Below are positions 1 to 64,000 of a stretch of DNA of 64,000 nt, piece by piece (the first letter of the stretch is position 1; every line of letters starts with the position of its first letter). The position numbers and the translations under genes are program-made. Under the pieces are notes generated by a model. It was given only the letters and a program-made list of their open reading frames with translations. It had not been told where the DNA came from and searched no databases. The stretch lies in contig CANRJF010000003.1 of NCBI GenBank assembly GCA_947630855.1, forward strand, positions 1-64,000, in the 5' to 3' direction. This DNA comes from an uncultured Lachnospiraceae bacterium (GTDB lineage: Bacteria; Bacillota; Clostridia; Lachnospirales; Lachnospiraceae).

Positions 1-96
1 GTGGCATTTCTGAATTTTAGGCGTTTTTACTGTTTGAAGTCCTGTCTTATTTCCGCAGACAGGGCAGCGTACCCATTCTGAAATCACACCCGTCAT
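1..96 (-). CDS. Cysteine-rich KTR-domain-like small protein, 3' end cut by window edge
   Basis: Thirty-two codons read leftward from an ATG at 96 to the window edge with no stop. The peptide contains CPVCGNKT at residues 11-18 and another Cys at 31, like the first zinc knuckle of small cysteine-rich KTR-domain proteins. The ATG lies only 2 nt after the TGA of the CPBP gene, so it is probably third in the tetR-CPBP transcript. Its role is unknown; such proteins often sit among mobile-element cargo (family knowledge). The missing C-terminus should carry the second CxxC pair if the call is right. Confidence 0.6.
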   Translation of the reverse strand, partial: MTGVISEWVRCPVCGNKTGLQTVKTPKIQKCH

Positions 97-97
97 A

Positions 98-856
98 TCA
101 TTTATCCCTCGCCTCATTCCCATTTGCCCGCTGATTTTTCGGAAGTGTTTTTGTAAGGACTAAGTTATAGGCAACAGTTATGAGTATCAAAACCAAAACA
201 TGAATAATATGCTTTTCCACTGTAACCCCCGCTTTATTTGCAAAAATATTAAGAGTGTTAATAGCAGAATGGACAATAATGCAGGGCAGCAAACTTCCTC
301 CACGATAAAATATTGTTACAAGCAAGAAGCCTACCGCAATTGCAAAGCAAATCTGGCACAAATTGTTTACCAATTCCATACCGCTGCCATTGAATAAGTT
401 TACCAAATGTCCTATGCCAAAGGTCACACTTGAAACAATAATTGCGGATTTTATACCATCCTTCGCCATTGCCTTGAAAAGAAAACCTCTGAAAATCACT
501 TCTTCCACAAATCCAACACAAAGCATACAGACAATATGGCAAAGCGTAGCTGATAGCGAATAATTGATAGCGACACCGTTCCAAAGATTTGCTGTTGCTA
601 AAATCATCAACGGGACATAATAAAGGAAGTGGCGGGCGGGTATAGAAGATTTACAAAGCCCGTACCGTTTCATTAAGCCGTTCCGCTGAATAAAGGCAAA
701 GAGGAAAATTGCCTGCAAGATACACAAAATGGCACTTGCAGAGTATTCTATCCCGATTTTTTCGTTCAGCGGATTTGCTAAAGATTGCAGAACACAATAA
801 ATCACAATCCAGACAATCGCAAATGCCGATTCGCTTTTCTCATATAATATTTTCAT
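98..856 (-). CDS. CPBP-family intramembrane metalloprotease (Abi/CAAX-like)
   Basis: A 252-residue, very hydrophobic protein with about seven predicted membrane segments. It shows the CPBP signature: EEVIFRG at residues 118-124, FGIGH ending at His150, and HSAIN at 196-200, which supply the glutamates and histidines of the proposed active site. Bacterial members are linked to bacteriocin immunity or peptide processing; the substrate here is unknown. The ATG overlaps the stop of the upstream TetR gene by 4 bp (ATGA), so the two are translationally coupled and TetR probably controls this gene. Confidence 0.85.
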   Translation of the reverse strand: MKILYEKSESAFAIVWIVIYCVLQSLANPLNEKIGIEYSASAILCILQAIFLFAFIQRNGLMKRYGLCKSSIPARHFLYYVPLMILATANLWNGVAINYSLSATLCHIVCMLCVGFVEEVIFRGFLFKAMAKDGIKSAIIVSSVTFGIGHLVNLFNGSGMELVNNLCQICFAIAVGFLLVTIFYRGGSLLPCIIVHSAINTLNIFANKAGVTVEKHIIHVLVLILITVAYNLVLTKTLPKNQRANGNEARDK

Positions 857-1422
857 TTTGTTTCCTCCTGTATGGCTAAAATCGCACCTTTATAAGCTCT
901 CTCTAAATGCACTTTTATGAGTTCTTCATCATACTCCAATGCGTTGTTTACAATGATACTGGCATAGCCGTGAACGAATAGGGCGAGTGTTAAAACAACA
1001 TCCTTTGTTTGCTCCATATTCAAATCCATAGCTTCCTGCATTGCCGAAATAACAGGTTTTAATTCCTCAGAATCTATCATTTCAAGCAGACTGTTTTCGA
1101 CGGCAAACCCTGATTGAAAAAGAAAGCGGAACAGATTAGGTTCTTCCACCGCAAAGCGGATATAATTCAGCCCGATTCCAAGCATAACATCTTCCTGTGG
1201 ATTGACATTCATGAGATATTCCGTATGAAATCGATCTAATTTAGCATAGACCGCTCTTTTCATATCCTCGATTGTTGCAAAATGGTACATAACGGGCTGG
1301 GTGGAACAGCCAAGTTTTTGTGAAACTGTCCGTGCGTTCACATTCTCTGCACCCTCGGCTCGTGTAACTTCAAACGCTGCATCTATGACCATCTCTTTTG
1401 TGATTTTCGCTCTTGGCGGCAT
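853..1422 (-). CDS. TetR/AcrR-family transcriptional regulator
   Basis: A 189-residue protein with an N-terminal TetR helix-turn-helix at about residues 10-55 (the stretch ARTVSQKLGCSTQPVMYHF holds the recognition helix) followed by an all-helical ligand domain. The ATG has AAAGGAGGAG upstream. It is first in an operon with the CPBP protease gene and a KTR-domain gene. A perfect 10-bp palindrome lies between its consensus promoter and the start, which suggests autorepression. The ligand is unknown. Confidence 0.88.
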   Translation of the reverse strand: MPPRAKITKEMVIDAAFEVTRAEGAENVNARTVSQKLGCSTQPVMYHFATIEDMKRAVYAKLDRFHTEYLMNVNPQEDVMLGIGLNYIRFAVEEPNLFRFLFQSGFAVENSLLEMIDSEELKPVISAMQEAMDLNMEQTKDVVLTLALFVHGYASIIVNNALEYDEELIKVHLERAYKGAILAIQEETK

Positions 1423-1448
1423 TGTTGCTCCTCCTTTAAATAATTTTC

Positions 1449-1491
1449 GTTATATAACCCGAATTATACTCATGGCATTCCGTTTTGTCAA
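1449..1491 (-). promoter_or_regulatory. Consensus sigma-A promoter and likely TetR operator
   Basis: On the minus strand TTGACA (1486-1491) is followed after exactly 17 nt by TATAAT (1463-1468). Just downstream lies the perfect palindrome GTTATATAAC (1449-1458), in imperfectly symmetric flanks, placed where a bound repressor would block transcription of the TetR-CPBP-KTR operon. Confidence 0.75.
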
Positions 1492-1630
1492 GTACTCTGA
1501 CAAGTAATTCATAAAAAATTGCAGGCAGATTTGTAACTTCTCATACATTGTATATTTGATTTTCTGACCTTTTTGGCCTATATTTAGTATAAGTTGCAGC
1601 AATTAAAAATAAAAGTACGCACTATTTTAT

Positions 1631-1727
1631 TCCCGCGAGCAACGAGCCAAGTGACTGCTTGCAGGCATTTGGCGACTGCCGCAAGGGTCAAATACCCCGC
1701 TACTCTGCAACGTTGCTTGCAGCGGGA
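1631..1727. repeat. Structured GC-rich intergenic element (branched hairpins)
   Basis: This GC-rich island in AT-rich DNA has outer arms TCCCGCGAGCAACG (1631-1644) and CGTTGCTTGCAGCGGGA (1711-1727). They enclose a hairpin with arms GCCAAGTG and CATTTGGC around CTGCTTGCAG (1655-1664), and a short GAC/GTC stem with a GCAA loop. GTCAAATACCCCGC at 1687-1700 recurs exactly, on the other strand, in the terminator at 7981-8011, and CTGCTTGCAG recurs at 16190-16199. It is probably a dispersed repeat; a structured RNA leader for the DUF1349 gene is the alternative. Confidence 0.5.
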
Positions 1728-1767
1728 GAGAACGCTAAAATTCGGAAGTTAAGGGAGGCAATCATTT

Positions 1768-2367
1768 ATGGATTTAAAGGAGTTTAAATGGATAAGAGAG
1801 CCACAATATTATAAAATTGAAAAAGACAGAATCGAAATAATTACCAAACCTTATACAGATTTATGGCAGAGAACATATTACCATTTTCAAAATGATAATG
1901 CACCTGTCCTGCAAATGGAAACTGAAGAAGAATATTTTAGTTTTGTTGTCAGGACAGAATTTGAGGAAAGCCATTGCAGATTTGACCAATGCGGCATTGT
2001 AATGTATCTGGATAGTGAAAACTGGTTGAAAGGCTCTGTTGAGTATGAAAACGATACATATCAACATTTAGGGAGTGTAGTGACAAACAACGGTTTTTCA
2101 GATTGGGCAACAACGGTTATTGATGCTTCGGTAAAATCAATGTGGTATCGGTTCAGCCGCAGGGAGGACGATTATTGTATTGAATGTTCAACAGACGGAA
2201 TAACTTTTAACCAAATGCGCATTTGTCATATGCACAGAGGAAAAGGTAAAATACAGTTTGGCATTTATGCCTGTTCTCCTGAAAATTCTTCTTTTAAAGC
2301 AATATTCTCAAATATGCAGGTAATGGATTGCCAATGGAAAGCGCATGACGGACAGCAGCCGGACTAA
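1768..2367 (+). CDS. DUF1349 domain protein (concanavalin A-like fold)
   Basis: A 199-residue soluble protein matching the DUF1349 family: an aromatic-rich N-terminus (WIREPQYY), a central DQCGIVMYLDSENWLKGSVEY region, and a SMWYRFSRREDDYCIECS strand pair. The family has a beta-sandwich, concanavalin A/glucanase-like fold. A yeast relative was annotated in enolase regulation, but the bacterial function is not established. AGGGAGG precedes the ATG. It stands alone behind the structured element at 1631-1727. Confidence 0.8.
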   Translation: MDLKEFKWIREPQYYKIEKDRIEIITKPYTDLWQRTYYHFQNDNAPVLQMETEEEYFSFVVRTEFEESHCRFDQCGIVMYLDSENWLKGSVEYENDTYQHLGSVVTNNGFSDWATTVIDASVKSMWYRFSRREDDYCIECSTDGITFNQMRICHMHRGKGKIQFGIYACSPENSSFKAIFSNMQVMDCQWKAHDGQQPD

Positions 2368-2469
2368 TTCAGGTTTTATGACAAGAAAAAACTTCTGCCT
2401 GTGGGGAAGTTCTTGTAAAGTCAATGGGAATAGCATATAATAAATGGAAAAAGAAAGATTGAAGGTTAT

Positions 2470-3276
2470 ATGACCACTAAAGAAGAATATAGAGATAAAG
2501 TGTATGCCTGGCATACTGCCATTGGATTGCAGGCAGTGGATGGCCTTACTACGTCAAAATATTTGCAGGACACAGCAATCGCAAATATTGAAGGTAAGAT
2601 TACGATAGATGAGGCTGAAGAACTCCTAAATTCCTACTATAAAGAGAATCCAAAGGATGTAACGGAGGAACGGACGGAAGAAGCAGACAAGGTGTCTGTT
2701 CGTATTGCAAGGATGCTTTTGGAACAGGCATTTTCATTTACACTGAATGAATATATTTCCATTCACCGGAAACTGTTTTTAGGAATATACAGCCATGCAG
2801 GAAAGATTCGGGATTATGACATTACAAAGAAAGAATGGGTATTAGACGGGGCATCCGTGACGTATGGCAGTGCATCGGAGCTTCGGGCGACAATAGATTA
2901 TGATTTTTCACAGGAGAAGCAGTTCAGTTACAAGGGGCTTACGATGGATGAGATTATTCATCATTTGGCATATTTTATTTCCGGATTGTGGCAGATTCAC
3001 ATTTTTGGGGAGGGAAATACCAGAACAACAGCAGTTTTCTTTATCAAGTATCTGCGGACACTTGGATTTGACGTAACCAATGATATTTTTGCAGAAAATG
3101 CCTGGTATTTTAGAAATTCATTGGTTCGTGCGAATTATAATGATATTAGGAACGGTGTCCATGAAACAACGGAATATTTGGAATTGTTTTTGCGGAATCT
3201 TCTTTTGGGAGAGAATAATGAGCTTCATAATCATTCCATGCATATCAGCGGAATGATTAATAATTTCAAAGTATAA
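2470..3276 (+). CDS. Fic-domain protein with VbhA-like N-terminal inhibitory helix
   Basis: A 268-residue protein. The Fic core at about 90-245 contains HIFGEGNTR at 177-185, the catalytic HxFxxGN(G/T)R motif, with Ile where Pro is usual. Fic enzymes transfer AMP or other nucleotide groups to target proteins. Residues 1-60 resemble a fused VbhA-type antitoxin, with NIEGKIT around Glu41-Gly42 where the inhibitory (S/T)xxxE(G/N) glutamate would lie; the Ser/Thr position is Ile37. This suggests a self-inhibited toxin or modifier. It has a weak AAGG ribosome site and no separate antitoxin gene next to it. Confidence 0.8.
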   Translation: MTTKEEYRDKVYAWHTAIGLQAVDGLTTSKYLQDTAIANIEGKITIDEAEELLNSYYKENPKDVTEERTEEADKVSVRIARMLLEQAFSFTLNEYISIHRKLFLGIYSHAGKIRDYDITKKEWVLDGASVTYGSASELRATIDYDFSQEKQFSYKGLTMDEIIHHLAYFISGLWQIHIFGEGNTRTTAVFFIKYLRTLGFDVTNDIFAENAWYFRNSLVRANYNDIRNGVHETTEYLELFLRNLLLGENNELHNHSMHISGMINNFKV

Positions 3277-3348
3277 AGATAATTTACATTTACTGTGAGT
3301 TGGCCTAGAATTATATAAAAAGGAAAATTCAGACAGGAGGATATACAA

Positions 3349-3876
3349 ATGCCAGAAACATTAAAAGTATTAGAATCAAGAAGAAGCTGCCGTTCATACA
3401 AACCGGAGCTAATCGAGGAAGAAAAATTACAGGCCATTATCAAAGCCGGAACTTATGCTGCAACAGGTATGGGAAAGCAGTCACCAATTATTATTGCGGT
3501 TACAAATAAAGAGATGCGAGATAAACTCTCTTCTATGAATGCTAAGATTATGGGGCAGGGAGAAGATTTTGACCCATTCTATGGGGCGCCGGAACTTTTA
3601 ATTGTCCTTGCGGATAAAAATGTGCCTACCTGTGTTTATGATGGAAGTCTTGTAATGGGTAATCTGATGAATGCCGCAGCAGACCTTGGTGTAGCTAGCT
3701 GCTGGATTCACAGAGCAAAGGAAGAGTTTGAGTCTGAGGAAGGTAAAAAGATTTTAAAGAGTCTTGGCATAGAAGGAAATTATGAGGGTATCGGTCATTT
3801 AGTCCTTGGATATGCAGCAGAAAATGTTAAGGAAGCCGCTTCAAGAAAAGATGATTACGTTTACTACATTCGGTAA
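3349..3876 (+). CDS. Nitroreductase-family protein (FMN-dependent)
   Basis: A 175-residue protein beginning with the nitroreductase signature VLESRRSCRSYKPE, whose arginines and serines bind the FMN phosphate. Later come GKQSPIIIAV and a C-terminal GIGHLVLGYA. These flavoproteins reduce nitro groups, quinones or enones with NAD(P)H. ACAGGAGG precedes the ATG. It is followed directly by the first type I toxin locus and has no evident operon partner. The physiological substrate is unknown. Confidence 0.88.
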   Translation: MPETLKVLESRRSCRSYKPELIEEEKLQAIIKAGTYAATGMGKQSPIIIAVTNKEMRDKLSSMNAKIMGQGEDFDPFYGAPELLIVLADKNVPTCVYDGSLVMGNLMNAAADLGVASCWIHRAKEEFESEEGKKILKSLGIEGNYEGIGHLVLGYAAENVKEAASRKDDYVYYIR

Positions 3877-3932
3877 TGATTATGGGATTGCAACAAATTC
3901 CCGGGGTAAGAGAACTATCAGTGAAAAGAGAA

Positions 3933-3961
3933 TTGTCTAATAAGGAATCGTATGCTATACT
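3933..3961 (+). promoter_or_regulatory. Promoter of type I toxin mRNA, copy 1
   Basis: TTGTCT (3933-3938), 17 nt, then TATACT (3956-3961) preceded by TGC (extended -10). The mRNA would start near 3968, right at the 5' arm of the long-range pairing. The same layout occurs at 42478-42506. Confidence 0.65.
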
Positions 3962-3969
3962 TCATTCAT

Positions 3970-4040
3970 GGAAAACCATAGAGCCGGGCGGCTACCCTTC
4001 ATTTCGGAGGGGCTAACCCTCCAGACGAAAGAAAGGAGGG
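3970..4040 (+). promoter_or_regulatory. Toxin 5' leader with two-state Shine-Dalgarno masking, copy 1
   Basis: CCCTCC (4017-4022) can pair either with the upstream GGAGGG (4006-4011, 5-nt loop) or with the ribosome site GGAGGG (4035-4040, 12-nt loop). The 5' end (3970-4000: GGAAAACCATAGAG, then GGCGGCTACCCTTC) is complementary, with small gaps, to the 3' arm GAGGGTTGCCGC...CTATGGCTTTCC (4199-4224). Such end-to-end closure plus masked ribosome sites is known from other type I toxin mRNAs. Copy 2 keeps all these pairings with different bases. Confidence 0.6.
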
Positions 4041-4048
4041 CGTTGCTG

Positions 4049-4144
4049 ATGATGATTACATATTCTGATTTAGTTCAGACTGGAATATTCATTATTGCCC
4101 TTATTGGATTGTGTTACACAGTTTTTAAGGGAAAACGAAAATAG
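4049..4144 (+). CDS. Type I toxin, Hol_Tox-like 31-residue membrane peptide, copy 1
   Basis: A 31-residue peptide too short for routine calling. It has a polar start (MMITYSDLVQ), one hydrophobic helix (TGIFIIALIGLCYTVF) and a basic end (KGKRK). This matches the 'putative holin-like toxin' peptides of Firmicutes. It is 20/31 identical to the peptide at 42604, with the same length and leader. GGAGGG sits 8 nt before the ATG. Expected action is membrane depolarisation or growth arrest when the antisense RNA is lost (inferred). Confidence 0.72.
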   Translation: MMITYSDLVQTGIFIIALIGLCYTVFKGKRK

Positions 4145-4232
4145 CCGCCACTACTGCGAATAGTGACGGCTGACACCATGTGTTAGTTTGAAGTATTCGA
4201 GGGTTGCCGCTTCTATGGCTTTCCCTTTTTAT
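4130..4232 (-). ncRNA. Antisense antitoxin RNA, copy 1
   Basis: A minus-strand promoter, TTGCGT (4262-4267), 17 nt, TATATT (4239-4244) with TGC before it, would start an RNA near 4232. It runs back across the toxin 3' UTR and the last codons. It would end at the hairpin AGCCG-c-CACTA / TAGTG-a-CGGCT (4143-4171), which on the minus strand is followed by ATTTTCGTTTT, an intrinsic terminator. The length is about 100 nt, typical of type I antitoxins. Ends are inferred from the signals. Confidence 0.6.
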
Positions 4233-4295
4233 GTCTATAATATAGCATAAATGGCAGCGGGACGCAAGAACCAAACACAAAATTTAAGGCTTATA

Positions 4296-5594
4296 CTAGA
4301 TAGAGACATTCGTTTTATCCGGAAGAATTACAATCGCCTGGAATGTACCATTTTCCTGAAAATATGTGAAATTTCCGCTGTATGCCGGCATTAGCTGTTT
4401 GATATTCTGCAGACCATAACCATGATATAAAGAGGACGCTTTCCTATCTTCCTGGCAGCAGTCTTCATTTAGCGTATTGGTGATGTGTATAATAAATTCC
4501 AGACTGTTTGTATACAGATGAACTTTAATAACGCGGGGTTTTGGGGGAATAATCTGCTGGCACTCATGAAGGCTGTTATCTAAAAGATTTCCCAATATAA
4601 TACATAAATCATAGTCCTGTATGGGAATTTTAGAATTGACAACCTGAATATCTGTCTCAAAAGCAATGCCAAACTGCTCTGCCATAAGAAGATGATTGCT
4701 TACAAGGGCATCAATAACCAAATTTCCGGTATTGATTCTGTTGTAGGAGGCATCAAGCCTTAAAGAGGCAGTTCTTAAGTAATCCGTTAAAGTGTCAAAC
4801 TGTTTATGCTCAATACAATCTGCGATATAAAAAAAGTGTTTTTTTACGTCATGGAGCATACTGCCTGTACTGCGATAAGTAGAAGATATCTGCTGGTATT
4901 TTTGCGTCTGAAAATCAATCTGCTGTTTTAGCATCTGTTGCTCATTTTGGAGAATCTGAAACTTCCACATATAGTTTAAAAGATAGTAATTGCTTATATT
5001 TGCAATAATCAGCCCCAGAAACGCCAGAATCCGCGTATGTGTCAGCTCATATTCCGTTATATAGGGTGAAAACAGCGGTATGGAAATAAATATGGAAAAA
5101 ACAGGCATAACAAAAACCATACAGGAATATTTTAACGAAAAGCCCGGTTTTTTCTGCTGGAAAAACAGACCTGTCAATATCACCAGGAAAAACAGGATGA
5201 GAACAGAAAAAAGCAGAATGAGGGTAACAGTATTGTCATCATTATAATCAAGTTTGGATTTTGTAAGCAGAGAGAGCAGGGGGGCGGCAAGCCATTCTGC
5301 CACAGCGGCAAGCAGCATATAGGTAAAAGCAGCAAACAGCCGGTGCCTGAAAGTAGAATGGTAATAAAAGGTCAGCAGAAATGTGCCTACAAAGGTACAG
5401 AGTATTACCATGTAAGAAGTTATTCCATTATTTGTTTCAGGCAGAAGATAGGAAACGGTTTCTTTTGCGATAAAGCCGGCGAGAAAAAAGAAAAAAGGAA
5501 CAGGTTTTCGTTTGGTAAATGCATTATTAAAAAACAGAAGCAGAATGATGATATCCAGCAGAAACATAAAACAGTTTATTCCGGTATATAACAT
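4296..5594 (-). CDS. GHKL-domain sensor histidine kinase (AgrC-like)
   Basis: A 432-residue protein with six or seven N-terminal membrane segments (about 1-210), a coiled stretch, the phospho-acceptor region SMLHDVKKHFF, and an ATPase domain with ILGNLLDNSLHEC (N box) and YHGYGLQNI (G box). This is the AgrC/ComD architecture that senses peptides. GGAGG lies 7 nt before the ATG. The partner regulator upstream (5605-5901) has lost its receiver domain, so signalling through this pair is probably broken or rewired. No agrB or agrD gene is nearby. Confidence 0.85.
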   Translation of the reverse strand: MLYTGINCFMFLLDIIILLLFFNNAFTKRKPVPFFFFLAGFIAKETVSYLLPETNNGITSYMVILCTFVGTFLLTFYYHSTFRHRLFAAFTYMLLAAVAEWLAAPLLSLLTKSKLDYNDDNTVTLILLFSVLILFFLVILTGLFFQQKKPGFSLKYSCMVFVMPVFSIFISIPLFSPYITEYELTHTRILAFLGLIIANISNYYLLNYMWKFQILQNEQQMLKQQIDFQTQKYQQISSTYRSTGSMLHDVKKHFFYIADCIEHKQFDTLTDYLRTASLRLDASYNRINTGNLVIDALVSNHLLMAEQFGIAFETDIQVVNSKIPIQDYDLCIILGNLLDNSLHECQQIIPPKPRVIKVHLYTNSLEFIIHITNTLNEDCCQEDRKASSLYHGYGLQNIKQLMPAYSGNFTYFQENGTFQAIVILPDKTNVSI

Positions 5595-5604
5595 GGGTAT
5601 CCTC

Positions 5605-5901
5605 CTAACGATAATGGTGTATAGTTATCACATGCCTGGAAAAGGCTTCCCGGAGTCTTTGCTCATGGCGCCGGCTTAAAGGGACGGAATGGTTGTTGGA
5701 GAGAAGAAGTTTTCCTTTTTCAAAAAAATGGATGTGGTCGAGATTTACCAGTATTCCTCTGTATGGAGATAAAAAAGAGTAGGGGGCAAGTTCTGTTTCC
5801 CAGTAGTGTAAATATCCTTTTACCAACAGACTTTTTTCTTTTATTATAAAATGGAATATTAATGCAGCGCCTGAACCGTAAACCCGAAAAACATTCCACA
5901 A
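5605..5901 (-). pseudogene. Truncated LytTR response regulator (receiver domain lost)
   Basis: About 98 codons encode only the LytTR DNA-binding domain: KEKSLLVKGYLHYWETEL, then SPYRGILVNLDHIHFF and a C-terminal VPLSRRHEQRLREAF, all typical of AgrA-like regulators. No receiver domain precedes it; an in-frame TGA lies 8 codons upstream of the TTG and no ATG with a ribosome site is available. Its stop abuts the ribosome site of the kinase gene, as in an intact RR-HK operon. A surviving free DNA-binding domain is possible, but decay is more likely. Confidence 0.65.
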
Positions 5902-5979
5902 CTGCCAAACTTCATTTCATAGCATTTGGGTTGTTATGGCAGAAAAGAAATGGTAAAATTTTTGGGGAGAGGTGGTCAT

Positions 5980-6690
5980 ATGCTTCACATTGCAGTCTGT
6001 GATGATGAAAAATATATGTCTGATAAAATCAGGATGATGGTGTTTGACTTTTTTTGCAGAAAAAACATGGATATTGAAATATTGCAATTTTCAAGCGGAA
6101 AAGAACTTTTGAAATATGACGGAATCATAGATATTCTGTTCCTTGATATTCAAATGAAAGACATAGACGGCATGGAAACTGCAAAAAAGATGCGCAGCCG
6201 TAAATTTAAGGGAGTGGTGATTTTCATAACCGTTCTTAAAGAAATGGTATTCCAGTCTTTTGAGGTGCAGGCATTTGATTATCTGGTAAAACCAATAGAA
6301 GCAAGCCATTTTGAAAAGACAATGGAACGCCTGTTAGTTTCCATGAAAAATGCCGGTGAGTCAAGTTTGCTTGTTCAAAAAGGATATGAAAGCAGCATTA
6401 TTCTTTTTGATGATATTGTTTATTGTGAAATTATTGACAGGAAAGTATATCTGCATTTAGCATCATCTGAAATTGTCGATTTTTATGACCGGATTGAAAA
6501 GCTGGAAACAAAGCTGGACAGCAGGTTTTTCAGATGCCATAGGAGTTACTTAATCAATTTGCAGTACCTGAAAAGTTATAAAAACAAAACAGCGTATATG
6601 GCAGACGGTAAGGAAATTCCTGTGTCGCGATTGCGGAGCAAAGAGTTTTCTAATGTGATTTTGCAGTATATGAAGGAATGGAGACTGTGA
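5980..6690 (+). CDS. LytTR-family response regulator (AgrA-like)
   Basis: A 236-residue protein from the ATG at 5980, chosen because GAGAGGTGG lies just upstream. The receiver domain has CDDE near the N-terminus, phosphorylated Asp in DILFLDIQMKDIDGMET, and DYLVKP. The LytTR domain follows, with FFRCHRSYLINLQYL and IPVSRLRSKEF. It regulates genes by binding paired direct repeats upstream of promoters (family knowledge). It is 1 bp from its kinase gene and divergent from the decapitated paralogue pair. Confidence 0.9.
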   Translation: MLHIAVCDDEKYMSDKIRMMVFDFFCRKNMDIEILQFSSGKELLKYDGIIDILFLDIQMKDIDGMETAKKMRSRKFKGVVIFITVLKEMVFQSFEVQAFDYLVKPIEASHFEKTMERLLVSMKNAGESSLLVQKGYESSIILFDDIVYCEIIDRKVYLHLASSEIVDFYDRIEKLETKLDSRFFRCHRSYLINLQYLKSYKNKTAYMADGKEIPVSRLRSKEFSNVILQYMKEWRL

Positions 6691-6691
6691 G

Positions 6692-7981
6692 ATGGAAGAT
6701 TGTATTGATTTTTTTGGAAAATATGTAATGGGGAGTATTCAAATGCTTACAGGGGTTTATTTTCTTGCGAAATTTCTGCAAAAGAAAATGAAACCCTGTT
6801 TTTACCTTTTATTTGCGGTATTTTGTATTGTTATGATAAAAATGATTCCTGATGGCAGAATTATTGATTTTGTGGTATATATCCTGCTGCTTACGGCGAT
6901 TGGAATTTTTGTCTGTCATACAGATTGGAAGTCTGTTATTTTATATGCAGCATTGACGGTTGAGATTATGCAGCTTTGCTTTGGGATTGTCAATTCGTTA
7001 TTATGTATTTTGTATCCGTTTATGTTTTCGTTTAATCAGAAGATTGCGGGCATTGCAATTATGTTGTCAGGAAATATGGCGTCATTGCTGTTGGCAGTGT
7101 TTTGCTATCGTATGGTATACCGGTATTTTCTCCATTCTGAGACAATCAGGAAACAATATGTGCTTATGATTTTAACGCCGATACTGATGCTTTTTTTGAT
7201 GGATGAATATATTAATTCTACCGTTTATAGGAATGTAAATAGCATGAACGGCAGTGGAATTATAATATATACCAACCATTATCAGATGTTTGCGCTTCAG
7301 TTTTTGGGAATAGCAAGCCTGTTTTGTATTTTGTATGCCTATAAAAAACTGCTGCAGAATTTCCGCCTGAGCAAAGAGTTGTCACTCTTAGAGCAGGAGG
7401 AACATTCATTAAACCGGTATGTAGAGGAAGCAAAGGCACGTTATGATGAAACAAGGTCTTTCCGTCATGATATTAAAAATCATATTACAGTGGTACGGGA
7501 ACTTTTACAGAAAGGCAAATCAGAGCAGGCGTTAAATTATATTGCGGATATGGAGGATATAACAGAGGAATTATCTTTTCCGTGCACCACAAATAATCCG
7601 GTGGTGGATATTCTGGTGGGAAATAAACTGGGGATAGCAAAAAGTATGGGAATTGATGTCTGCTGTTTGCTTCGTCTGCCGTCGTCATGTTTTGTGCGTG
7701 ATATTGATTTTGGCATCATTTTATCCAATGCTTTGGATAATGCAATCCATGCCTGTCAAAAAATGAATAATGATGCAGAGAAATATATTCGTGTGACGGG
7801 GCGCATACAGGGAGATTTTGTTTTTTTGGAAATTGAGAACAGTTTTTCAGGGAAAGGGAGCATTGTAAAAGGGACAGGTTTGTCAAATATAAATGCAGTA
7901 GCCGAAAAATATCATGGTGCCATGAATATAATGACACAGGGGACATCCTTTGTTCTTTGCGTACTTATGATAGGAATATGA
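6692..7981 (+). CDS. GHKL-domain sensor histidine kinase (AgrC-like)
   Basis: A 429-residue kinase. Residues 1-225 form about six membrane helices, followed by a coiled coil rich in Leu/Glu, the phospho-acceptor region SFRHDIKNHITV, then GIILSNALDNAIHAC (N box) and GTGLSNINAVAEKYHG (G box). It is the cognate partner of the LytTR regulator 1 bp upstream. As with its neighbour at 4296, no autoinducer peptide or AgrB processing gene is in sight, so the ligand is unknown. A strong hairpin starts on the stop codon. Confidence 0.88.
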   Translation: MEDCIDFFGKYVMGSIQMLTGVYFLAKFLQKKMKPCFYLLFAVFCIVMIKMIPDGRIIDFVVYILLLTAIGIFVCHTDWKSVILYAALTVEIMQLCFGIVNSLLCILYPFMFSFNQKIAGIAIMLSGNMASLLLAVFCYRMVYRYFLHSETIRKQYVLMILTPILMLFLMDEYINSTVYRNVNSMNGSGIIIYTNHYQMFALQFLGIASLFCILYAYKKLLQNFRLSKELSLLEQEEHSLNRYVEEAKARYDETRSFRHDIKNHITVVRELLQKGKSEQALNYIADMEDITEELSFPCTTNNPVVDILVGNKLGIAKSMGIDVCCLLRLPSSCFVRDIDFGIILSNALDNAIHACQKMNNDAEKYIRVTGRIQGDFVFLEIENSFSGKGSIVKGTGLSNINAVAEKYHGAMNIMTQGTSFVLCVLMIGI

Positions 7982-8008
7982 TACCCCGCTGCTTGCGGCG
8001 GGGTATTT
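7981..8008. terminator. Intrinsic terminator hairpin (repeat-derived)
   Basis: ATACCCCGC (7981-7989), an 8-nt loop, then GCGGGGTAT (7998-8006) and TT. It lies between convergent genes, and GCGGGGTATTTGAC (7998-8011) is the exact reverse complement of 1687-1700, so it seems derived from the same repeat family. Confidence 0.65.
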
Positions 8009-8018
8009 GACAGCAATC

Positions 8019-9050
8019 TTATTTTATCAATTCTTTCCATCGGGTATCATCCTTTAGAAAACTATAAGTTTTTTCATCACGAAAGCACTTTAATAGATTT
8101 TCTTTTAATTCTGATAAAAATTCTTCTCTTGTTTCTTTAAAATCCAGATGTTCATATAAGGGTGATTTTTTGAAATCGGTAATGGTTTCGATTCCTGCTA
8201 ACATTTGCTGCATTGTTTCAATGACAGTGTCTGCATCTTTTTCTTCCGTTGCTAACTCTAGGACACAGGAAATATTGTGGTAATCTCCCATATCAAATAT
8301 GTCTGCCAGTTTTTGCTGCTTATCTACAAGCATATGGGCTTTTTTCAGATTATTATCCTGCATGGCAAGCATATAGAGATTATGAAATACGGTGCTAATC
8401 ATTTGGTAGTCTGAAAACAACAGTTCTTCGTATGCCTTATATGCATCCTTTATGCGCCCGGTTTTGCTGTAAATGTCTGCCTGTTTTCTTTTACGCTCGG
8501 GATTTTGCACAGAAAAATAGGAAAGGTATTCTTCTGCTTTATTGTATTGTTCTTTCCGGGAGTAAAATCCAAACAGGGAATCTGCCGCACGATTTCTTGT
8601 CATCTCATTTTCACTTTCCAGGGCGCGGGTATAGCAATGGATAATGTAATCATCATATTTTTCTGAATCAGGAACTTCAACTGTCAAACGGCGGGCGTCT
8701 AATACGTTTGCCAATTGTAATAGCAATTCTTCACAGTTAGGATACTGCTCTGTAATCTTTTTGCTCCACTGAAATGCTTCTTCATAAGTTCTGTTTTTTA
8801 GCTGTTCATCCGCTTTGTAAATGAAATTGTTTATTTGTTCCGTAGTAAGTTCATCATGAAAGGATAACAATGTGTCAAGACTAATTCCTAAAAGTCTGGC
8901 TATGGGTGCTAACAATAAGATGTCCGGCATAGAATTTCCACTCTCCCATTTATTCACGGCGGGAGCTGTTACGCCAAGACGGCTTGCCATTTCTTCCTGT
9001 GTCATATTTTGTTCTTTTCTATATTTTCTTATTATTTTACCTATTTGCAT
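8019..9050 (-). CDS. XRE-family regulator with TPR-like helical repeats
   Basis: A 343-residue protein. Residues 1-65 are a Cro/CI helix-turn-helix (IRKYRKEQNMTQEEMASRLG, then VTAPAVNKWESG). The rest is alpha-helical with repeat-like pairs (AEEYLSYFSVQNPERK, DAYKAYEELLF), as in tetratricopeptide-type regulators that often bind peptides. AGGAGG precedes the ATG. It is a single gene convergent with the AgrC-like kinase. Targets are unknown. Confidence 0.85.
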   Translation of the reverse strand: MQIGKIIRKYRKEQNMTQEEMASRLGVTAPAVNKWESGNSMPDILLLAPIARLLGISLDTLLSFHDELTTEQINNFIYKADEQLKNRTYEEAFQWSKKITEQYPNCEELLLQLANVLDARRLTVEVPDSEKYDDYIIHCYTRALESENEMTRNRAADSLFGFYSRKEQYNKAEEYLSYFSVQNPERKRKQADIYSKTGRIKDAYKAYEELLFSDYQMISTVFHNLYMLAMQDNNLKKAHMLVDKQQKLADIFDMGDYHNISCVLELATEEKDADTVIETMQQMLAGIETITDFKKSPLYEHLDFKETREEFLSELKENLLKCFRDEKTYSFLKDDTRWKELIK

Positions 9051-9223
9051 TAAGAGAACCTCCTGCTTTCATTTTTAGCATTGGCCTTTGCTATGTCATT
9101 AATCATATCAGACACCTTGCATATTTCCAAGTGAGCAGATGTTAATTATTGGTGTAAAAAATTAACGAGTGTTCATGTGGTTGTATTTTGTAATGTTTGA
9201 GTTAAAAAGGTAAAGACATTGTC

Positions 9224-9252
9224 TTGATTTCGTCTTTCATACAAGGTAATAT
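9224..9252 (+). promoter_or_regulatory. Promoter upstream of coupled mini-ORFs
   Basis: TTGATT (9224-9229), 17 nt, TAATAT (9247-9252), 28 bp before the ATG at 9281. The good spacing supports real transcription of the two short ORFs that follow. Confidence 0.5.
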
Positions 9253-9280
9253 ATAGTTGAAATGGGAAAGGAGTGTTATT

Positions 9281-9361
9281 ATGGCGCATTTGCGTAGAGG
9301 TGTAGAAGCTCTCAATGCCGGAAAGGGTGTGGAACACGATATTATTGAGGTAGATGAATGA
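9281..9361 (+). CDS. Small ORF, 26 residues, possibly antitoxin-tail-like
   Basis: A short hydrophilic peptide ending in [13 protein letters not shown], behind GGAAAGGAG and a promoter at 9224-9252. The acidic tail reminded me of the C-termini of RelB/Phd-like antitoxins, but it is too short to assign. Its TGA overlaps the ATG of the next small ORF by 4 bp (ATGA), the usual sign of coupled translation. It could be a remnant of a longer gene. Confidence 0.4.
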   Translation: MAHLRRGVEALNAGKGVEHDIIEVDE

Positions 9362-9474
9362 AAAAGATATGTTTTTTTACACATCCGGTTTTACTTGTTG
9401 AAACTGAGCAGATGGCAATCTATATATCCATAGTTCTACGAAATGACATTGTATTTCTACCACAGGCTGCGTAA
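9358..9474 (+). CDS. Small ORF, 38 residues, coupled to the preceding one
   Basis: It starts in the ATGA overlap with the 26-residue ORF and ends at 9474. The peptide begins [18 protein letters not shown] and is moderately hydrophobic. I do not recognise it. The coupled layout resembles antitoxin-toxin pairs, but both partners are far below usual sizes, so a degraded module is as likely as a working one. Confidence 0.3.
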
Positions 9475-9507
9475 ATGTGAAGAGAGCTATATGGAATGTA
9501 CTTGAGG

Positions 9508-9530
9508 TTTTTGATATAGTTTACGTATCA
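9508..9530 (+). promoter_or_regulatory. Inverted repeat before XRE gene (candidate operator)
   Basis: TTTGATA (9508-9514) and TATCAAA (9524-9530) form a perfect 7-bp inverted repeat with a 9-bp spacer, ending just before the AAGGAGG of the XRE-family gene. It is a plausible autoregulatory site. Confidence 0.4.
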
Positions 9531-9548
9531 AAACAAGGAGGACAGAAC

Positions 9549-10019
9549 ATGATGAATTTTTCAGAAAAACTATTAACATTACGAAAGGCTAATGACCTGA
9601 CACAAGAGCAGCTTGCCGAGAAACTGGATGTTTCAAGACAGTCTGTTTCAAAGTGGGAAAGCGGGCAGGCAACTCCTGAATTGGAAAAAATAGTAACATT
9701 AAGTGCAATTTTTAATGTTACAACGGATTATCTGCTAAAGTCATCGGACATAGATGATTTATCAGTGAAAACGGAAATGCTTGAAAAACAGCAGCAGATT
9801 ATGCTTATCCGGGAACAGAAACAGCAGCAGATTTGGGGCTGTGTCATGTATTCGATTGCAGTATATTTGATATTTTTTGCATTATATTTCATTGGACATT
9901 TTCATTTTTGGAAGTGGGTTGCAAATCCTTCAGTGTTTTTGGCTGGACTTTTTATTGCTACTGCCATTGTAATTTTGATATGCGTAAAGAAACTTAGTAA
10001 AAACAATATGATTCTTTGA
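9549..10019 (+). CDS. XRE-family regulator with two C-terminal membrane helices
   Basis: A 156-residue protein from the ATG at 9549 with CAAGGAGG upstream; a longer frame from 9477 lacks a ribosome site. Residues 1-65 carry the helix-turn-helix ([20 protein letters not shown]). Residues 95-150 have two hydrophobic segments ([34 protein letters not shown]). Membrane-tethered XRE regulators of this type are common in Firmicutes, often near transport or immunity genes. Function is unknown. Confidence 0.85.
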
Positions 10020-10117
10020 TAGATTATTTACTGCCGGGAATAAGTAACTTTGAAAAGGCAGGTGCAGATTATACCCGTGAGCCAAATATGTATGCTCTGG
10101 AGTATATTTTATCCTGA
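10019..10117 (+). pseudogene. Possible C-terminal gene fragment
   Basis: A frame of 32 codons with protein-like composition (NFEKAGADYTREPNMYALEY) that ends in TGA and has no start codon or ribosome site. It sits between the XRE gene and the VOC gene. I do not recognise the parent family. It could be the remains of a deleted gene or chance. Confidence 0.22.
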
Positions 10118-10138
10118 GAGAAGAATGAGGGGGAAAAT

Positions 10139-10582
10139 ATGTTTAGATATGTTCATACGAATATTATTGCCAAAGACTGTGGCAGGCTGATAGATTTTTA
10201 CAAAGAAGTTTTCCATTGTAAAAGCATAGGAGAAACAAGAGATTTGCGCGGGGAATGGCTTGACAGACTGACGGGAATTTCTGATGCCCACATAGTAGGA
10301 GAACATCTTTGTCTGCCAGGATATCAGGAAGATCATCCTACACTTGAAATTTTTTCTTATGACACAATGGAAAACGCTTCCATTGGACTGAACAGGTGTG
10401 GGCTTGCTCATCTTGCATTTGAGGTAGATGATGTAGAAAAGACTTTGCAGCTTTTACTTCAAAAGGGCGGCAGCCAGATTGGAGAAGTGGTTAGAACACA
10501 ATATGAAGATGGCAGGGAAGCCGTCTTTGTATATGCTGCGGATTGTGAGGGGAATATTGTTGAATTACAAAGCTGGTCATAG
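10139..10582 (+). CDS. VOC-superfamily (glyoxalase/dioxygenase-like) protein
   Basis: A 147-residue protein with the paired beta-alpha-beta-beta-beta modules of the vicinal oxygen chelate fold: FRYVHTNIIAKDCGRLIDFY at the start, LAHLAFEVDDVEKT in the middle and a C-terminal DCEGNIVELQSW with the metal-ligand Glu. Candidates are lactoylglutathione-lyase-like or isomerase enzymes; the substrate cannot be told. AGGGGG precedes the ATG. Confidence 0.85.
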   Translation: MFRYVHTNIIAKDCGRLIDFYKEVFHCKSIGETRDLRGEWLDRLTGISDAHIVGEHLCLPGYQEDHPTLEIFSYDTMENASIGLNRCGLAHLAFEVDDVEKTLQLLLQKGGSQIGEVVRTQYEDGREAVFVYAADCEGNIVELQSWS

Positions 10583-10691
10583 GATATAGCCCATTAGCAG
10601 ATTTGCAGATGAAAAGGATAATGCCAGGAATACATTTGAAGTTATTATGTAAAATGTCTATTAAAAATGAAAGCAGGGAAGGCGTCAGAAT

Positions 10692-11459
10692 ATGACAAAT
10701 AAAAACATACTTCGCATTGCGATGGAGCAATCTGCGTTAGACCTTAATTGCAAGGCAACGGATTTTTGTTCTGATAAGCATGTTATCGTTAGGTCTGGTG
10801 TGAGGGCAGGTGCACGAAAGTATTACAAAGAACCGATTGCCTGTAATCTGGTTTCCTATGGCAATAACATAGTTGCATCGGTACGGGATGTATATAAGGA
10901 AGTAGTCGAAGAATATATAAGAAAGTTTGAATTTTACCATTGTTTTGAAACGCCTAACATGCATTGGCTGGATGAGAGGTTGTCAGAAAAAGGACAAAAA
11001 ATATGTTTCATGGCAGAATACTATTTGCCGGACGTTGAAAAGTTATATGCCCTGCCCTGTAATTATGAGCTTAAAATCCTGGAACAGTCAGATTTTAAAG
11101 ATTTGTATCAACCGGAATGGAGCAATGCCCTGTGTGAAGAGAGAAAGGAATTGGACATTCTCGGTGTTGGAGCATACGTGCAGGGAAAACTCATTGGACT
11201 GGCAGGCTGTTCAGCCGATTGTGATACCATGTGGCAGATTGGTGTGGATGTGCTGCCAGAGTATCGTAGAAATGGAATTGCGGCTGCGCTTACCAGCCGC
11301 TTAGCATTGGAAATTATGAAAAGAGATAAAGTACCTTTTTATTGTTCTGCATGGTCTAATATCAGGTCCGTTCGGAATGCAATTAAAAGCGGTTTTATTC
11401 CTGCATGGGTGGAAATGACGGCAAAGCCCCGGAATATTGTGGATGAAATGAACCGATAA
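10692..11459 (+). CDS. GNAT-family N-acetyltransferase
   Basis: A 255-residue protein. The C-terminal half holds the GNAT fold with IGVDVLPEYRRNGIAAALT, the acetyl-CoA pyrophosphate loop, followed by LALEIMKR and a YCSAWSNIRSVRNAIKSGF helix. The N-terminal ~110 residues are an extra domain seen in some clostridial GNATs. The acceptor is unknown. GGGAAGG lies before the ATG. The next gene (EFR1) follows 54 bp downstream. Confidence 0.82.
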   Translation: MTNKNILRIAMEQSALDLNCKATDFCSDKHVIVRSGVRAGARKYYKEPIACNLVSYGNNIVASVRDVYKEVVEEYIRKFEFYHCFETPNMHWLDERLSEKGQKICFMAEYYLPDVEKLYALPCNYELKILEQSDFKDLYQPEWSNALCEERKELDILGVGAYVQGKLIGLAGCSADCDTMWQIGVDVLPEYRRNGIAAALTSRLALEIMKRDKVPFYCSAWSNIRSVRNAIKSGFIPAWVEMTAKPRNIVDEMNR

Positions 11460-11513
11460 GAAAGAAGGGATTTTATGACGGTACTGATATGCGGATATTG
11501 ACGGAGGTTAGAA

Positions 11514-12317
11514 ATGCTTGGTATATATTTTAGCGGAACAGGAAATTCCAGATATGCTTTAGAGTACTTTTTAAACAAATACAATCATTCAGCGAAGATT
11601 TTTGCAATAGACGATGAATGTGTAGTCGACGAGATAAAAAATCATGAGGAAATTGTTTTTTCCTATGCCGTACAGTTTAGTAACATTCCCAAAATGTTAA
11701 AGGATTTTGTTGATAAAAACCAGAATTTATGGCAAGGGAAAAAGGTTTTTATCATTGCAACAATGGGATTGTTTAGCGGAGACGGAGCAGGAATTTTAGC
11801 AAGACAATTGAAAAAGTACGGCTCAAAAATTGTAGGTGGACTGCATTTAAAAATGCCGGATAGCATAGCGGATGAAAAGGCTCTGAAACGTCCTTTGGAG
11901 AAGAACAAAGAGCTTGTCAGAGCAGCAGAAAAGAAAATAGAACATGCAGTTAGTTGTATGAATAATGGAAAACCGCCCCAGGAAGGAATTGGATTCTGGT
12001 ATCATTTGGCGGGATTATTTGGGCAGCGCCTTTATTTTTACAATAAGACAAAAGAATATACTAATAAAGTGAAAATTGATACAGCTAAATGTATCGGTTG
12101 CGGCAAATGTGTGGGATTATGTCCTATGAAAAATTTGAACCTTAAAGATGGTAAGGCACAGGCGGACAGCAGATGTACAATGTGTTATCGCTGTATTAAT
12201 ATCTGCCCTAATCAGGCGATTACCTTATTGGGCAAAAGTGTGATAGAGCAGGGAACAATAGAAAAGTATCGTGAAAATTATGGTAAATCAGATTACATAT
12301 TATCAGCAAAAAAATGA
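11514..12317 (+). CDS. EFR1-family flavodoxin-ferredoxin fusion
   Basis: A 267-residue electron carrier. The N-terminus is a flavodoxin-like domain with the FMN phosphate loop FSGTGNSRYA. The C-terminus has two 4Fe-4S motifs, CIGCGKCVGLCP and CTMCYRCINICP. EFR1 proteins are common in anaerobic Firmicutes and presumably shuttle electrons in the cytoplasm; the partner is unknown. GGAGG precedes the ATG. Its 3' end overlaps the AraC gene, so the two are co-transcribed. Confidence 0.9.
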   Translation: MLGIYFSGTGNSRYALEYFLNKYNHSAKIFAIDDECVVDEIKNHEEIVFSYAVQFSNIPKMLKDFVDKNQNLWQGKKVFIIATMGLFSGDGAGILARQLKKYGSKIVGGLHLKMPDSIADEKALKRPLEKNKELVRAAEKKIEHAVSCMNNGKPPQEGIGFWYHLAGLFGQRLYFYNKTKEYTNKVKIDTAKCIGCGKCVGLCPMKNLNLKDGKAQADSRCTMCYRCINICPNQAITLLGKSVIEQGTIEKYRENYGKSDYILSAKK

Positions 12318-12897
12318 TATTGCATGCATTGTGTATAAGAATTCCACATTGTCTTATCCTGTGCATACACATGCGAAACACATTACATTTGGATATCTGA
12401 CAGATGGGGAGCTTCGTGTTATCTGCGGTGCAAGGGAATGCCTTTATCATGCAGGCGAAAGTTTTTGCATTATGCCTGATATTTTGCATACAGTAGAGGC
12501 ATTAAATGGTGTAACTTATTCAATGATAAGTGTGTGCATACCCATGGATAAAATCGTTAGTTCCAAAGATGAGCAAAACTATTCCAATACATTGAAGAAA
12601 ATGATTATAAATGTACCGGAAAATAGATTTTCAATTGAAGATATGGCACAAAATATTGGCGTGAGTCCATATCATATGATTCGTCAGTTTAAAAATGTCT
12701 GCGGATTAACGCCCCATCAATTCCAGATACAGTGCAGGGTACGGAAAGCGCAGAAATTATTAGAAGAAGGAGAAAGCGTGACCGAAGCGGCTTATGCCAC
12801 AGGCTTTTGTGACCAAAGCCACTTGGACCGCTGCTTTCGTAAAATAGTCAGATTAACGCCAAGTGCTTATCAACAGGCTGTAAAGAAATTAGTTTAG
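12280..12897 (+). CDS. AraC-family transcriptional regulator
   Basis: About 205 residues. An N-terminal cupin-like sensor domain (PVHTHAKHITFGYL, YHAGESFCIMPDILHTVEA) precedes a two-helix-turn-helix AraC domain at about 105-205 (FSIEDMAQNIGVSPYHMIRQFK and TEAAYATGFCDQSHLDRCFRK). It overlaps the EFR1 gene by 38 bp. A GTG at 12271 is an alternative start. It may regulate the EFR1 gene or the convergent cupin gene. Confidence 0.88.
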   Translation: MVNQITYYQQKNDIACIVYKNSTLSYPVHTHAKHITFGYLTDGELRVICGARECLYHAGESFCIMPDILHTVEALNGVTYSMISVCIPMDKIVSSKDEQNYSNTLKKMIINVPENRFSIEDMAQNIGVSPYHMIRQFKNVCGLTPHQFQIQCRVRKAQKLLEEGESVTEAAYATGFCDQSHLDRCFRKIVRLTPSAYQQAVKKLV

Positions 12898-12909
12898 CAA
12901 TATGCTGCG

Positions 12910-13299
12910 CTAACATAATGCCGGAAAGAATTTGGCAAACAGGTAAAGGCCGTCTTCGCCGGCATTTACTTCGTGTGGAATACCTGCCGGCATAATGGAA
13001 ATCGTTCCGATTTCATAAGAAATTGCAGTGCCATGATTGATGCAGACGCCGGAACCGGCAATAACTTCATGGGTTTCTAACTGTGTTTCATGGACATGAT
13101 TTTGGATGCTCTTATTGGGGGCTATACGGACAAGATGGTAGCTGAATTGTCCGTCAGTGTCTTTTGATGTAACTATGTGCTTAAGTTCTACGCCCTCAAA
13201 GGTTGGGTGTTTAGACCAGGGAATGTCTGCAAATTCTGCCGTGGTTGTCGGCAGTTTCAGATAACCGTTGTTAAATGCTTCAAATAAATTGTTGCTCAT
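12910..13299 (-). CDS. Small cupin-domain protein
   Basis: A 129-residue protein from the ATG at 13299, chosen for GAAGGAGG upstream; the longer frame from 13482 has no ribosome site. It has the cupin core: NHVHETQLETHEV supplies the metal-binding His/Glu set, and IMPAGIPHEVNAGEDG is the second motif. It is convergent with the AraC gene. Small cupins bind metals or effectors or act as isomerases; the role here is not known. Confidence 0.82.
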   Translation of the reverse strand: MSNNLFEAFNNGYLKLPTTTAEFADIPWSKHPTFEGVELKHIVTSKDTDGQFSYHLVRIAPNKSIQNHVHETQLETHEVIAGSGVCINHGTAISYEIGTISIMPAGIPHEVNAGEDGLYLFAKFFPALC

Positions 13300-13423
13300 A
13301 AAAAATGCCTCCTTCAAATTTGATAAGTATATGATAAGGGAATGGTGGAGATTGGACTTGGATAAAATTGCTGTTTTTGTAAAAAAATGGTGAAATGGTT
13401 GGGGAAGTGTGATACAATAATTG

Positions 13424-13446
13424 ACGGATAATAAAGAATTATCCGT
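13424..13446. other. Short hairpin in intergenic DNA
   Basis: ACGGATAAT (13424-13432) and ATTATCCGT (13438-13446) form a perfect 9-bp stem with a 5-nt loop, upstream of the cupin gene and downstream of the DUF6056-like gene. It may terminate leftover transcription or serve as a regulator site. Confidence 0.35.
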
Positions 13447-13512
13447 TAGTTTTGGATGGCAGATAATGAAATTTAAAGTCAATATTTTCTTTCATAGTGG
13501 CATCCATCTATT

Positions 13513-14973
13513 TTATTTTAATTTAATACTGGATAAATCATAATATTTCTTTACGGCTTTATTTCTCCAGTCCTTTTTATTACCTGTAATATCGTCAAAG
13601 TAAAGCAATGGGGGCCGGACGCTGTAAGGTGAAACTACTACGTCTTTTCCAGTACTGTTCATTAGAATTTCTGCTCTCTCATAGGCTTCATTAGAATAAA
13701 TTTTTGCCTGTCCGTCTGCCAATAATCCCACAGAATAGAAAATACCAGCTTCATTTCCCGATGTAAGTACCATGCCTATAAACAGACAGCACACTGTACA
13801 AATCCAGCCTTTTGAAAGCCCTATGTCTTCTTTATTCTTATTTACAGGAATTAGTTTTTCCTGTACCCAGCCGCATAAGTAAAAAACATTTATAAAAGTT
13901 AATAAAATAAAGGTAAAGTATACAATATTAAGCAATCTTCCTGCACCAAAATTTCCCATAGCATAAAGTGGTGGACAAAACATTGCGCAGACTCCGCCTA
14001 TGGAAAACAGCAAAACCAGAAGGGGACATGGAAATTTATACCCGGATGTTTTACGAAACTTTTTTATTGTATCATATATTACGGGAAGAAGTATCACAAT
14101 ACACACAATCAATGCAATTCCAATCCAGGAATTGATATAATCCAATCCTGTCAATAAAGATGCCTTTACAGACTGAAATACGGTATATCCATTTTCAAAT
14201 TTGCTCTGCCGTATTGCTGTTCCCGGTGATGTAACATTAAAAATAAATCCTCCCACTGTAACAATAAGAACCAATATATTCCATCTGTATTTTTTGGCTA
14301 TTTTTATCGAAAATCCTAAAACACAAAGCAGGAATAAATATAAAATGGCCATAAAGGCTGTCACATGATTTCCGCCAGCGATTATAAAACCGGTCACGCA
14401 TCCGCCTGTAATCCGAAAGAGCTTATTTTTAAATTGATTTGCATGTCCTATGGATACGGTAATACATATCAGAATTTCAAGCAGGGAAAAAAAGAACACA
14501 TAATTTACGGCTCCATTATACCAGTAAAGACCTTCTACGAATGAGGGCATCCATTGTATCATAAGAAAACTCAGTGTACATCCTGCCGCTGCTCCTGCCA
14601 GTTTGCTGCCATTTAGCACGTTGTGAATCATATAAACAGAAAACAAGATGTTCCCCATAAAAATAATAGATAACATCAAAATTCCTGTTAATGCGTAATA
14701 GCTTTCGCCAAAAATGCCTGGCTGTAATGCCAATAAAAATGCAGATGTATACAGCCCCTGCCATGTGTGCCAGTATTCTGCTGATGTCTCTAGCGCAGTC
14801 TTTATCACAGACAGAAGAGAACCATTTTCCTTCCAGTCATGATACGTTTTTATGGCATATGAAAAATCATCCGCCGAAGGATGGTTGTATGTAGATAATA
14901 TAAGCAAAGGCAGTATAGACAACACAGTTACCAGAATAATACACCACAGATATATTTTTATCTCTTTTTTCAT
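13513..14973 (-). CDS. DUF6056-like polytopic membrane protein
   Basis: A 486-residue protein with about 11 membrane helices. After the first helix comes YNHPSADDFSYAIKTYHDW, then EYWHTWQGLYTSAFLLALQP, a pattern I associate with the DUF6056 family of clostridia, which has a GT-C glycosyltransferase-like topology with acidic residues in the first outer loop. A role in surface polysaccharide or lipid glycosylation is inferred only. The ATG at 14973 has AGGAAGGAG upstream. Confidence 0.65.
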   Translation of the reverse strand: MKKEIKIYLWCIILVTVLSILPLLILSTYNHPSADDFSYAIKTYHDWKENGSLLSVIKTALETSAEYWHTWQGLYTSAFLLALQPGIFGESYYALTGILMLSIIFMGNILFSVYMIHNVLNGSKLAGAAAGCTLSFLMIQWMPSFVEGLYWYNGAVNYVFFFSLLEILICITVSIGHANQFKNKLFRITGGCVTGFIIAGGNHVTAFMAILYLFLLCVLGFSIKIAKKYRWNILVLIVTVGGFIFNVTSPGTAIRQSKFENGYTVFQSVKASLLTGLDYINSWIGIALIVCIVILLPVIYDTIKKFRKTSGYKFPCPLLVLLFSIGGVCAMFCPPLYAMGNFGAGRLLNIVYFTFILLTFINVFYLCGWVQEKLIPVNKNKEDIGLSKGWICTVCCLFIGMVLTSGNEAGIFYSVGLLADGQAKIYSNEAYERAEILMNSTGKDVVVSPYSVRPPLLYFDDITGNKKDWRNKAVKKYYDLSSIKLK

Positions 14974-15043
14974 TAGCAATTCTCCTTCCTAAAAAATAAA
15001 TAATTCTTTATTATTCTTTAGAAAGCAGTCATACATAGAATAA

Positions 15044-15082
15044 CCACCCCTGGAACTTTGAACGGTAGAGGGGTGGATTTTT
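15044..15082 (+). terminator. Strong plus-strand intrinsic terminator without an obvious gene
   Basis: CCACCCCT (15044-15051), a 17-nt loop and AGGGGTGG (15069-15076), followed by ATTTTTT on the plus strand only. Both flanking genes are on the minus strand, so no plus-strand gene uses it. See findings. Confidence 0.6.
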
Positions 15083-15147
15083 TATCACATTATTGGTCAG
15101 AATCATAGAAGGCTGTATTCCCCAATGCTTGCATTGCTGCAAATCAA

Positions 15148-16068
15148 TTATATTTTAAAATCCTTCCTTGGATGCTTTGCTATCAATATATCCCTCTGCT
15201 TGGCCACCGCAACATGGGTATATATTTCTGTTATATTAATAGAACTGTGCCCCAGCATTTCCTGGATATAGCGGATATCTACATCCGCTTCAAGCAGGCA
15301 GGTTGCAAATGTATGCCGGAACATATGCGGTGTAATATGCATTTCAATTGATGCCAGAGAAGTGTATTTATTAATCATTCTGCGGACTGCCTGGTCAGAT
15401 AAAGAAGTACCATTCTGATTCACAAAGAAGTGATGGCTTTGTTTAATTTCCATATTAAAATCAGCCTGGTATTCTTTTAAAATACGAATAACAGATTCAT
15501 TTCCAATCTGAATGCGCCGTTCCTTATCCCCTTTTCCATATATGAGTATTGTTCCGTCGTTGAGGTTTATATCCCAGGAATGCAGTGAGCAAAGTTCGGA
15601 TATGCGCATTCCTGTCGCAAACAAAAGTTCTGAAACTGCAGCATCCCGCAGGGCATTTCTTCTTTGGTAATTGGTTTTGCCATTTTTCCGTTGTGTATAA
15701 ATGGTGGATAAAAAGGTTTCAACAATTTCTAAGGGTATCGTTTTAGGCAGTTTAACCGGTTCCCGGAAATGCAACTGCATGTGATTAAAAGGATTTTTTT
15801 CAATTAGGTTTTTGTACTCTAAAAAATGGAAAAATGCTTTTAATGACGCAATTTTTCGTTTTACCGTTTTAGGCTTATAATTTTTATGTAACCTGGCAAT
15901 ATGTGCTTCCATTATTGCAGAATTGATTTCCGCTATGTCAGCCTCGCATATTTGTTCTGTAAATTGCCTTAAATCAATGCGGTATGCTTTTAGAGTTTTT
16001 TCATCTAAGCATTTTTGCGAACTGCAATATTCCAAATAGTTACTGATAAGTGTGTGTAAGTTATTCAT
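15148..16068 (-). CDS. Tyrosine recombinase (XerC/XerD-like)
   Basis: A 306-residue protein from the ATG at 16068 (AAGGAG upstream). The N-terminal SAM-like core-binding domain is at about 5-95 (TLISNYLEYCSSQKCL). The catalytic domain has Arg in ATGMRISELCSL, the HMFRHTFATCLLE box (His-xx-Arg), LGHSSINITEIYTH with the second His and the nucleophile Tyr. It cuts and rejoins DNA at short inverted sites. It stands alone with no phage or conjugation genes, so it may be a chromosomal resolvase or an element remnant. Confidence 0.9.
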   Translation of the reverse strand: MNNLHTLISNYLEYCSSQKCLDEKTLKAYRIDLRQFTEQICEADIAEINSAIMEAHIARLHKNYKPKTVKRKIASLKAFFHFLEYKNLIEKNPFNHMQLHFREPVKLPKTIPLEIVETFLSTIYTQRKNGKTNYQRRNALRDAAVSELLFATGMRISELCSLHSWDINLNDGTILIYGKGDKERRIQIGNESVIRILKEYQADFNMEIKQSHHFFVNQNGTSLSDQAVRRMINKYTSLASIEMHITPHMFRHTFATCLLEADVDIRYIQEMLGHSSINITEIYTHVAVAKQRDILIAKHPRKDFKI

Positions 16069-16127
16069 TGTGTAATCTCCTTGTTCTATTTTTTTTAAAA
16101 CGTTAAAAGTATATCGCATACAAAAGT

Positions 16128-16233
16128 ATGAAAAAAGAACTTACATGACAGTTCTGCGCACTTGCGGCTCAGAACATACACGCGCCATGCTGCTTGCAGC
16201 ATGTGCGCATCCTATACTTGTGCCTTTTTTCAT
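16128..16233. repeat. Nested-hairpin intergenic element
   Basis: Outer arms ATGAAAAAAG (16128-16137) and CTTTTTTCAT (16224-16233) are perfect inverted repeats. Inside are the hairpin GTTCTG/CAGAAC (16151-16175) and a very stable stem GCGCCATGCTGC-TT-GCAGCATGTGCGC (16182-16208). The T-run in the outer arm makes it able to terminate plus-strand transcription. The core CTGCTTGCAG is shared with 1655-1664. It lies between the recombinase gene and the WYL regulator. Confidence 0.55.
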
Positions 16234-16275
16234 GAAACATTTATGTTAAGGATGATATGGGCACAAGTTTGAGAA

Positions 16276-16304
16276 TTGAAAGAAATTATTTTAACATGTA
16301 TAAT
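16276..16304 (+). promoter_or_regulatory. Promoter of WYL-regulator operon
   Basis: TTGAAA (16276-16281), 17 nt, TATAAT (16299-16304). A second TATAAT near 16341 has TTGACG only 12 nt upstream and is less likely. Confidence 0.55.
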
Positions 16305-16367
16305 TAAAACATGACAAACAGTTGACGTGTTTTACACTGTATAATGAAAATTGTTAAAGGAGCAGTC

Positions 16368-17297
16368 ATGAAAATAGACAGGCAGATTGGAATTTTATCA
16401 GTGCTGTTACAAAAAGATGCTGTTACAGCGCCATATCTTGCGGATTTATTTGAAGTTTCCAGGAGAACCATTAACAGGGATATTGAAGATTTGTGCAGGG
16501 CAGGAATCCCCATTATGACCAGGCAGGGAGTGAATGGGGGCATCTCAATTATAGAGAACTATAAATTGGATAAAACGCTGTTTACAAATGCGGAAATGCA
16601 GGATATTCTTGCGGGACTTCGCAGTCTGGATAGCGTGAATCATACAAATCGTTATGGAAAGCTGATGGAAAAGCTGTCGGCAGGGTCTTCGGATTTTATG
16701 GTTGGCAACCAATCGGTGCTGATTGATTTATCTTCCTGGAATAAGGATTCCCTTGCTCCTAAAATTGAATCCATACGCACTGCCATTGATACATGCAGAG
16801 AACTGGAATTTGTTTATTATTCTCCAAAGGCTGAGTCGGTACGCCGTATAGAACCATATTACCTGATTTTTCGATGGACAAACTGGTATGTGTGGGGATG
16901 GTGTAAAAAAAGAGAAGATTTTCGCATGTTTAAGCTGAATCGCATGGAAAATGTAAAAATTACGGAACGGGAGTTTATGAAGAGACAGGTGCCAATACCG
17001 GATTTAAGCAATGAAAGAATATTTCCCGGGGGGATAAAAGTAAAAGCCCTGTTTGAACCGGAATGTAAATGGAGATTAGTAGAGGAATTTGGAAGCGGAA
17101 GTTTTAAAGAGCAGGAAGATGGCAGGCTTCTATTTCAGGCGGATTATACAGACAAGGAAAATCTGGTTACATGGCTTTTGACTTTTCGGGAAAAAGCAGA
17201 ATTATTAGAGCCAAAAGAGATTCGCGCTGAGATAAAAGAGAGTGTTGAGAAGATGAAAAGAAAATATGAAAACTTATCACAAGAAGGGAGAAATTGA
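16368..17297 (+). CDS. HTH-WYL transcriptional regulator (YafY-like)
   Basis: A 309-residue protein from the ATG at 16368 (AAAGGAG upstream). The N-terminal HTH_11 winged helix (LADLFEVSRRTINRDIEDL, residues 25-45) is followed by a WYL domain at about 135-205 (RRIEPYYLIFRWTNWYVWGW) and a C-terminal WCX-like region. WYL domains bind small ligands or nucleic acid to control transcription. The following MmcQ-DUF3795 gene starts 1 bp after its stop and is likely co-regulated. Confidence 0.88.
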   Translation: MKIDRQIGILSVLLQKDAVTAPYLADLFEVSRRTINRDIEDLCRAGIPIMTRQGVNGGISIIENYKLDKTLFTNAEMQDILAGLRSLDSVNHTNRYGKLMEKLSAGSSDFMVGNQSVLIDLSSWNKDSLAPKIESIRTAIDTCRELEFVYYSPKAESVRRIEPYYLIFRWTNWYVWGWCKKREDFRMFKLNRMENVKITEREFMKRQVPIPDLSNERIFPGGIKVKALFEPECKWRLVEEFGSGSFKEQEDGRLLFQADYTDKENLVTWLLTFREKAELLEPKEIRAEIKESVEKMKRKYENLSQEGRN

Positions 17298-17298
17298 A

Positions 17299-17946
17299 AT
17301 GCGGTATACGTGGTTGGATGAATACTTATTAAACAAAGTCGGGGTTACGAAAGACTTGCAGACGGATTGGAACTGGATTCGTTATAAGATTGAAGAGAAG
17401 ATGTTTGCAGCAGTCTGTCTTGGAGAAAATAATGAACCATACTACATAACTTTGAAATTGGAGCCGGCTGAGGGGGATTTTTTCCGTCAGCAATATAAGG
17501 ACATTATTCCAGGATATTATATGAACAAAACACATTGGAATTCCATTCAGCCGGATGGGGAAGTGCCGGATGATGTTTTAAAAGACCTGTTAGATAAATC
17601 CTATCAGCTTGTGCTTGGAGGATTTAGCAAGAAGAAGCAGCAGGAAATTCTGGAAAATTCAATTTTGGCAGAGGAAATAAGCTGCTGCGGTACAGAATGT
17701 ACGAAATGCAGTTTCTATGGTAATCCATGTAAGGGATGCAATGCAAGCCTTGGAAAAGTGTTTCATGCACCCGAAGGAGGGGCATGTGCGATTTACGAAT
17801 GTTCTGTAAATCAAAAGAAGTATAAAACCTGTAAAACATGTGAAAGTCTCCCATGCGAAATCTGGAGAAAGACAAAAGACCCATCTATGTCAGACGAGGA
17901 ATTTGAAAAGAGTATACAGGAGCGGATAGAGCAATTAAGAAAGTGA
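17299..17946 (+). CDS. MmcQ/YjbR-like protein fused to DUF3795 zinc-binding tail
   Basis: A 215-residue protein from the ATG at 17299 (GAAGGGAG upstream). The N-terminal ~115 residues look like the MmcQ/YjbR fold (IIPGYYMNKTHWNSI). The C-terminal region is cysteine-rich: CCGTECTKCSFYGNPCKGC and CKTCESLPCEIW, the DUF3795 pattern, which probably binds zinc. It follows the WYL regulator immediately. The biochemical role is unknown. Confidence 0.75.
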   Translation: MRYTWLDEYLLNKVGVTKDLQTDWNWIRYKIEEKMFAAVCLGENNEPYYITLKLEPAEGDFFRQQYKDIIPGYYMNKTHWNSIQPDGEVPDDVLKDLLDKSYQLVLGGFSKKKQQEILENSILAEEISCCGTECTKCSFYGNPCKGCNASLGKVFHAPEGGACAIYECSVNQKKYKTCKTCESLPCEIWRKTKDPSMSDEEFEKSIQERIEQLRK

Positions 17947-18014
17947 CTTCAGATTGATATTTGACGGTAAAGCAGAGTTCAAAACAAAGCATAGGGGATG
18001 AAGGTGACCGATAT

Positions 18015-18776
18015 ATGGAACTTGTAAAATTAACACATGACAATATTGAAACGGAACATATTTGCTGTGCCATTGCAAAGAACAATGATGTGCAGGTTAT
18101 GTCCAAGAAACAGTGGTTACGGGAACGATTAGAGGAAGGATTGGTTTTCTTAAAATGTAATGTCAGGGGGAAATGTTTTATTGAGTACATACCTGCAGAA
18201 TATGCATGGACACCCATTGAAGCAGAGGGATATATGTATATTGACTGCCTGTGGGTATCCGGGCAGTTTAAGGGAAAGGGCTACTCAAACCTGTTGTTAG
18301 AGGAATGTATAAAAGACAGCAGAGAGAAAGAAAAAAAGGGGCTTGTGACGCTGTCTTCCAAAAAGAAAATGGGTTTTTTGTCGGACCAAAAATATTTAAA
18401 GTATAAGGGTTTTGAAACGGCTGATACAGCGAGCCCTTATTTTGAACTTATGTATCTTCCGTTTTCTGAGAACGCAAAGAAACCTTGTTTTAAACCCCAT
18501 TTGAAACAATCAGGACAGAAGAATGCACAACAGGGATTTACCTTGTATTATACAAGCCAATGTCCTTTTACGGCAAAGTATGTTCCAATTCTTTTAAATA
18601 TAGCTGAAAATAAAAATATTAAGTTTCAATCAATTCATATTGTTTCAAAAGAACAGGCACAAAATGCCCCCACACCTTTTACAACGTTTAGTTTGTATTA
18701 TAATGGCAGGTTTTTAACTCATGAGATATTATCAGAGAAAAAATTTCAAAAAATAGTAACCGATATGGGATTGTAA
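18015..18776 (+). CDS. GNAT acetyltransferase fused to YoaP domain
   Basis: A 253-residue protein; the ATG at 18015 has AAGGTGA upstream. Residues 1-150 are a GNAT domain (YIDCLWVSGQFKGKGYSNLL includes the acetyl-CoA loop). Residues 165-253 are a thioredoxin-like YoaP domain (TLYYTSQCPFTAKY, with a single Cys). This two-domain form is common in Firmicutes; the substrate is unknown. It sits between the DUF3795 gene and the GyrI-like gene on the same strand, probably one transcript. Confidence 0.82.
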   Translation: MELVKLTHDNIETEHICCAIAKNNDVQVMSKKQWLRERLEEGLVFLKCNVRGKCFIEYIPAEYAWTPIEAEGYMYIDCLWVSGQFKGKGYSNLLLEECIKDSREKEKKGLVTLSSKKKMGFLSDQKYLKYKGFETADTASPYFELMYLPFSENAKKPCFKPHLKQSGQKNAQQGFTLYYTSQCPFTAKYVPILLNIAENKNIKFQSIHIVSKEQAQNAPTPFTTFSLYYNGRFLTHEILSEKKFQKIVTDMGL

Positions 18777-18798
18777 ATTTTAAAATTAGGAGGAAACA

Positions 18799-19434
18799 AT
18801 GGCGTTCGATTATAAAAAAGAATACAAAGAATTTTATATGCCCAAGAATAAACCGGGCATCGTGGAAGTACCGCCTATGAACTATATTGCTGTTCGCGGG
18901 AAAGGAAATCCAAATGAGGAGGACAGTGAGTATAAGGCGTCTATTGGATTGCTTTACGCAATTGCATTTACCATTAAAATGAGTAAAAAAGGGAATCATC
19001 AAATCCAGGGATATTTTGATTATGTGGTTCCGCCACTGGAAGGATTCTGGTGGCAAAAAGATGTAAAAGAAATCGATTATACCCGTAAGGAAGATTTTCA
19101 TTTTATTTCTATTATCCGTCTGCCGGATTTTGTGACAAGAGAAGATTTTGATTGGGCGGCAGCGGAAGCCGCAAAGAAAAAGAAAACAGATTTCTCGAAG
19201 GTAGAATTTTTCCCTTATGAGGAAGGATTATGTGTGCAATGTATGCATATCGGGCCTTATGATGATGAGCCGGCGACAATTGAAATGATGCATGAATTTA
19301 TGACGGCAGAGGGTTATGAGCTGGATATTACGGATACCAGGTTTCATCATGAAATTTATCTGAGTGATGCCAGGAGGGTGGCGCCGGAAAGGTTGAAGAC
19401 GGTAATCAGACATCCCATAAAAAAGCAAGTGTGA
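18799..19434 (+). CDS. GyrI-like small-molecule-binding protein
   Basis: A 211-residue stand-alone protein with the GyrI-like pattern: PPMNYIAVRGKGNPNEED, a central PPLEGFWWQ and a late CVQCMHIGPYDDEPATIEMM with the conserved HxGPYD motif. The C-terminal HHEIYLSDARRVAPERLKT matches the family end. Such proteins bind or hydrolyse hydrophobic or cationic compounds. TAGGAGG precedes the ATG. A strong terminator follows. Confidence 0.85.
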   Translation: MAFDYKKEYKEFYMPKNKPGIVEVPPMNYIAVRGKGNPNEEDSEYKASIGLLYAIAFTIKMSKKGNHQIQGYFDYVVPPLEGFWWQKDVKEIDYTRKEDFHFISIIRLPDFVTREDFDWAAAEAAKKKKTDFSKVEFFPYEEGLCVQCMHIGPYDDEPATIEMMHEFMTAEGYELDITDTRFHHEIYLSDARRVAPERLKTVIRHPIKKQV

Positions 19435-19443
19435 TAATTAAAA

Positions 19444-19489
19444 AAATCGGCAGACAATAGAAAAATTAAGTCTATTGTTTTGCCGATTT
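19444..19489. terminator. Intrinsic terminator after GyrI-like gene
   Basis: AAATCGGCA-g-ACAATAG (19444-19460) pairs with CTATTGT-t-TTGCCGATTT (19472-19489). The long stem is flanked by A-runs and T-runs, so it may work in both directions. It ends the 16.3-19.4 kb transcript. Confidence 0.75.
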
Positions 19490-19527
19490 AAATAATTTAC
19501 AAATCTATACCAACTGAATATTTTCCC

Positions 19528-19556
19528 TTTACTATGAATAAAAGCTGGGATATAAT
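19528..19556 (+). promoter_or_regulatory. Promoter of AAA ATPase gene
   Basis: TTTACT (19528-19533), 17 nt, TATAAT (19551-19556), 52 bp before the ATG at 19608. Confidence 0.5.
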
Positions 19557-19607
19557 GATATCAAATAAGACATACAGTTTCCCGGAAATCAAAATGGGAG
19601 GGTGCAA

Positions 19608-21212
19608 ATGGAATACAACAAAAAAATTAGGCGAAAATTTAATATAACGGGACAGTGCAATCCCAAATTTCATTATATGGTCATGTTGGAGGAACGTCTT
19701 CACGAAATCAGGGAACGGTACGTGGAACAGGGCAGTTATTTTGTTATAAACAGAGGGAGGCAGTATGGAAAAACCACAACACTTCGTGCCCTGGAAGAAT
19801 ATCTGACGGAAGAATATCTTGTTATTTCCATGGATTTTCAGGAGATTTCCACAGAAGAATACAAAGATGAATTTATGTTTGCTGCGGCATTTATGAGAAA
19901 GTTTACGGAAGCTCTTGAGGAGGGGGAAGCCTCTGAAGAAGAGAAAAGACCTCTTATCAATTTTTTAAAGAAAGCAGAACACAACCAACTGAGTGACATG
20001 TTCCATGTGCTGGGCAATATATGCAAAATGTCAGTAAAACCGGTTGTCCTGATGATTGATGAAGTAGACAACGCAAGCAACAATCAGGTATTCATTGATT
20101 TTCTGGCACAACTGCGGGCCAGATATTTAAAGAGGGATAAGATTCCCACATTTCATTCGGTAATCCTTGCAGGTGTGTATAACATCAAAAACTTAAAGCT
20201 AAAATTACGTCCGGAATCAGAGCATCAGTACAACAGTCCCTGGAATATTGCAGCGGATTATGACATTAAAATGAATTTTTCATCCGGTCAGATTGCATCC
20301 ATGCTGGAAGAATATGAAACGGACTACCATACAGGAATGAATATACAGGAAATTGCCGAACAAATCTACCAGTATACATCTGGTTATCCTGTGCTTGTAT
20401 CTTCTATCTGCAAATATATGGATGAAAAAATTACCGGCAGTGACAACTTTGAAAATCGTCAGCAGGTATGGACAAAAAGAGGTGTGGAGGAGGCTGTAAA
20501 AAGAATATTAGTCGAAAGCACTCCCCTGTTTGAAAGCATGGTGCGCCACCTTGACAGCTATCCTGAGATGAAAAAAATGTTTCAGACCATTCTTTTTCAG
20601 GGCAGCGAGTTTACGTATAATCCATATGCAAAGGAAATCAGTCTGGCGTGTATGTTTGGGTATGCGGTGAATAAAGATGGAAAGGTGCAGATTGCAAACC
20701 GCATTTTTGAGACATGCCTTTATAATTATTTTTATTCCGAAGAGGAACTTTCAAATGCAATGGTGCGTATGGCAAAGCGTGATAAAAGTTACTTTATCCA
20801 TGATGACCGGCTTGACATGGATACTGTCATGGAGAAATTTGTGGAGTATTTTCACGATATTTATGGACAGAATGATGCCCGGTTTGTTGAGGATAACGGG
20901 AGAAAACTTTTTCTGCTTTATTTAAGGCCCATTATCAATGGCGCCGGGAATTATTATGTGGAAGCCCGGACCAGGAATGAGAGACGCACGGACATTATAG
21001 TTGATTATCGTGGAGAGCAGTTTATTATTGAATTGAAAATCTGGCATGGAAATGAGTACAATGAAAAGGGGAAAAAGCAGCTTGCAGACTATCTTGACTG
21101 CTATCATAAAGATAAAGGATATCTGCTTAGTTTTAATTTTAACAAATCAAAAGAAATCGGCGTAAAGGAAATAAGAATCGGAAATAAGACGATTGTGGAG
21201 GCAGTGGTGTAA
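19608..21212 (+). CDS. AAA-like ATPase with PD-(D/E)xK-like C-terminal domain
   Basis: A 534-residue protein from the ATG at 19608 (GGGAGGG upstream). The Walker A-like loop is GRQYGKTTT at 50-58 and Walker B is VVLMIDEVDNAS at about 148-159. After a helical lid, the C-terminus has TDIIVDYRGEQFIIELKIWHG, the D-x(n)-ExK strand pair of PD-(D/E)xK nucleases. Such paired AAA/nuclease-like proteins are abundant and poorly understood in Lachnospiraceae and Bacteroides; a defence or mobile-element role is possible. The following response regulator starts 6 bp downstream. Confidence 0.8.
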   Translation: MEYNKKIRRKFNITGQCNPKFHYMVMLEERLHEIRERYVEQGSYFVINRGRQYGKTTTLRALEEYLTEEYLVISMDFQEISTEEYKDEFMFAAAFMRKFTEALEEGEASEEEKRPLINFLKKAEHNQLSDMFHVLGNICKMSVKPVVLMIDEVDNASNNQVFIDFLAQLRARYLKRDKIPTFHSVILAGVYNIKNLKLKLRPESEHQYNSPWNIAADYDIKMNFSSGQIASMLEEYETDYHTGMNIQEIAEQIYQYTSGYPVLVSSICKYMDEKITGSDNFENRQQVWTKRGVEEAVKRILVESTPLFESMVRHLDSYPEMKKMFQTILFQGSEFTYNPYAKEISLACMFGYAVNKDGKVQIANRIFETCLYNYFYSEEELSNAMVRMAKRDKSYFIHDDRLDMDTVMEKFVEYFHDIYGQNDARFVEDNGRKLFLLYLRPIINGAGNYYVEARTRNERRTDIIVDYRGEQFIIELKIWHGNEYNEKGKKQLADYLDCYHKDKGYLLSFNFNKSKEIGVKEIRIGNKTIVEAVV

Positions 21213-21218
21213 AAAATA

Positions 21219-21887
21219 ATGAGCAGAATTCTAATTATTGAAGACGATAAGACAATTAACGGATTGTTGAAAAGCATTATCGAAAAAAGCGGATATACCG
21301 TAGACAGCGCATACAGCGGCACGGAAGGATTTGCTAAGAGTTTACAGAAAGATTACAGCCTGATTCTGTTAGATTTAATGCTGCCGGAAAAATCCGGTGA
21401 GGACATTATCAAAGAATTACGCAGGGTAAATACCACACCTGTTATCATATTGTCTGCCAAAGGCGAACCTCATAACAGGGTAGAACTGCTTCGGCTTGGT
21501 GCAGACGACTATATAACCAAGCCTTTTGATATTGACGAGGTGCTTTTGCGGATTCAGGCGGTACTCCGCAGAACCACCCAGGAAGAAATTAAAGAGATTG
21601 TTTTCCATGAGCTTGTTATAAAAACGGATTCAAAACGTGTTTTTGTAAATGACAGGGAGCTTGTCTGCACTGCAACGGAATATGCCATACTGGAACTTAT
21701 GATGAAAAACCCTGACAGGATATTTTCAAAACGCACACTTTATGAAGTAGTAATGGGAGAGGACTATCTTCAGGAGGATAACACCATGAATGTCCATATA
21801 AGCAATCTCCGCCGGAAAATTGCAAAGTACACAGATAAAAAATATATTGAGACTGTGTATGGCATGGGATACCGGCTTATTAAGTAA
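21219..21887 (+). CDS. OmpR-family response regulator
   Basis: A 222-residue regulator. The receiver domain has IIEDD near the start, Asp in LILLDLMLPEKSGED, and YITKPFD. The winged helix lies at about 130-222 (ATEYAILELMMKNPDRIFSKR, MNVHISNLRRKI). It probably works with the kinase at 23606, which lies after the two ABC transporter genes, as in bacitracin/lantibiotic sensing sets. The 88-bp gap before the ABC gene contains TTTAAG and CTTAAC repeats that could be its binding sites. Confidence 0.9.
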   Translation: MSRILIIEDDKTINGLLKSIIEKSGYTVDSAYSGTEGFAKSLQKDYSLILLDLMLPEKSGEDIIKELRRVNTTPVIILSAKGEPHNRVELLRLGADDYITKPFDIDEVLLRIQAVLRRTTQEEIKEIVFHELVIKTDSKRVFVNDRELVCTATEYAILELMMKNPDRIFSKRTLYEVVMGEDYLQEDNTMNVHISNLRRKIAKYTDKKYIETVYGMGYRLIK

Positions 21888-21975
21888 GATAAGTGAATCT
21901 TTAGATTTTCTTTAAGTTTCGTGAAGAATCATCTTAACATCACCCTGTAATATTGTGATTGGAGGTGGTTGAAAA

Positions 21976-22899
21976 ATGGAAAATGTAATATTGCAGACAA
22001 AAAATATTAAAAAATCCTATCGTCACTTTAAGGCGCTGGATGATGTTTCCATTATTTTAGAAACAGGACATATTTATGGCTTTATAGGCGAAAATGGAGC
22101 GGGTAAGACGACTCTGATGCGCATATTAACAGGATTATCCTTTCCTGCGTTTGGAACGTATTCTCTTTTTGGGGAGAGTGACCCCGGAAAAATACAGAAC
22201 GTCCGGCGGCGCATTGGAAGCATTATAGAAAAACCGGCTTTGTATTCCGAATTTTCGGCTTACCGCAATCTTGAACTGCAGCGAATGCTGTTGGGAAACC
22301 CTGATAAGACTGTATGTGATGAACTTTTGAAGTTATTAGATTTGTATGATGTGCGGAACAAAAAAGTCAAAGAATTTTCTATGGGCATGAAACAGCGGCT
22401 GGGTATCGCACTGGCTCTTGTGGGAAAACCGGAATTGCTGATTCTTGACGAGCCTGTCAATGGACTTGACCCCAAAAATATTTCTGTACTCCGTATGCTG
22501 TTAAAAAAATTAAATGAGGAACATGGAATTACCATGCTTATTTCAAGCCACATTTTAAGTGAGCTTTATCTGTTGGCAACGGATTATATTATTATTCACA
22601 AAGGAAAGGTTATAGAGAGCCTTTCTCATGACCAGTTGGAAGCAAACTGTGAGAAATATGTTAAAATTCAGACAAATAGTCTGCCACAATGTGTTACGGT
22701 CATTGAAAAGGAATTAAATGTTTTAGATTATAAGGTAATAGATGATAAAACTTTGCATGTATATGCATTTACGGAAGAACCATGGCGGATTTCACAGGCA
22801 TTTACGAAAAACAGCATTGCAGTCAGTGAATTATCCGTATGCGGTCAGAGTCTTGAAGAATATTTTCTTTCTATAACGGGAGGTAAGAGTGATGTTTAA
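21976..22899 (+). CDS. ABC transporter ATP-binding protein (BcrA/lantibiotic-immunity type)
   Basis: A 307-residue ATPase with Walker A GENGAGKTTL, signature EFSMGMKQRLG, Walker B LLILDEPVNGLD and the switch His in ISSHIL. The C-terminal ~90 residues are the extension typical of BcrA/LanF-type subunits. With the membrane partner that overlaps its 3' end it should export or detach antimicrobial peptides. ATTGGAGG precedes the ATG. It is probably induced by the flanking two-component pair. Confidence 0.9.
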   Translation: MENVILQTKNIKKSYRHFKALDDVSIILETGHIYGFIGENGAGKTTLMRILTGLSFPAFGTYSLFGESDPGKIQNVRRRIGSIIEKPALYSEFSAYRNLELQRMLLGNPDKTVCDELLKLLDLYDVRNKKVKEFSMGMKQRLGIALALVGKPELLILDEPVNGLDPKNISVLRMLLKKLNEEHGITMLISSHILSELYLLATDYIIIHKGKVIESLSHDQLEANCEKYVKIQTNSLPQCVTVIEKELNVLDYKVIDDKTLHVYAFTEEPWRISQAFTKNSIAVSELSVCGQSLEEYFLSITGGKSDV

Positions 22900-23587
22900 T
22901 TTATTGAAGGTGGAGTTTTTTAAATTAAAGAAATTTCGGATTGGCACTCTTATCCTGCTTCTCATGATTGGCGTGGGACTTGCCTACGGTTATAAGTTGT
23001 GCGACAGTATAGATAATATGGCTTCCGTTTTTTCCTATGCTGTCAGCGATACTTCATTTGTGTTTCTTATATCCCTTGTTATGGCGATTCTGATAGGAAA
23101 GGATTTTTCTAACCGCACCATAGGCAATGAAATAAAGCTGGGTTATGGCCGTTTTCATATTCTGCTTTCCAGAATGATTGTGGCAGGCATTTCTGCGGTT
23201 TTGCTCCATGGGGCATATATTCTATCTGCTGAACTTGGATTTGCGGCAATGAGGGGATTTGATGCCAGCGTATTTTGTGTTGAAAATGCTTTATGGCTGA
23301 TTGTGGTATGGATGCAGTTGCTGGCAGTCATAAGCGGAGTGGTCCTGATTTCTTTTTTGACAGGGAAAATGTCAGAAGCTGTCGCCCTGTCAACTTTGTA
23401 CGCTTTTATATGCTGCAATATCCTGCGGAACTTTTTAAGCAGTAAGATTTTTACTTTGTCATGCTTTTGTTTCGTGCAGGATAATCATACAGAAACTTTA
23501 GTCTTTGCCGCAATCATCGCATTTGTAACCATGACGGTGTTTTTGCTGATTGCCGCATTCAAATTTGACAGAGCGGAAATAAAATAG
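22892..23587 (+). CDS. ABC-2-type permease (lantibiotic-immunity/BcrB-like)
   Basis: A 231-residue membrane protein with six hydrophobic helices, starting FNLLKVEFFKLKKF as typical ABC-2 permeases do. The ATG at 22892 overlaps the ATPase gene by 8 bp and has GGGAGG 8 nt upstream. It is the membrane half of the exporter. Confidence 0.85.
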   Translation: MFNLLKVEFFKLKKFRIGTLILLLMIGVGLAYGYKLCDSIDNMASVFSYAVSDTSFVFLISLVMAILIGKDFSNRTIGNEIKLGYGRFHILLSRMIVAGISAVLLHGAYILSAELGFAAMRGFDASVFCVENALWLIVVWMQLLAVISGVVLISFLTGKMSEAVALSTLYAFICCNILRNFLSSKIFTLSCFCFVQDNHTETLVFAAIIAFVTMTVFLLIAAFKFDRAEIK

Positions 23588-23605
23588 AACGGGAGGCAGA
23601 CAGCG

Positions 23606-24490
23606 GTGGAAACTTTTATTATCTTAATACTTTTTGCCGCTGTAATGTTTTTTGCGGGAAAATACTATGTGGTAAAGAAACAGTTAAAATCTATTTTCAG
23701 GCAGCTTAGCAGAGAACAAACCAGGCTGGTGACGGTTGAGCTTGTGGATCATGACATGGAAATGGCTGTTTTGAAAATTAATGAACTGCTTGATAGGATA
23801 CAGCAGACAATTATTAAAAGCAACGCCGCTTCCGCAGCGTTAAAATCTTCCATAGCGGATATTTCCCATGATATGAAAACGCCCCTGACATCTGTAATCG
23901 GTTATCTGCAGTTGGCTAAGAAAGAATGTGAGGATGAGAAAATTGAAGAAATCATAGATATCTGTCTGGAAAGAACACATTATTGCAATACGCTGATAAA
24001 TGATTTTTTTCAGTTGTCGGTGGTTGAATCCCGGGAGTGCATTCCGCAGTTGGAAAACGTAGACGTTGTGGGAATAATTTGCGAACAGATACTTGCAAAC
24101 TATCCTGTTTTTCAGGGACAACATATTATTCCCCATTTTGAAGATTCTGATAAGATAATTACTGCTTCCGCAGAGCCTAATATGCTAAACAGGGTTATTC
24201 AAAATCTGATTTCAAACGGCATTAAATATACAAGCGGAGATATTTTCTTTCATGCCTGTCAGGAAAATGGGCGTGTAATCATAACGGTATCAAATCCCAT
24301 AAATTCTTATGTGGATGTAACACATATATTTGACAGATTTTACACTCAGGATAAAGCAAGAAGCAAAGGCAGCGGTATCGGACTTTATCTGTGCAGGCAA
24401 TTCATTGAATCTATGGGCGGAAATATCACCGCGGAAACGGACGGTGACATTTTGTATATAAAAGTACAGCTTAATTCAATTTCTTTTTAA
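23606..24490 (+). CDS. Sensor histidine kinase of peptide-resistance module
   Basis: A 294-residue kinase with a GTG start behind GGGAGG. There is a single N-terminal membrane segment (ILILFAAVMFFAGKYYVV), so little extracellular sensing surface. HisKA is SDISHDMKTPLTSVIGYLQL-like (phospho-His at about 90), then VIQNLISNGIKYT (N box) and GSGIGLYLCRQFIESMGG (G box). Kinases of this short type usually sense through the cognate ABC transporter, encoded just upstream. It is the likely partner of the OmpR-type regulator at 21219. Confidence 0.88.
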   Translation: METFIILILFAAVMFFAGKYYVVKKQLKSIFRQLSREQTRLVTVELVDHDMEMAVLKINELLDRIQQTIIKSNAASAALKSSIADISHDMKTPLTSVIGYLQLAKKECEDEKIEEIIDICLERTHYCNTLINDFFQLSVVESRECIPQLENVDVVGIICEQILANYPVFQGQHIIPHFEDSDKIITASAEPNMLNRVIQNLISNGIKYTSGDIFFHACQENGRVIITVSNPINSYVDVTHIFDRFYTQDKARSKGSGIGLYLCRQFIESMGGNITAETDGDILYIKVQLNSISF

Positions 24491-24508
24491 TTTTAGTAAT
24501 GACAATTG

Positions 24509-24537
24509 TTGCAAAAGCCAAAATCTACGGTTATAAT
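24509..24537 (+). promoter_or_regulatory. Promoter of hybrid kinase gene
   Basis: TTGCAA (24509-24514), 17 nt, TATAAT (24532-24537). It lies inside the frame that opens at 24499, so it supports the downstream start at 24586. Confidence 0.6.
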
Positions 24538-24585
24538 ATATCTGGTTATACATATATTTGGAAACTTTCAAGTGGAGGCACGGCC

Positions 24586-26676
24586 ATGAGTAACATTGAC
24601 AGAAAAGAAAAAGGAATGGGATTAGAATTAGATGATCAAACTCTTCAAATGGTACAGGCAATAGCTGACAGTATGCCGGGAGGCTTTTTTATTTATTATG
24701 CGGATAATGATGAAGAACTTATTTATTATAATAATTCCATGCTTCGGATTTTTGGATGTGAAACCAGGGAGGAATTTAAAGAACTGACCCATAACAGTTT
24801 TAAAGGAATTGTCCATCCTGATGACCTGGATGCGGTTGAGAATAGTATTAAGGAGCAGATTCAAAACAGCGAATATGATTTGGATTATGTGGAATACAAA
24901 ATAATCAGAAAAGACGGTACGGTGCGCTGGGTGGAAGATTACGGCCATTTTGCCCATACCACGATGTATGGAAATATTTTTTATGTATTTATAGAGGATG
25001 CCACGGAACGCTTGAAAAAAAGGCTTATGGAACTTGAAGAGATAAATGAAGAGTTAAAGGATGCCTATTCCAGGGAACATCAGTATCAAAGGGCGATTCT
25101 CCACAATTCCGTTTCATTTTTTGAAGTTAATCTATCTCAGGATGAATTTTTGACTTCCGCTTCCCAGGTGGTAGACGGGCGTGTTGTGGATGTATTTGAG
25201 TTTATGGGGCTTTCTCCTGTTACCAAATATTCTGCATATATTGAAAAGTGCGCAGAGCAGGTGAACGAAGGAGAAAGGGCGGCGTACAGGCAGTTTTTTG
25301 ATATTGACCGGTTAATCCGCTGTTTCCATAAGGGAGAATTAGAGCAGGATTATGAAGTCTGGGCAGCGGATTCTTTTGGACGGCGCAGATTAGGCCGTTA
25401 TGTGGTTTTGCTGGGAAGACAGGAATACAGCGGGGATATTATTGCCCTTTCTGTATGTACGGATATGACAGACCAGATTGAACGGCAGAACCTTCTTCAG
25501 ATTGCCTTAAGGCAGGCACAGTCAGCAAACATAGCAAGAAGCACATTTCTTATGAATATGTCCCATGACATTCGCACACCGTTAAATGCAATTGTAGGGT
25601 ATACGGATTTATTGAAAGGCAACTGTGACAATAACAAAATTGTTGATTATGTCAATAAGATAAAAAATTCCAGCAACCAGCTTTTGTCAATTGTAAAAGA
25701 GTCCATGGAAGTGACATGGGTGGAATCAGGGAAGGCAGTTTTAACAGAAATGAATTGCAATATCTATGATATTATCCGTGAAATAATCGGGGATGTGGAA
25801 CTGATGATGGACAAAAAAGACCTGGATTTTCATGTGAAATGTGATGGTATCAGACATAAGTATATTTATGTGGATGCCATTCGTTTGAAAGAAATTTTAA
25901 ACCAGCTTTTGGACAATTCCGCAAAATATACGAACCCCGGCGGATACATATGTTTAACCGTGAAGGAAGAGGAGGACGCCCCGGAGGGGTACGGTCAGTT
26001 TATCTTTGCGGTGGAAGATAACGGAATCGGAATAGAAGATGATTTTAAAGAGAATTTGTTTCAGGCATTTACCAGAGAAAAAAGTACCACAATGAGCAAA
26101 GTGCTTGGCACGGGCCTTGGATTAACCGTTGTAAAAACTTTTGTAGACATGATGGAGGGGACAATCCAGGTGGAGAGTAAAGTTGGGGAAGGCAGTGTAT
26201 TTACGATAAAAATCCTGTTTAAACTCGGTGAGAGGAATGAGGATGAAAATTCCGCAAAAAGAAAGATATTAGACCGTTCATCCCTGATAGGAAAAAGGAT
26301 TCTGCTGGTTGAGGACAATGAACTGAATGCAGAAATAGCACAGGAACTGTTAGCGCAATTCGGGTTTATTATTGAGGGGGCGGAAAATGGACTGGTAGCT
26401 TTGGAAAAAGTGAAAAAATCTTCTCCCGGATATTATAATGCCATTCTGATGGATATTCAGATGCCGGTTATGGACGGTTATGAGGCCACACGGCAGATAA
26501 GAAAACTGGATAATTCCGAATTAGCCAATATTCCTATTGTGGCCCTTTCCGCAAATGCTTTTTCCGAAGACCAGCAAAAATCTATTGAATGTGGAATGGA
26601 TGCGCATTTTCCCAAGCCAATAGAAATTGAGAATCTTGTTGATTTATTGTGCAGGGTACTTGCAAAAGTATTATAA
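24586..26676 (+). CDS. Hybrid sensor kinase: PAS, HisKA, HATPase, receiver
   Basis: A 696-residue soluble protein. The ATG at 24586 has GTGGAGG upstream. It has a PAS domain at about 20-145 (FKGIVHPDDLDAV, RKDGTVRWVEDYGH), a second PAS-like region, then phospho-acceptor His327 in NMSHDIRTPLNAIVGY, HATPase with LLDNSAKY and GTGLGLTVVKTFVDMM, and a C-terminal receiver with LVEDNELNAEIA and Asp in AILMDIQMPVMDGYEA. No output domain is present, so it relays phosphate to an unknown partner. This architecture is very common in gut Lachnospiraceae. Confidence 0.92.
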   Translation: MSNIDRKEKGMGLELDDQTLQMVQAIADSMPGGFFIYYADNDEELIYYNNSMLRIFGCETREEFKELTHNSFKGIVHPDDLDAVENSIKEQIQNSEYDLDYVEYKIIRKDGTVRWVEDYGHFAHTTMYGNIFYVFIEDATERLKKRLMELEEINEELKDAYSREHQYQRAILHNSVSFFEVNLSQDEFLTSASQVVDGRVVDVFEFMGLSPVTKYSAYIEKCAEQVNEGERAAYRQFFDIDRLIRCFHKGELEQDYEVWAADSFGRRRLGRYVVLLGRQEYSGDIIALSVCTDMTDQIERQNLLQIALRQAQSANIARSTFLMNMSHDIRTPLNAIVGYTDLLKGNCDNNKIVDYVNKIKNSSNQLLSIVKESMEVTWVESGKAVLTEMNCNIYDIIREIIGDVELMMDKKDLDFHVKCDGIRHKYIYVDAIRLKEILNQLLDNSAKYTNPGGYICLTVKEEEDAPEGYGQFIFAVEDNGIGIEDDFKENLFQAFTREKSTTMSKVLGTGLGLTVVKTFVDMMEGTIQVESKVGEGSVFTIKILFKLGERNEDENSAKRKILDRSSLIGKRILLVEDNELNAEIAQELLAQFGFIIEGAENGLVALEKVKKSSPGYYNAILMDIQMPVMDGYEATRQIRKLDNSELANIPIVALSANAFSEDQQKSIECGMDAHFPKPIEIENLVDLLCRVLAKVL

Positions 26677-26693
26677 ACCAGAGGGAAACAGAT

Positions 26694-27368
26694 ATGGCAT
26701 ACGAAAAATTGTTAAACGAAATATATGCAGCAGTTTCCTTAAAATATTTATGGCCGGACTACAAACCCTCCTTTATAAAAAGCGAATCCCCGGACTGGAT
26801 AAACAACACTATGGATATGGGATTGGAAGTCAGCCAGGCCCTTCTGCCGGATGACGGACAGATGGAAAGTTTTATTGAAAAATACTTAGGCTGCCGGAAA
26901 GAAGAACTGCCTCCTGCCGCTTTTGAGCGTTACGGCGAGAGGCTGCATTTTTACAACGGCAGATTTTGGGCGATTCTGCCTGATAACACTTTGCATCAGG
27001 ATTACCTTTCCAAGGCAAAATACAGGTTTGACCGGAAACTGGAAAAGCTGAATTCCCATTACCAGCGCAGGCGTTACAATGGTCTTTATCTGTTTCTGCA
27101 TCCCACAGATGAAAATGACATTGATGCAGGATGTCTTTATGAATACATGGGCCACAGGCAGGAGGGAGCAGCTATGGGATTTCACTGGGTATTTTTAAAT
27201 TGTGCCAAGGTGATTTATGTCTGTAACTACATAAAAAATACCATAGAACCCATTATGCTGCCCCAGAATGCGGAGAATTTCCTGAATACACAGGCAGAGT
27301 ATTTAAGGTACTGCGGAGAGTGGGAGAACGGAGTGTCCTTAGAGGATGTATGTAATTATATTGAGTGA
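26694..27368 (+). CDS. Conserved-looking protein of unknown function
   Basis: A 224-residue soluble protein, acidic and rich in Tyr and Trp; I do not recognise the family. The ATG at 26694 has AGAGGG upstream, 17 bp after the hybrid kinase gene, so it is probably co-transcribed. Visible features are a Tyr/Arg-rich middle (NSHYQRRRYNGLYLFLHPTD) and a C-terminal half with scattered Cys. There is no membrane segment and no signal peptide. A terminator follows directly. Confidence 0.7.
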   Translation: MAYEKLLNEIYAAVSLKYLWPDYKPSFIKSESPDWINNTMDMGLEVSQALLPDDGQMESFIEKYLGCRKEELPPAAFERYGERLHFYNGRFWAILPDNTLHQDYLSKAKYRFDRKLEKLNSHYQRRRYNGLYLFLHPTDENDIDAGCLYEYMGHRQEGAAMGFHWVFLNCAKVIYVCNYIKNTIEPIMLPQNAENFLNTQAEYLRYCGEWENGVSLEDVCNYIE

Positions 27369-27370
27369 AA

Positions 27371-27405
27371 TTAAGGAGGCGGAGTTAATCATTCCGCCTC
27401 CTTAA
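27371..27405. terminator. Bidirectional intrinsic terminator
   Basis: TTAAGGAGGCGGA (27371-27383) pairs with TCCGCCTCCTTAA (27393-27405) around a 9-nt loop. It separates the kinase operon from the convergent MATE gene and includes the MATE stop codon. Confidence 0.8.
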
Positions 27406-28742
27406 AAATAATGATATTTTTTTCGATTCCCTATTAAAAATGCAAGGGAGATAATCACTGCAAATACTTCCGCTACCGTAATAGACCACCAGATACCGTT
27501 TAGTCCTAAAAATACAGGCAGAATTAAAACGGAAAGCATCTGAAATACCAGCGTCCGAAGAAACGAGATTGCCGCCGATACGCCGCCGTTGTTTAATGCC
27601 GTAAAAAATGAAGATGTAAAAATATTGATGCCGGAAAAGAGGAAGGCAAAGGAGAATAGCTTAAATGCATGGGTTGTCATTTCAAAAAGCCGTGCGTCAT
27701 AACCTACAAATATTTTTGATAAGGGGGCTGCTAAACACCAGGCAAGAAGCATCATAATCATCCCTGCCCCCAACATAATAAAATAACTTTTTTGCAGCAT
27801 ATTTTTTAATTCCGGCAAATTATTCGCGCCGTAATTGTAACCGATTACAGGAGCAGTGCCAATGGTATATCCGATAAAAACGGAAATAAAAATAAACTGA
27901 ATGTACATCAATGTGCCGTATGCAGCCACGCCGTTTTCCCCGGCAAACCGAAGAAGCTGAAAATTATAGAGTATGCTTACAAGGGAAGATGAAATATTGG
28001 TCATAAGCTCGGAGGAGCCATTGATGCAGGCTTTGATTAAAATTTTACCTTCCATTCCCGATTTTGTCAGCCGCAGCAGGCTGCCGTTAGGCCGGATAAA
28101 ATAAATTAAAGGCAGTATTCCACCAATACACTGGCTGATGCCCGTTGCCATTGCCGCTCCGGCAACACCCCATTTGAAAACAGCAATAAACAATGCGTCT
28201 AAGGTCATATTGGTAAGACCCGCCGCAACGGTTGCGGCAAGGCCCAGTTTGGGTTTTTGGGCTGTGGTTAAAAAGGTTTGAAATACATTTTGCAGCATAA
28301 AAGCAATGTTAAAGAAAAAAATAACCCTTCCATAAACTACACAGTCTTTTATCATGGCATCTGTTGCCCCTAACAGATAAGAGATGGGACGCATAAGTAC
28401 AATGCCTAAGGTGGAGAGGATAAGGCCTAAGATAACGGTGAGTTTTACCATCATGGTAAAATATTGGTTGGCTTTTTCCCTTTTGCCTTCTCCTAAGGTT
28501 TTTGCCACTAATGCACTTCCTCCTGTACCCACCATAAAGCCTACGCCCCCTAAAATCATAATAAAGGGCATGACAAGGTTTATGGCGGCAAAGGGTATTT
28601 TTCCCACAAAATTTGACACAAAAAGACCGTCCACCACCCCGTAAATAGAGGTAAACACCATCATAATAATGGGGGAAAGGCAAAAACGGAACAGTTTTCT
28701 GTAAGTAAAATGGTCGGATAATTGTATAGGTTTATTTTTCAT
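27402..28742 (-). CDS. MATE-family multidrug efflux transporter
   Basis: A 446-residue protein with 12 membrane helices in two related halves. Typical MATE features include NLVMPFIMILGGVGFMVGTG-type helix 2 and GASALVAK-like helix ends (here GGSALVAKTLGEGKREKAN), and FLTTAQKPKLG. It should use Na+ or H+ gradients to expel drugs or cations. Its ATG overlaps the MarR gene by 11 bp, so both come from the autoregulated promoter at 29217-29264. Confidence 0.9.
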   Translation of the reverse strand: MKNKPIQLSDHFTYRKLFRFCLSPIIMMVFTSIYGVVDGLFVSNFVGKIPFAAINLVMPFIMILGGVGFMVGTGGSALVAKTLGEGKREKANQYFTMMVKLTVILGLILSTLGIVLMRPISYLLGATDAMIKDCVVYGRVIFFFNIAFMLQNVFQTFLTTAQKPKLGLAATVAAGLTNMTLDALFIAVFKWGVAGAAMATGISQCIGGILPLIYFIRPNGSLLRLTKSGMEGKILIKACINGSSELMTNISSSLVSILYNFQLLRFAGENGVAAYGTLMYIQFIFISVFIGYTIGTAPVIGYNYGANNLPELKNMLQKSYFIMLGAGMIMMLLAWCLAAPLSKIFVGYDARLFEMTTHAFKLFSFAFLFSGINIFTSSFFTALNNGGVSAAISFLRTLVFQMLSVLILPVFLGLNGIWWSITVAEVFAVIISLAFLIGNRKKYHYF

Positions 28743-29196
28743 TCAATTCCTCTCTGTTATTCAGCGTGTCCATATGGATGTTTAGAAGTTGAGTATATTT
28801 TCGGAATAAGGATATAAATGCTGTCTGTTCCTGAGCGGACAGGCCGGATAATGCCTTTTGCTCTAATAAAATTACCCTGTCCACTGTTTCTTCGGCAAGG
28901 GAAATTCCTTTTTTTGTAAGCCGGATTTGTTTGCTTCTGTGGTCGTTTACGCTTAAAAGTTCAATGTAACCGTCACTTTCCATTTTTTTCAGGGAGGAAT
29001 TTATGGTTTGCTTCGGCTGGTATAAAGTATTACAGAGTTCCCTTTGGGTGGGCATTTCCCCGTTATCCCTTAAAGCATATAAAATCCAGAATGCGCAATC
29101 CGGCAAGCCTAAAGTTTTGGCGGCATTCCGGTATATTTCATCGCTCTCTTTAATGATACTGTTTAACTCTGACAGGCAGTTTTTTGCATTGTCCAT
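28732..29196 (-). CDS. MarR-family repressor of MATE efflux operon
   Basis: A 154-residue winged-helix regulator: MPTQRELCNTLYQPKQTINSSLKK-type recognition region at about 50-75, the wing DHRSKQIRLTKKG at about 90-103, and long terminal helices for dimerisation. AAGGAGG precedes the ATG. Two TCCGA-nn-TCGGA palindromes flank the -10 box of its own promoter, so autorepression relieved by a drug-like ligand is likely, co-controlling the MATE pump. Confidence 0.9.
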   Translation of the reverse strand: MDNAKNCLSELNSIIKESDEIYRNAAKTLGLPDCAFWILYALRDNGEMPTQRELCNTLYQPKQTINSSLKKMESDGYIELLSVNDHRSKQIRLTKKGISLAEETVDRVILLEQKALSGLSAQEQTAFISLFRKYTQLLNIHMDTLNNREELNEK

Positions 29197-29216
29197 GAGA
29201 AGACCTCCTTAAAAAA

Positions 29217-29264
29217 TCCGATTTCGGACAAAACTATTATAGTCCGAAATCGGATTGCTGTCAA
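29217..29264 (-). promoter_or_regulatory. Consensus promoter with two MarR operators
   Basis: On the minus strand TTGACA (29259-29264), 17 nt, TATAAT (29236-29241). One operator (TCCGATTTCGGA on the minus strand) fills the spacer at 29243-29254. The second lies after the -10 box at 29217-29228. Their centres are 26 bp apart. Confidence 0.8.
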
Positions 29265-29410
29265 TAGACAGAATAATATTTTCTGTATGCTGCTTTGGCT
29301 TAAGATTGTGAGTTTGCGGGCAGCTCTTTAATTAAATAACGGATTGGATTTGAAAAAAGATTAATGTATTTGAAATTTTATCATTCTTTCCTGTTCCAGG
29401 TAAAAAAGGA

Positions 29411-29439
29411 TTGCACAAATTTACATAGAATCATATAAT
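29411..29439 (+). promoter_or_regulatory. Promoter of HD-domain gene
   Basis: TTGCAC (29411-29416), 17 nt, TATAAT (29434-29439), 60 bp before the ATG. Confidence 0.55.
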
Positions 29440-29498
29440 GTTAGATAACTGCAAGAGTGAACTTGCAAATTAAAGTGAAAAACAGGAGGCGTTTAGTA

Positions 29499-30044
29499 AT
29501 GACAAGAGAAGAAGCGTGGAATCTGCTTACAGAATACAATCAGGACGAGTTTCATTTACAGCATGGGCAGATTGTGGAGCAGACTATGATGTATTTTGCG
29601 GAAAAGTTAGGATATGGAGAGGAAAAGGAATTCTGGGGAATAGTAGGGCTTTTGCATGACCTTGATTTTGAGCAGTTCCCGGAGGAGCACTGTATTAAGA
29701 GCCAGGAGATTATGAGGGAGCGGGGCATTGATGAAAGGATAATCCGTGCCACTGCCTGTCATGGATATGGTATTACGGTAGATATTAAACCGGAGCATGA
29801 AATGGAAAAAGTTCTTTATGCAGTGGATGAACTGACAGGGCTGATTGGAGCCGTTGTATTGATGCGTCCCTCTAAGAGCGTGCAGGATTTGGAGTTAAAG
29901 TCTGTGAAAAAGAAATTCAAATCAAAAGGATTTGCGGCAGGCTGTGACAGGGAAGTAATACAGCGTGGGGCAGATATGCTGGGCTGGACGCTGGATGAAT
30001 TAATACAGCAGACATTAGATGCTTTAAAAACATTTCAGGATTAG
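29499..30044 (+). CDS. HD-domain (HDIG-type) putative phosphohydrolase
   Basis: A 181-residue protein from the ATG at 29499 (CAGGAGG upstream). The HD signature residues are His in FHLQHGQIV, HD in GLLHDLDFEQ, and later His in ACHGYG, forming a metal site for phosphohydrolase chemistry. Members hydrolyse nucleotides or phosphate esters; the substrate is unknown. A monocistronic gene between its own promoter and a strong terminator. Confidence 0.85.
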   Translation: MTREEAWNLLTEYNQDEFHLQHGQIVEQTMMYFAEKLGYGEEKEFWGIVGLLHDLDFEQFPEEHCIKSQEIMRERGIDERIIRATACHGYGITVDIKPEHEMEKVLYAVDELTGLIGAVVLMRPSKSVQDLELKSVKKKFKSKGFAAGCDREVIQRGADMLGWTLDELIQQTLDALKTFQD

Positions 30045-30081
30045 TGGAAGGCAGGTGTAGAAAAAATAACACCCCTTCCAC
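30044..30081. terminator. Bidirectional terminator between convergent genes
   Basis: GTGGAAGG (30044-30051) pairs with CCTTCCAC (30074-30081), with extra pairs inside the loop (GGTGT / ACACC). Confidence 0.65.
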
Positions 30082-30093
30082 ATATAATTCAAA

Positions 30094-30579
30094 TTATTTA
30101 ATATATTTATCAAAGAACTTATATGCAACGATACATAGCCATATAGGCAATGCAAACAGTATTATGCCAATAATAATACCTAATACCAAATGATTAACTG
30201 AAAATAAGTCGGACTGCACAAAGGTTCTTAATCCAAAAACAGAATTAACGAGAAAAAATATTCCCGTTATTAACCCGGGGGACACTTTTTTATCTTTTAT
30301 TGTATAGAAAAAATGGTCGCCAAAATTGATAACACCCCATATCAAGACGGCCACTCCAAAGCAGGCAAGGTTTTTGCTTACCAAAAACAGGAAGGATGAC
30401 AACAAAACCATGGGATAATAGATAAATAAATTGTTTGCCATCCAGTGTCCATGTGTCATATGGTAAGGCAGCCATTTGTGTTCATACATCCATTTTGGGA
30501 AATCGCCAATAGCCTCCTCAAATAGATGAAACGGCAGATATACAACCAAGTTTAAAATAACAAAATTAAGTAAATTCAT
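30094..30579 (-). CDS. HXXEE-domain integral membrane protein
   Basis: A 161-residue membrane protein with about five hydrophobic helices. It shows the His-x-x-Glu-Glu motif (PFHLFEEAIGDFPKW) that names the HXXEE family, plus conserved HGHWMANN and FGDHFFY. The function of the family is not established. It starts 1 bp after the PadR gene and is presumably its main target. Confidence 0.8.
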   Translation of the reverse strand: MNLLNFVILNLVVYLPFHLFEEAIGDFPKWMYEHKWLPYHMTHGHWMANNLFIYYPMVLLSSFLFLVSKNLACFGVAVLIWGVINFGDHFFYTIKDKKVSPGLITGIFFLVNSVFGLRTFVQSDLFSVNHLVLGIIIGIILFALPIWLCIVAYKFFDKYIK

Positions 30580-30580
30580 T

Positions 30581-31114
30581 TTATTCCCTCTCTTTTTCTG
30601 CTAACTGTTGTTCAAAATTTTCTTCCCATTTTTCCAATGTTTCCAAAAGCATACGTTGTTGTTCCAATATTGTCTGCCCAAACAGAGGAATTTCTTTGTG
30701 TTTGGATATTTGTTCTGAAATTTGTGCTTTTGTGGTCTGAATGCTATTTTTAATATTAGCAATACATTCCGCCGCAGAACTGTCATCAAGCAGTGCTAAA
30801 TTCACTATGACGGCATTAAAATCCAAAAAGACTCTGGTTTCAGCTATTGAAAATTTTTTCATTAATTCCCGAAAAACTTTTTTTCCTTCTGCCGTTATGG
30901 TGTAGACTGTCTTTTCGGGCATATTTCCGCTTTTGACGGTTTCGCTTACAACATATCCCTTTGCTTCATACTGCACAACTTTTTTGTAAACGGTGAATGA
31001 GCCGATTTTTACCCATCTTGATAAATTCCGGGCTTCAATCTGTTTTTGCAAATCATAAGCACTTTTAGGACTTTGACAAAGAGAGCCTATGATTATTAAG
31101 TCAATAGTTGACAT
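30581..31114 (-). CDS. PadR-family transcriptional regulator
   Basis: A 177-residue protein. The N-terminal winged helix (IDLIIIGSLCQSPKSAYDLQK, RWVKIGSFTVYKKVVQYEAKG) is followed by a C-terminal helical dimerisation domain. PadR proteins usually repress their own operon until they bind a phenolic or drug-like compound. A perfect 17-bp palindrome covers the -10 box upstream. GGAGGG precedes the ATG. The co-transcribed HXXEE membrane protein is the likely regulated partner. Confidence 0.88.
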   Translation of the reverse strand: MSTIDLIIIGSLCQSPKSAYDLQKQIEARNLSRWVKIGSFTVYKKVVQYEAKGYVVSETVKSGNMPEKTVYTITAEGKKVFRELMKKFSIAETRVFLDFNAVIVNLALLDDSSAAECIANIKNSIQTTKAQISEQISKHKEIPLFGQTILEQQRMLLETLEKWEENFEQQLAEKERE

Positions 31115-31146
31115 ATTTATCCCTCCTCTTATATTGTATTATCTAA

Positions 31147-31180
31147 TACTGTATTATACAGTAATATGTACATTTGTCAA
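31147..31180 (-). promoter_or_regulatory. PadR promoter overlapped by a 17-bp palindrome
   Basis: On the minus strand TTGACA (31175-31180), 16 nt, TATAAT (31153-31158). TACTGTAT-n-ATACAGTA (31147-31163) is a perfect palindrome centred on the -10 box, fitting a PadR operator. Confidence 0.75.
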
Positions 31181-31402
31181 GCCAAAATTAATAATATTCA
31201 TGCTGTTTTGCAAAAAAATCATGATTGTTTCAAAGATTTAAATATGGTAAAATGGTAACTGTTCAAAATATGAAATTCCCGGGGGTTTTAAATGCCGGGA
31301 TTTAACTGAATATTTTACCTACGGTATTTCATTGGCAAATTCCAATGGAAACCAGACCGGCTTGGCAAGATATGAAAATATAACTACCAGGAGGAAGCAA
31401 GA

Positions 31403-32197
31403 ATGATTACGATGGAACATGTATGCAAATCGTACAAGATTGCAAAAAGAAATGCAGGATTTGGTGAGGCCTGTAAATCACTTTTTCACCGGAAGTATGA
31501 AGAAATTCAGGCGCTTAACGATGTGACCTTTTCTATCTTAGAGGGAGAAATGGTAGGCTACATCGGGCCTAACGGAGCGGGGAAAAGCTCTACAATCAAA
31601 ATTCTAAGCGGCATATTGACACCGGATAAGGGTACTGTTTTTGTGGACGGCAGAATTCCTTATAAAAACAGGATTGCCCATGTCAGAGAGATTGGTGTTG
31701 TCTTTGGACAGCGTTCCCAGTTGTGGTGGGATGTGCCCGTCATAGATTCCTTTGAACTTTTAAAGGATATCTATTCCATTCCCGATTCTATGTACCGGAC
31801 AAATTTAGAAGAACTGACAGAACGTCTTCAATTGCAGGAATTGCTGCGTTCCCCTGCCAGGCAGTTGTCTTTGGGACAGCGTATGCGATGTGAGATTGGG
31901 GCGTCTCTTTTACACAGTCCTAAGATTCTGTTTCTGGATGAGCCTACCATTGGGCTGGATGCTGTTTCTAAATTATCTGTCAGGGATTTTATCAAACAAC
32001 AAAATAAGCTACATAAGACGACGGTGATTCTTACCACCCATGATATGCAGGATATTGAGGCTTTGACCAGAAGGATTATACACATTGGAAAAGGGCGGAT
32101 TCTTATGGACGGAACGTTAGAGGATATCAGACAAGGCGGGGAAAATATGGATGAAACCATAGCGGAACTTTACCGTAGTTATGATATTTATACTTAG
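31403..32197 (+). CDS. ABC transporter ATP-binding protein (ABC-2 exporter)
   Basis: A 264-residue ATPase: Walker A IGPNGAGKSSTIK, signature LSLGQRMRCEIGAS, Walker B ILFLDEPTIGLD and TTHDM. It belongs with the two following permeases of the ABC2_membrane_6 type, a three-gene exporter set seen with viologen or other xenobiotic export. CAGGAGG precedes the ATG. An imperfect hairpin (31273-31303, AAATTCCCGG...CCGGGATTT) lies in the leader region. Confidence 0.9.
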   Translation: MITMEHVCKSYKIAKRNAGFGEACKSLFHRKYEEIQALNDVTFSILEGEMVGYIGPNGAGKSSTIKILSGILTPDKGTVFVDGRIPYKNRIAHVREIGVVFGQRSQLWWDVPVIDSFELLKDIYSIPDSMYRTNLEELTERLQLQELLRSPARQLSLGQRMRCEIGASLLHSPKILFLDEPTIGLDAVSKLSVRDFIKQQNKLHKTTVILTTHDMQDIEALTRRIIHIGKGRILMDGTLEDIRQGGENMDETIAELYRSYDIYT

Positions 32198-32237
32198 TTA
32201 CACTTAATATTTGCCGTAGGCAAATGTTTAGTGCAAC
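32197..32237 (+). other. Long imperfect hairpin between exporter genes
   Basis: GTTACACTTAATATTTGCC (32197-32215), 3-nt loop, GGCAAATGTTTAGTGCAAC (32219-32237): 16 of 19 pairs match. It starts on the stop codon of the ATPase gene. It could protect or separate the mRNA parts encoding the ATPase and the permeases. Confidence 0.5.
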
Positions 32238-32315
32238 TGCATATACCGCGATGAAAAATTGGAAACGGCAATTAATTTCGTTCGCGGGTATAAACAACGC
32301 ATATGGAGGTGTATG

Positions 32316-33119
32316 ATGAAAAAATATCTTTCTTTTTTTCGGCTGCGCTTTATTATGGGGCTTCAATACCGGGCGGCTGCGCTGGCGGGAATTATTACTC
32401 AGTTTGCCTGGGGATTTTTAGAAATCATGGTGTTTCGCGCGTTTTACCAGACAAACCCTTATGACTTTCCCATGGATTTTTCGGCGGCTGTGTCTTATAT
32501 CTGGATGCAGCAGGCATTTCTTGCTTTTTTTGCAACATGGCAGATGGAAACGGAGATATTTGATTCTATCCGTGACGGAAATATTGCTTATGAACTTTGC
32601 AGGCCCATCGGCATATATCACATGTGGTTTTCCAGAAACATGGCACAACGGATGTCCCGCGGGGCACTGCGGTGCTTTCCCATTCTTATTGTGGCGGTGT
32701 TTCTGCCCAGGCCTTTTAGGTTAGAGCCGCCGGCCAGTTTTGGGCATTTTGTTCTGTTTCTTGTAACTTTGTTTTTAGGGCTGGCGGTAACGGTGGCAAG
32801 CTGTATGCTGGTTTATGCCGTAACCTTTTTTATTATTTCACCCTTAGGAGTGCGGATGGTTTTTACATCGGCAGCAGACTTTTTATCGGGGGCGGTGATA
32901 CCTTTGCCGTTTCTTCCGGCAAAGATACAGTATGTTATAGAACTTCTGCCCTTTGCATCCATGCAGAATGTACCCCTGCGGGTTTACAGCGGAAGCATGA
33001 GTATGGGAGAAATGGAAAAAGCCGTTTTTTTACAGATATTCTGGCTGATTTTTTTGGTATTTCTGGGACAGATTTTATTTAAGATTGCAGAAAGGCGTGT
33101 TGCGGTACAAGGAGGGTAA
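32316..33119 (+). CDS. ABC-2 exporter permease, first subunit
   Basis: A 267-residue membrane protein with six helices, ABC2_membrane_6-like (FRLRFIMGLQYRAAALAGII at the start, ADFLSGAVIPLPFLPAKIQ in the late half, as typical). The ATG at 32316 has GGAGG 6 nt upstream; a neighbouring ATG is at 32313. It pairs with the next permease as a heterodimer. Confidence 0.85.
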   Translation: MKKYLSFFRLRFIMGLQYRAAALAGIITQFAWGFLEIMVFRAFYQTNPYDFPMDFSAAVSYIWMQQAFLAFFATWQMETEIFDSIRDGNIAYELCRPIGIYHMWFSRNMAQRMSRGALRCFPILIVAVFLPRPFRLEPPASFGHFVLFLVTLFLGLAVTVASCMLVYAVTFFIISPLGVRMVFTSAADFLSGAVIPLPFLPAKIQYVIELLPFASMQNVPLRVYSGSMSMGEMEKAVFLQIFWLIFLVFLGQILFKIAERRVAVQGG

Positions 33120-33121
33120 AG

Positions 33122-33922
33122 ATGGCTGACAGGATAAAGAAATCGGTGGGTTTATATATACATTATGTGTCCATTCATGTGAGAAGCGTTATGGAGTACA
33201 AAACATCTTTCTGGCTTACGGTGATGGGACAGTTTTTTATGTCATTTAATGTTTTTTTGGGAATTTTCTTCTTGTTTCAAAGATTTCATCAGGTAGAGGG
33301 ATTTACCTATCAGGAAGTGCTGTTGTGCTATGGCATTGTATTAATGGAGTTTTCTCTGGCGGAAATGTATGCCAGGGGTTTTGGAGAATTTCCGGGAATG
33401 GTGAGAAGGGGAGAGTTTGACCGTGTTCTGGTAAGGCCCAGAAGCGCAGTCTTGCAGGTGTTGGGAAGTAAGTTTGAATTATCCAGGATTGGGCGGATGT
33501 TTCAGGCTGTTGTGATGTTTTTCTACGGAGTCTTTAAAAGCGGCGTGGAGTGGAATTTTTTGAAAATACTGACGGTTCTTTTTATGCTTCTTGGGGGAAT
33601 GGCGGTATTTACCGGCCTGTTTTGGATTTTGGCGTCTTTAAGTTTTTTTACCTTAGAGGGGCTGGAATTTATGAATGTGTTTACTCATGGGGCCAGTGAA
33701 TACGGCAAGTATCCCATTGGGATTTATGGGAATAAAATACTTTTGTTTACAACTTTTGTGATTCCTTACGCCCTGGTGCAGTATTATCCCCTGTTATATC
33801 TTTTGGGAAGGCGTACCCATTGGATTTATATGGCGGCGCCTCTGCTGGCATTGCTGTTTTTGGTGCCCTGCGGCGTTTTATGGCGGTTTGGGGTGAAGCA
33901 TTATACTTCCAGCGGGTCGTAG
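33122..33922 (+). CDS. ABC-2 exporter permease, second subunit
   Basis: A 266-residue membrane protein with six helices. It shows FDRVLVRPRSAVLQVLGSKFE, close to the FDxxLxRP motif of the family. The ATG is 2 bp after the stop of the first permease with AAGGAGGG upstream. It completes the ATPase-permease-permease exporter, substrate unknown. Confidence 0.85.
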   Translation: MADRIKKSVGLYIHYVSIHVRSVMEYKTSFWLTVMGQFFMSFNVFLGIFFLFQRFHQVEGFTYQEVLLCYGIVLMEFSLAEMYARGFGEFPGMVRRGEFDRVLVRPRSAVLQVLGSKFELSRIGRMFQAVVMFFYGVFKSGVEWNFLKILTVLFMLLGGMAVFTGLFWILASLSFFTLEGLEFMNVFTHGASEYGKYPIGIYGNKILLFTTFVIPYALVQYYPLLYLLGRRTHWIYMAAPLLALLFLVPCGVLWRFGVKHYTSSGS

Positions 33923-33936
33923 ATAAGAATAAATTG

Positions 33937-34653
33937 TCAATCCTCTAACAATCGTTTTAATAATTGTTTTCTGTTATTGATAAACATTTCCGTCACCTGG
34001 TAACTGTCCGTTTCCTCATAACTGCAGGGATGCACCTGCCCGTTGTCAAAGGTGAGGATTGTGGCTCCCGGTATTCCCAGCAGAATAGGAGAGTGGGTTA
34101 CAATAAAAAATTGGGAATTCTGCATGGCACATCCATAGATTTCCATAAGCAGTGTCAATTGCCGTTGGGGGGAAAGGGCGGCTTCCGGTTCGTCTAAAAA
34201 ATATAAGCCTTCCGGTTTTAATTGTTTTTGGGCAATGTTGAGAAAGCTTTCCCCGTGGGATTTTTCGTGAAACCGCTGGGATGGGTGGTTTTTATCTGCA
34301 TATTCCATTTCTTTTGTGGCAACGTTGTAAAAACTTTCCGCACGAAGAAAATAGCCCCACCCCGGCATACGAAATCCTTTTGTAATTCGTAGGGCGTCAT
34401 ATAATTCGGAGTGGGAATCATAGGTGGAAAAATTGTAGTTTTTGGAACCTCCTTCCGGGTTAAAGCCGGAAGCGATGGCCATTGCCTCTAACAGGGTGGA
34501 TTTTCCGCTGCCGTTTTCCCCTACAAAAAAGGTGATGGGATTGGGAAATTCCAGGTAATTTAAACCGCTGATAGAGGGGATGTTCCGCAAATAGCTGTGG
34601 GGCTCTATGTTGCTCCAGTTAATGGATATATTTTGGATAAATTGGTAGTTCAT
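33937..34653 (-). CDS. AAA ATPase (ABC/SMC-like, AAA_21 type)
   Basis: A 238-residue soluble ATPase. Walker A is FFVGENGSGKSTLLEA at about 43-58; there is a shortened signature region (KSHGESFLNI), Walker B GLYFLDEPEAALS and switch His in IVTHSPILLG. It lacks membrane partners and resembles RecF/SMC-like predicted ATP-binding proteins of unknown role. It is convergent with the exporter operon, with only 14 bp between stops. Confidence 0.88.
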   Translation of the reverse strand: MNYQFIQNISINWSNIEPHSYLRNIPSISGLNYLEFPNPITFFVGENGSGKSTLLEAMAIASGFNPEGGSKNYNFSTYDSHSELYDALRITKGFRMPGWGYFLRAESFYNVATKEMEYADKNHPSQRFHEKSHGESFLNIAQKQLKPEGLYFLDEPEAALSPQRQLTLLMEIYGCAMQNSQFFIVTHSPILLGIPGATILTFDNGQVHPCSYEETDSYQVTEMFINNRKQLLKRLLED

Positions 34654-34778
34654 GTGTTCTCCTTTGAAGTTTGCAATTTGCCGTGGGGAGGTTGGTTAAT
34701 CTTTTTCTATTTTATTATACTCATTTTTTCTCCCTTCTCAACGTCAACTTTAGGAATTTATACTTTTAAGGAAAAAAC

Positions 34779-34807
34779 TTGATAATTTCTAAAAACAGAG
34801 TTATACT
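34779..34807 (+). promoter_or_regulatory. Promoter of DUF134-NifX gene
   Basis: TTGATA (34779-34784), 17 nt, TATACT (34802-34807), 34 bp before the ATG. Confidence 0.6.
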
Positions 34808-34840
34808 ATTATCGACATATAACGGAAACGGAGGCGCATT

Positions 34841-35620
34841 ATGGCAAGACCAAGCAGATGCAGAAGGATATGCCAGGAACCCCAATATTTGAATTTTGGC
34901 CCCATGGAGGAGTCAAAAGTACAGCAGGTATGTCTTACTTTGGATGAATATGAGGTAATCCGACTGGTGGATTATAAGAAAATGACCCATGAGCAGTGCG
35001 CCCGTTCTATGGATATTTCCAGAACAACCGTAACAGAAGTCTATGAAAGCGCACGGTTTAAGATAGCAGACTGTCTGGTGAATGGAAGAAGCCTGCGGAT
35101 TGAAGGCGGTAATTACCGGCTTTGCCAGGGGGAAGCATCTTACTGCTGTGGGAAAAAATGCTTTAAGAAAAAGAATTTTGTGAACAATGAAAAGAAAGAT
35201 GGAGGGAAAAATCAAATGGTAGTAGCAGTGACTTATGAAAACGGCAATGTATTCCAGCATTTTGGACATACGGAGGAATTTAAGATTTATGAGATTAAGG
35301 ACAATGAGATTAAGGATTCTAAAGTTGTAGGCACAGAAGGCAGCGGTCACGGAGCCCTGGCAGGTTTTCTTGCAGAGCACAATGTGGATACTTTAATTTG
35401 CGGAGGCATCGGCGGCGGGGCAAGAAATGCATTGGAGGCGGCTGGCATTGCTCTTTACGGCGGCGTGGAAGGCAATACGGATGAGGCAGTAAAGGCTTTA
35501 CTGGCAGGAAATTTAGCGTATAATCCCAATGTTTCCTGCAACCATCATCACAATGGCGAACATTCCTGCAAAGAGCATCATTGCGGAGAAGAAAAACATG
35601 GCTGTGAGGGAAATGCGTAA
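34841..35620 (+). CDS. DUF134 DNA-binding domain fused to NifX/NifB-like cofactor domain
   Basis: A 259-residue fusion. Residues 1-100 are DUF134 (MARPSRCRRICQEP, then a sigma-70 region 4-like helix-turn-helix SMDISRTTVTEVYESARFK). Residues 125-225 are a dinitrogenase iron-molybdenum cofactor domain (FQHFGHTEEFKIYEI, TLICGGIGGGARNALEAAGI). The last 30 residues are His/Cys-rich (NHHHNGEHSC, HHCGEEKHGC), a likely metal-binding tail. GGAGG precedes the ATG. This suggests a metal- or cluster-responsive regulator; no nif genes are nearby. Confidence 0.88.
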   Translation: MARPSRCRRICQEPQYLNFGPMEESKVQQVCLTLDEYEVIRLVDYKKMTHEQCARSMDISRTTVTEVYESARFKIADCLVNGRSLRIEGGNYRLCQGEASYCCGKKCFKKKNFVNNEKKDGGKNQMVVAVTYENGNVFQHFGHTEEFKIYEIKDNEIKDSKVVGTEGSGHGALAGFLAEHNVDTLICGGIGGGARNALEAAGIALYGGVEGNTDEAVKALLAGNLAYNPNVSCNHHHNGEHSCKEHHCGEEKHGCEGNA

Positions 35621-35648
35621 GTTGTAATTGTATAATTTTAAAAACATG

Positions 35649-35677
35649 TTGAATAGTTTTAGAGGTTATGCTAATAT
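35649..35677 (+). promoter_or_regulatory. Promoter of the mntP riboswitch leader
   Basis: TTGAAT (35649-35654), 17 nt, TAATAT (35672-35677) with TGC just before. Transcription would start near 35684, at the beginning of the riboswitch. Confidence 0.6.
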
Positions 35678-35689
35678 GTAAAATCATAT

Positions 35690-35815
35690 GCCAGGAGGGA
35701 GTAATCGGCACATTTTATATGTGTAGTAATTATCGACACAATGGTGATAACACCCGGTATTACTATAAACGGTGAGACTCATGGGCAGCATCAGGCTGCC
35801 TGTGGGTCTTTTTAT
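35690..35815 (+). ncRNA. yybP-ykoY manganese riboswitch
   Basis: The leader of mntP has the yybP-ykoY layout: a 5' strand GGAGGGAGTAATCGG, a central multi-stem region, and the 3' segment GGTGAGACTCATGGGCAGC with partner GGCTGCCTGTGGGTCT and five T residues (35775-35815), a terminator. Known members bind Mn2+ and relieve termination to turn on manganese export. The downstream gene is exactly the expected mntP. Confidence 0.8.
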
Positions 35816-35868
35816 CATAGGAAAGGCTTCCTGTTTTGGGTGAGAATAAACATACGAGGAGAAATGAC

Positions 35869-36417
35869 ATGGGAATAGTGGAATTATTTATTTTAGCAGT
35901 GGGTTTATCTATGGATGCTTTTGCAGTGTCTGTCTGTAAGGGGTTATCTCTGGGAAAGATAAGGTTAAAGCATATGTGCATTGCCGGTGTATGGTTTGGG
36001 GGATTTCAGGCGCTAATGCCTTTGATTGGTTATATTCTGGGCAGTTTTTTTGCAGATATGATTACAAAATATGCCCACTGGATTGCATTTTTTCTGTTGC
36101 TTTATCTTGGGGGAAACATGATAAAAGAAGCTTTTGAGAAAGAAGAGGCCCCGGATGCCTCCATGGATGGGAAAAATATGTTTTTGCTGGCAGTGGCAAC
36201 AAGCATTGATGCGCTGGCAGTGGGAGTTACATTTGCATTTTTAAAAGTATCCATTATCCCGGCAGTGTCTTTTATCGGAGTGGTAACATTTGTCTGTTCT
36301 GCTGTGGGGGTGAAGATTGGCAGCATTTTCGGTTCAAAATACCAGGCAAAGGCACAGATTTGCGGAGGTATAATTTTGATTTTAATTGGATTTAAAGTGC
36401 TGTTATCCGCAGTCTGA
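35869..36417 (+). CDS. mntP: Manganese efflux pump MntP
   Basis: A 182-residue membrane protein with six helices in two repeats. Each half has the conserved acidic motif, LSMDAFAVSVCKG near residue 15-27 and ATSIDALAVGVTF near 115-127. The ATG at 35869 has GAGGAGA upstream; a longer frame from 35836 would start inside the leader. It exports Mn2+ and is controlled by the Mn riboswitch directly upstream. Confidence 0.92.
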   Translation: MGIVELFILAVGLSMDAFAVSVCKGLSLGKIRLKHMCIAGVWFGGFQALMPLIGYILGSFFADMITKYAHWIAFFLLLYLGGNMIKEAFEKEEAPDASMDGKNMFLLAVATSIDALAVGVTFAFLKVSIIPAVSFIGVVTFVCSAVGVKIGSIFGSKYQAKAQICGGIILILIGFKVLLSAV

Positions 36418-36451
36418 GGGATTATTGTCATTTCCGAAACAGGATTTGTTT

Positions 36452-37753
36452 TTAAACACACTTGTAAATCTCTTCAACGGCATACAGCGGGAGATTGAGC
36501 AGCCAGTCTTCCTTTTTATAGTCTGCCATTGAAGTGCGGACGGAAATTTCAGGATTAAATTTATCACGATAGGTTTTCAGGCTTTTTGCTTTCAGATTGA
36601 CTTCCGCCTTAACCTCCATAGGCACGATTTGTTCGCCCGTATCAACAACAAAGTCTATTTCGCAGGAACCGCGGTCATTGGTATAATAGTAAATACCTAA
36701 GTCATCAATGGTTTTAAGCTGCTGACATACATATTGCTCGGTCAGAGCACCCTTAAATTCAGTAAACAAATCGTTGCCGTCAAGCAATGTACGCTGTCGC
36801 AGACCGGTCATACAGCCTAAAAGTCCCACATCAACGATAAAAAGCTTAAAGACTTTTAAATCCTCATAGGCTTTCAGCGGGATTTTCGCCGTACTTACAC
36901 GGCTGACCTTGTGGACAAGTCCGCAGTCGCAGAGCCACATAATTGCAGCTTCGTATTCTTTTGCCCGTGCGCCTTCACGTACAAGGCCGTAGATAAACTT
37001 TTTGTTTTCCTTTGCAAGCTGAGAGGGGATGCTGTTCCATACCATACGGATTTTTGGAACGATGGTGATGGGAGCATGTTTGGAAAAATCCTGTTCATAA
37101 GCCGCCAGTATATGTTTTTGAATGGCACGAACTTTGTTGAAATCCTTTTCATCGGCAAAACTCTGCACCGCCTCCGGCATACCGCCCACAAAGTAATATT
37201 GTTTCAGCGCATCAATATAGGTCTGTTTAAAAGAAGCGGCCATTTGATAATCTTGTTTATCAAGGAGTCTGGCAAAGCGTTCACCGGCTGTTGCCATCAA
37301 AAATTCTTTAAAGGATAAGGGATAAAGGCTCATAAAATCCACCTTTCCCACAGGAAATGATGTGCCCTCGTGCAGAGCAATCCCCAAAAGTGAACCGGCG
37401 CAGACAATATGATACTGGGGAGCATTTTCATAAAAATATTTAAGTGATGAAAGCGCTCTCGGCACTTCCTGCACTTCATCAAATATCAGCAGCGTATTAT
37501 CCGCATCAATTTTTTTGCCGATATACAGCTCAATACCCATAATCAGGCGGTCAGTGTTCAGGTCGGCGGCGAATAACTCAGCCATTCTTGAATTGGAATC
37601 GAAATTGATATATGCGGTATCAGTGTAAGCTTTATTGCCAAATTCTTTCATCAGCCAGGTCTTTCCCACCTGCCTTGCCCCCTCAATAATCAAGGGCTTA
37701 CGGTGTCTGCTGTTTTTCCATTTGTAAAGCTCTTCTATTGCAATTCGGTACAT
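36452..37753 (-). CDS. AAA_14/DUF4143 ATP-binding protein
   Basis: A 433-residue protein from the ATG at 37753 (GGGGGAG upstream). The AAA_14 domain has Walker A IIEGARQVGKTWLMKEF and Walker B TLLIFDEVQEVPRAL, followed by CAGSLLGIAL (sensor). The C-terminus is DUF4143 with a PD-(D/E)xK-like end (YYYTNDRGSCEIDFVVDTG, VPMEVKAEVNLK). These proteins are widespread in anaerobes and unexplained; links to toxin-antitoxin or defence functions are speculative. It is convergent with mntP. Confidence 0.85.
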   Translation of the reverse strand: MYRIAIEELYKWKNSRHRKPLIIEGARQVGKTWLMKEFGNKAYTDTAYINFDSNSRMAELFAADLNTDRLIMGIELYIGKKIDADNTLLIFDEVQEVPRALSSLKYFYENAPQYHIVCAGSLLGIALHEGTSFPVGKVDFMSLYPLSFKEFLMATAGERFARLLDKQDYQMAASFKQTYIDALKQYYFVGGMPEAVQSFADEKDFNKVRAIQKHILAAYEQDFSKHAPITIVPKIRMVWNSIPSQLAKENKKFIYGLVREGARAKEYEAAIMWLCDCGLVHKVSRVSTAKIPLKAYEDLKVFKLFIVDVGLLGCMTGLRQRTLLDGNDLFTEFKGALTEQYVCQQLKTIDDLGIYYYTNDRGSCEIDFVVDTGEQIVPMEVKAEVNLKAKSLKTYRDKFNPEISVRTSMADYKKEDWLLNLPLYAVEEIYKCV

Positions 37754-37996
37754 AGTTTCTCCCCCATTCAATTTTTCATGTATAGAATAGCGTATAAACA
37801 CAAAAAATGCAACGATAATTGCAGAACAATTACATTTTTTACAGGGAATATATTATAATTTATGAAATAACAGCTTGTGGTTAGACCGTGAACTGAAATA
37901 TTTACTTCTCAAATTAAGCCCAGCTCACATTTTCAGATATAGCATTATATGGAAGAACGTGCTACAATAAAATAAGAATTTTTATGGAGGAACGTT

Positions 37997-38596
37997 ATGA
38001 TTAAGAATATTATTTTTGACATGGGAAATGTCTTATTGGATTATAATCCCAACGTGATATTGGACAAGGTGTGCGGCAGTGAAGAGGAAAAAAGGATAAT
38101 CAAAAAAGAATTATTTGAAGGCCCGGAGTGGCTCATGGGGGACAGGGGAGAAATCACGAATGCAGAACGGTATGAGCTGGTAAAAAAACGTGTCCCGGAA
38201 AAATTACATGAAAAATTAAAGATGTGCGTGGAGCAATGGGACATTTGCATGGTGAAGGTAGAAGGAGCAGAGGAATTTATTCGGTATGTAAAGGAAAAAG
38301 GATATGGGTTGTATATTTTGTCCAATGCCTCCGTAGAGTTTTATCAGTATTTCCCCAGGCAGTTTGAACAGGATTTTTTTGATGGAATTGTGGTTTCAGC
38401 CAGAGCCAAATTATTAAAACCTGATTTAAAAATATACAAATATCTTTTAGAAACCTATGCTTTAGAAGCAGAGGAATGTTTTTTCCTGGATGACAGAGAA
38501 GAAAATGTAGTAGGGGCAAAAAAGGCAGGAATGAAGGGATATTTGTTCCAAAATGATTTTGATAAAATTAAAAGCAAATTAGATAATTTAAAATGA
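37997..38596 (+). CDS. HAD-superfamily hydrolase (YihX-like)
   Basis: A 199-residue protein. Motif I is IIFDMGNVLLDYNP, with the nucleophile Asp9, motif II ILSNAS, motif III Lys in KLLKPD, and motif IV CFFLDDREENVVGAKKAG. It is like alpha-glucose-1-phosphate phosphatase YihX and related phosphatases; the substrate is not certain. GGAGG precedes the ATG. Monocistronic. Confidence 0.88.
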   Translation: MIKNIIFDMGNVLLDYNPNVILDKVCGSEEEKRIIKKELFEGPEWLMGDRGEITNAERYELVKKRVPEKLHEKLKMCVEQWDICMVKVEGAEEFIRYVKEKGYGLYILSNASVEFYQYFPRQFEQDFFDGIVVSARAKLLKPDLKIYKYLLETYALEAEECFFLDDREENVVGAKKAGMKGYLFQNDFDKIKSKLDNLK

Positions 38597-38652
38597 GTCA
38601 GACGTGAATGGAAATATGCACAGTAATGAAAAGATAATGGATTTTATGATGC

Positions 38653-38681
38653 TGGACAAATGGCCGCGTTTGTTTTATTAT
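38653..38681 (+). promoter_or_regulatory. Promoter of PGDYG-like gene
   Basis: TGGACA (38653-38658), 17 nt, TATTAT (38676-38681), 85 bp before the ATG at 38767. Confidence 0.45.
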
Positions 38682-38766
38682 AAAGATAGTAACTAAAAAA
38701 TAATGTTGGGAAACCGGCATGTGCAGTCAGTGAAGGCACAGAATGTCTGTGTTATGGAGGGTAAAT

Positions 38767-39069
38767 ATGAAGAGCAGAAGAATATCTTTTGAGACAGATA
38801 TTGAGAAATATGAGATTGGAAAGGGTATGGAGGATGGTTTTGAGTTGTTATCCGAGGTAGTGACAACAGGCTGGATTGTTACGGATTTCCTTGTGAAGAT
38901 TGAACGGGAGGACGGTTCCATTGTATGCCCTTATATTACACACCGCAGGGGAAGGACATTTATCGGTGTGGGAGATTACATTATTCAGGATTCAGACGGA
39001 ACAAAGCATGTTTGTGGGGAACATAAGATTTGGAACCGGTATGAAAAGCCGGAAAATTTTCAGGAATAG
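38767..39069 (+). CDS. PGDYG-like small protein
   Basis: A 100-residue soluble protein; the ATG at 38767 has TGGAGGG upstream. It contains GVGDYIIQDSDGTKHVCGE, close to the PGDYG motif family, whose function is unknown. It is mostly beta-strand by pattern, with no membrane segment or signal. A strong terminator follows it. Confidence 0.6.
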   Translation: MKSRRISFETDIEKYEIGKGMEDGFELLSEVVTTGWIVTDFLVKIEREDGSIVCPYITHRRGRTFIGVGDYIIQDSDGTKHVCGEHKIWNRYEKPENFQE

Positions 39070-39071
39070 AC

Positions 39072-39110
39072 AACAAAGCACTGGATATAAACCATATCCG
39101 GTGCTTTGTT
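39072..39110. terminator. Strong bidirectional terminator
   Basis: AACAAAGCAC-t-GGATAT (39072-39088) pairs with ATATCC-g-GTGCTTTGTT (39094-39110). It separates the PGDYG-like gene from the convergent RHH gene and marks the left edge of the mosaic region. Confidence 0.8.
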
Positions 39111-39150
39111 CTGTTACAGGATTAGCCTGCATAAATGGTTATTTTGAATC

Positions 39151-39336
39151 CTATGAGTCGGGAGATGTATTTTTTTTCTCCTGCTCTTCTTTTTCTAAGG
39201 CTTCCAGTCCAAGCCGTATAAGTTCCACCGTTGCCTGTGAACGTGTTTGATAGCGATATTCATAACGGAAATCTTCTATTTTCTGAAACAGTTCATCATC
39301 CACGGAAACGGTATACCTGGGTCTATTTGTAGACAT
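39151..39336 (-). CDS. Ribbon-helix-helix (CopG-like) protein
   Basis: A 61-residue protein from the ATG at 39336 (GAGGTGAT upstream). The pattern PRYTVSVDDELFQKIEDFR, then TRSQATVELIRLGLEAL, is a ribbon strand plus two helices, as in CopG/Arc DNA binders. It is divergent from the RHH gene at 39605, with about 270 bp of control DNA between them. Either could act there. No toxin partner is adjacent. Confidence 0.75.
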   Translation of the reverse strand: MSTNRPRYTVSVDDELFQKIEDFRYEYRYQTRSQATVELIRLGLEALEKEEQEKKNTSPDS

Positions 39337-39520
39337 GCGCATCACCTCATTTGTGATTATACCGAAGTAGGGCAAGGATGTAAAGAAAACAAACGACTTA
39401 AATTAAAGTTCCGAATTAACAAAAACTACCTGTAAAATAAAGTAGTGCAAATTGTATTCTTCACAAAGTGTATTTGCGGATTATTGTTTTTAAATTATAA
39501 TGCAAATATTTATTTTTTTA

Positions 39521-39575
39521 TTGACATTGGTTCACTGAACCATTATAATAAGCAATATGGTGATTCACTGAACCA
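39521..39575 (+). promoter_or_regulatory. Consensus promoter with GGTTCACTGAACC operator, copy A
   Basis: TTGACA (39521-39526), 17 nt, TATAAT (39544-39549). The spacer holds the perfect 15-bp palindrome TGGTTCA-C-TGAACCA (39528-39542). A near copy, TGATTCA-C-TGAACCA (39561-39575), lies 33 bp downstream. The same palindrome occurs in the promoter at 43491-43520. The RHH gene follows at 39605. Confidence 0.8.
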
Positions 39576-39604
39576 ACAAAAACAATGGGCGAGGAGGAGA
39601 TGCT

Positions 39605-39790
39605 ATGGCTGCGAAACTGAAACGTTACTCAATTTCTGTTCCTATTGTCATGAAAGCAGAACTGGATTCATTGAAGTCCAACCGTTACGAAAAGATGACA
39701 GTGAACGGAATGCTCTGTGATTTAATCCTTCGGGGATTAGATTCCGTGGAGCGGCAGAATGAGAGCAATAAATGCGAAGTAGGTATGTAG
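39605..39790 (+). CDS. Ribbon-helix-helix protein RHH1, likely autoregulator
   Basis: A 61-residue protein behind GAGGAGG. It has KLKRYSISVPIVMKAELDSL (ribbon and first helix) and NGMLCDLILRGLDSVE (second helix). It is a clear paralogue of the protein at 47679 (KRYS, LDSLKS/LDTLKS, MLCDLIL, GL-SVE shared). It lies 55 bp after a promoter with two palindromic operators, so autorepression is likely, and it probably also acts on the same site at 43498. Confidence 0.72.
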   Translation: MAAKLKRYSISVPIVMKAELDSLKSNRYEKMTVNGMLCDLILRGLDSVERQNESNKCEVGM

Positions 39791-39852
39791 GGCTGTATGC
39801 CATAAGATAGCCAGGGTACTCTAAATCCCAGGATAACAGGAGGAAAACGAGT

Positions 39853-40692
39853 ATGACAGAACTCAAAATGAAATTGAAACCAGGTCTTGTAAAACGTGGA
39901 CTGGCAGTTGCTCTTGCAATCGTGCTGGGCGTCAGCATGATTCCTGACACATTTGCGTCGGCGTCAGGGAAAAATGTTGAAGCAAGTACGCGCGGAGAGT
40001 CTAACACAGACCCAAGTGGAAAAACTGACCCAAACCCAAGTGGAAAAACTGACCCAAACCCAAGTGGAAAAACTGACCCAAACCCGACGAACAATGATGA
40101 CAACAACACAAACACAAATACGTCAGATACGAACAAACCGGGAACTACCCAGACAACAACAACTGAGACTCCTAAGAATGTGGCAGTTACCGGCGTGGTT
40201 GTAACCTATGATGGTGCAAATGTAAAAGGTACAGTTACTATTAAGAAGGGAACAAAGTACAAGTTTAAGGCAGAAATTACCCCGGACAATGCAACGGATA
40301 AGACAGTAACATGGTCTACATCCAATGATAAGATTGCAACCGTTACAGCCGATGGCGTTGTAAAGGGCAAAAAAGCCGGAAAAGCTACCATAACTGCAAA
40401 AGCAGGAGATAAAACAGCCAGCTTTAAGGTTAAAGTCCAGACAAAGAAAGTAACCCTTAAAAATGTAAAGATGAGCAAGAAAAAGATTAAGTTAAAGAAA
40501 GGGGAAACTGCAGAACTTACGGCAACTAAAAATCCGGTGACAGCTTCAGGAAAGATTAAATGGAGTACTTCCAATAAGAAAGTAGTTACCGTAAAGAATG
40601 GTAAACTTAAGGCAAAAAAACCCGGAAAAGCTACCATTACAGCAAAAGTAGGCAATAAAAAAGCTACATGTAAAGTTACAGTAAAGAAATAA
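39853..40692 (+). CDS. Secreted Big_2-domain surface protein with Pro/Asp-rich repeats
   Basis: A 279-residue protein. A basic N-terminus and hydrophobic segment (GLAVALAIVLGVSMI) ending near ASASG form a signal peptide. A low-complexity linker with DPNPSGKT repeats follows, then two bacterial Ig-like (Big_2) domains at about 110-195 and 197-279 (VTWSTSNDKIATVTADG, IKWSTSNKKVVTVKNG). There is no LPxTG anchor; the very basic C-terminus may bind the wall. AACAGGAGG precedes the ATG. The last domain is paralogous to the end of the protein at 44006. Confidence 0.82.
   Translation: MTELKMKLKPGLVKRGLAVALAIVLGVSMIPDTFASASGKNVEASTRGESNTDPSGKTDPNPSGKTDPNPSGKTDPNPTNNDDNNTNTNTSDTNKPGTTQTTTTETPKNVAVTGVVVTYDGANVKGTVTIKKGTKYKFKAEITPDNATDKTVTWSTSNDKIATVTADGVVKGKKAGKATITAKAGDKTASFKVKVQTKKVTLKNVKMSKKKIKLKKGETAELTATKNPVTASGKIKWSTSNKKVVTVKNGKLKAKKPGKATITAKVGNKKATCKVTVKK
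40009..40089 (+). repeat. In-frame 24-nt tandem repeat
   Basis: GACCCAAACCCAAGTGGA plus AAAACT is repeated exactly at 40027-40050 and 40051-40074, with an 18-nt partial unit before and a diverging unit after. It encodes the DPNPSGKT linker and should vary in number between strains by slippage. Confidence 0.8.
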
Positions 40693-40706
40693 TGTGTGAA
40701 AATTGT

Positions 40707-40733
40707 CAGGCTGCCTGTATGTTTGGCAGCCTG
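40707..40733 (+). terminator. Hairpin after Big_2 gene (weak terminator or processing site)
   Basis: CAGGCTGCC (40707-40715), 9-nt loop, GGCAGCCTG (40725-40733). The following sequence is not T-rich, so read-through to the ligase-like gene is likely. It argues against translation starting at the ATG overlapping the previous stop (40692). Confidence 0.5.
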
Positions 40734-40775
40734 GCCAATAAAAATACATATCAGGTATGCATAATTAGAAAAAGC

Positions 40776-42317
40776 ATGAAAAGAGAAATTGGTTTTAATG
40801 ATTCACCCGTGGATTTAATGGCATATGGCGCCGCATATATTTATCTGGTGCTGATGCTCCTTGTTTTTCCATTATATCATTATGACGGTTTTAACGGATT
40901 AAACGAAAAGAAAATTGTTTTTTTTATCGCAGTGACAGGAATATTCGGAATAATATGCCTGTTCCCTTTCATCAGGAATTTATACTTTTGTCATCATGAA
41001 ATATTGAAGAAAAAATGGCTGTCCGCAGATATAGCTGCTTTATGTTTTTTGGGAAGCATTTGTTTATCAGGAGTTGTTTCCATGGACAGGCAGGAAATGT
41101 TTTCTCCGACAGTAGGGAAGCGTATAGGTTTTTTTGTGATGTTTTTATGTATCATTGCATATTTTTGCGTACAAAGTTATGCGAAATGGGATGCCATATT
41201 GTTCTGGTGTTATCTGTTGGGAAGCGGGGGTATATATCTTTGGGGAATTTTATTAAACTGTAAAGTAAATTTATTCCATATACGGGAAACGTTCTATTTG
41301 AAAGAAGAAATGGCGATTTATGTCAGCCCCATTGGAAATATTAATTATAATGCCGCTTTTCTTGCATTGGCATTGCCGGCAGCAATGGCGATGTATTTGA
41401 TATGTAAAGAGCAGTTTACAAAAAATGTTTTAACCATATACCTTTTCCTTGGATTTTTGGATATGGTTCTTTTGCGCTCGGACAGTATTTATCCTGCAAT
41501 GGCGGCGGTATTTTGTGTATTATTTTACTTTGCCCTGGGAGGTAAGGAATATTTTAGGCGTTTCTGCCAGATGACCTGTTTATTGTTTTTTGCAGGAATA
41601 GCCACATTTCTTTTATATAGATGGATTCCGGGCAGAATGTATACAATGGAAGGAATTGGATGTTTATTTTTAGAACCATCTATATTAAGCATTGAAGTTA
41701 TTATAATACTTATTTGCTGCCTGGCGGGAAGAAATTATTCCCCAAAAAAAGAAATATGCCATACATTACAGAAAATATGGTTGTTATTGGTTATTGCGGC
41801 AGTTATATTGTTTGTTATATTTTTACTATGTATCAATATGTTTTTTCAGGAAAAGACCGTAGGGGCTTTCTGGGAGCCATTTGTTTTAACAGATACTTTC
41901 GGACATGGAAGAGGTTATATCTGGCGGCGCATTCCAAAAGTTTATATGGATTTTCCATGGAAAAATAAGCTGTTTGGGTGTGGTTTGAATTGTTTTAATA
42001 TGGCGGTGGCACCGTATTACAGGGAAGAGATGTTAAGTATTGACGGCACTGTTTTTTATGGAGCCCATAATGAATTCCTTAATCTCTTAATGGAGACAGG
42101 GATTGTGGGAACAGTAAGTTATTTTGGCATAATATTTGGGACATTTGCCCATGCCGTAAAAGGCCTGGCTAAAAATCCTATGAATATTGCTGTTATAGCT
42201 ACCATCTGTTCTTATCTGATTCAGGGGCTTGTAAATGATATTACGATTTTTACACTTTCATTGTTTTTTATTTTTTTAGGATGTGTCAACTCACCACACA
42301 GTGTTTTAGAAGAATAA
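40776..42317 (+). CDS. O-antigen ligase-like polytopic membrane protein (Wzy_C type)
   Basis: About 513 residues from the ATG at 40776 (weak ribosome site; 40692 is an alternative). It has about 12 membrane helices and a large outer loop ending in the Wzy_C-like stretch GCGLNCFNMAVAPYY and YGAHNEFLNLLMETGIVGT, which carries the His and Glu typical of ligases and polymerases of surface polysaccharides. It probably links or polymerises sugar or teichoic-type chains outside the membrane (inferred). A degraded copy of its 3' part is at 43362-43425. Confidence 0.78.
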   Translation: MKREIGFNDSPVDLMAYGAAYIYLVLMLLVFPLYHYDGFNGLNEKKIVFFIAVTGIFGIICLFPFIRNLYFCHHEILKKKWLSADIAALCFLGSICLSGVVSMDRQEMFSPTVGKRIGFFVMFLCIIAYFCVQSYAKWDAILFWCYLLGSGGIYLWGILLNCKVNLFHIRETFYLKEEMAIYVSPIGNINYNAAFLALALPAAMAMYLICKEQFTKNVLTIYLFLGFLDMVLLRSDSIYPAMAAVFCVLFYFALGGKEYFRRFCQMTCLLFFAGIATFLLYRWIPGRMYTMEGIGCLFLEPSILSIEVIIILICCLAGRNYSPKKEICHTLQKIWLLLVIAAVILFVIFLLCINMFFQEKTVGAFWEPFVLTDTFGHGRGYIWRRIPKVYMDFPWKNKLFGCGLNCFNMAVAPYYREEMLSIDGTVFYGAHNEFLNLLMETGIVGTVSYFGIIFGTFAHAVKGLAKNPMNIAVIATICSYLIQGLVNDITIFTLSLFFIFLGCVNSPHSVLEE

Positions 42318-42384
42318 ATATGATAAATAATCCTATGATTTGAAAATAAATTAGCCAGACAGAAGAAATTGTTTTTCTCATTGG

Positions 42385-42410
42385 GCCGGTGATTGTCACC
42401 GGCTTTTCCC
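42385..42410 (+). terminator. Intrinsic terminator after ligase-like gene
   Basis: GCCGGTGA (42385-42392), TTG loop, TCACCGGC (42396-42403), then TTTT. The same hairpin with flanks recurs at 43434-43452. Confidence 0.8.
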
Positions 42411-42477
42411 ATGTCGTAAAACCGGAACAATATATAAATATGAGATGATCAGAGCAATTGATAGATGGAAAAGAATG

Positions 42478-42506
42478 TTGTAATGTGTCAGAAATTGTGG
42501 TATATT
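42478..42506 (+). promoter_or_regulatory. Promoter of type I toxin mRNA, copy 2
   Basis: TTGTAA (42478-42483), 17 nt, TATATT (42501-42506) with TGG before it. Same placement as copy 1 at 3933-3961. Confidence 0.62.
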
Positions 42507-42514
42507 TCCACTAT

Positions 42515-42595
42515 GGGAAACCATAGAGCAAAAGGCGGCTTTACCCTTCTTTGATGGAGTGATTTCTGAAATCCTCCAAACGAAAAGAAAGGAGG
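42515..42595 (+). promoter_or_regulatory. Toxin 5' leader with two-state Shine-Dalgarno masking, copy 2
   Basis: The hairpin GGAG-t-GATTT / AAATC-CTCC (42556-42577) holds CCTCC (42573-42577), which could instead pair with the ribosome site GGAGG (42591-42595). The 5' arm (42515-42549: GGGAAACCATAGAG, GGCGGCTTTACCCTTC) complements the 3' arm (42758-42786: GAGGGTAGAGCCG, CTATGGCTTTCCC). The hairpin sequence differs from copy 1 but the pairing logic is kept. Confidence 0.6.
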
Positions 42596-42603
42596 GTGAT
42601 AAG

Positions 42604-42699
42604 ATGAATGTTACATACCCTGATTTATTTCAGTTTTGTATATTTGTTGTTGCTCTTGTGGGATTATGCTATACAATCTTCAAGGGCAAAGGAAAATAG
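42604..42699 (+). CDS. Type I toxin, Hol_Tox-like 31-residue membrane peptide, copy 2
   Basis: A 31-residue peptide: MNVTYPDLFQF, a hydrophobic helix (CIFVVALVGLCYTIF) and a basic tail KGKGK. It shares TY-DL-Q, ALxGLCYTxFKGK and exact length with the peptide at 4049. AAAGGAGGG lies 8-10 nt before the ATG. Probably a membrane-acting toxin silenced by the antisense RNA from 42793. Confidence 0.72.
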   Translation: MNVTYPDLFQFCIFVVALVGLCYTIFKGKGK

Positions 42700-42793
42700 C
42701 CGCTGCTACTCCCAATAGCAACGGCTGACCTCATAAGAGGTTATGTACTGTTTATCGGAGGGTAGAGCCGTTTCTATGGCTTTCCCTTTTGCT
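42685..42793 (-). ncRNA. Antisense antitoxin RNA, copy 2
   Basis: A minus-strand promoter TTGCAA (42823-42828), 17 nt, TATATT (42800-42805) with TGC before it. The RNA would run through the toxin 3' UTR to the hairpin AGCCG-c-TGCTA / TAGCA-a-CGGCT (42698-42726), followed on that strand by ATTTTCCTTT. Compared with copy 1 the inner stem changed on both sides (CACTA/TAGTG to TGCTA/TAGCA), so the structure is conserved. Confidence 0.62.
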
Positions 42794-42851
42794 ATGTTCA
42801 ATATAGCATATCTTTTGGAGGTTTGCAAGAAGATTCTTTCTTCAATTATTA

Positions 42852-42880
42852 TTGAATTTTGCTTCAATGCATATTATTAT
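42852..42880 (+). promoter_or_regulatory. Promoter of RelB-type antitoxin gene
   Basis: TTGAAT (42852-42857), 17 nt, TATTAT (42875-42880), within inverted TCAATT/AATTGA arms (42842-42886). The homologous promoter sits before RHH2 at 47574-47602. Confidence 0.55.
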
Positions 42881-42903
42881 GAATTGAGAAAGGAAGTGAT
42901 AGC

Positions 42904-43179
42904 ATGGCTACGGTAAGCCTTCAATTTGATGATGAAATGAAAAAACGACTTGATGAGATGTGCGATGAAATGGGAATGAACCTTACCACCTTTTTTATGA
43001 TTTATGCAAAAAAAGCCCTGCGTGATCGGAGAATACCCTTTGAAATAACAGCCTCTATGGATTCTTTTTACTCTGATTCCAATATGGAATATTTGCGTCA
43101 AGCTGACAATCAGGTCCAAAACGGGCAAGTTGTGATAAAAACCATAGAGGAATTGGAGAGGGAAAACCAGAACCACTAA
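42904..43179 (+). CDS. RelB/DinJ-family type II antitoxin
   Basis: A 91-residue protein. An N-terminal ribbon-helix-helix (MATVSLQFDDEMKKRLDEMC, GMNLTTFFMIYAKKALRDR) is followed by IPFEITASMDSFYSDSNMEYL, typical of RelB/DinJ antitoxins, and a C-terminal toxin-binding tail. GAAAGGAAGTGAT precedes the ATG. The downstream toxin survives only as a C-terminal fragment, so this is an orphan antitoxin that may still bind DNA or protect against a homologous toxin elsewhere. Confidence 0.85.
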   Translation: MATVSLQFDDEMKKRLDEMCDEMGMNLTTFFMIYAKKALRDRRIPFEITASMDSFYSDSNMEYLRQADNQVQNGQVVIKTIEELERENQNH

Positions 43180-43298
43180 AAGGCATTCATAAGGGAAAAT
43201 GGAGCAGGCGAATCAATGATAAAGACAGGCTTGTCTACGAAGTCAATGAAGATGGCATTACTGTAAAACAGTGCAGGGGACATTATGATGACAAGTAA
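43173..43298 (+). pseudogene. Txe/YoeB toxin remnant (C-terminal half only)
   Basis: Forty-one codons in another frame overlap the last codons of the antitoxin gene. They read PLKGIHKGKWSRRINDKDRL, then VYEV and CRGHYDDK, matching the C-terminal half of Txe/YoeB mRNA interferases, including the Arg-rich active-site strand and the final His-Tyr. The N-terminal half (about 45 residues) is absent and no start remains. A deletion joined the antitoxin end to the middle of the toxin gene. Confidence 0.82.
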
Positions 43299-43305
43299 TA
43301 TTTAT

Positions 43306-43347
43306 GGCAGACGTACAGGTCTATCTTAGATGTGCATCTGCCGTTTT
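43306..43347 (+). terminator. Terminator after RelB/YoeB remnant
   Basis: GGCAGACGTACA (43306-43317) pairs with TGTGCATCTGCC (43331-43342), with one mismatch and one G-T pair, followed by GTTTT. Confidence 0.6.
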
Positions 43348-43361
43348 CATGATATCTGGCA

Positions 43362-43452
43362 GCGTATTTCAAAATTCTATATGTTTTTTTCTGGAAAAAT
43401 AGGTTGTTTGGATATGGTTTGAATTTTCATTGGGCCGGTGATTGTCACCGGC
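43362..43452 (+). pseudogene. Decayed duplicate of ligase-like gene 3' part plus its terminator
   Basis: 43362-43425 matches 41924-41988 of the ligase-like gene at most positions (ATATCTGGCnGCG, GAAAAATAnGnTGTTTGG, TATGGTTTGAATT versus TGTGGTTTGAATT). It then jumps to a near-exact copy of 42377-42420 (CATTGGGCCGGTGATTGTC and TGTCGTAAAA). The ligase frame is not open. This is a fossil of a segmental duplication with an internal deletion of about 390 bp. Confidence 0.7.
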
Positions 43453-43490
43453 TTTTACCATGTCGTAAAATCGGAAACATGTATTTTGTG

Positions 43491-43520
43491 TTGATTGTGG
43501 TTCACTGAACCAACTATAAT
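43491..43520 (+). promoter_or_regulatory. Promoter with GGTTCACTGAACC operator, copy B
   Basis: TTGATT (43491-43496), 18 nt, TATAAT (43515-43520). The spacer contains the perfect palindrome TGGTTCA-C-TGAACCA (43498-43512), identical to 39528-39542. It follows the duplicated terminator and points toward the large surface-protein gene at 44006. Confidence 0.75.
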
Positions 43521-43570
43521 AAATTATATATCTTTAAAAAAGATAATATTTATCACAAAGAGAAGGGCGA

Positions 43571-43630
43571 AAAAAGCATGAAGTATTAAAAAACGTGCCT
43601 GGAAGGGCAGGCTTGTGCCCTGCTTTTTTA
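43571..43630 (+). terminator. Leader terminator/attenuator before surface-protein gene
   Basis: AAAAAAGCA (43571-43579) pairs with TGCTTTTTT (43622-43630), with an inner stem GGGCA/TGCCC (43606-43621). It ends in six T residues about 100 nt after the operator promoter, so most transcripts should stop here. A three-codon ORF (ATG AAG TAT TAA, 43579-43590) overlaps the 5' arm. Confidence 0.5.
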
Positions 43631-43737
43631 ATGGAAATAAAAAATTTTCCATTTACTGCAACCTTTTTTCAAAAACCGCACTCTATATAAACAGAACCCT
43701 AAATATAAAGGAGACGGGGGAAGGGAGGCGATACGAA

Positions 43738-43794
43738 ATGGAGCAGATGGAAAATTTAGATGTAGAGATAAAAGAGGAATTAGAAGATATCTAA
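43738..43794 (+). CDS. Possible 18-residue acidic leader peptide
   Basis: This short ORF (MEQMENLDVEIKEELEDI) has a very purine-rich ribosome site (GGAGACGGGGGAAGGGAGG). The frame continues after the TAA as a basic stretch (VRRSIKIVRKMIHKLL) to about 43980, so it may be the start of a longer gene broken by a stop. The 375 bp between 43631 and 44005 hold nothing else I recognise. Confidence 0.3.
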   Translation: MEQMENLDVEIKEELEDI

Positions 43795-44005
43795 AATGTG
43801 CTGCAAATGCAGGAATTATTCCTGGAAAGGAATGAGGAGAAAGAGTCAGTAAGAAGAAGCATAAAGATTGTCCGCAAAATGATACATAAATTATTAGTGT
43901 ATGTATTTGGTAATTACAAACAACTAATTGTTGAAAAAAAGTTCCTGTGGATGTATAATAGCTATACTACTAGCAGTAGCAAAAAAATACTAAGAGGTGA
44001 TGGTT

Positions 44006-47000
44006 ATGAAAAAGGGAAAAGGATTTTTATTATTAGCAATGCTGCTTTTTATTATGTCGTGTATGCTTCTGCCGGAAACGACAGCGGCAGAGCAGGTTAG
44101 ACCGGAGGCAGAAAAAGCAGAAGAAACAAAAGAAGAATCAGACGGGCAGTCGCAGCAGACGGCGGGAGAAACCGAAGAAGAACAGACGGACTTAATAACA
44201 GTGGAGGCAGAAATCCAGGGTGCATACCAGTTTGGTGATATGCCTTCTTCGGCAGAGAACGAGATTGCCTTTTTTTCTATGGATCAGCCGGATGAAGAAA
44301 AAGAAGAGGCAGCAAAGGAGTTTATTTATCGGTCGTTGATGAAGGGGGAGAAAGGTGTTGATATTTCCGATTATGACATACCGGTCAGCAGGTTAAATGG
44401 CATGCTTGCCAGCCTTTTAAATGAGCATGCGGATCTTTATTTTGTTAGTCAAAGATATTCATATAGTTGTGTTGATATCGACAGTAGTGTAGACAGTAGT
44501 GTATATATACTGATATTTACTTTCGTGGAGACTGATGGTGAGGCGTTTTACAAGGAAACCAGGGCAGCTCTTTCGGTTGTGAAAGAAGGCATGAGCGATT
44601 TGCAGAAAGTAATAGCGCTGCATGACTATCTGGCGATAAATTGTGAATATGATAAGGAAAATTATGATAATCATACTATTCCGGACGAGTCTTATTCGGC
44701 ATATGGCGTGCTGGTCAATCATACAGGCGTGTGCAATGGATACGCGCTAGCATACGGTTATTTGCTGGAACAGGTGGGGATTAGAAGCTTTAAGGTCAGA
44801 AGCGCTGCAATGAATCATGCCTGGAATCTGGTTGAACTGGACGGTTCCTATTATCATGTGGATGTGACATGGGATGATCCCACATGGGATCTTGTTGGCA
44901 GGGCCAGACATCAATATATGCTAAAAAGTGATAATGCCCTTGCTGGCCATTACGATTGGGAAGTTTCGGGTGAGGGTTATTCTGCTGCCAATACAAAATA
45001 TGACAATGTGTTTTGGAATGATGTAGATTCCCCCTTGGTATTGGACGGAGAGCAGTGGAACGATTGTTATTATATTATATTTGACAGTAGGAGCAAAACT
45101 GGAAAAATAAAAAAGACCTCTTTATCAACTCTGTCGGATGCAGGAACTGAGATTGCCGATATCGGCAGGTGGGAAAACAAAAATTGGTATTGGGGGAAGG
45201 CTTATTCCGGGCTTTCCCTGTATCAGAATCGTTTGTATTATAATGATACTTCTTCTATATGCAGTATCGCAAAAGACGGGACGGATAAACGAGTGGAATT
45301 TGAGGCGGATACCACCAGCGGCTATATATATGGAAGTGCCTTTTGCCAGGGGAAAGTGTGCTATTCTCTGCATACGACGCCGAATTTCACAGGAAAGGAA
45401 ACGGTTTTAACGGCGGATATTGCCATTAAAGAGGAAGAGCCAACTGAGTTTCCGGTTAAAAAGGTTCTCTTAAGTGAGGATGAACTGGTGCTGTTAGAAG
45501 GAGAAACGGCAGTGTTGCAGGCTTCTCTTGCTCCGGCTTATACAACAGTAACAGATTCCGATATTTCATGGGAAAGCAGCAACCCTTCTGTTGCCACAGT
45601 ACAAAATGGCACAGTAACTGCTGTTTCGGCAGGGCAGTGTACGATTACGGCAACAGCAGGAGGGAAGCAGGGAACTTGTGAACTTAAAGTCTATGCTGGT
45701 CATCATCAGGGTGATATTGCGTCAGGCCGTGATGGAAGAATTGTCTGGAGAATTGATGCAAACGGAACGCTGATACTGGAAGGAACGGGAGATTTCCAGG
45801 AAAAAAGAACTGAAAGGCCTTGGAGTTGGGATTATAAGGAAAAAATCAAAGCTGCCAAAATCAATGTATCAAAGATAACAGATGTTTCTTATTTATTATA
45901 TGGATGTTCAAATTTGGAGAGTATTGAAATTAGCGGATTCGATACAAGCAGAGTAACAGATATGTCGTTTATGTTTACCGGGTGCAGCAGCCTGTCAGAT
46001 TTGGATTTGAGCGGTCTTGATACTGTCAATGTAACAAATATGTCGAGTATGTTTAGTGGATGTAGCAGCTTGACGAATTTGGATGTCAGTGGATTTGACA
46101 CAAGCAGAGTAACAGATATGTCGTTTATGTTTAGTGGATGTAGCAGTTTGACAAACTTGGATCTTAGTAGTTTTGATACAAGCAGCTTGGTGTATACGTA
46201 TAATATGTTTTATTTTTCTTTTAATTTGAAGAATTTGGATCTTAGCAGATTTGATACAAGCAACGTAATAGATATGGAGTATATGTCACGTATGCTTGTT
46301 GGTTGTTTAGATCTTGAGGAAGTTAGGTTTCCAGCCAATCTTGCGAAGGCTATTGCTCTCCCGCAACAGGAAGGCAATCATTGGGAGGATGAAAATGGGG
46401 AAATCAGAAGCGAAGCTGTAAAGGGATTACCGTCTGCAATGACATATTACAGCGTAGCAGATGGGGAGCAAAATCCGTCAGGCGGTGGTAATGAAGGACA
46501 AAATCCGTCAGGTGATGGTAATGAAGGACAAGCACCGTCAGAAGGCAGCGAAACGCCCAACCCATCGGGGGGTGGAGAAGGACAAAGCCCATCTGAAGGG
46601 AACGGGGAACAGGATTCTTCTAATCCGAATCAGGGCAACACTGATCAAAAACCAGATACGTCCACTACGCCAACTGAAACGTCAGGAAGTGATTCTGTGA
46701 CAAGCGTGAATTTGAATAAAACAAGCGTAACACTTCTGAGAGGAAAAACAATTTTATTGACAGCAGCCGTTGAACCGAACAATGCAATAGACAAAACTGT
46801 GAAATGGTCAACTTCTGATAATAAGGTTGCAACCGTTACAAATAATGGCAACGTCGAAGCAATTGGTATGGGGGAAGCGACTATCACTGCGCAGGCAGGC
46901 GGCAAGACAGCAACATGCAAGGTGACAGTACCTGAAGTAAAGCTGACAGCCACATCTGCTCCATTGCAAGTGAAAAGTTCTACAACAGCAATTAAAGTTG

Positions 47001-47422
47001 ACGAGAAGTATCCTTTCAACGATAAAGTGAAATCCTGGGAATCTTCCAACAAAAAGGTGGCTGCGGTTAATAAAAACGGTAAGATTACTGCGAAGAAAAA
47101 AGGAACAGCTAAAATTACAGTTACTATGGAGAGTGGCGCTACGGCAACATGTAAGATTACAGTCCAGACCAAGAAAGTAACCACTAAGAAGCTTAAGATG
47201 AGCCAGAAGAAGATTATTTTAAATAAAGGCAAGAGCCAGAAACTTGAAGTAACCAGAAATCCAATCACTGCAACAGAGAAGATTACCTGGAGCAGCAGTA
47301 AGCAGTCAGTAGTTACCGTTAACAAAAACGGCAAAGTAAAAGCAAAGAAAAAAGGAACGGCTACAATCACTGCCAAGACATCAAATGGCAAAAAGGCTAC
47401 CTGTAAGATTACTGTAAAATAG
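44006..47422 (+). CDS. Large secreted multidomain surface protein: transglutaminase-like, BspA/DUF285 repeats, Big_2
   Basis: A 1138-residue protein. Start 44006 is set by AAGAGGTGAT. The signal peptide (FLLLAMLLFIMSCMLLPETTA) could also be a lipobox ending at Cys. After an acidic linker comes a transglutaminase/protease-like domain (about 195-300) with Cys243 in GVCNGYA, His271 in NHAWN and Asp286 in HVDVTWDD. A Big_2 domain (about 480-565), four or five BspA/DUF285 repeats (FDTSRVTDMSFMF-GCSSL), a Gly/Pro/Ser-rich linker and three C-terminal Big_2 domains follow. No LPxTG. A likely surface enzyme or adhesin. Confidence 0.85.
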   Translation: MKKGKGFLLLAMLLFIMSCMLLPETTAAEQVRPEAEKAEETKEESDGQSQQTAGETEEEQTDLITVEAEIQGAYQFGDMPSSAENEIAFFSMDQPDEEKEEAAKEFIYRSLMKGEKGVDISDYDIPVSRLNGMLASLLNEHADLYFVSQRYSYSCVDIDSSVDSSVYILIFTFVETDGEAFYKETRAALSVVKEGMSDLQKVIALHDYLAINCEYDKENYDNHTIPDESYSAYGVLVNHTGVCNGYALAYGYLLEQVGIRSFKVRSAAMNHAWNLVELDGSYYHVDVTWDDPTWDLVGRARHQYMLKSDNALAGHYDWEVSGEGYSAANTKYDNVFWNDVDSPLVLDGEQWNDCYYIIFDSRSKTGKIKKTSLSTLSDAGTEIADIGRWENKNWYWGKAYSGLSLYQNRLYYNDTSSICSIAKDGTDKRVEFEADTTSGYIYGSAFCQGKVCYSLHTTPNFTGKETVLTADIAIKEEEPTEFPVKKVLLSEDELVLLEGETAVLQASLAPAYTTVTDSDISWESSNPSVATVQNGTVTAVSAGQCTITATAGGKQGTCELKVYAGHHQGDIASGRDGRIVWRIDANGTLILEGTGDFQEKRTERPWSWDYKEKIKAAKINVSKITDVSYLLYGCSNLESIEISGFDTSRVTDMSFMFTGCSSLSDLDLSGLDTVNVTNMSSMFSGCSSLTNLDVSGFDTSRVTDMSFMFSGCSSLTNLDLSSFDTSSLVYTYNMFYFSFNLKNLDLSRFDTSNVIDMEYMSRMLVGCLDLEEVRFPANLAKAIALPQQEGNHWEDENGEIRSEAVKGLPSAMTYYSVADGEQNPSGGGNEGQNPSGDGNEGQAPSEGSETPNPSGGGEGQSPSEGNGEQDSSNPNQGNTDQKPDTSTTPTETSGSDSVTSVNLNKTSVTLLRGKTILLTAAVEPNNAIDKTVKWSTSDNKVATVTNNGNVEAIGMGEATITAQAGGKTATCKVTVPEVKLTATSAPLQVKSSTTAIKVDEKYPFNDKVKSWESSNKKVAAVNKNGKITAKKKGTAKITVTMESGATATCKITVQTKKVTTKKLKMSQKKIILNKGKSQKLEVTRNPITATEKITWSSSKQSVVTVNKNGKVKAKKKGTATITAKTSNGKKATCKITVK

Positions 47423-47515
47423 CCGCCACTATTTGATAGCAACTGCTGACTTCATAAGGGGATAAGTTGTATTTTACGGAGGGTAGAGCCGCTTCTGTGG
47501 CTTTGCCCTTTTGTT
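47408..47515 (-). ncRNA. Orphan antitoxin RNA remnant, copy 3
   Basis: From the stop codon of the surface-protein gene onward the sequence matches the 3' part of the type I loci: AAAATAGCCGCCACTA, GGAGGGTAGAGCCG, TTCTGTGGCTTTGCCC, and TGCTATATT on the minus strand (-10 at 47522-47527). No toxin ORF precedes it. The -35 has changed to CTACAA (47545-47550) and the terminator hairpin pairs poorly (AGCCG versus CTGCT), so it is probably decaying, though a weak RNA is possible. Confidence 0.55.
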
Positions 47516-47573
47516 ATGTTCAATATAGCATATCTTTTGAAGGCTTGTAGGAAGATTTTTTCCTCAATTATTA

Positions 47574-47602
47574 TTGCATTTTGATTTCATTCATATTATC
47601 AT
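47574..47602 (+). promoter_or_regulatory. Promoter of RHH2 gene
   Basis: TTGCAT (47574-47579), 17 nt, TATCAT (47597-47602). It is homologous to the RelB promoter at 42852-42880, and the DNA from the antitoxin promoter through this point is a duplicate of 42790-42895. Confidence 0.5.
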
Positions 47603-47678
47603 CAATTGAAAAAGGAAGCAGACATGTCATAATTATATGAATAGCGGTTTATGAACTAATTTGAAGGGAGGGAAAAAC

Positions 47679-47858
47679 ATGGCTGCAAGTCTGAAACGCT
47701 ATTCTGTTTACGTGTCTGATGCTATGAAAGAAGAATTGGATACTTTAAAATCAACTCAATATGCAAAAGCAACAGCAAACAGTATGCTCTGCGATTTAAT
47801 TCTTTTGGGTTTAAATTCCGTGGAACACAAGGACAGTGTTAGAGAAGATGGAAAGTGA
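47679..47858 (+). CDS. Ribbon-helix-helix protein RHH2, paralogue of RHH1
   Basis: A 59-residue protein from the ATG at 47679 (GAAGGGAGGG upstream; the frame opens at a TTG at 47661). It has SLKRYSVYVSDAMKEELDTL and NSMLCDLILLGLNSVE, aligning end to end with the protein at 39605. A related half-site pattern (GGTTTATGAACT, 47646-47657) lies just upstream. It probably binds DNA as a dimer; targets may include the palindromes at 39528 and 43498. Confidence 0.7.
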   Translation: MAASLKRYSVYVSDAMKEELDTLKSTQYAKATANSMLCDLILLGLNSVEHKDSVREDGK

Positions 47859-47864
47859 GTTTAT

Positions 47865-47885
47865 AGTGGTGGGCTTGCCACCACT
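47865..47885 (+). terminator. Hairpin after RHH2 gene
   Basis: AGTGGTGG (47865-47872), 5-nt loop, CCACCACT (47878-47885), then TGTAAAAA. A stable stem but a weak T-run. Confidence 0.5.
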
Positions 47886-47972
47886 TGTAAAAACAGCGCT
47901 GTCTTTGCTTACTGGCGTGTAGTAATCCTGTGAGCAGAAATTCATCCAGACTAATATGTAGGAGGTAAAAGC

Positions 47973-48950
47973 ATGTTCATTGCAGATTTGCACTGCGACA
48001 CATTGTCGGCATTGTACACAAAGGAGAGACAGGGGGAAGCCGTAAGCCTGATGAAAAATGACCTTCGGCTTGATATCCAAAAAATGAACAAAGGAAAGTA
48101 TCTTTTACAGAATTTTGCAGTATATGTGGACTGGGGGGAGGAAGAAAACCCCTATGCATGCGCCAAAGAACAGATACGTCTGTTTATGGAACAGATGAAG
48201 CAGCATGGCGGCAGCATTGGTCAGGCACGCACATTCCGGGAGATGGAGGAAAACCGAAAAGCAGGACGGATAACGGCTGTGCTTACATTGGAGGAAGGGG
48301 AAATCTGCCAGGGAAGCCTGGAAAAACTAAAAGAACTGTATGATGCAGGGGCACGGATGATGACCCTGACCTGGAATTATGAAAATACTTATGGTTCACC
48401 GGCGGTCTTAGACGAGAGAAAAATATGCGCAAGAGAACACAAAGGATTGACAGAAACAGGTATTGCCTTTCTGGAAAGGATGGAGCAGTTAGGCATGATT
48501 GTAGATGTTTCCCACCTTTCGGACGAAGGTATTGCGGATGTGCTTAAAATTACGAAAAAACCCATTGCAGCCAGCCATTCCAATGCCAGAAGCCTTTGTC
48601 CTCACCCAAGAAATTTAACGGATGGGCAGATTTGCAGTATAGCGGAGCGGGGCGGCATTATCGGTGTCAATTATTATGGAAAATTTCTTGCAGATAAGCA
48701 GGAGAAGGGTGTATATTTCAGCAAAATAGAAGATATTGTAAGGCATATTTCCTACATCGCAGACTTAGGGGGAATAAGCTGCGTGGGGCTTGGCTCTGAT
48801 TTTGACGGCACAAACGATAATCCGGATTTAAAAGATGCATCATATATGGAATATCTTGCCTGTGCATTGAAAAAACAGGGATTTAAAAGCAGTGAAATAG
48901 AAGCAGTCTGCTATAAAAATGTGTGGAATTTTTATAAAGAAATGTTATAA
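47973..48950 (+). CDS. Membrane-dipeptidase-family (M19) metallopeptidase
   Basis: A 325-residue zinc amidohydrolase-fold enzyme. Metal ligands are in ADLHCDTLSALY (His-x-Asp near residue 6), the TLEEGE segment, VDVSHLSD and AASHSNARSLC, with GLGSDFDGT near 270. The family cleaves dipeptides, including some with D-amino acids. No signal peptide is present, so it is cytoplasmic. GGAGG precedes the ATG. The NlpC/P60 gene follows 44 bp later, which suggests joint use in wall-peptide turnover. Confidence 0.9.
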   Translation: MFIADLHCDTLSALYTKERQGEAVSLMKNDLRLDIQKMNKGKYLLQNFAVYVDWGEEENPYACAKEQIRLFMEQMKQHGGSIGQARTFREMEENRKAGRITAVLTLEEGEICQGSLEKLKELYDAGARMMTLTWNYENTYGSPAVLDERKICAREHKGLTETGIAFLERMEQLGMIVDVSHLSDEGIADVLKITKKPIAASHSNARSLCPHPRNLTDGQICSIAERGGIIGVNYYGKFLADKQEKGVYFSKIEDIVRHISYIADLGGISCVGLGSDFDGTNDNPDLKDASYMEYLACALKKQGFKSSEIEAVCYKNVWNFYKEML

Positions 48951-48994
48951 TCCTGATTTTTTGCATATACATAAAGAAAACGCAAGGAAACCGG

Positions 48995-49885
48995 ATGAGA
49001 ATCGGTATTGTAAATAAGCCGTCGGTTTTTCTTTATGAAAAAGATGGCAAAACTCCCACGGACCAGTTATTTATGGGTTGGGCAGTAGGCATTTTGGGGG
49101 AATTTGGAAAGTATTATCAGATAGTAACCCATTATGGTTATCCTGGGTTCATTAAAAAAGAAAATGTGAAAATCACGGTGGAAGAAAAAATACAGCAAAG
49201 AGACGGCTTGGGAGAAGTATGGATTGTGTCGGCCCCTTTTGCAGATGTGCTTTTGGAACCTAAAGTACAGGGGGAGAGGCTTGTTACACTGGAAAAGGGA
49301 AGTTTTGTAGAATGTTTGGAAATGCCGGAGAGGGAAGAAAAAACAGGCGGCGGGGAACATGGTTTTGTAAAAATCCGTATGGCATCAGGAGCGGCAGGCT
49401 ATGTACCCTGTATTGCACTTACCAGGCGTTTGGATAATGACAGATATCTTTATTCCCACAGACAGCGGAATTATTTTTGTAATCAGGGAAGTTTTTGTGA
49501 GCAGGAATTTCGGGATAAAGCGGCTGCCTATGCCTGGAGTTATCTTGGCACACCCTATCGCTGGGCAGGGAAGAGCGGACAGGGGATAGATTGTTCCGGG
49601 ATGGTTTTTATGTGCTATCTTTTCTGCGGATGTTTAATTTACCGGGATGCAAAAATCCATCCGGGGTATTCCGTAAAAAGCATTTCGTATGATAAGGCAA
49701 AAAAAGGGGATTTGCTGTATTTCCCGGGGCATATCGCAATGTATATCGGGGAAGGCAGGTATATTCATGCTACGGGGAATGCAGACAGTTTTTCCTGTGT
49801 GATAAATAGTCTTCGGGAGGAAGATAATTTGTATCGGGAGGATTTGTCAAAAAGTCTGTATGCCATAGGAAGCATTTTTAAATAA
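48995..49885 (+). CDS. NlpC/P60 (C40) peptidoglycan endopeptidase with SH3-like domains
   Basis: A 296-residue protein. Two SH3-like regions (about 1-60 and 65-145; VNKPSVFLYEKDG, GFVKIRMASGAAGYVP) precede a C40 domain at about 165-296 with catalytic Cys in GIDCSGMVFM, His in GHIAMYIGEG and a third residue in IHATGNAD. It should cut gamma-D-glutamyl-diamino-acid bonds. It lacks a signal peptide, like the cytosolic recycling enzyme YkfC, and pairs logically with the dipeptidase upstream. Confidence 0.9.
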   Translation: MRIGIVNKPSVFLYEKDGKTPTDQLFMGWAVGILGEFGKYYQIVTHYGYPGFIKKENVKITVEEKIQQRDGLGEVWIVSAPFADVLLEPKVQGERLVTLEKGSFVECLEMPEREEKTGGGEHGFVKIRMASGAAGYVPCIALTRRLDNDRYLYSHRQRNYFCNQGSFCEQEFRDKAAAYAWSYLGTPYRWAGKSGQGIDCSGMVFMCYLFCGCLIYRDAKIHPGYSVKSISYDKAKKGDLLYFPGHIAMYIGEGRYIHATGNADSFSCVINSLREEDNLYREDLSKSLYAIGSIFK

Positions 49886-49916
49886 TTGTTTAGAATCTGC
49901 CTTCCCTTCCTGTTTT

Positions 49917-50138
49917 TTAGTTTCCCTTACTGCTTAAGGGATTGCTTCTCTCCGTAAAAAAAGGATTGTTATCCGGTGCCGGTTTGTCCCTGTCGGAATA
50001 AAAACCCTGCTGTTTTACAGCAGCCGCAGAACCACTGTCAACATTTTTGTTAGTTATACGGTTTTTAATATCTGCCTGTTTTGCCTGATGCACATCTCTT
50101 GTGACAGAATTTAAATTCACATCTTTATTTTTTCCCAT
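49917..50138 (-). CDS. Small hydrophilic protein of unknown function
   Basis: A 73-residue protein from the ATG at 50138 (AAAGGAG upstream; the frame opens at a TTG at 50186). It is rich in Asn, Lys, Asp and Ser, has no hydrophobic core or Cys, and looks partly disordered (NVDSGSAAAVKQQGFYSD). I do not recognise it. It is convergent with the NlpC gene and divergent from the fatty acid operon. Confidence 0.55.
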   Translation of the reverse strand: MGKNKDVNLNSVTRDVHQAKQADIKNRITNKNVDSGSAAAVKQQGFYSDRDKPAPDNNPFFTERSNPLSSKGN

Positions 50139-50169
50139 GGAGGCTCCTTTCTTGTTTTTATACCTGTGA

Positions 50170-50227
50170 GCCAAATGATTTGCCAACAGGTATCCTCCGT
50201 TTCAATGAGAATAGCAAATCATTTGGC
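50170..50227. repeat. Perfect 14-bp inverted repeat, 30-bp spacer
   Basis: GCCAAATGATTTGC (50170-50183) and GCAAATCATTTGGC (50214-50227). It lies in the leader of the small gene at 49917-50138, so it could form a long hairpin in that mRNA or be a paired protein-binding site. Confidence 0.55.
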
Positions 50228-50324
50228 AAATGTGTATGCTCTGAAGTATAGTATACAGTTTGTGTAATTATGGGGGAAATTATTCATCTGCGGGCAGGAT
50301 GTGCAAAGTGAATAAAAAAAACAG

Positions 50325-50353
50325 TTGACAAATATATCCAGCCCTACTATACT
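50325..50353 (+). promoter_or_regulatory. Consensus promoter of the fatty acid operon
   Basis: TTGACA (50325-50330), 17 nt, TATACT (50348-50353). The first operator box starts within the -10 hexamer, so regulator binding should block RNA polymerase. Confidence 0.85.
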
Positions 50354-50399
50354 TTGATTGTCAAATAATTTGACAGTCAAAGTATTTGTCTGTCAAACA
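50351..50399 (+). promoter_or_regulatory. Three tandem FabT-like operator boxes
   Basis: ACTTTGATTGTCAAAT (50351-50366), ATTTGACAGTCAAAGT (50368-50383) and ATTTGTCTGTCAAACA (50384-50399). Each is a TTTGA-nn-GTCAAA-type palindrome and they repeat every 16 bp. FabT, the MarR-type fatty acid regulator of streptococci, binds similar TTTGA/TCAAA palindromes (family knowledge). A MarR gene closes this operon. Confidence 0.78.
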
Positions 50400-50434
50400 T
50401 AATAAAATGGTTAAGAGGAAAAGGAGAAAATCAC

Positions 50435-50668
50435 ATGTTAGAAAAATTGAAAGCAATCATTGCAGAGCAGTTAAACGTTGGGGAAGACGAGGTAAAGGCA
50501 GAAAGCAACTTCAAAGACGATTTGGGAGCAGATTCTCTGGATTTGTTTGAGCTTGTTATGAGCCTGGAAGAGGAGTACGGTGTTGAGATTCCCTCTGAGG
50601 ACTTAGAGAAGATTTTAACTGTAAATGATGTTATAGAGTATTTAAAAACTAAAGGCGTAGAGGCATAG
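50435..50668 (+). CDS. acpP: Acyl carrier protein
   Basis: A 77-residue acidic helical protein. The phosphopantetheine site is Ser34 in [15 protein letters not shown]. It carries growing acyl chains for the enzymes encoded downstream. AAAGGAG precedes the ATG. First gene of the operon, 5 bp from fabK. Confidence 0.96.
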
Positions 50669-50673
50669 TCATT

Positions 50674-51603
50674 ATGAAAACCAGAATTACAGAATTACTT
50701 GGAATCAAGTATCCCATTATTCAGGGGGGAATGGCATGGGTGGCAGAGTACCATCTGGCAGCGGCTGTTTCCAATGCCGGAGGGCTTGGAATCATCGGAG
50801 CAGCCAGTGCTCCTCCTGAGGTAGTAAGGGAACAGGTACAAAAGGTAAAAGAACTAACGGACAAGCCTTTCGGCGTAAATGTTATGCTGATGAATCCCAA
50901 TGCCCCGGAAGTGGCACAGGTTGTCGTGGAAGAAGGGGTAAAAGTTGTAACTACCGGCGCCGGAAATCCGGGTAAGTTTATTGATATGTGGAAAGAAGCA
51001 GGAATTAAGGTGATTCCGGTAGTAGCCAGCGTGGCAATGGCAAAGATGATGGAGCGTGGCGGTGCCGATGCCGTTGTGGCAGAGGGAACGGAATCCGGCG
51101 GACATATCGGAAGTGCAACTACCATGACTCTGGTTCCCCAGGTTGTGGATGCAGTGGATATTCCCGTTATCGCAGCAGGGGGCATTGGTGACGGAAGAGG
51201 TTTTGCCGCAGCTATGATGCTGGGAGCAGAAGGCGTTCAGATGGGAACCCGCTTTGTGGTTGCAAAAGAATCCATTGTACATTCCAATTACAAAGAAAGT
51301 ATTATAAAGGCAAAAGATATTGATTCCGTTGTGACGGGAAGAAGTACCGGGCATCCAATCCGTGTACTGCGCAACAAGATGACCAGGGAATATTTAAAGA
51401 TGGAAGAGGAAGGCGTGGAGTTAGAAGAGTTGGAGCGTCTTACATTAGGTTCCCTGCGGAAAGCGGTTATGGAAGGTGACGTGGTCAACGGAAGCCTGAT
51501 GGCAGGCCAGATTGCAGGATTGATAAGCAAAGAACAGACCTGCAGGGAAATGATAGAAGAAATTATGGAGCAGGCAGATAATTTGCTGCAAAAAAACAGG
51601 TAA
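50674..51603 (+). CDS. fabK: Enoyl-ACP reductase II (FMN-dependent)
   Basis: A 309-residue TIM-barrel flavoprotein of the nitronate monooxygenase/FabK group: IIQGGMAWVAEYHLAAAVSNAGGLG at the start in shorter pieces (QGGMAWV, NAGGLGIIG), GGHIGS for FMN phosphate, VIAAGGIGDGRG and GVQMGTRF. It performs the last reduction step of each elongation cycle in bacteria that lack FabI. The position next to acpP supports FabK rather than nitronate monooxygenase. Confidence 0.93.
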   Translation: MKTRITELLGIKYPIIQGGMAWVAEYHLAAAVSNAGGLGIIGAASAPPEVVREQVQKVKELTDKPFGVNVMLMNPNAPEVAQVVVEEGVKVVTTGAGNPGKFIDMWKEAGIKVIPVVASVAMAKMMERGGADAVVAEGTESGGHIGSATTMTLVPQVVDAVDIPVIAAGGIGDGRGFAAAMMLGAEGVQMGTRFVVAKESIVHSNYKESIIKAKDIDSVVTGRSTGHPIRVLRNKMTREYLKMEEEGVELEELERLTLGSLRKAVMEGDVVNGSLMAGQIAGLISKEQTCREMIEEIMEQADNLLQKNR

Positions 51604-51674
51604 AAGGGCAACTGAAAAACTAATTGAAAAAGTAACTGAACTGAACAGATATGAAAAAGATAGGAGATATTGGC

Positions 51675-52589
51675 ATGGGTAAGCTGGTATTTATGTTTCC
51701 CGGACAGGGAGCACAGTATGTAGGAATGGGCAAGGAATTTTATGATGCCATTCCTGCATGTAAAAAAGTGTATGAGCTGGCATCAGAAGCCTCCGGTTTG
51801 GATATTCCCCAATTATGTTTTGAGGAAAATGACCGGATTAACATTACGGAGTACACGCAGATTGCAATGCTTGCAACAGAGGCAGCTATTTTAACCGCAT
51901 TAAAGGAAGAGGGAATCACACCGGACGTTGCTGCCGGATTAAGCCTGGGAGAATACGGGGCATTAATTGCTGCAGGTGTTATGGATATGAAAGACGCGTT
52001 TTCCGTTGTAAGGAAAAGGGGAATTTATATGCAGGAGGCTGTTCCTACGGGGGGAGCAATGAGCGCCGTTTTAGGGCTTGAGGCAGATATTATTGAAGGA
52101 GTCTGCCAGAAGACGGAGGGCATTGTGTCCATTGCAAATTATAACTGTCCGGGACAGATTGTGATTACCGGTGAAAAATCTGCTGTGAACGCGGCAGGAG
52201 AGACATTAAAGGCAGCCGGGGCAAAACGTGTGGTACCGCTTAAGGTCAGCGGGCCTTTCCACTCTGACATGATGTCCGGTGCCGGAGAAAAGCTGGGTGA
52301 AGCATTAAAAGATGTAAAAATTGCAGACAGTTTCCTGCCGTACCTTGCCAATGTCACCGGGGATTATGTAACAGATGCAGACCAGGTAAAGCCTTTATTA
52401 CAGCAGCAGGTAGCTTCTTCCGTGCGCTGGCAGCAGACCGTAGAACGCCTGATTGCAGACGGGGCGGACGCATTTTTGGAAATCGGGCCGGGAAAAACAT
52501 TAACCGGATTTATGCGTAAAATTAACAGGGATGTAAAAGTAGATAATATTGATAAGCTGGAGGATTTTGAAAAATATGTTGGAAAATAA
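51675..52589 (+). CDS. fabD: Malonyl-CoA:ACP transacylase
   Basis: A 304-residue protein; the ATG at 51675 (GGAGAT upstream) starts the canonical [19 protein letters not shown]. The nucleophile Ser lies in [10 protein letters not shown] and the catalytic His in GPFHSDMM. It loads malonyl units onto AcpP. It overlaps fabG by 14 bp. Confidence 0.95.
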
Positions 52590-53316
52590 AATTGCCCTGG
52601 TTACCGGCGCAAGCCGGGGAATAGGAAAAGAGATTGCCCTTTCCCTTGCAAAAGAAGGCGCTGCGGTAATTTTAAATTACAATGGCTCCAAAGAAAAAGC
52701 CGAACAGGCGGCGGAGGAAATCAAAGCTGCCGGAGGAAATGCGGAAATATATCAGTGCAATGTTTCCGATTTTGATGCCTGCGGCGCTATGATTTCGGAG
52801 TTAATTAAAAAATATGGCAGAATTGATATTCTGGTAAACAATGCGGGGATTACCAGGGATGGCCTTTTAATGAAAATGTCCGAAGAAGATTTTGACGCAG
52901 TAGTAAATACCAATCTGAAAGGGGCATTTAATACAATTCGCCATATGTCCAGATATTTCTTAAAACAAAGAAGCGGAAAGATTATTAATATATCTTCCGT
53001 TTCCGGCATTTTAGGAAATGCGGGACAGGCAAATTACAGTGCAAGCAAAGCAGGCGTCATTGGTCTTACCAAAAGCGTGGCAAGAGAGCTTGCAAGCAGG
53101 GGAATTAATGTAAATGCCATTGCCCCGGGATTCGTGGCAACAGATATGACAGATGCCATGACAGATGATGCAAAGGCGGCCATGACAGATGCAATTCCTT
53201 TGAAACGTATTGGCACTACAAAGGATATTGCAAACATGGCAGTATTTTTAGCGTCAGATTTGTCGGATTATATTACAGGGCAGGTTTTTGCTGTGGATGG
53301 CGGAATGAGTATGTAG
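52576..53316 (+). CDS. fabG: 3-oxoacyl-ACP reductase
   Basis: A 246-residue short-chain dehydrogenase. It has the NADPH loop TGASRGIG at about 10-17, [14 protein letters not shown], catalytic Ser in NISSVSG, and Tyr/Lys in YSASKAG. The ATG at 52576 lies inside the end of fabD, with GGAGGATT upstream. It reduces the keto group after each condensation. Confidence 0.95.
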
Positions 53317-53335
53317 GATATCGGAGGAATAAGAA

Positions 53336-54571
53336 ATGAGCAAGAGAGTAGTTGTTACAGGCATGGGCGCTATCACCCCCATTGGGCTTTCCATTGGAGA
53401 ATTCTGGCAGTCCGTAAAAGAAGGCAGGATTGGATTTGCGCCTATTACACGTTTTGATACCACAGATTATAAATGCCATATTGCTGCTGAAGTCAAAGGT
53501 TTTGTGGGTAAAGATTATATGGATTTTAAGACGGCAAAGAGAATGGATTTGTTTGGCCAGTTTGCAGTGGCGGCTGCAAAGGAAGCTATGGAGGATTCCG
53601 GCATTGAAATGGAAAAGGAAGATCCGTATCGGGCAGGAGTTTCTGTTGGTTCCGGTGTGGGGGGGCTTTTGACCCTGGAAAATGAACATATTAAGTTGTT
53701 GAATAAAGGCCCAAACCGTGTAAATCCTTTAATGGTGCCTATGATGATTACCAACATGGCGGCAGGCAATATTTCCATCCAGTTTGGATTAAAGGGAAAG
53801 AGCCTTAATGTGGTAACTGCATGTACTACGGGAACAAATTCCATTGGAGAGGCATTCCGTACCATTCAGTACGGAGATGCGGACATAATGGTTGCAGGCG
53901 GCGCTGAGAGCAGTGTAACGCCGGTGGGAATTGCAGGTTTTGCCGCTCTTACGGCTCTTTCTACCGTAAATGACCCGGAGAAATGCTCTCTTCCTTTTGA
54001 CAAAAACAGAAGCGGTTTTGTCATGGGAGAAGGAGCCGCAATTGTTGTGTTGGAGGAGTTAGAGCACGCAAAGGCAAGGGGTGCAAAGATTTACGCAGAA
54101 ATAACAGGTTATGGCTGTTCTTCCGACGCATATCACATCACTTCTCCCCAGGAGGACGGCGCAGGAGCGGCAAGGGCAATGTTAAATGCCGTGGAAGACG
54201 GAGGAATAAAGCCCGAAGATATTTACTATATCAATGCCCATGGAACGGGAACCCATCACAATGACTTGTTTGAGACAAGGGCAATTAAACTTGCTTTTGG
54301 TGAACATGCAAAAAGTATTAAGATTAATTCAACCAAATCTATGGTAGGACATCTTTTAGGGGCGGCAGGGGCCATTGAGTTTGTCACCTGTGTAAAAGAA
54401 CTGGAAGAAGGATATTTACACCGGACGGTGGGATATACAACGCCGGATGAGGAGATAGATTTGGATTACTGCAGGGAGCCTGTAACCGGCGATTTCAAAT
54501 ATGCATTAAGCAATTCGCTGGGATTTGGCGGTCACAATTCAACTCTTTTAATCAGAAAATATGAGGGATAA
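53336..54571 (+). CDS. fabF: 3-oxoacyl-ACP synthase II
   Basis: A 411-residue condensing enzyme. The catalytic triad residues are visible: Cys in VTACTTGTNSIGEAF, His in NAHGTGTHHND and His in KSMVGHLLGAAGAIE. FGGHNSTLL closes the fold. It elongates acyl-ACP with malonyl-ACP. CGGAGGAAT precedes the ATG. Confidence 0.96.
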   Translation: MSKRVVVTGMGAITPIGLSIGEFWQSVKEGRIGFAPITRFDTTDYKCHIAAEVKGFVGKDYMDFKTAKRMDLFGQFAVAAAKEAMEDSGIEMEKEDPYRAGVSVGSGVGGLLTLENEHIKLLNKGPNRVNPLMVPMMITNMAAGNISIQFGLKGKSLNVVTACTTGTNSIGEAFRTIQYGDADIMVAGGAESSVTPVGIAGFAALTALSTVNDPEKCSLPFDKNRSGFVMGEGAAIVVLEELEHAKARGAKIYAEITGYGCSSDAYHITSPQEDGAGAARAMLNAVEDGGIKPEDIYYINAHGTGTHHNDLFETRAIKLAFGEHAKSIKINSTKSMVGHLLGAAGAIEFVTCVKELEEGYLHRTVGYTTPDEEIDLDYCREPVTGDFKYALSNSLGFGGHNSTLLIRKYEG

Positions 54572-54574
54572 ACA

Positions 54575-55012
54575 ATGTCATTATATAACACAAAACAAAT
54601 TATGGAAATTATTCCACACAGACAGCCGTTTTTGTTAATAGATACCATTGAGGAAGTGGAAGACGGAAAAAGGGCGGTAGGAAGAAAGTGCGTCAGCTAC
54701 AATGAGCCTTATTTTGCGGGACATTTCCCCAATGAACCGGTAATGCCGGGAGTATTGATTATTGAAGCCATGGCACAGGTGGGAGCGGTGGCAATTTTAA
54801 GCAAACCGGAGAATAAAGGCAAAACCGCATATTTTGCCGGCATTAATAATGCCAAATTCAAAAATAAAGTACTGCCCGGTGACGTGCTGGATTTGGAACT
54901 TGAGATTATCAAGGAAAAAGGCCCTATCGGAGTGGGCAGGGGAACTGCAAAAGTAAATGGGAAAGTTGCAGCATCCGCGGAACTTACATTTGCAATCGGA
55001 GGCGTAGATTAA
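54575..55012 (+). CDS. fabZ: 3-hydroxyacyl-ACP dehydratase
   Basis: A 145-residue hot-dog-fold enzyme with [13 protein letters not shown] and the active-site helix [20 protein letters not shown] (His and Glu). It dehydrates hydroxyacyl-ACP. It starts 3 bp after fabF. With no FabA, FabM or FabN in the operon, it may also help form unsaturated chains (inference). Confidence 0.95.
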
Positions 55013-55014
55013 AG

Positions 55015-56697
55015 ATGGCATCATTATTTAAAAAGAAAATCGAACAGCCGGCAAAAGAAAAATCAGATGTAATGGTGTGTCCGGCATGTAAAAGGGAACT
55101 TATAAAATCCCAGGTAAAAGAAAACAAGTATGTCTGCTACGAGTGCGGAAATTATTTTCGGGTGCGCACTTCAAAGCGCATCAGGATGGTGGCGGATGCA
55201 AAGAGTTTTTCTCCCTGGTTTGAGGATTTTGAGACAAAGAATCCCCTGGATTTCCCGGAATATGAGGAAAAAATCGCAGCGGCCCAGGAGAAGACGAACC
55301 TCCACGAAGGCGTTACCGTGGGAGAGGCAAAAATATACGGGGTAGATGTGGTGTTAGGTGTTTGTGATGCCAGATTTTTAATGGGCAGCATGGGACATGT
55401 GGTGGGAGAGAAGATTGCTTCCGCCGTAGAACTTGCCACAGAAAAACGTCTTCCGGTTATCTTATTCTGCTGCTCCGGCGGGGCAAGAATGCAGGAGGGA
55501 ATTATTTCTTTGATGCAGATGGCAAAAACCTCCGCAGCCTTAAAAAAACATTCTGATGCAGGTCTTTTGTATATTCCTGTGCTTACAGACCCCACAACCG
55601 GAGGGGTTACTGCCAGCTTTGCCATGCTGGGGGATATTATTCTGGCAGAGCCCGGGGCATTGATTGGTTTTGCAGGCCCCCGTGTTATTGAGCAGACCAT
55701 AGGCCAGAAACTTCCTGAAGGGTTCCAGAGGGCAGAGTTTCAGTTGCAGCATGGTTTTGTGGATGCCATTGTAGAGAGAAAAGATTTAAAGAAAACATTG
55801 TATAAGATATTAAAGATGCATGAGAAGCGGGAAGGGTTTGCCAATTTTGCCCCTGCCACGGACTTTACTTTTGCTCCCAGCGAGCTGATGAAAGAGCGCA
55901 TGGCAAAAAGTAGAAGTTTAAGCGCCTGGGAGAAAGTTAAGGCGGCAAGGAAGACGGACAGGCCCGCATCTGTGGATTATATAGATAAGATTTTTGACGA
56001 TTTCCTTGAACTTCACGGGGACCGGTATTTCCGGGATGACCCGGCAGTTGTAGGCGGAATCGCATATCTGGACGGCCAGCCGGTAACGGTAATCGGTGTA
56101 CACAAAGGGAAGGATATGAAAGACTGTATGCTTCACAATTACGGTATGCCTTCACCGGAGGGGTATCGTAAAGCACTGCGCCTTATGAAGCAGGCGGAAA
56201 AATTTGGAAGGCCCATTATCACTTTTGTAAATACATCAGGGGCATTCTGCGGCATGGAAGCAGAAGAAGGGGGACAAGGGGAAGCCATTGCCAGAAACCT
56301 TTATGAAATGTCGGCAGTAAAAGTTCCCATTCTCTGTCTTATGATTGGAGAAGGGGGAAGCGGCGGCGCATTGGCGTTGGCGGTAGGCAATGAAGTGTGG
56401 ATGATGGAAAATGCCACTTACTCCGTTTTGTCACCGGAAGGTTTTGCTTCTATCCTCTGGAAAGACGGAAGACGTGCAAAAGAAGCGGCAGAAGTTATGA
56501 AAATTACCGCCCAGGATTTGCACCATTTAAATGTAGTTGAGAAAATTATCCCGGAATACGGCGGGGCAGACGATAAAGCACTGCAGGATATATCTATGTT
56601 TATGAAGTTCCATATGAGAGAGTTTTTGGAGAAATATAAGGGAAAATCCGGTGAAGAGATAGCGGAGGAACGGTATAAACGGTTCAGGAGTTTTTAG
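55015..56697 (+). CDS. accDA: Fused acetyl-CoA carboxylase carboxyltransferase beta-alpha subunit
   Basis: A 560-residue fusion. The AccD half begins with a zinc ribbon (CPACKREL and CYECGNYF), then [15 protein letters not shown] and [15 protein letters not shown]. The AccA half from about 300 has [35 protein letters not shown] and [20 protein letters not shown]. It transfers carboxyl from biotin to acetyl-CoA. accB (biotin carrier) and accC (biotin carboxylase) are not in this operon. It starts 2 bp after fabZ. Confidence 0.94.
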
Positions 56698-56712
56698 GGA
56701 TAGGAGAAAGAG

Positions 56713-57678
56713 ATGAAAACCAGAATATGCGGTACCGGCAGTCTGCTTCCTGAGCAGACTGTAACCAATGATGATTTAAGTAAGATTATGGATACTTCCG
56801 ATGAGTGGATTAAAACCCGCACGGGAATCAGGGCAAGGCATCTTGCCACAAAAGAAACTTTAACGGGCCTTGCGGTGGAGGCTTCAAAGCAGGCAATGGA
56901 TGAAGCCGGAATTTTACCGGAACAGATAGATATGATTCTGGCAGCCACTTTGTCTGCGGATAATATATTTCCCAGCCTTTCCTGTGAATTACAGAGGGAA
57001 TTGGGGGCGGTAAATGCTACGGCATTTGACATCAATGCCGCCTGCTCAGGTTTTCTTTTTGCGCTGCATACGGCAGATGCATATATAAAAACCGGACGTT
57101 ATAAGACGATTCTGGTAGTGGGGGGCGAAATCCTCTCTAAAATGCTGGACTGGAACGACCGCAGTACATGTGTGCTGTTTGGGGACGGAGCAGGGGCAGT
57201 GATTGTAAAGGCAGACGAGGAATGCGGGATTTTAGGGATATCCCAGGGTTCAGACGGGGCCCTGGGGGAGGCCCTTTTATGTGAAAACAGGCAGATCAAC
57301 AATCCTTTTGCCAGCAATCCTGTTGAATTGTCCTACACAAAGATGAACGGCCAGGCGGTATATAAGTTTGCAGTGCGCACAGTGCCAAAAACCATTCATG
57401 AGGCGTTAAAGGAAGCAGGCCTTACAGTGGAAGATATTCAGTTATTTGTGCTGCATCAGGCAAATATCCGTATTATTGAATCCGTTGCAAAACGGTTGAA
57501 AGTACCTATGGATAAATTTCCCACAAACTTACAGGATTGCGGGAATATTTCGGCAGGAAGCGTGCCTATACTGCTGGATGAAATAAACCGGAAGGGAATG
57601 CTCCATAAAGGGGATAAAATAGTCCTTGCAGGTTTTGGCGGCGGCCTTACCTGGGGGGCGGCAGTTTTAAGCTGGTAG
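56713..57678 (+). CDS. fabH: 3-oxoacyl-ACP synthase III
   Basis: A 321-residue initiating condensing enzyme. The active site has Cys in INAACSGFLFAL, His in LHQANIRIIE and Asn in GNISAGSVP. It starts chains from acetyl-CoA or branched acyl-CoA and malonyl-ACP. AGGAGA precedes the ATG. Its place after accDA, near the operon end, differs from the usual first position. Confidence 0.95.
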   Translation: MKTRICGTGSLLPEQTVTNDDLSKIMDTSDEWIKTRTGIRARHLATKETLTGLAVEASKQAMDEAGILPEQIDMILAATLSADNIFPSLSCELQRELGAVNATAFDINAACSGFLFALHTADAYIKTGRYKTILVVGGEILSKMLDWNDRSTCVLFGDGAGAVIVKADEECGILGISQGSDGALGEALLCENRQINNPFASNPVELSYTKMNGQAVYKFAVRTVPKTIHEALKEAGLTVEDIQLFVLHQANIRIIESVAKRLKVPMDKFPTNLQDCGNISAGSVPILLDEINRKGMLHKGDKIVLAGFGGGLTWGAAVLSW

Positions 57679-57696
57679 AAAATGATGGAGGAAAAT

Positions 57697-58161
57697 ATGG
57701 AGGCAGTGAAGTTGTCTGATGCCGACGGAGTTTTAAACGAATTACTGGTAAAACTTTTTAAAGATATTGTGGAGATTGAGGAGAAATATCTGATTACAAA
57801 GGAATTCAGGGATATCAGTGTCAATGATATGCATGTTATAGAAGCTGTGGGAATAGAAGAGCCAAAAAGCATGTCAACGGTTGCCAAACTGCTAAATGTT
57901 ACCACGGGAACTCTTTCCAAAGCAATGGACGGGCTGGTGGAGAAAAAATACGTTTCCAAGGTCCGGGGCAGGAAGGATAAGCGTGTAGTATTTGCGTCTT
58001 TAACTGAAAAGGGAAAAAAAGCATACCGGCATCATGAAAGTTTTCACCGTAAGATGATAGAAAACGCCAAACGGGGGCTGAATGAGCAGGAGACAACCGT
58101 GTTAATATATTCCCTTGCAAAATTAAATGATTATTTCCATGAGATTTATGAGCAGCCTTAA
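57697..58161 (+). CDS. MarR-family regulator, likely FabT-like controller of the operon
   Basis: A 154-residue winged-helix protein; the ATG at 57697 has TGGAGG 5 nt upstream. The recognition region KSMSTVAKLLNVTTGTLSKAMDG and the wing GRKDKRVVFASLTEKGK match FabT/MarR. It is the last gene of the fatty acid operon. Three TTTGA/TCAAA palindromes at the operon promoter suggest it represses its own operon, with acyl-ACP as a likely co-repressor as known for FabT (inference by homology). Confidence 0.85.
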   Translation: MEAVKLSDADGVLNELLVKLFKDIVEIEEKYLITKEFRDISVNDMHVIEAVGIEEPKSMSTVAKLLNVTTGTLSKAMDGLVEKKYVSKVRGRKDKRVVFASLTEKGKKAYRHHESFHRKMIENAKRGLNEQETTVLIYSLAKLNDYFHEIYEQP

Positions 58162-58180
58162 AGGCTGCTCTTTAAATTTT
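58150..58180 (+). terminator. Terminator of the fatty acid operon
   Basis: GAGCAGCC (58150-58157), 5-nt loop, GGCTGCTC (58163-58170), then TTTAAATTTT. The stop codon of the MarR gene lies in the loop. Confidence 0.85.
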
Positions 58181-58203
58181 CTAGTACAAAATTACTAAAA
58201 ATA

Positions 58204-58232
58204 TTGAAATAAAAGATTGAAAATGGTATTAT
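58204..58232 (+). promoter_or_regulatory. Promoter of NfeD gene
   Basis: TTGAAA (58204-58209), 17 nt, TATTAT (58227-58232), about 90 bp before the ATG. Confidence 0.5.
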
Positions 58233-58324
58233 AGGAAGTGGATTAATAATGAAAACATATATAAATGTAGTTCCTTGTATATAAAAATATATGGTTTAAA
58301 TAATAAACTTTAAGGAGGCAGAAC

Positions 58325-58771
58325 ATGACAATAATGATATGGCTGGTCATAATGATTGTTTGCTTGCTGATTGAGGCGATTACCGTTGGACTGGCGACCA
58401 TATGGTTTGCGGCGGGGGCCCTGGCAGCCATCATTGTCTGTGCCCTTGGCATGGGGGCTTTGGGGCAGTGGCTGGTTTTCTTTGCTGTATCCATGGTGCT
58501 GCTGATATTTACAAGACCGTTGGCGGTAAAGTATATTAATGCCAAAAAAGTTACCACCAACTATGAGGATGCCATAGGAAGGACGGTTCAGATAACGGAA
58601 CAGGTTGACAATATAAAAGGGACGGGTACAGCCGTTTTAAATGGCCAGGAGTGGACTGCCAGAAGCTGGCAGGAGGATAAAGTTCTGGAAAAAGATACAC
58701 TGGCAAAGGTATTGGAAGTGACAGGAGTGAGGCTTATCGTGGCTCCGGTAGAGCAGGATGCAGGAGAATAA
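58325..58771 (+). CDS. NfeD-family membrane protein
   Basis: A 148-residue protein. Two or three N-terminal membrane helices (IWLVIMIVCLLIEAITVGLA, LVFFAVSMVLLIFTRP) are followed by a C-terminal OB-fold (about 85-145; IGRTVQITEQVDNIKGTG, GQEWTARSW). NfeD proteins partner with flotillin/SPFH proteins in membrane microdomains, but no SPFH gene is adjacent; the next gene is a chemoreceptor. AAGGAGG precedes the ATG. Confidence 0.85.
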   Translation: MTIMIWLVIMIVCLLIEAITVGLATIWFAAGALAAIIVCALGMGALGQWLVFFAVSMVLLIFTRPLAVKYINAKKVTTNYEDAIGRTVQITEQVDNIKGTGTAVLNGQEWTARSWQEDKVLEKDTLAKVLEVTGVRLIVAPVEQDAGE

Positions 58772-58813
58772 AATACGAATAATACATTGGATAAGTGTTG
58801 AAAGGAGAATACG

Positions 58814-60628
58814 GTGGCGAATATAAACAATAACGCAAACAGAAAAAAGAAAGGCCTGCAACTGGTGGGAAAACTGATGCTGGTTGTGGCAATTCCTTTG
58901 GTATTGATTGTATTTCTTGGTTGTCTCATAGGCGTTTCTGAGATTAATAATGTAGGGGAAGCCTTGATTAAGAATGAACTTCAGACTGCTTCCTATGCAT
59001 TCAGGACGCAGATGGACATACTTTCTAAGGAAGATTTTGTTTATCAGGACGGAGTGCTTTACAAGGGTGACGTAAATATAACGGAAAATGAAAAATTTTT
59101 GGAGAGTTTTCATGAAGAGACAGGTGTGGAGGTTACCATTATCTTAGAGGATAACCGTTGTGCTACTACCATGGTAGATGCACAAGGCAATAATATGAAG
59201 GATCAGAAGATTTCTGCGGATGTGTATGAAAAGCTTCAGCAGGGAGAAATTGTCTACATACCTTCCTTGAAAATCGGCAACAGGGAATATTCCGTATATT
59301 ATGTACCTATGACAAATTCTAAAGGGGAGATTTACGGAAGTATTTTTACCGGTTACAGCAAAGCGTCTTTGCTGCAAATGACCAGGGAAGCGATTTTTAA
59401 ACTGGTAGGGGCTATGTGTGCCATTGCAATTATCTGTGTTGTTGTGGTAATGGTTGTTGTCCGTTCCATCGGAAAAATATTAGGGCAGACAATTAATCAT
59501 ATGGAAAATGTAGCGGATGGTTCATTAAATGTGGCAGTACGCACAAACCTTATGTCCAGAGGGGATGAATTAGGAGCGGTTGCCCGTGCCATGCAGAATC
59601 TTATTGGCAGCTTAAAGGAGATTATCCAGAATATTATCACCACATCTTCGGAACTGGATGGATTTTCCAATGAATTTCAAAGTTCATTTGAAAATATTCG
59701 TAATTCTATTGACAATGTAAATCAGGCAGTAAACGAAATCGCAAACGGGGCAACCCAGCAGGCAGGGGATGTGCAGCATGCAAATACGGCTGTGATAGAG
59801 ATGGGAGAGGCCATTGACGCCACATCCCAGAATGTTTCTTCTTTGTCCGAAAGTGCCCAGAAGATGAGTGATTACAACAAGGCAGCCAATGCCAATCTGG
59901 AAGAACTTCTTGAGATTAGCCAGAGAACAAATTCTTCCGTGGATGAAGTACAGCATCAGACTAACGAGACAAACCATTCCGCACTGGAGATTCAGGAGGC
60001 AACGAACCTGATTGCCGATATTGCAAACCAGACCAATCTGTTGTCCTTAAATGCCAGCATTGAGGCGGCAAGGGCAGGAGAACAGGGCAAAGGTTTTGCG
60101 GTTGTGGCAACAGAAATCCGTAATCTGGCAGACCAGAGCCGGGAATCCGCAGAAAAGATTTCCAGTGTAGTGAATATATTAATCAGCAATTCCAACCGCA
60201 GCGTTGCCACCATGGGCAATGTCATGGAAATTATTAAAGAGCAGAACCAGAAACTGCAGGATACTTTAAATATGTTCCATGAGTTAAATAATGAAATCAC
60301 CATAGTAAGAGGCGCCATCGACAATATTACAGGCAGGGTAGAGGGCCTGGGCACTCTGAAAGCAAATGTACTGGATGTGCTGGAAGGTCTTTCGGCTATT
60401 TCCGAACAATATGCCGCAAGCACGGAGGAGACATCTGCGTCCATGATAGAGTTAAATGAAGTGGTAAACCGGTGTTCTTCGGAGACAGAAGATTTGATAA
60501 CTTTATCAGGAGAATTAAAAGACAGTACCACAAGATTTACGCTGGATACTGTTAAGGAAGCAGTACAGAATACAATTGAATTGGATGAAGACGGCAAGAA
60601 AGAGGAAACTGAAGAACAAAATCCGTAA
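58814..60628 (+). CDS. Methyl-accepting chemotaxis protein
   Basis: A 604-residue chemoreceptor with a GTG start behind AAAGGAG. One membrane helix is at about 15-40, an extracellular Cache-type sensor (about 45-190; [32 protein letters not shown]), a second helix (195-218), HAMP, and a signalling domain whose hairpin tip is [20 protein letters not shown] with [18 protein letters not shown]. It controls a CheA kinase for motility; the ligand is unknown. The C-terminus is acidic (EEETEEQNP-like), without a CheR pentapeptide. Confidence 0.92.
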
Positions 60629-60657
60629 AAATCAGAATAATAAACAGTGTACGTGAA

Positions 60658-60693
60658 AAAAGAGGGATTCCGTGATTGGGGATTCCTCTTTCC
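60658..60693 (+). terminator. Terminator after chemoreceptor gene
   Basis: AAAAAGAGGGATTCC pairs with GGGATTCCTCTTT with one offset, around GTGATT. It is followed by CCTAAG rather than a long T-run. Confidence 0.5.
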
Positions 60694-60818
60694 TAAGTGA
60701 GGAATGTATAATAAGATAAGAAAAAAATAAGTTACTTTTAAGAATTTATTCATGGAAAAGACACAAGCATTCGTTATAAGTAGTTTAGCGGATGAAAATT
60801 GATTTGAGGGCAGAGTGT

Positions 60819-62270
60819 ATGGATACAAAAGGGCAGCCTGGAGGAGGGCATTACAACGATGCCAGGTATTGGCAGATTGGTTTCTTTTCATTGAATAATG
60901 CGGCGACAAACTTATACCTGGCGTTAATGGGGTATATTTCTTATTATGCAAATTCTATTGCAGGGTTTAGCGTGATGCTGGTTTCTTGTATTCTAACGGG
61001 AATGAATATATTTGATGCCGTTACAGACCCCATAGTGGGTTTTTTGCTGGACCGCTCGAAAGGGAGATTTGGGAAATTCCGTCCTTTTATGCTGGCGGGA
61101 AATGTGATTATGGCGATTAGTGCCGTACTTTTGCATTTTACTACCCATGAAGTAAATAAATATGTTAGGATTCCGTATTTTGTGATAATATATGGGCTGT
61201 TTGTGGTGGGTTTTACATTTCAGACGGTGGTGGCAAAATCGGGGCAGACGATTCTTACGGATAATCCAAAACAAAGGCCCGTGTCCACATATTTTGATTC
61301 CATGTTTGTTATGGCGGCATATGGGGGTACGGCGGTTTTTGTGGCAAATTATCTTGTGCCTAAATATGGAGGGTTTACAAGTAAAGGTTTGTTTCAGGAA
61401 TATGTAATATGGGTGGTGGCGGTATCCTTTATTTGCACGGTTTTGGCAATGATTGGAATTGCATCCAAGGATAAAGACAGCATGATAAGAAGGCAGAGCA
61501 ACGTGCAGAAAGTCAGGATACGGGATTACTGGGAGATAATACGCCATAATAAGCCTATACGCGTGCTGATTGTGGCGGCGTGCACCAATAAATTTGCAGC
61601 CACGGTATATTCCCATACTACTGTGGGAGTTATGCTTTTTGGCATTCTTATGAATAATTATGCCATAGCGGGTCTGATTGGCATTGTGACGGCGCTGCCC
61701 ACCATGATTGTAGTGAGCCTGGGAATACGTGTGGCACAAAAAATGGGACAGAAACGGGCGCTTGTATGGTTTACCACCTTTGGCATTATTTTTCAGTTGA
61801 TTATGACGGTCATACTAATGCAGGAAAATATTACTACGGTAAGTTTTAATCCCCGGCGCATAAACAGTATTACATTCTGGTTTGTTTTAGTTTATATATT
61901 GCTGAACGGATGCAAATCCATAACAAATAATATGGTAGTTCCTATGATAGCGGATTGTTCTGATTATGAGAGATACCGCAGCGGGAAATTTGTGCCGGGA
62001 TTGATGGGGGCTTTGTTTTCTTTTGTAGACAAAGCATTTGCCGCCCTGGGAACAGCATTTGTGGGGGTTGTGATGCTGGTCATGGGTTACAACCACCGGT
62101 TTCCTCAGATTGGGGATGAACTGACTTTGGAGTTAAAGTGGACAACATTGTTTTTATACTGCGGTATACCCATTATTGGCTGGGTATGCTCTGTAAGTTC
62201 CATGAAATTTTATGAATTGGATAAAAAGAAAATGTTTGAGGTAACAAAACATTTAAGGAGGAAACGATGA
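60819..62270 (+). CDS. GPH-family sugar:cation symporter (MelB-like MFS)
   Basis: A 483-residue protein from the ATG at 60819 (GAGGGCAG upstream; 60792 is an alternative). It has 12 membrane helices. The MelB-type motif DAVTDPIVGFLLDRSKGRFG contains the cation-site Asp residues, and a central loop holds basic residues. It should import a glycoside or sugar acid with Na+ or H+. Its stop overlaps the start of the dehydrogenase gene (ATGA), so the two probably serve one catabolic route. Confidence 0.85.
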   Translation: MDTKGQPGGGHYNDARYWQIGFFSLNNAATNLYLALMGYISYYANSIAGFSVMLVSCILTGMNIFDAVTDPIVGFLLDRSKGRFGKFRPFMLAGNVIMAISAVLLHFTTHEVNKYVRIPYFVIIYGLFVVGFTFQTVVAKSGQTILTDNPKQRPVSTYFDSMFVMAAYGGTAVFVANYLVPKYGGFTSKGLFQEYVIWVVAVSFICTVLAMIGIASKDKDSMIRRQSNVQKVRIRDYWEIIRHNKPIRVLIVAACTNKFAATVYSHTTVGVMLFGILMNNYAIAGLIGIVTALPTMIVVSLGIRVAQKMGQKRALVWFTTFGIIFQLIMTVILMQENITTVSFNPRRINSITFWFVLVYILLNGCKSITNNMVVPMIADCSDYERYRSGKFVPGLMGALFSFVDKAFAALGTAFVGVVMLVMGYNHRFPQIGDELTLELKWTTLFLYCGIPIIGWVCSVSSMKFYELDKKKMFEVTKHLRRKR

Positions 62271-63202
62271 AAATTGTTTTTCTGGATGCAAAATCCATCG
62301 GTGATGACTTGGATTTGTCAGGATACGACGAACTTGGAAAAGTGGTAAAATATGACTTTTCTACCGATGATGAGATTCCGGGGAGGGTAGAGGATGCGGA
62401 GGTAGTAGTCACCAATAAAGCAAATATCAATGAGGCAACGGTAGGCGGCGCACACAAACTGAAAGTAGTATGTGTCACGGCTACGGGAACAAATAACCTG
62501 GATAAGAAGTACCTGGAAGAGAGAGGGATTATCTGGCATAATGTGGCAGGCTACTCCACGGAATCCGTGGCGCAGCATACATTTGCCATGTTGTTTTTTC
62601 TGCTGGAAAAGCTGCGGTACTATGATGATTATGTGAAAGACGAACGGTACGTGAATGATAAGATTTTCACCCATTTTGAGAAGCAGTTTTTCCAGATAGC
62701 AGGAAAGACCTGGGGGATTGTGGGGCTTGGCAATATCGGAAAGCGGGTGGCGGACATTGCCAGGGCATTTGGCTGCCGCATAATATATTATTCCACCTCC
62801 GGTAAAAATCATAATAAAGAGTATGAGGAAGTGGATTTTGATACCCTGCTTAAGCAGTCAGATATTTTGTCGGTACACGCTCCCTTAAATGAACACACGG
62901 AAGGATTAATGGATAGGGATGCATTTAGAAGAATGAAATCATCTGCAATTTTTATCAACGTGGGAAGAGGGCCTATTGTAAATGAGGGGGATTTGGCGGA
63001 GGCCCTTAAGAAAGGTGAGATTGCAGGGGCAGGTCTTGATGTGCTGTCCGCGGAGCCTATGAGCAGGGATAATCCCTTAAGGCAGATTAAGGACAGTGAC
63101 AGGCTTTTGATAACTCCCCATATTGCCTGGGCAAGCGTGGAGGCAAGAAAGAAACTTATGGATACTGTGTTGGAGCAGATTCGCACATCCATAAGCCAGT
63201 AG
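62267..63202 (+). CDS. D-2-hydroxyacid dehydrogenase (NAD-dependent)
   Basis: A 311-residue enzyme. The Rossmann loop is GLGNIGKRVADIARAFGC at about 147-164. The catalytic Arg lies in NVGRGPIVNEG (about 233), Glu near 262, and His in ITPHIAW (about 285). It interconverts a 2-hydroxyacid and 2-oxoacid; candidates are glycerate, lactate or hydroxyisocaproate types. Translation is coupled to the symporter gene. CAAGGAGGAAACG precedes the ATG. Confidence 0.9.
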   Translation: MKIVFLDAKSIGDDLDLSGYDELGKVVKYDFSTDDEIPGRVEDAEVVVTNKANINEATVGGAHKLKVVCVTATGTNNLDKKYLEERGIIWHNVAGYSTESVAQHTFAMLFFLLEKLRYYDDYVKDERYVNDKIFTHFEKQFFQIAGKTWGIVGLGNIGKRVADIARAFGCRIIYYSTSGKNHNKEYEEVDFDTLLKQSDILSVHAPLNEHTEGLMDRDAFRRMKSSAIFINVGRGPIVNEGDLAEALKKGEIAGAGLDVLSAEPMSRDNPLRQIKDSDRLLITPHIAWASVEARKKLMDTVLEQIRTSISQ

Positions 63203-63230
63203 GGAGGATGTAATACTTCTGCACATAAAA

Positions 63231-63263
63231 ATGCCGGAAGAGGTCTATCATCTCTTCCGGTAT
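63231..63263. terminator. Bidirectional terminator
   Basis: ATGCCGGAAGAG (63231-63242) pairs with CTCTTCCGGTAT (63252-63263), with an A-run before it. It lies between the convergent dehydrogenase and phospholipase-like genes. Confidence 0.7.
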
Positions 63264-63268
63264 GCATG

Positions 63269-64000
63269 TTAGATTTTCTGGCTGGTAAGGCTGCTGTGGT
63301 AGTCCTGATTTCCAAGATGGTTTACCAGGGCGTTTAGGGCTGCCCTTTTTTCCCGGGGGGTACGTTCTCTTTGGAAAAAGTAAGCTATATCCCTTAAAAT
63401 ACGGTAATAATCGTTCTGGGCAGTATAGAAGCGGTCCATAAAACTTTCACAGGAGGTTAAGGAAGGCTTCCAGGGGTTTGTCCAGGGATGATGTTCCAAA
63501 TTCAGAGGATCTTCATGGTATATAATGGTGTCGCTGGACAGCATAGGGGATAAAAAGGCATATCCGGGAAAAACAGACTCGATTCGGCGCACCAGTATTT
63601 TTTTGTATCCGCTGGAATCGTACAAAAGTTTACAGCATGTCTGTGTGGAATGAATGGAGGCTTTAATCATTGCCCTGTTTATGCTTAGAGTGGGGAATGC
63701 CTTTTTATATGCGTAAGTCAGCATGGTGGAAATAACTGCCAGTTGTTCTTTGGATATATGGATGCATTCTGCAGTGTGAAATTCGCTGGGAAGCCTTTTG
63801 TGAAATTCCCACAGCAGAGTAGTATCAATATCTGTTTCTAAGGCAATGTGGCGTCCTAAATATTCTTTTTTCCTGGGATGGAATCCTGCCCTGGCATAGA
63901 CATAAGGATGGCAGGCACAGTCTAGTAAGTAATGCCCCATAAATCCAAAGACATAGGTTTGTGCGATTTTTTCCTGATTTGGGTCATGGAAGATTTCAGG
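63269..64000 (-). CDS. Zinc-dependent phospholipase C-like protein, 5' end beyond the window
   Basis: The frame stays open from the TAA at 63269 to the right edge. The first ATG inside is at 63940, but 20 further codons upstream (IFHDPNQEKIAQTYVFGF) have no stop, so the real start lies outside. GHYLLDCACHPYVYAR, HIALETDID and the spaced His/Asp residues resemble the Zn_dep_PLPC family (S1/P1-type zinc site), common in clostridia. The role is probably in phosphoester or phospholipid cleavage, but this is family inference. Confidence 0.7.
   Translation of the reverse strand, partial: PEIFHDPNQEKIAQTYVFGFMGHYLLDCACHPYVYARAGFHPRKKEYLGRHIALETDIDTTLLWEFHKRLPSEFHTAECIHISKEQLAVISTMLTYAYKKAFPTLSINRAMIKASIHSTQTCCKLLYDSSGYKKILVRRIESVFPGYAFLSPMLSSDTIIYHEDPLNLEHHPWTNPWKPSLTSCESFMDRFYTAQNDYYRILRDIAYFFQRERTPREKRAALNALVNHLGNQDYHSSLTSQKI

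Follow-up and report, generated by a model that had tools for sequence, protein, structure and literature searches.

What does a 15-base palindrome that sits inside a consensus promoter, directly ahead of a small RHH gene, control, and through which protein? The initial annotation of the DNA analysed here, a 64,000-nt stretch (the window; genome-wide counts refer to the 3.93-Mb genome), predicted one small regulator that tunes two surface proteins at once. Our results point to a different arrangement, in which the locus is quite probably an RHH-pair switch laid out like P22 immI, with binding, repression and surface output as predictions. Two divergent putative RHH repressor genes were present in the window, and they and their surroundings were assigned as follows.

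39154-39336, minus strand: RHH2, 61 aa, in the Mnt position, divergent from RHH1
39356-39384, minus strand: RHH2 promoter, TTTACA-17-TATAAT (11/12), without an operator unit, unlike most other loci
39521-39549, plus strand: promoter P1, -35 TTGACA at 39521-39526 and -10 TATAAT at 39544-39549 (12/12)
39528-39542, strandless: operator 1, TGGTTCACTGAACCA, occupying the P1 spacer
39561-39575, strandless: operator 2, TGATTCACTGAACCA, in the predicted leader, one mismatch to operator 1
39605-39790, plus strand: RHH1, 61 aa, in the Arc position
39853-40692, plus strand: secreted Big_2 surface protein, 279 aa (Big_2, E 1e-24)
40692-42317, plus strand: Wzy_C (O-antigen ligase-like) membrane protein (Wzy_C, E 1.7e-12)
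47679-47858, plus strand: RHH3, 59 aa, RHH1 paralog, without an operator of its own

The promoter architecture was as the initial annotation had described it. The palindrome filled the 17-nt spacer of P1 (TTGGTTCACTGAACCAT), upstream of the predicted start site, and the near copy followed at a 33-bp register, ahead of the small RHH reading frame (39605-39787). The window contained six matches to the palindrome with up to three mismatches against a mean of 1.67, and this number was reached by 3 of 100 shuffles, so that the excess was only modestly unusual. The genome scan that had been suggested gave a stronger result, the genome-wide rarity of the core: GGTTCANTGAACC occurred at two sites only in 3.93 Mb, both at this locus. 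A genome-wide regulon was rejected because the core was confined to the locus. When one mismatch was allowed in the 15-mer, the sole further place in the genome was a coding sequence, and this near match (C71) was discarded as a further operator. The palindrome as a widespread Lachnospiraceae motif was likewise rejected, since TGGTTCANTGAACCA was present in one other of 397 family genomes, as an isolated site.

RHH2 was placed in the RHH superfamily by its profile match to PHROG 4738 'transcriptional repressor' (E 7e-11). Its match to the NikR RHH domain had an E value of 2e-6, under that family's cutoff, one member of the RHH2 family matched Pfam RHH_1 (E 0.007), and PDB sequence searches with RHH2 returned weak NikR matches. 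RHH1 alone was below the Pfam cutoffs and was not called an RHH protein by Pfam; its profile was related to that of RHH2 in a profile-profile comparison (hhalign, 96.5%). PDB sequence searches yielded no convincing relative of RHH1. A first structure model of this protein was poor, and a second was plausible (extended N-terminus and two helices, pLDDT 81), with an uninformative fold search. The paralog RHH3 shared 56-63% identity with RHH1. In RHH3, residue 11 in the predicted DNA-binding strand is Tyr, not Ser (KRYSVYV vs KRYSISV), and its specificity may therefore have changed.

Subsequently, the distribution of the two genes and the palindrome was compared within the genus (15 genomes; the named relatives are Roseburia sp.). 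RHH1 homologs were found in 4 of the 15 genomes and RHH2 in the same four, the two always co-occurring, and the mismatch-free core was restricted to these four genomes, which carry RHH1 and the divergent RHH2. RHH2 was 80-85% identical in the three congeners. A scan of genome contigs with RHH1 alone gave no match, and the contig scan with the RHH1 alignment recovered three Roseburia contigs. In all three congeners the RHH1 promoter had operator units, G402 with a degenerate copy in the spacer, and the Big_2 gene alongside had a promoter of its own that again carried an operator pair. The RHH2 promoter had no operator in the genus. In G402, a short ORF whose start resembles a signal peptide was preceded by a further operator, AGGTTCACTGAACCC (L033 13799-14065, 14089-14103).

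Beyond the genus, 19 divergent RHH2/RHH1 loci from Lachnospiraceae, other Clostridia and phage contigs, including phiCD27, were compared. In these loci the RHH1 promoter matched the consensus at 11-12 of 12 positions. Its 17-18-nt spacer contained operator units, another site followed, and the RHH2 promoter spacer usually carried an operator unit as well. Some homologous promoters had direct repeats in place of the palindromes, namely TGAACC units spaced 8 bp apart, few per promoter. The half-sites TGAACC/GGTTCA reached 19.3/kb in the RHH2-RHH1 intergenic regions of 12 loci vs 0.41/kb elsewhere, an enrichment of about 47-fold. A second Lachnospiraceae genus had the divergent pair in six genomes. 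The spacer read GTGAACCAGTGAACCAC in these loci (GTGAATCAGTGAACCAC in one); another site came past the -10 element, and the RHH2 promoter spacer contained a unit too. The placement was kept in more distant Clostridia and the units had diverged, as with GTGTATCACTGATACAC in G184. In that genome (L113 8482-8633), GTGTATCACTGATACAC in the RHH1 promoter was matched by TCAGTGATACACTGA in the RHH2 promoter, and this parallel change suggests co-divergence of protein and operator.

These comparisons support the view that the 15-base palindrome is operator-like and linked to the RHH pair, and to this extent the earlier reading of it as a regulator site stood; its extension to the 1141-aa surface protein did not, as described below. 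It is conceivable that another transcription factor binds the palindrome and that the RHH genes are mere targets, and the presence of the operator does track the whole locus as well as the RHH genes. However, the units stay with the RHH pair in other genera and in phages, where its neighbours differ, and they diverge together with it, as in G184; we regard a separate factor as quite unlikely. The palindromes are also inverted repeats, as would be expected of RNA hairpins or recombination sites, and could have arisen by chance. Against this, operator 1 lies upstream of the predicted start site, direct repeats occupy the same place in homologous promoters, the half-sites show the enrichment given above, and Rfam gave no match. 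An RNA or recombination role was rejected on the direct-repeat versions and the negative Rfam result, and the three possibilities taken together, chance included, appear extremely unlikely.

We then considered what the operator-like sites would control. In the window, RHH1 is followed by the Big_2 gene and then the Wzy_C gene, and no terminator-like site was found between RHH1 and the Big_2 gene. An RHH-autoregulated surface-protein operon is well supported, with binding and repression as its predicted mechanism. In the proposed switch, RHH2 and RHH1 would be transcribed divergently, with RHH1 heading an operon that includes the Big_2 and Wzy_C genes. RHH dimers would bind the TGAACC half-sites in the P1 spacer and just past the start site and would exclude RNA polymerase from P1, so that RHH1 itself and the surface operon would be repressed. 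RHH2, whose own promoter lacks a unit in the window, would probably repress constantly, with RHH1 providing the feedback. The Big_2 protein is Ser/Thr-rich and secreted and adjoins the Wzy_C protein (39853-42317), as it does in the congeners; the Wzy_C protein might glycosylate its neighbour.

Surface genes downstream of RHH1 were found in three genera. In the second genus, five of the six loci had a gene for a small protein and one for a giant surface protein after RHH1, and the two giant proteins scanned contained Cna_B domains; the sixth locus, on a 3.8-kb contig, looked prophage-like. In G111, an SLH-domain protein came next after RHH1, and after it two more proteins that are putatively secreted. 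The chromosomal copies in G033, G595, G709 and G468 had no evident surface gene adjoining.

The second surface gene of the window lies further downstream, with the following features.

43491-43520, plus strand: promoter P2, TTGATT-18-TATAAT (10/12), with an identical operator copy at 43498-43512
43604-43621, plus strand: predicted terminator-like hairpin downstream of P2
43931-43959, plus strand: promoter of the large surface gene, TTGAAA-17-TATAAT (11/12), separate from P2
44006-47422, plus strand: large surface protein, 1141 aa (transglutaminase, DUF285 and Big_2 domains)

The initial annotation had placed the identical palindrome in the promoter facing this gene, and proposed that the operators at 39528 and 43498 bring both surface proteins under one RHH regulator. 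The copy was confirmed, and its promoter reads in the same direction as the large gene, but P2 does not appear to be the promoter that drives this gene. P2 is 486 bp upstream of the ATG at 44006, and a three-codon ORF, the terminator-like hairpin and then the separate 11/12 promoter intervene. The 120-nt region with the hairpin had a folding z of -2.5, and its minimum-energy fold used an alternative hairpin. Over 48 bp, P2 matched P1 at 80% identity, and directly upstream of P2 (43352-43484) lay a wzy fragment (a copy of 41917-41991) and a terminator fragment (a copy of 42375-42435), which are signs of rearrangement. P2 is a probable duplicated remnant of P1, and an attenuated leader is less likely. 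Moreover, the second operator pair of the congeners belongs to their small Big_2 gene. Because P2 is remnant-like and a terminator-like hairpin and a separate promoter intervene, joint control of both surface proteins is unsupported; we consider it unlikely, and the large surface protein is probably not under operator control.

Several other elements were observed around the large surface gene. A 205-bp stretch of 83% identity was duplicated on both sides of it (42693-42896 and 47416-47618). A hydrophobic 31-aa ORF at 42604-42699, a putative type I toxin, matched Hol_Tox with an E value of 5e-5, just over the cutoff. A RelB/DinJ-family antitoxin (TIGR02384) was located at 42904-43179, followed at about 43170-43300 by sequence resembling a truncated toxin fragment.

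The proposed RHH-pair switch was next set against known systems. Like P22 immI, it has two small divergent repressor genes, mnt being divergent from arc, and the arc-side gene is the first in its operon (PMC2629481). In both, an operator lies between the -35 and -10 elements of the arc-side promoter and a second site lies downstream; in the P22 record, the first is inside the arc/ant promoter (14798-14818 within 14793-14821) and the second just downstream (14822-14844). The P22 sites are the arc operator in the promoter and the mnt operator downstream, whereas the same half-site family is found at both sites here. The output also differs, being ant in P22 and surface genes (Big_2, Wzy_C) in the window, with no ant after RHH1. 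Homology of RHH1 and RHH2 to Arc and Mnt was not detectable (hhalign probabilities 0.1 and 3.8) and was rejected, and for this reason the locus is likened to immI, not classed as a member.

AmrZ of Pseudomonas aeruginosa, reported to resemble Arc and Mnt most closely, is a chromosomally encoded RHH protein that acts as its own repressor and also controls surface structures; unlike the pair described here, it is a single longer protein (108 aa) that both activates and represses targets genome-wide (PMC3325190). The RHH protein Omega (ParB) of plasmid pSM19035 acts on short direct or inverted units overlapping promoters (PMC9499535). These are 7-bp WATCACW units in arrays of 7-10, and Omega serves partition with ParA (PMC9499535), whereas the units at the present loci are TGAACC, few per promoter; no ParA match was found among the scanned neighbours of the locus.

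In the Clostridioides phage phiCD27 (gp47/gp48/gp49) and related viral contigs, a homologous RHH2/RHH1 pair had the same promoter-operator design, with related half-sites. These copies are phage-borne. The gene after RHH1 is annotated as anti-repressor in phiCD27, and for the L088 copy it was found to encode pRha and ANT domains. An antirepressor followed RHH1 only in the phage copies. The bacteria thus appear to have the module in common with temperate Clostridia phages, in which RHH1 can precede an antirepressor, and in several bacterial lineages surface-protein genes occupy that position.

As for direction, the RHH pair could be an old chromosomal regulator of surface proteins that phages captured; syntenic chromosomal copies occur in several species of two genera, and the small-protein tree is weakly resolved. 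In that tree, however, the phage copies fall between surface-linked clades (modest support), and the prophage-like G415 copy shares an identical RHH2 with a viral contig. phiCD27, for its part, carries the complete set of repressors and antirepressor. We find a host origin possible but doubtful. Repeated uptake of the pair from phages is favoured, because the tree sets the phage copies between the surface-linked ones.

On a more tentative level, gut Clostridia may have acquired a lysogeny-type RHH/RHH switch more than once and put it to use, with surface genes replacing the antirepressor, to turn cell-surface proteins on or off, possibly in a bistable manner. If so, the surface proteins of a host could come under cross-regulation by resident or incoming phages that have this module, and phage-host cross-talk through shared operators is predicted. 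A phage-style decision circuit would thereby be linked to surface-protein control in gut Lachnospiraceae. In the literature searched, which was covered in part, no description of the RHH2/RHH1 module was found. phiCD27 has been reported to be without identifiable CI and Cro homologs (PMC11172241), and its RHH2/RHH1 pair (gp47/gp48) is a candidate part of its lysogeny control.
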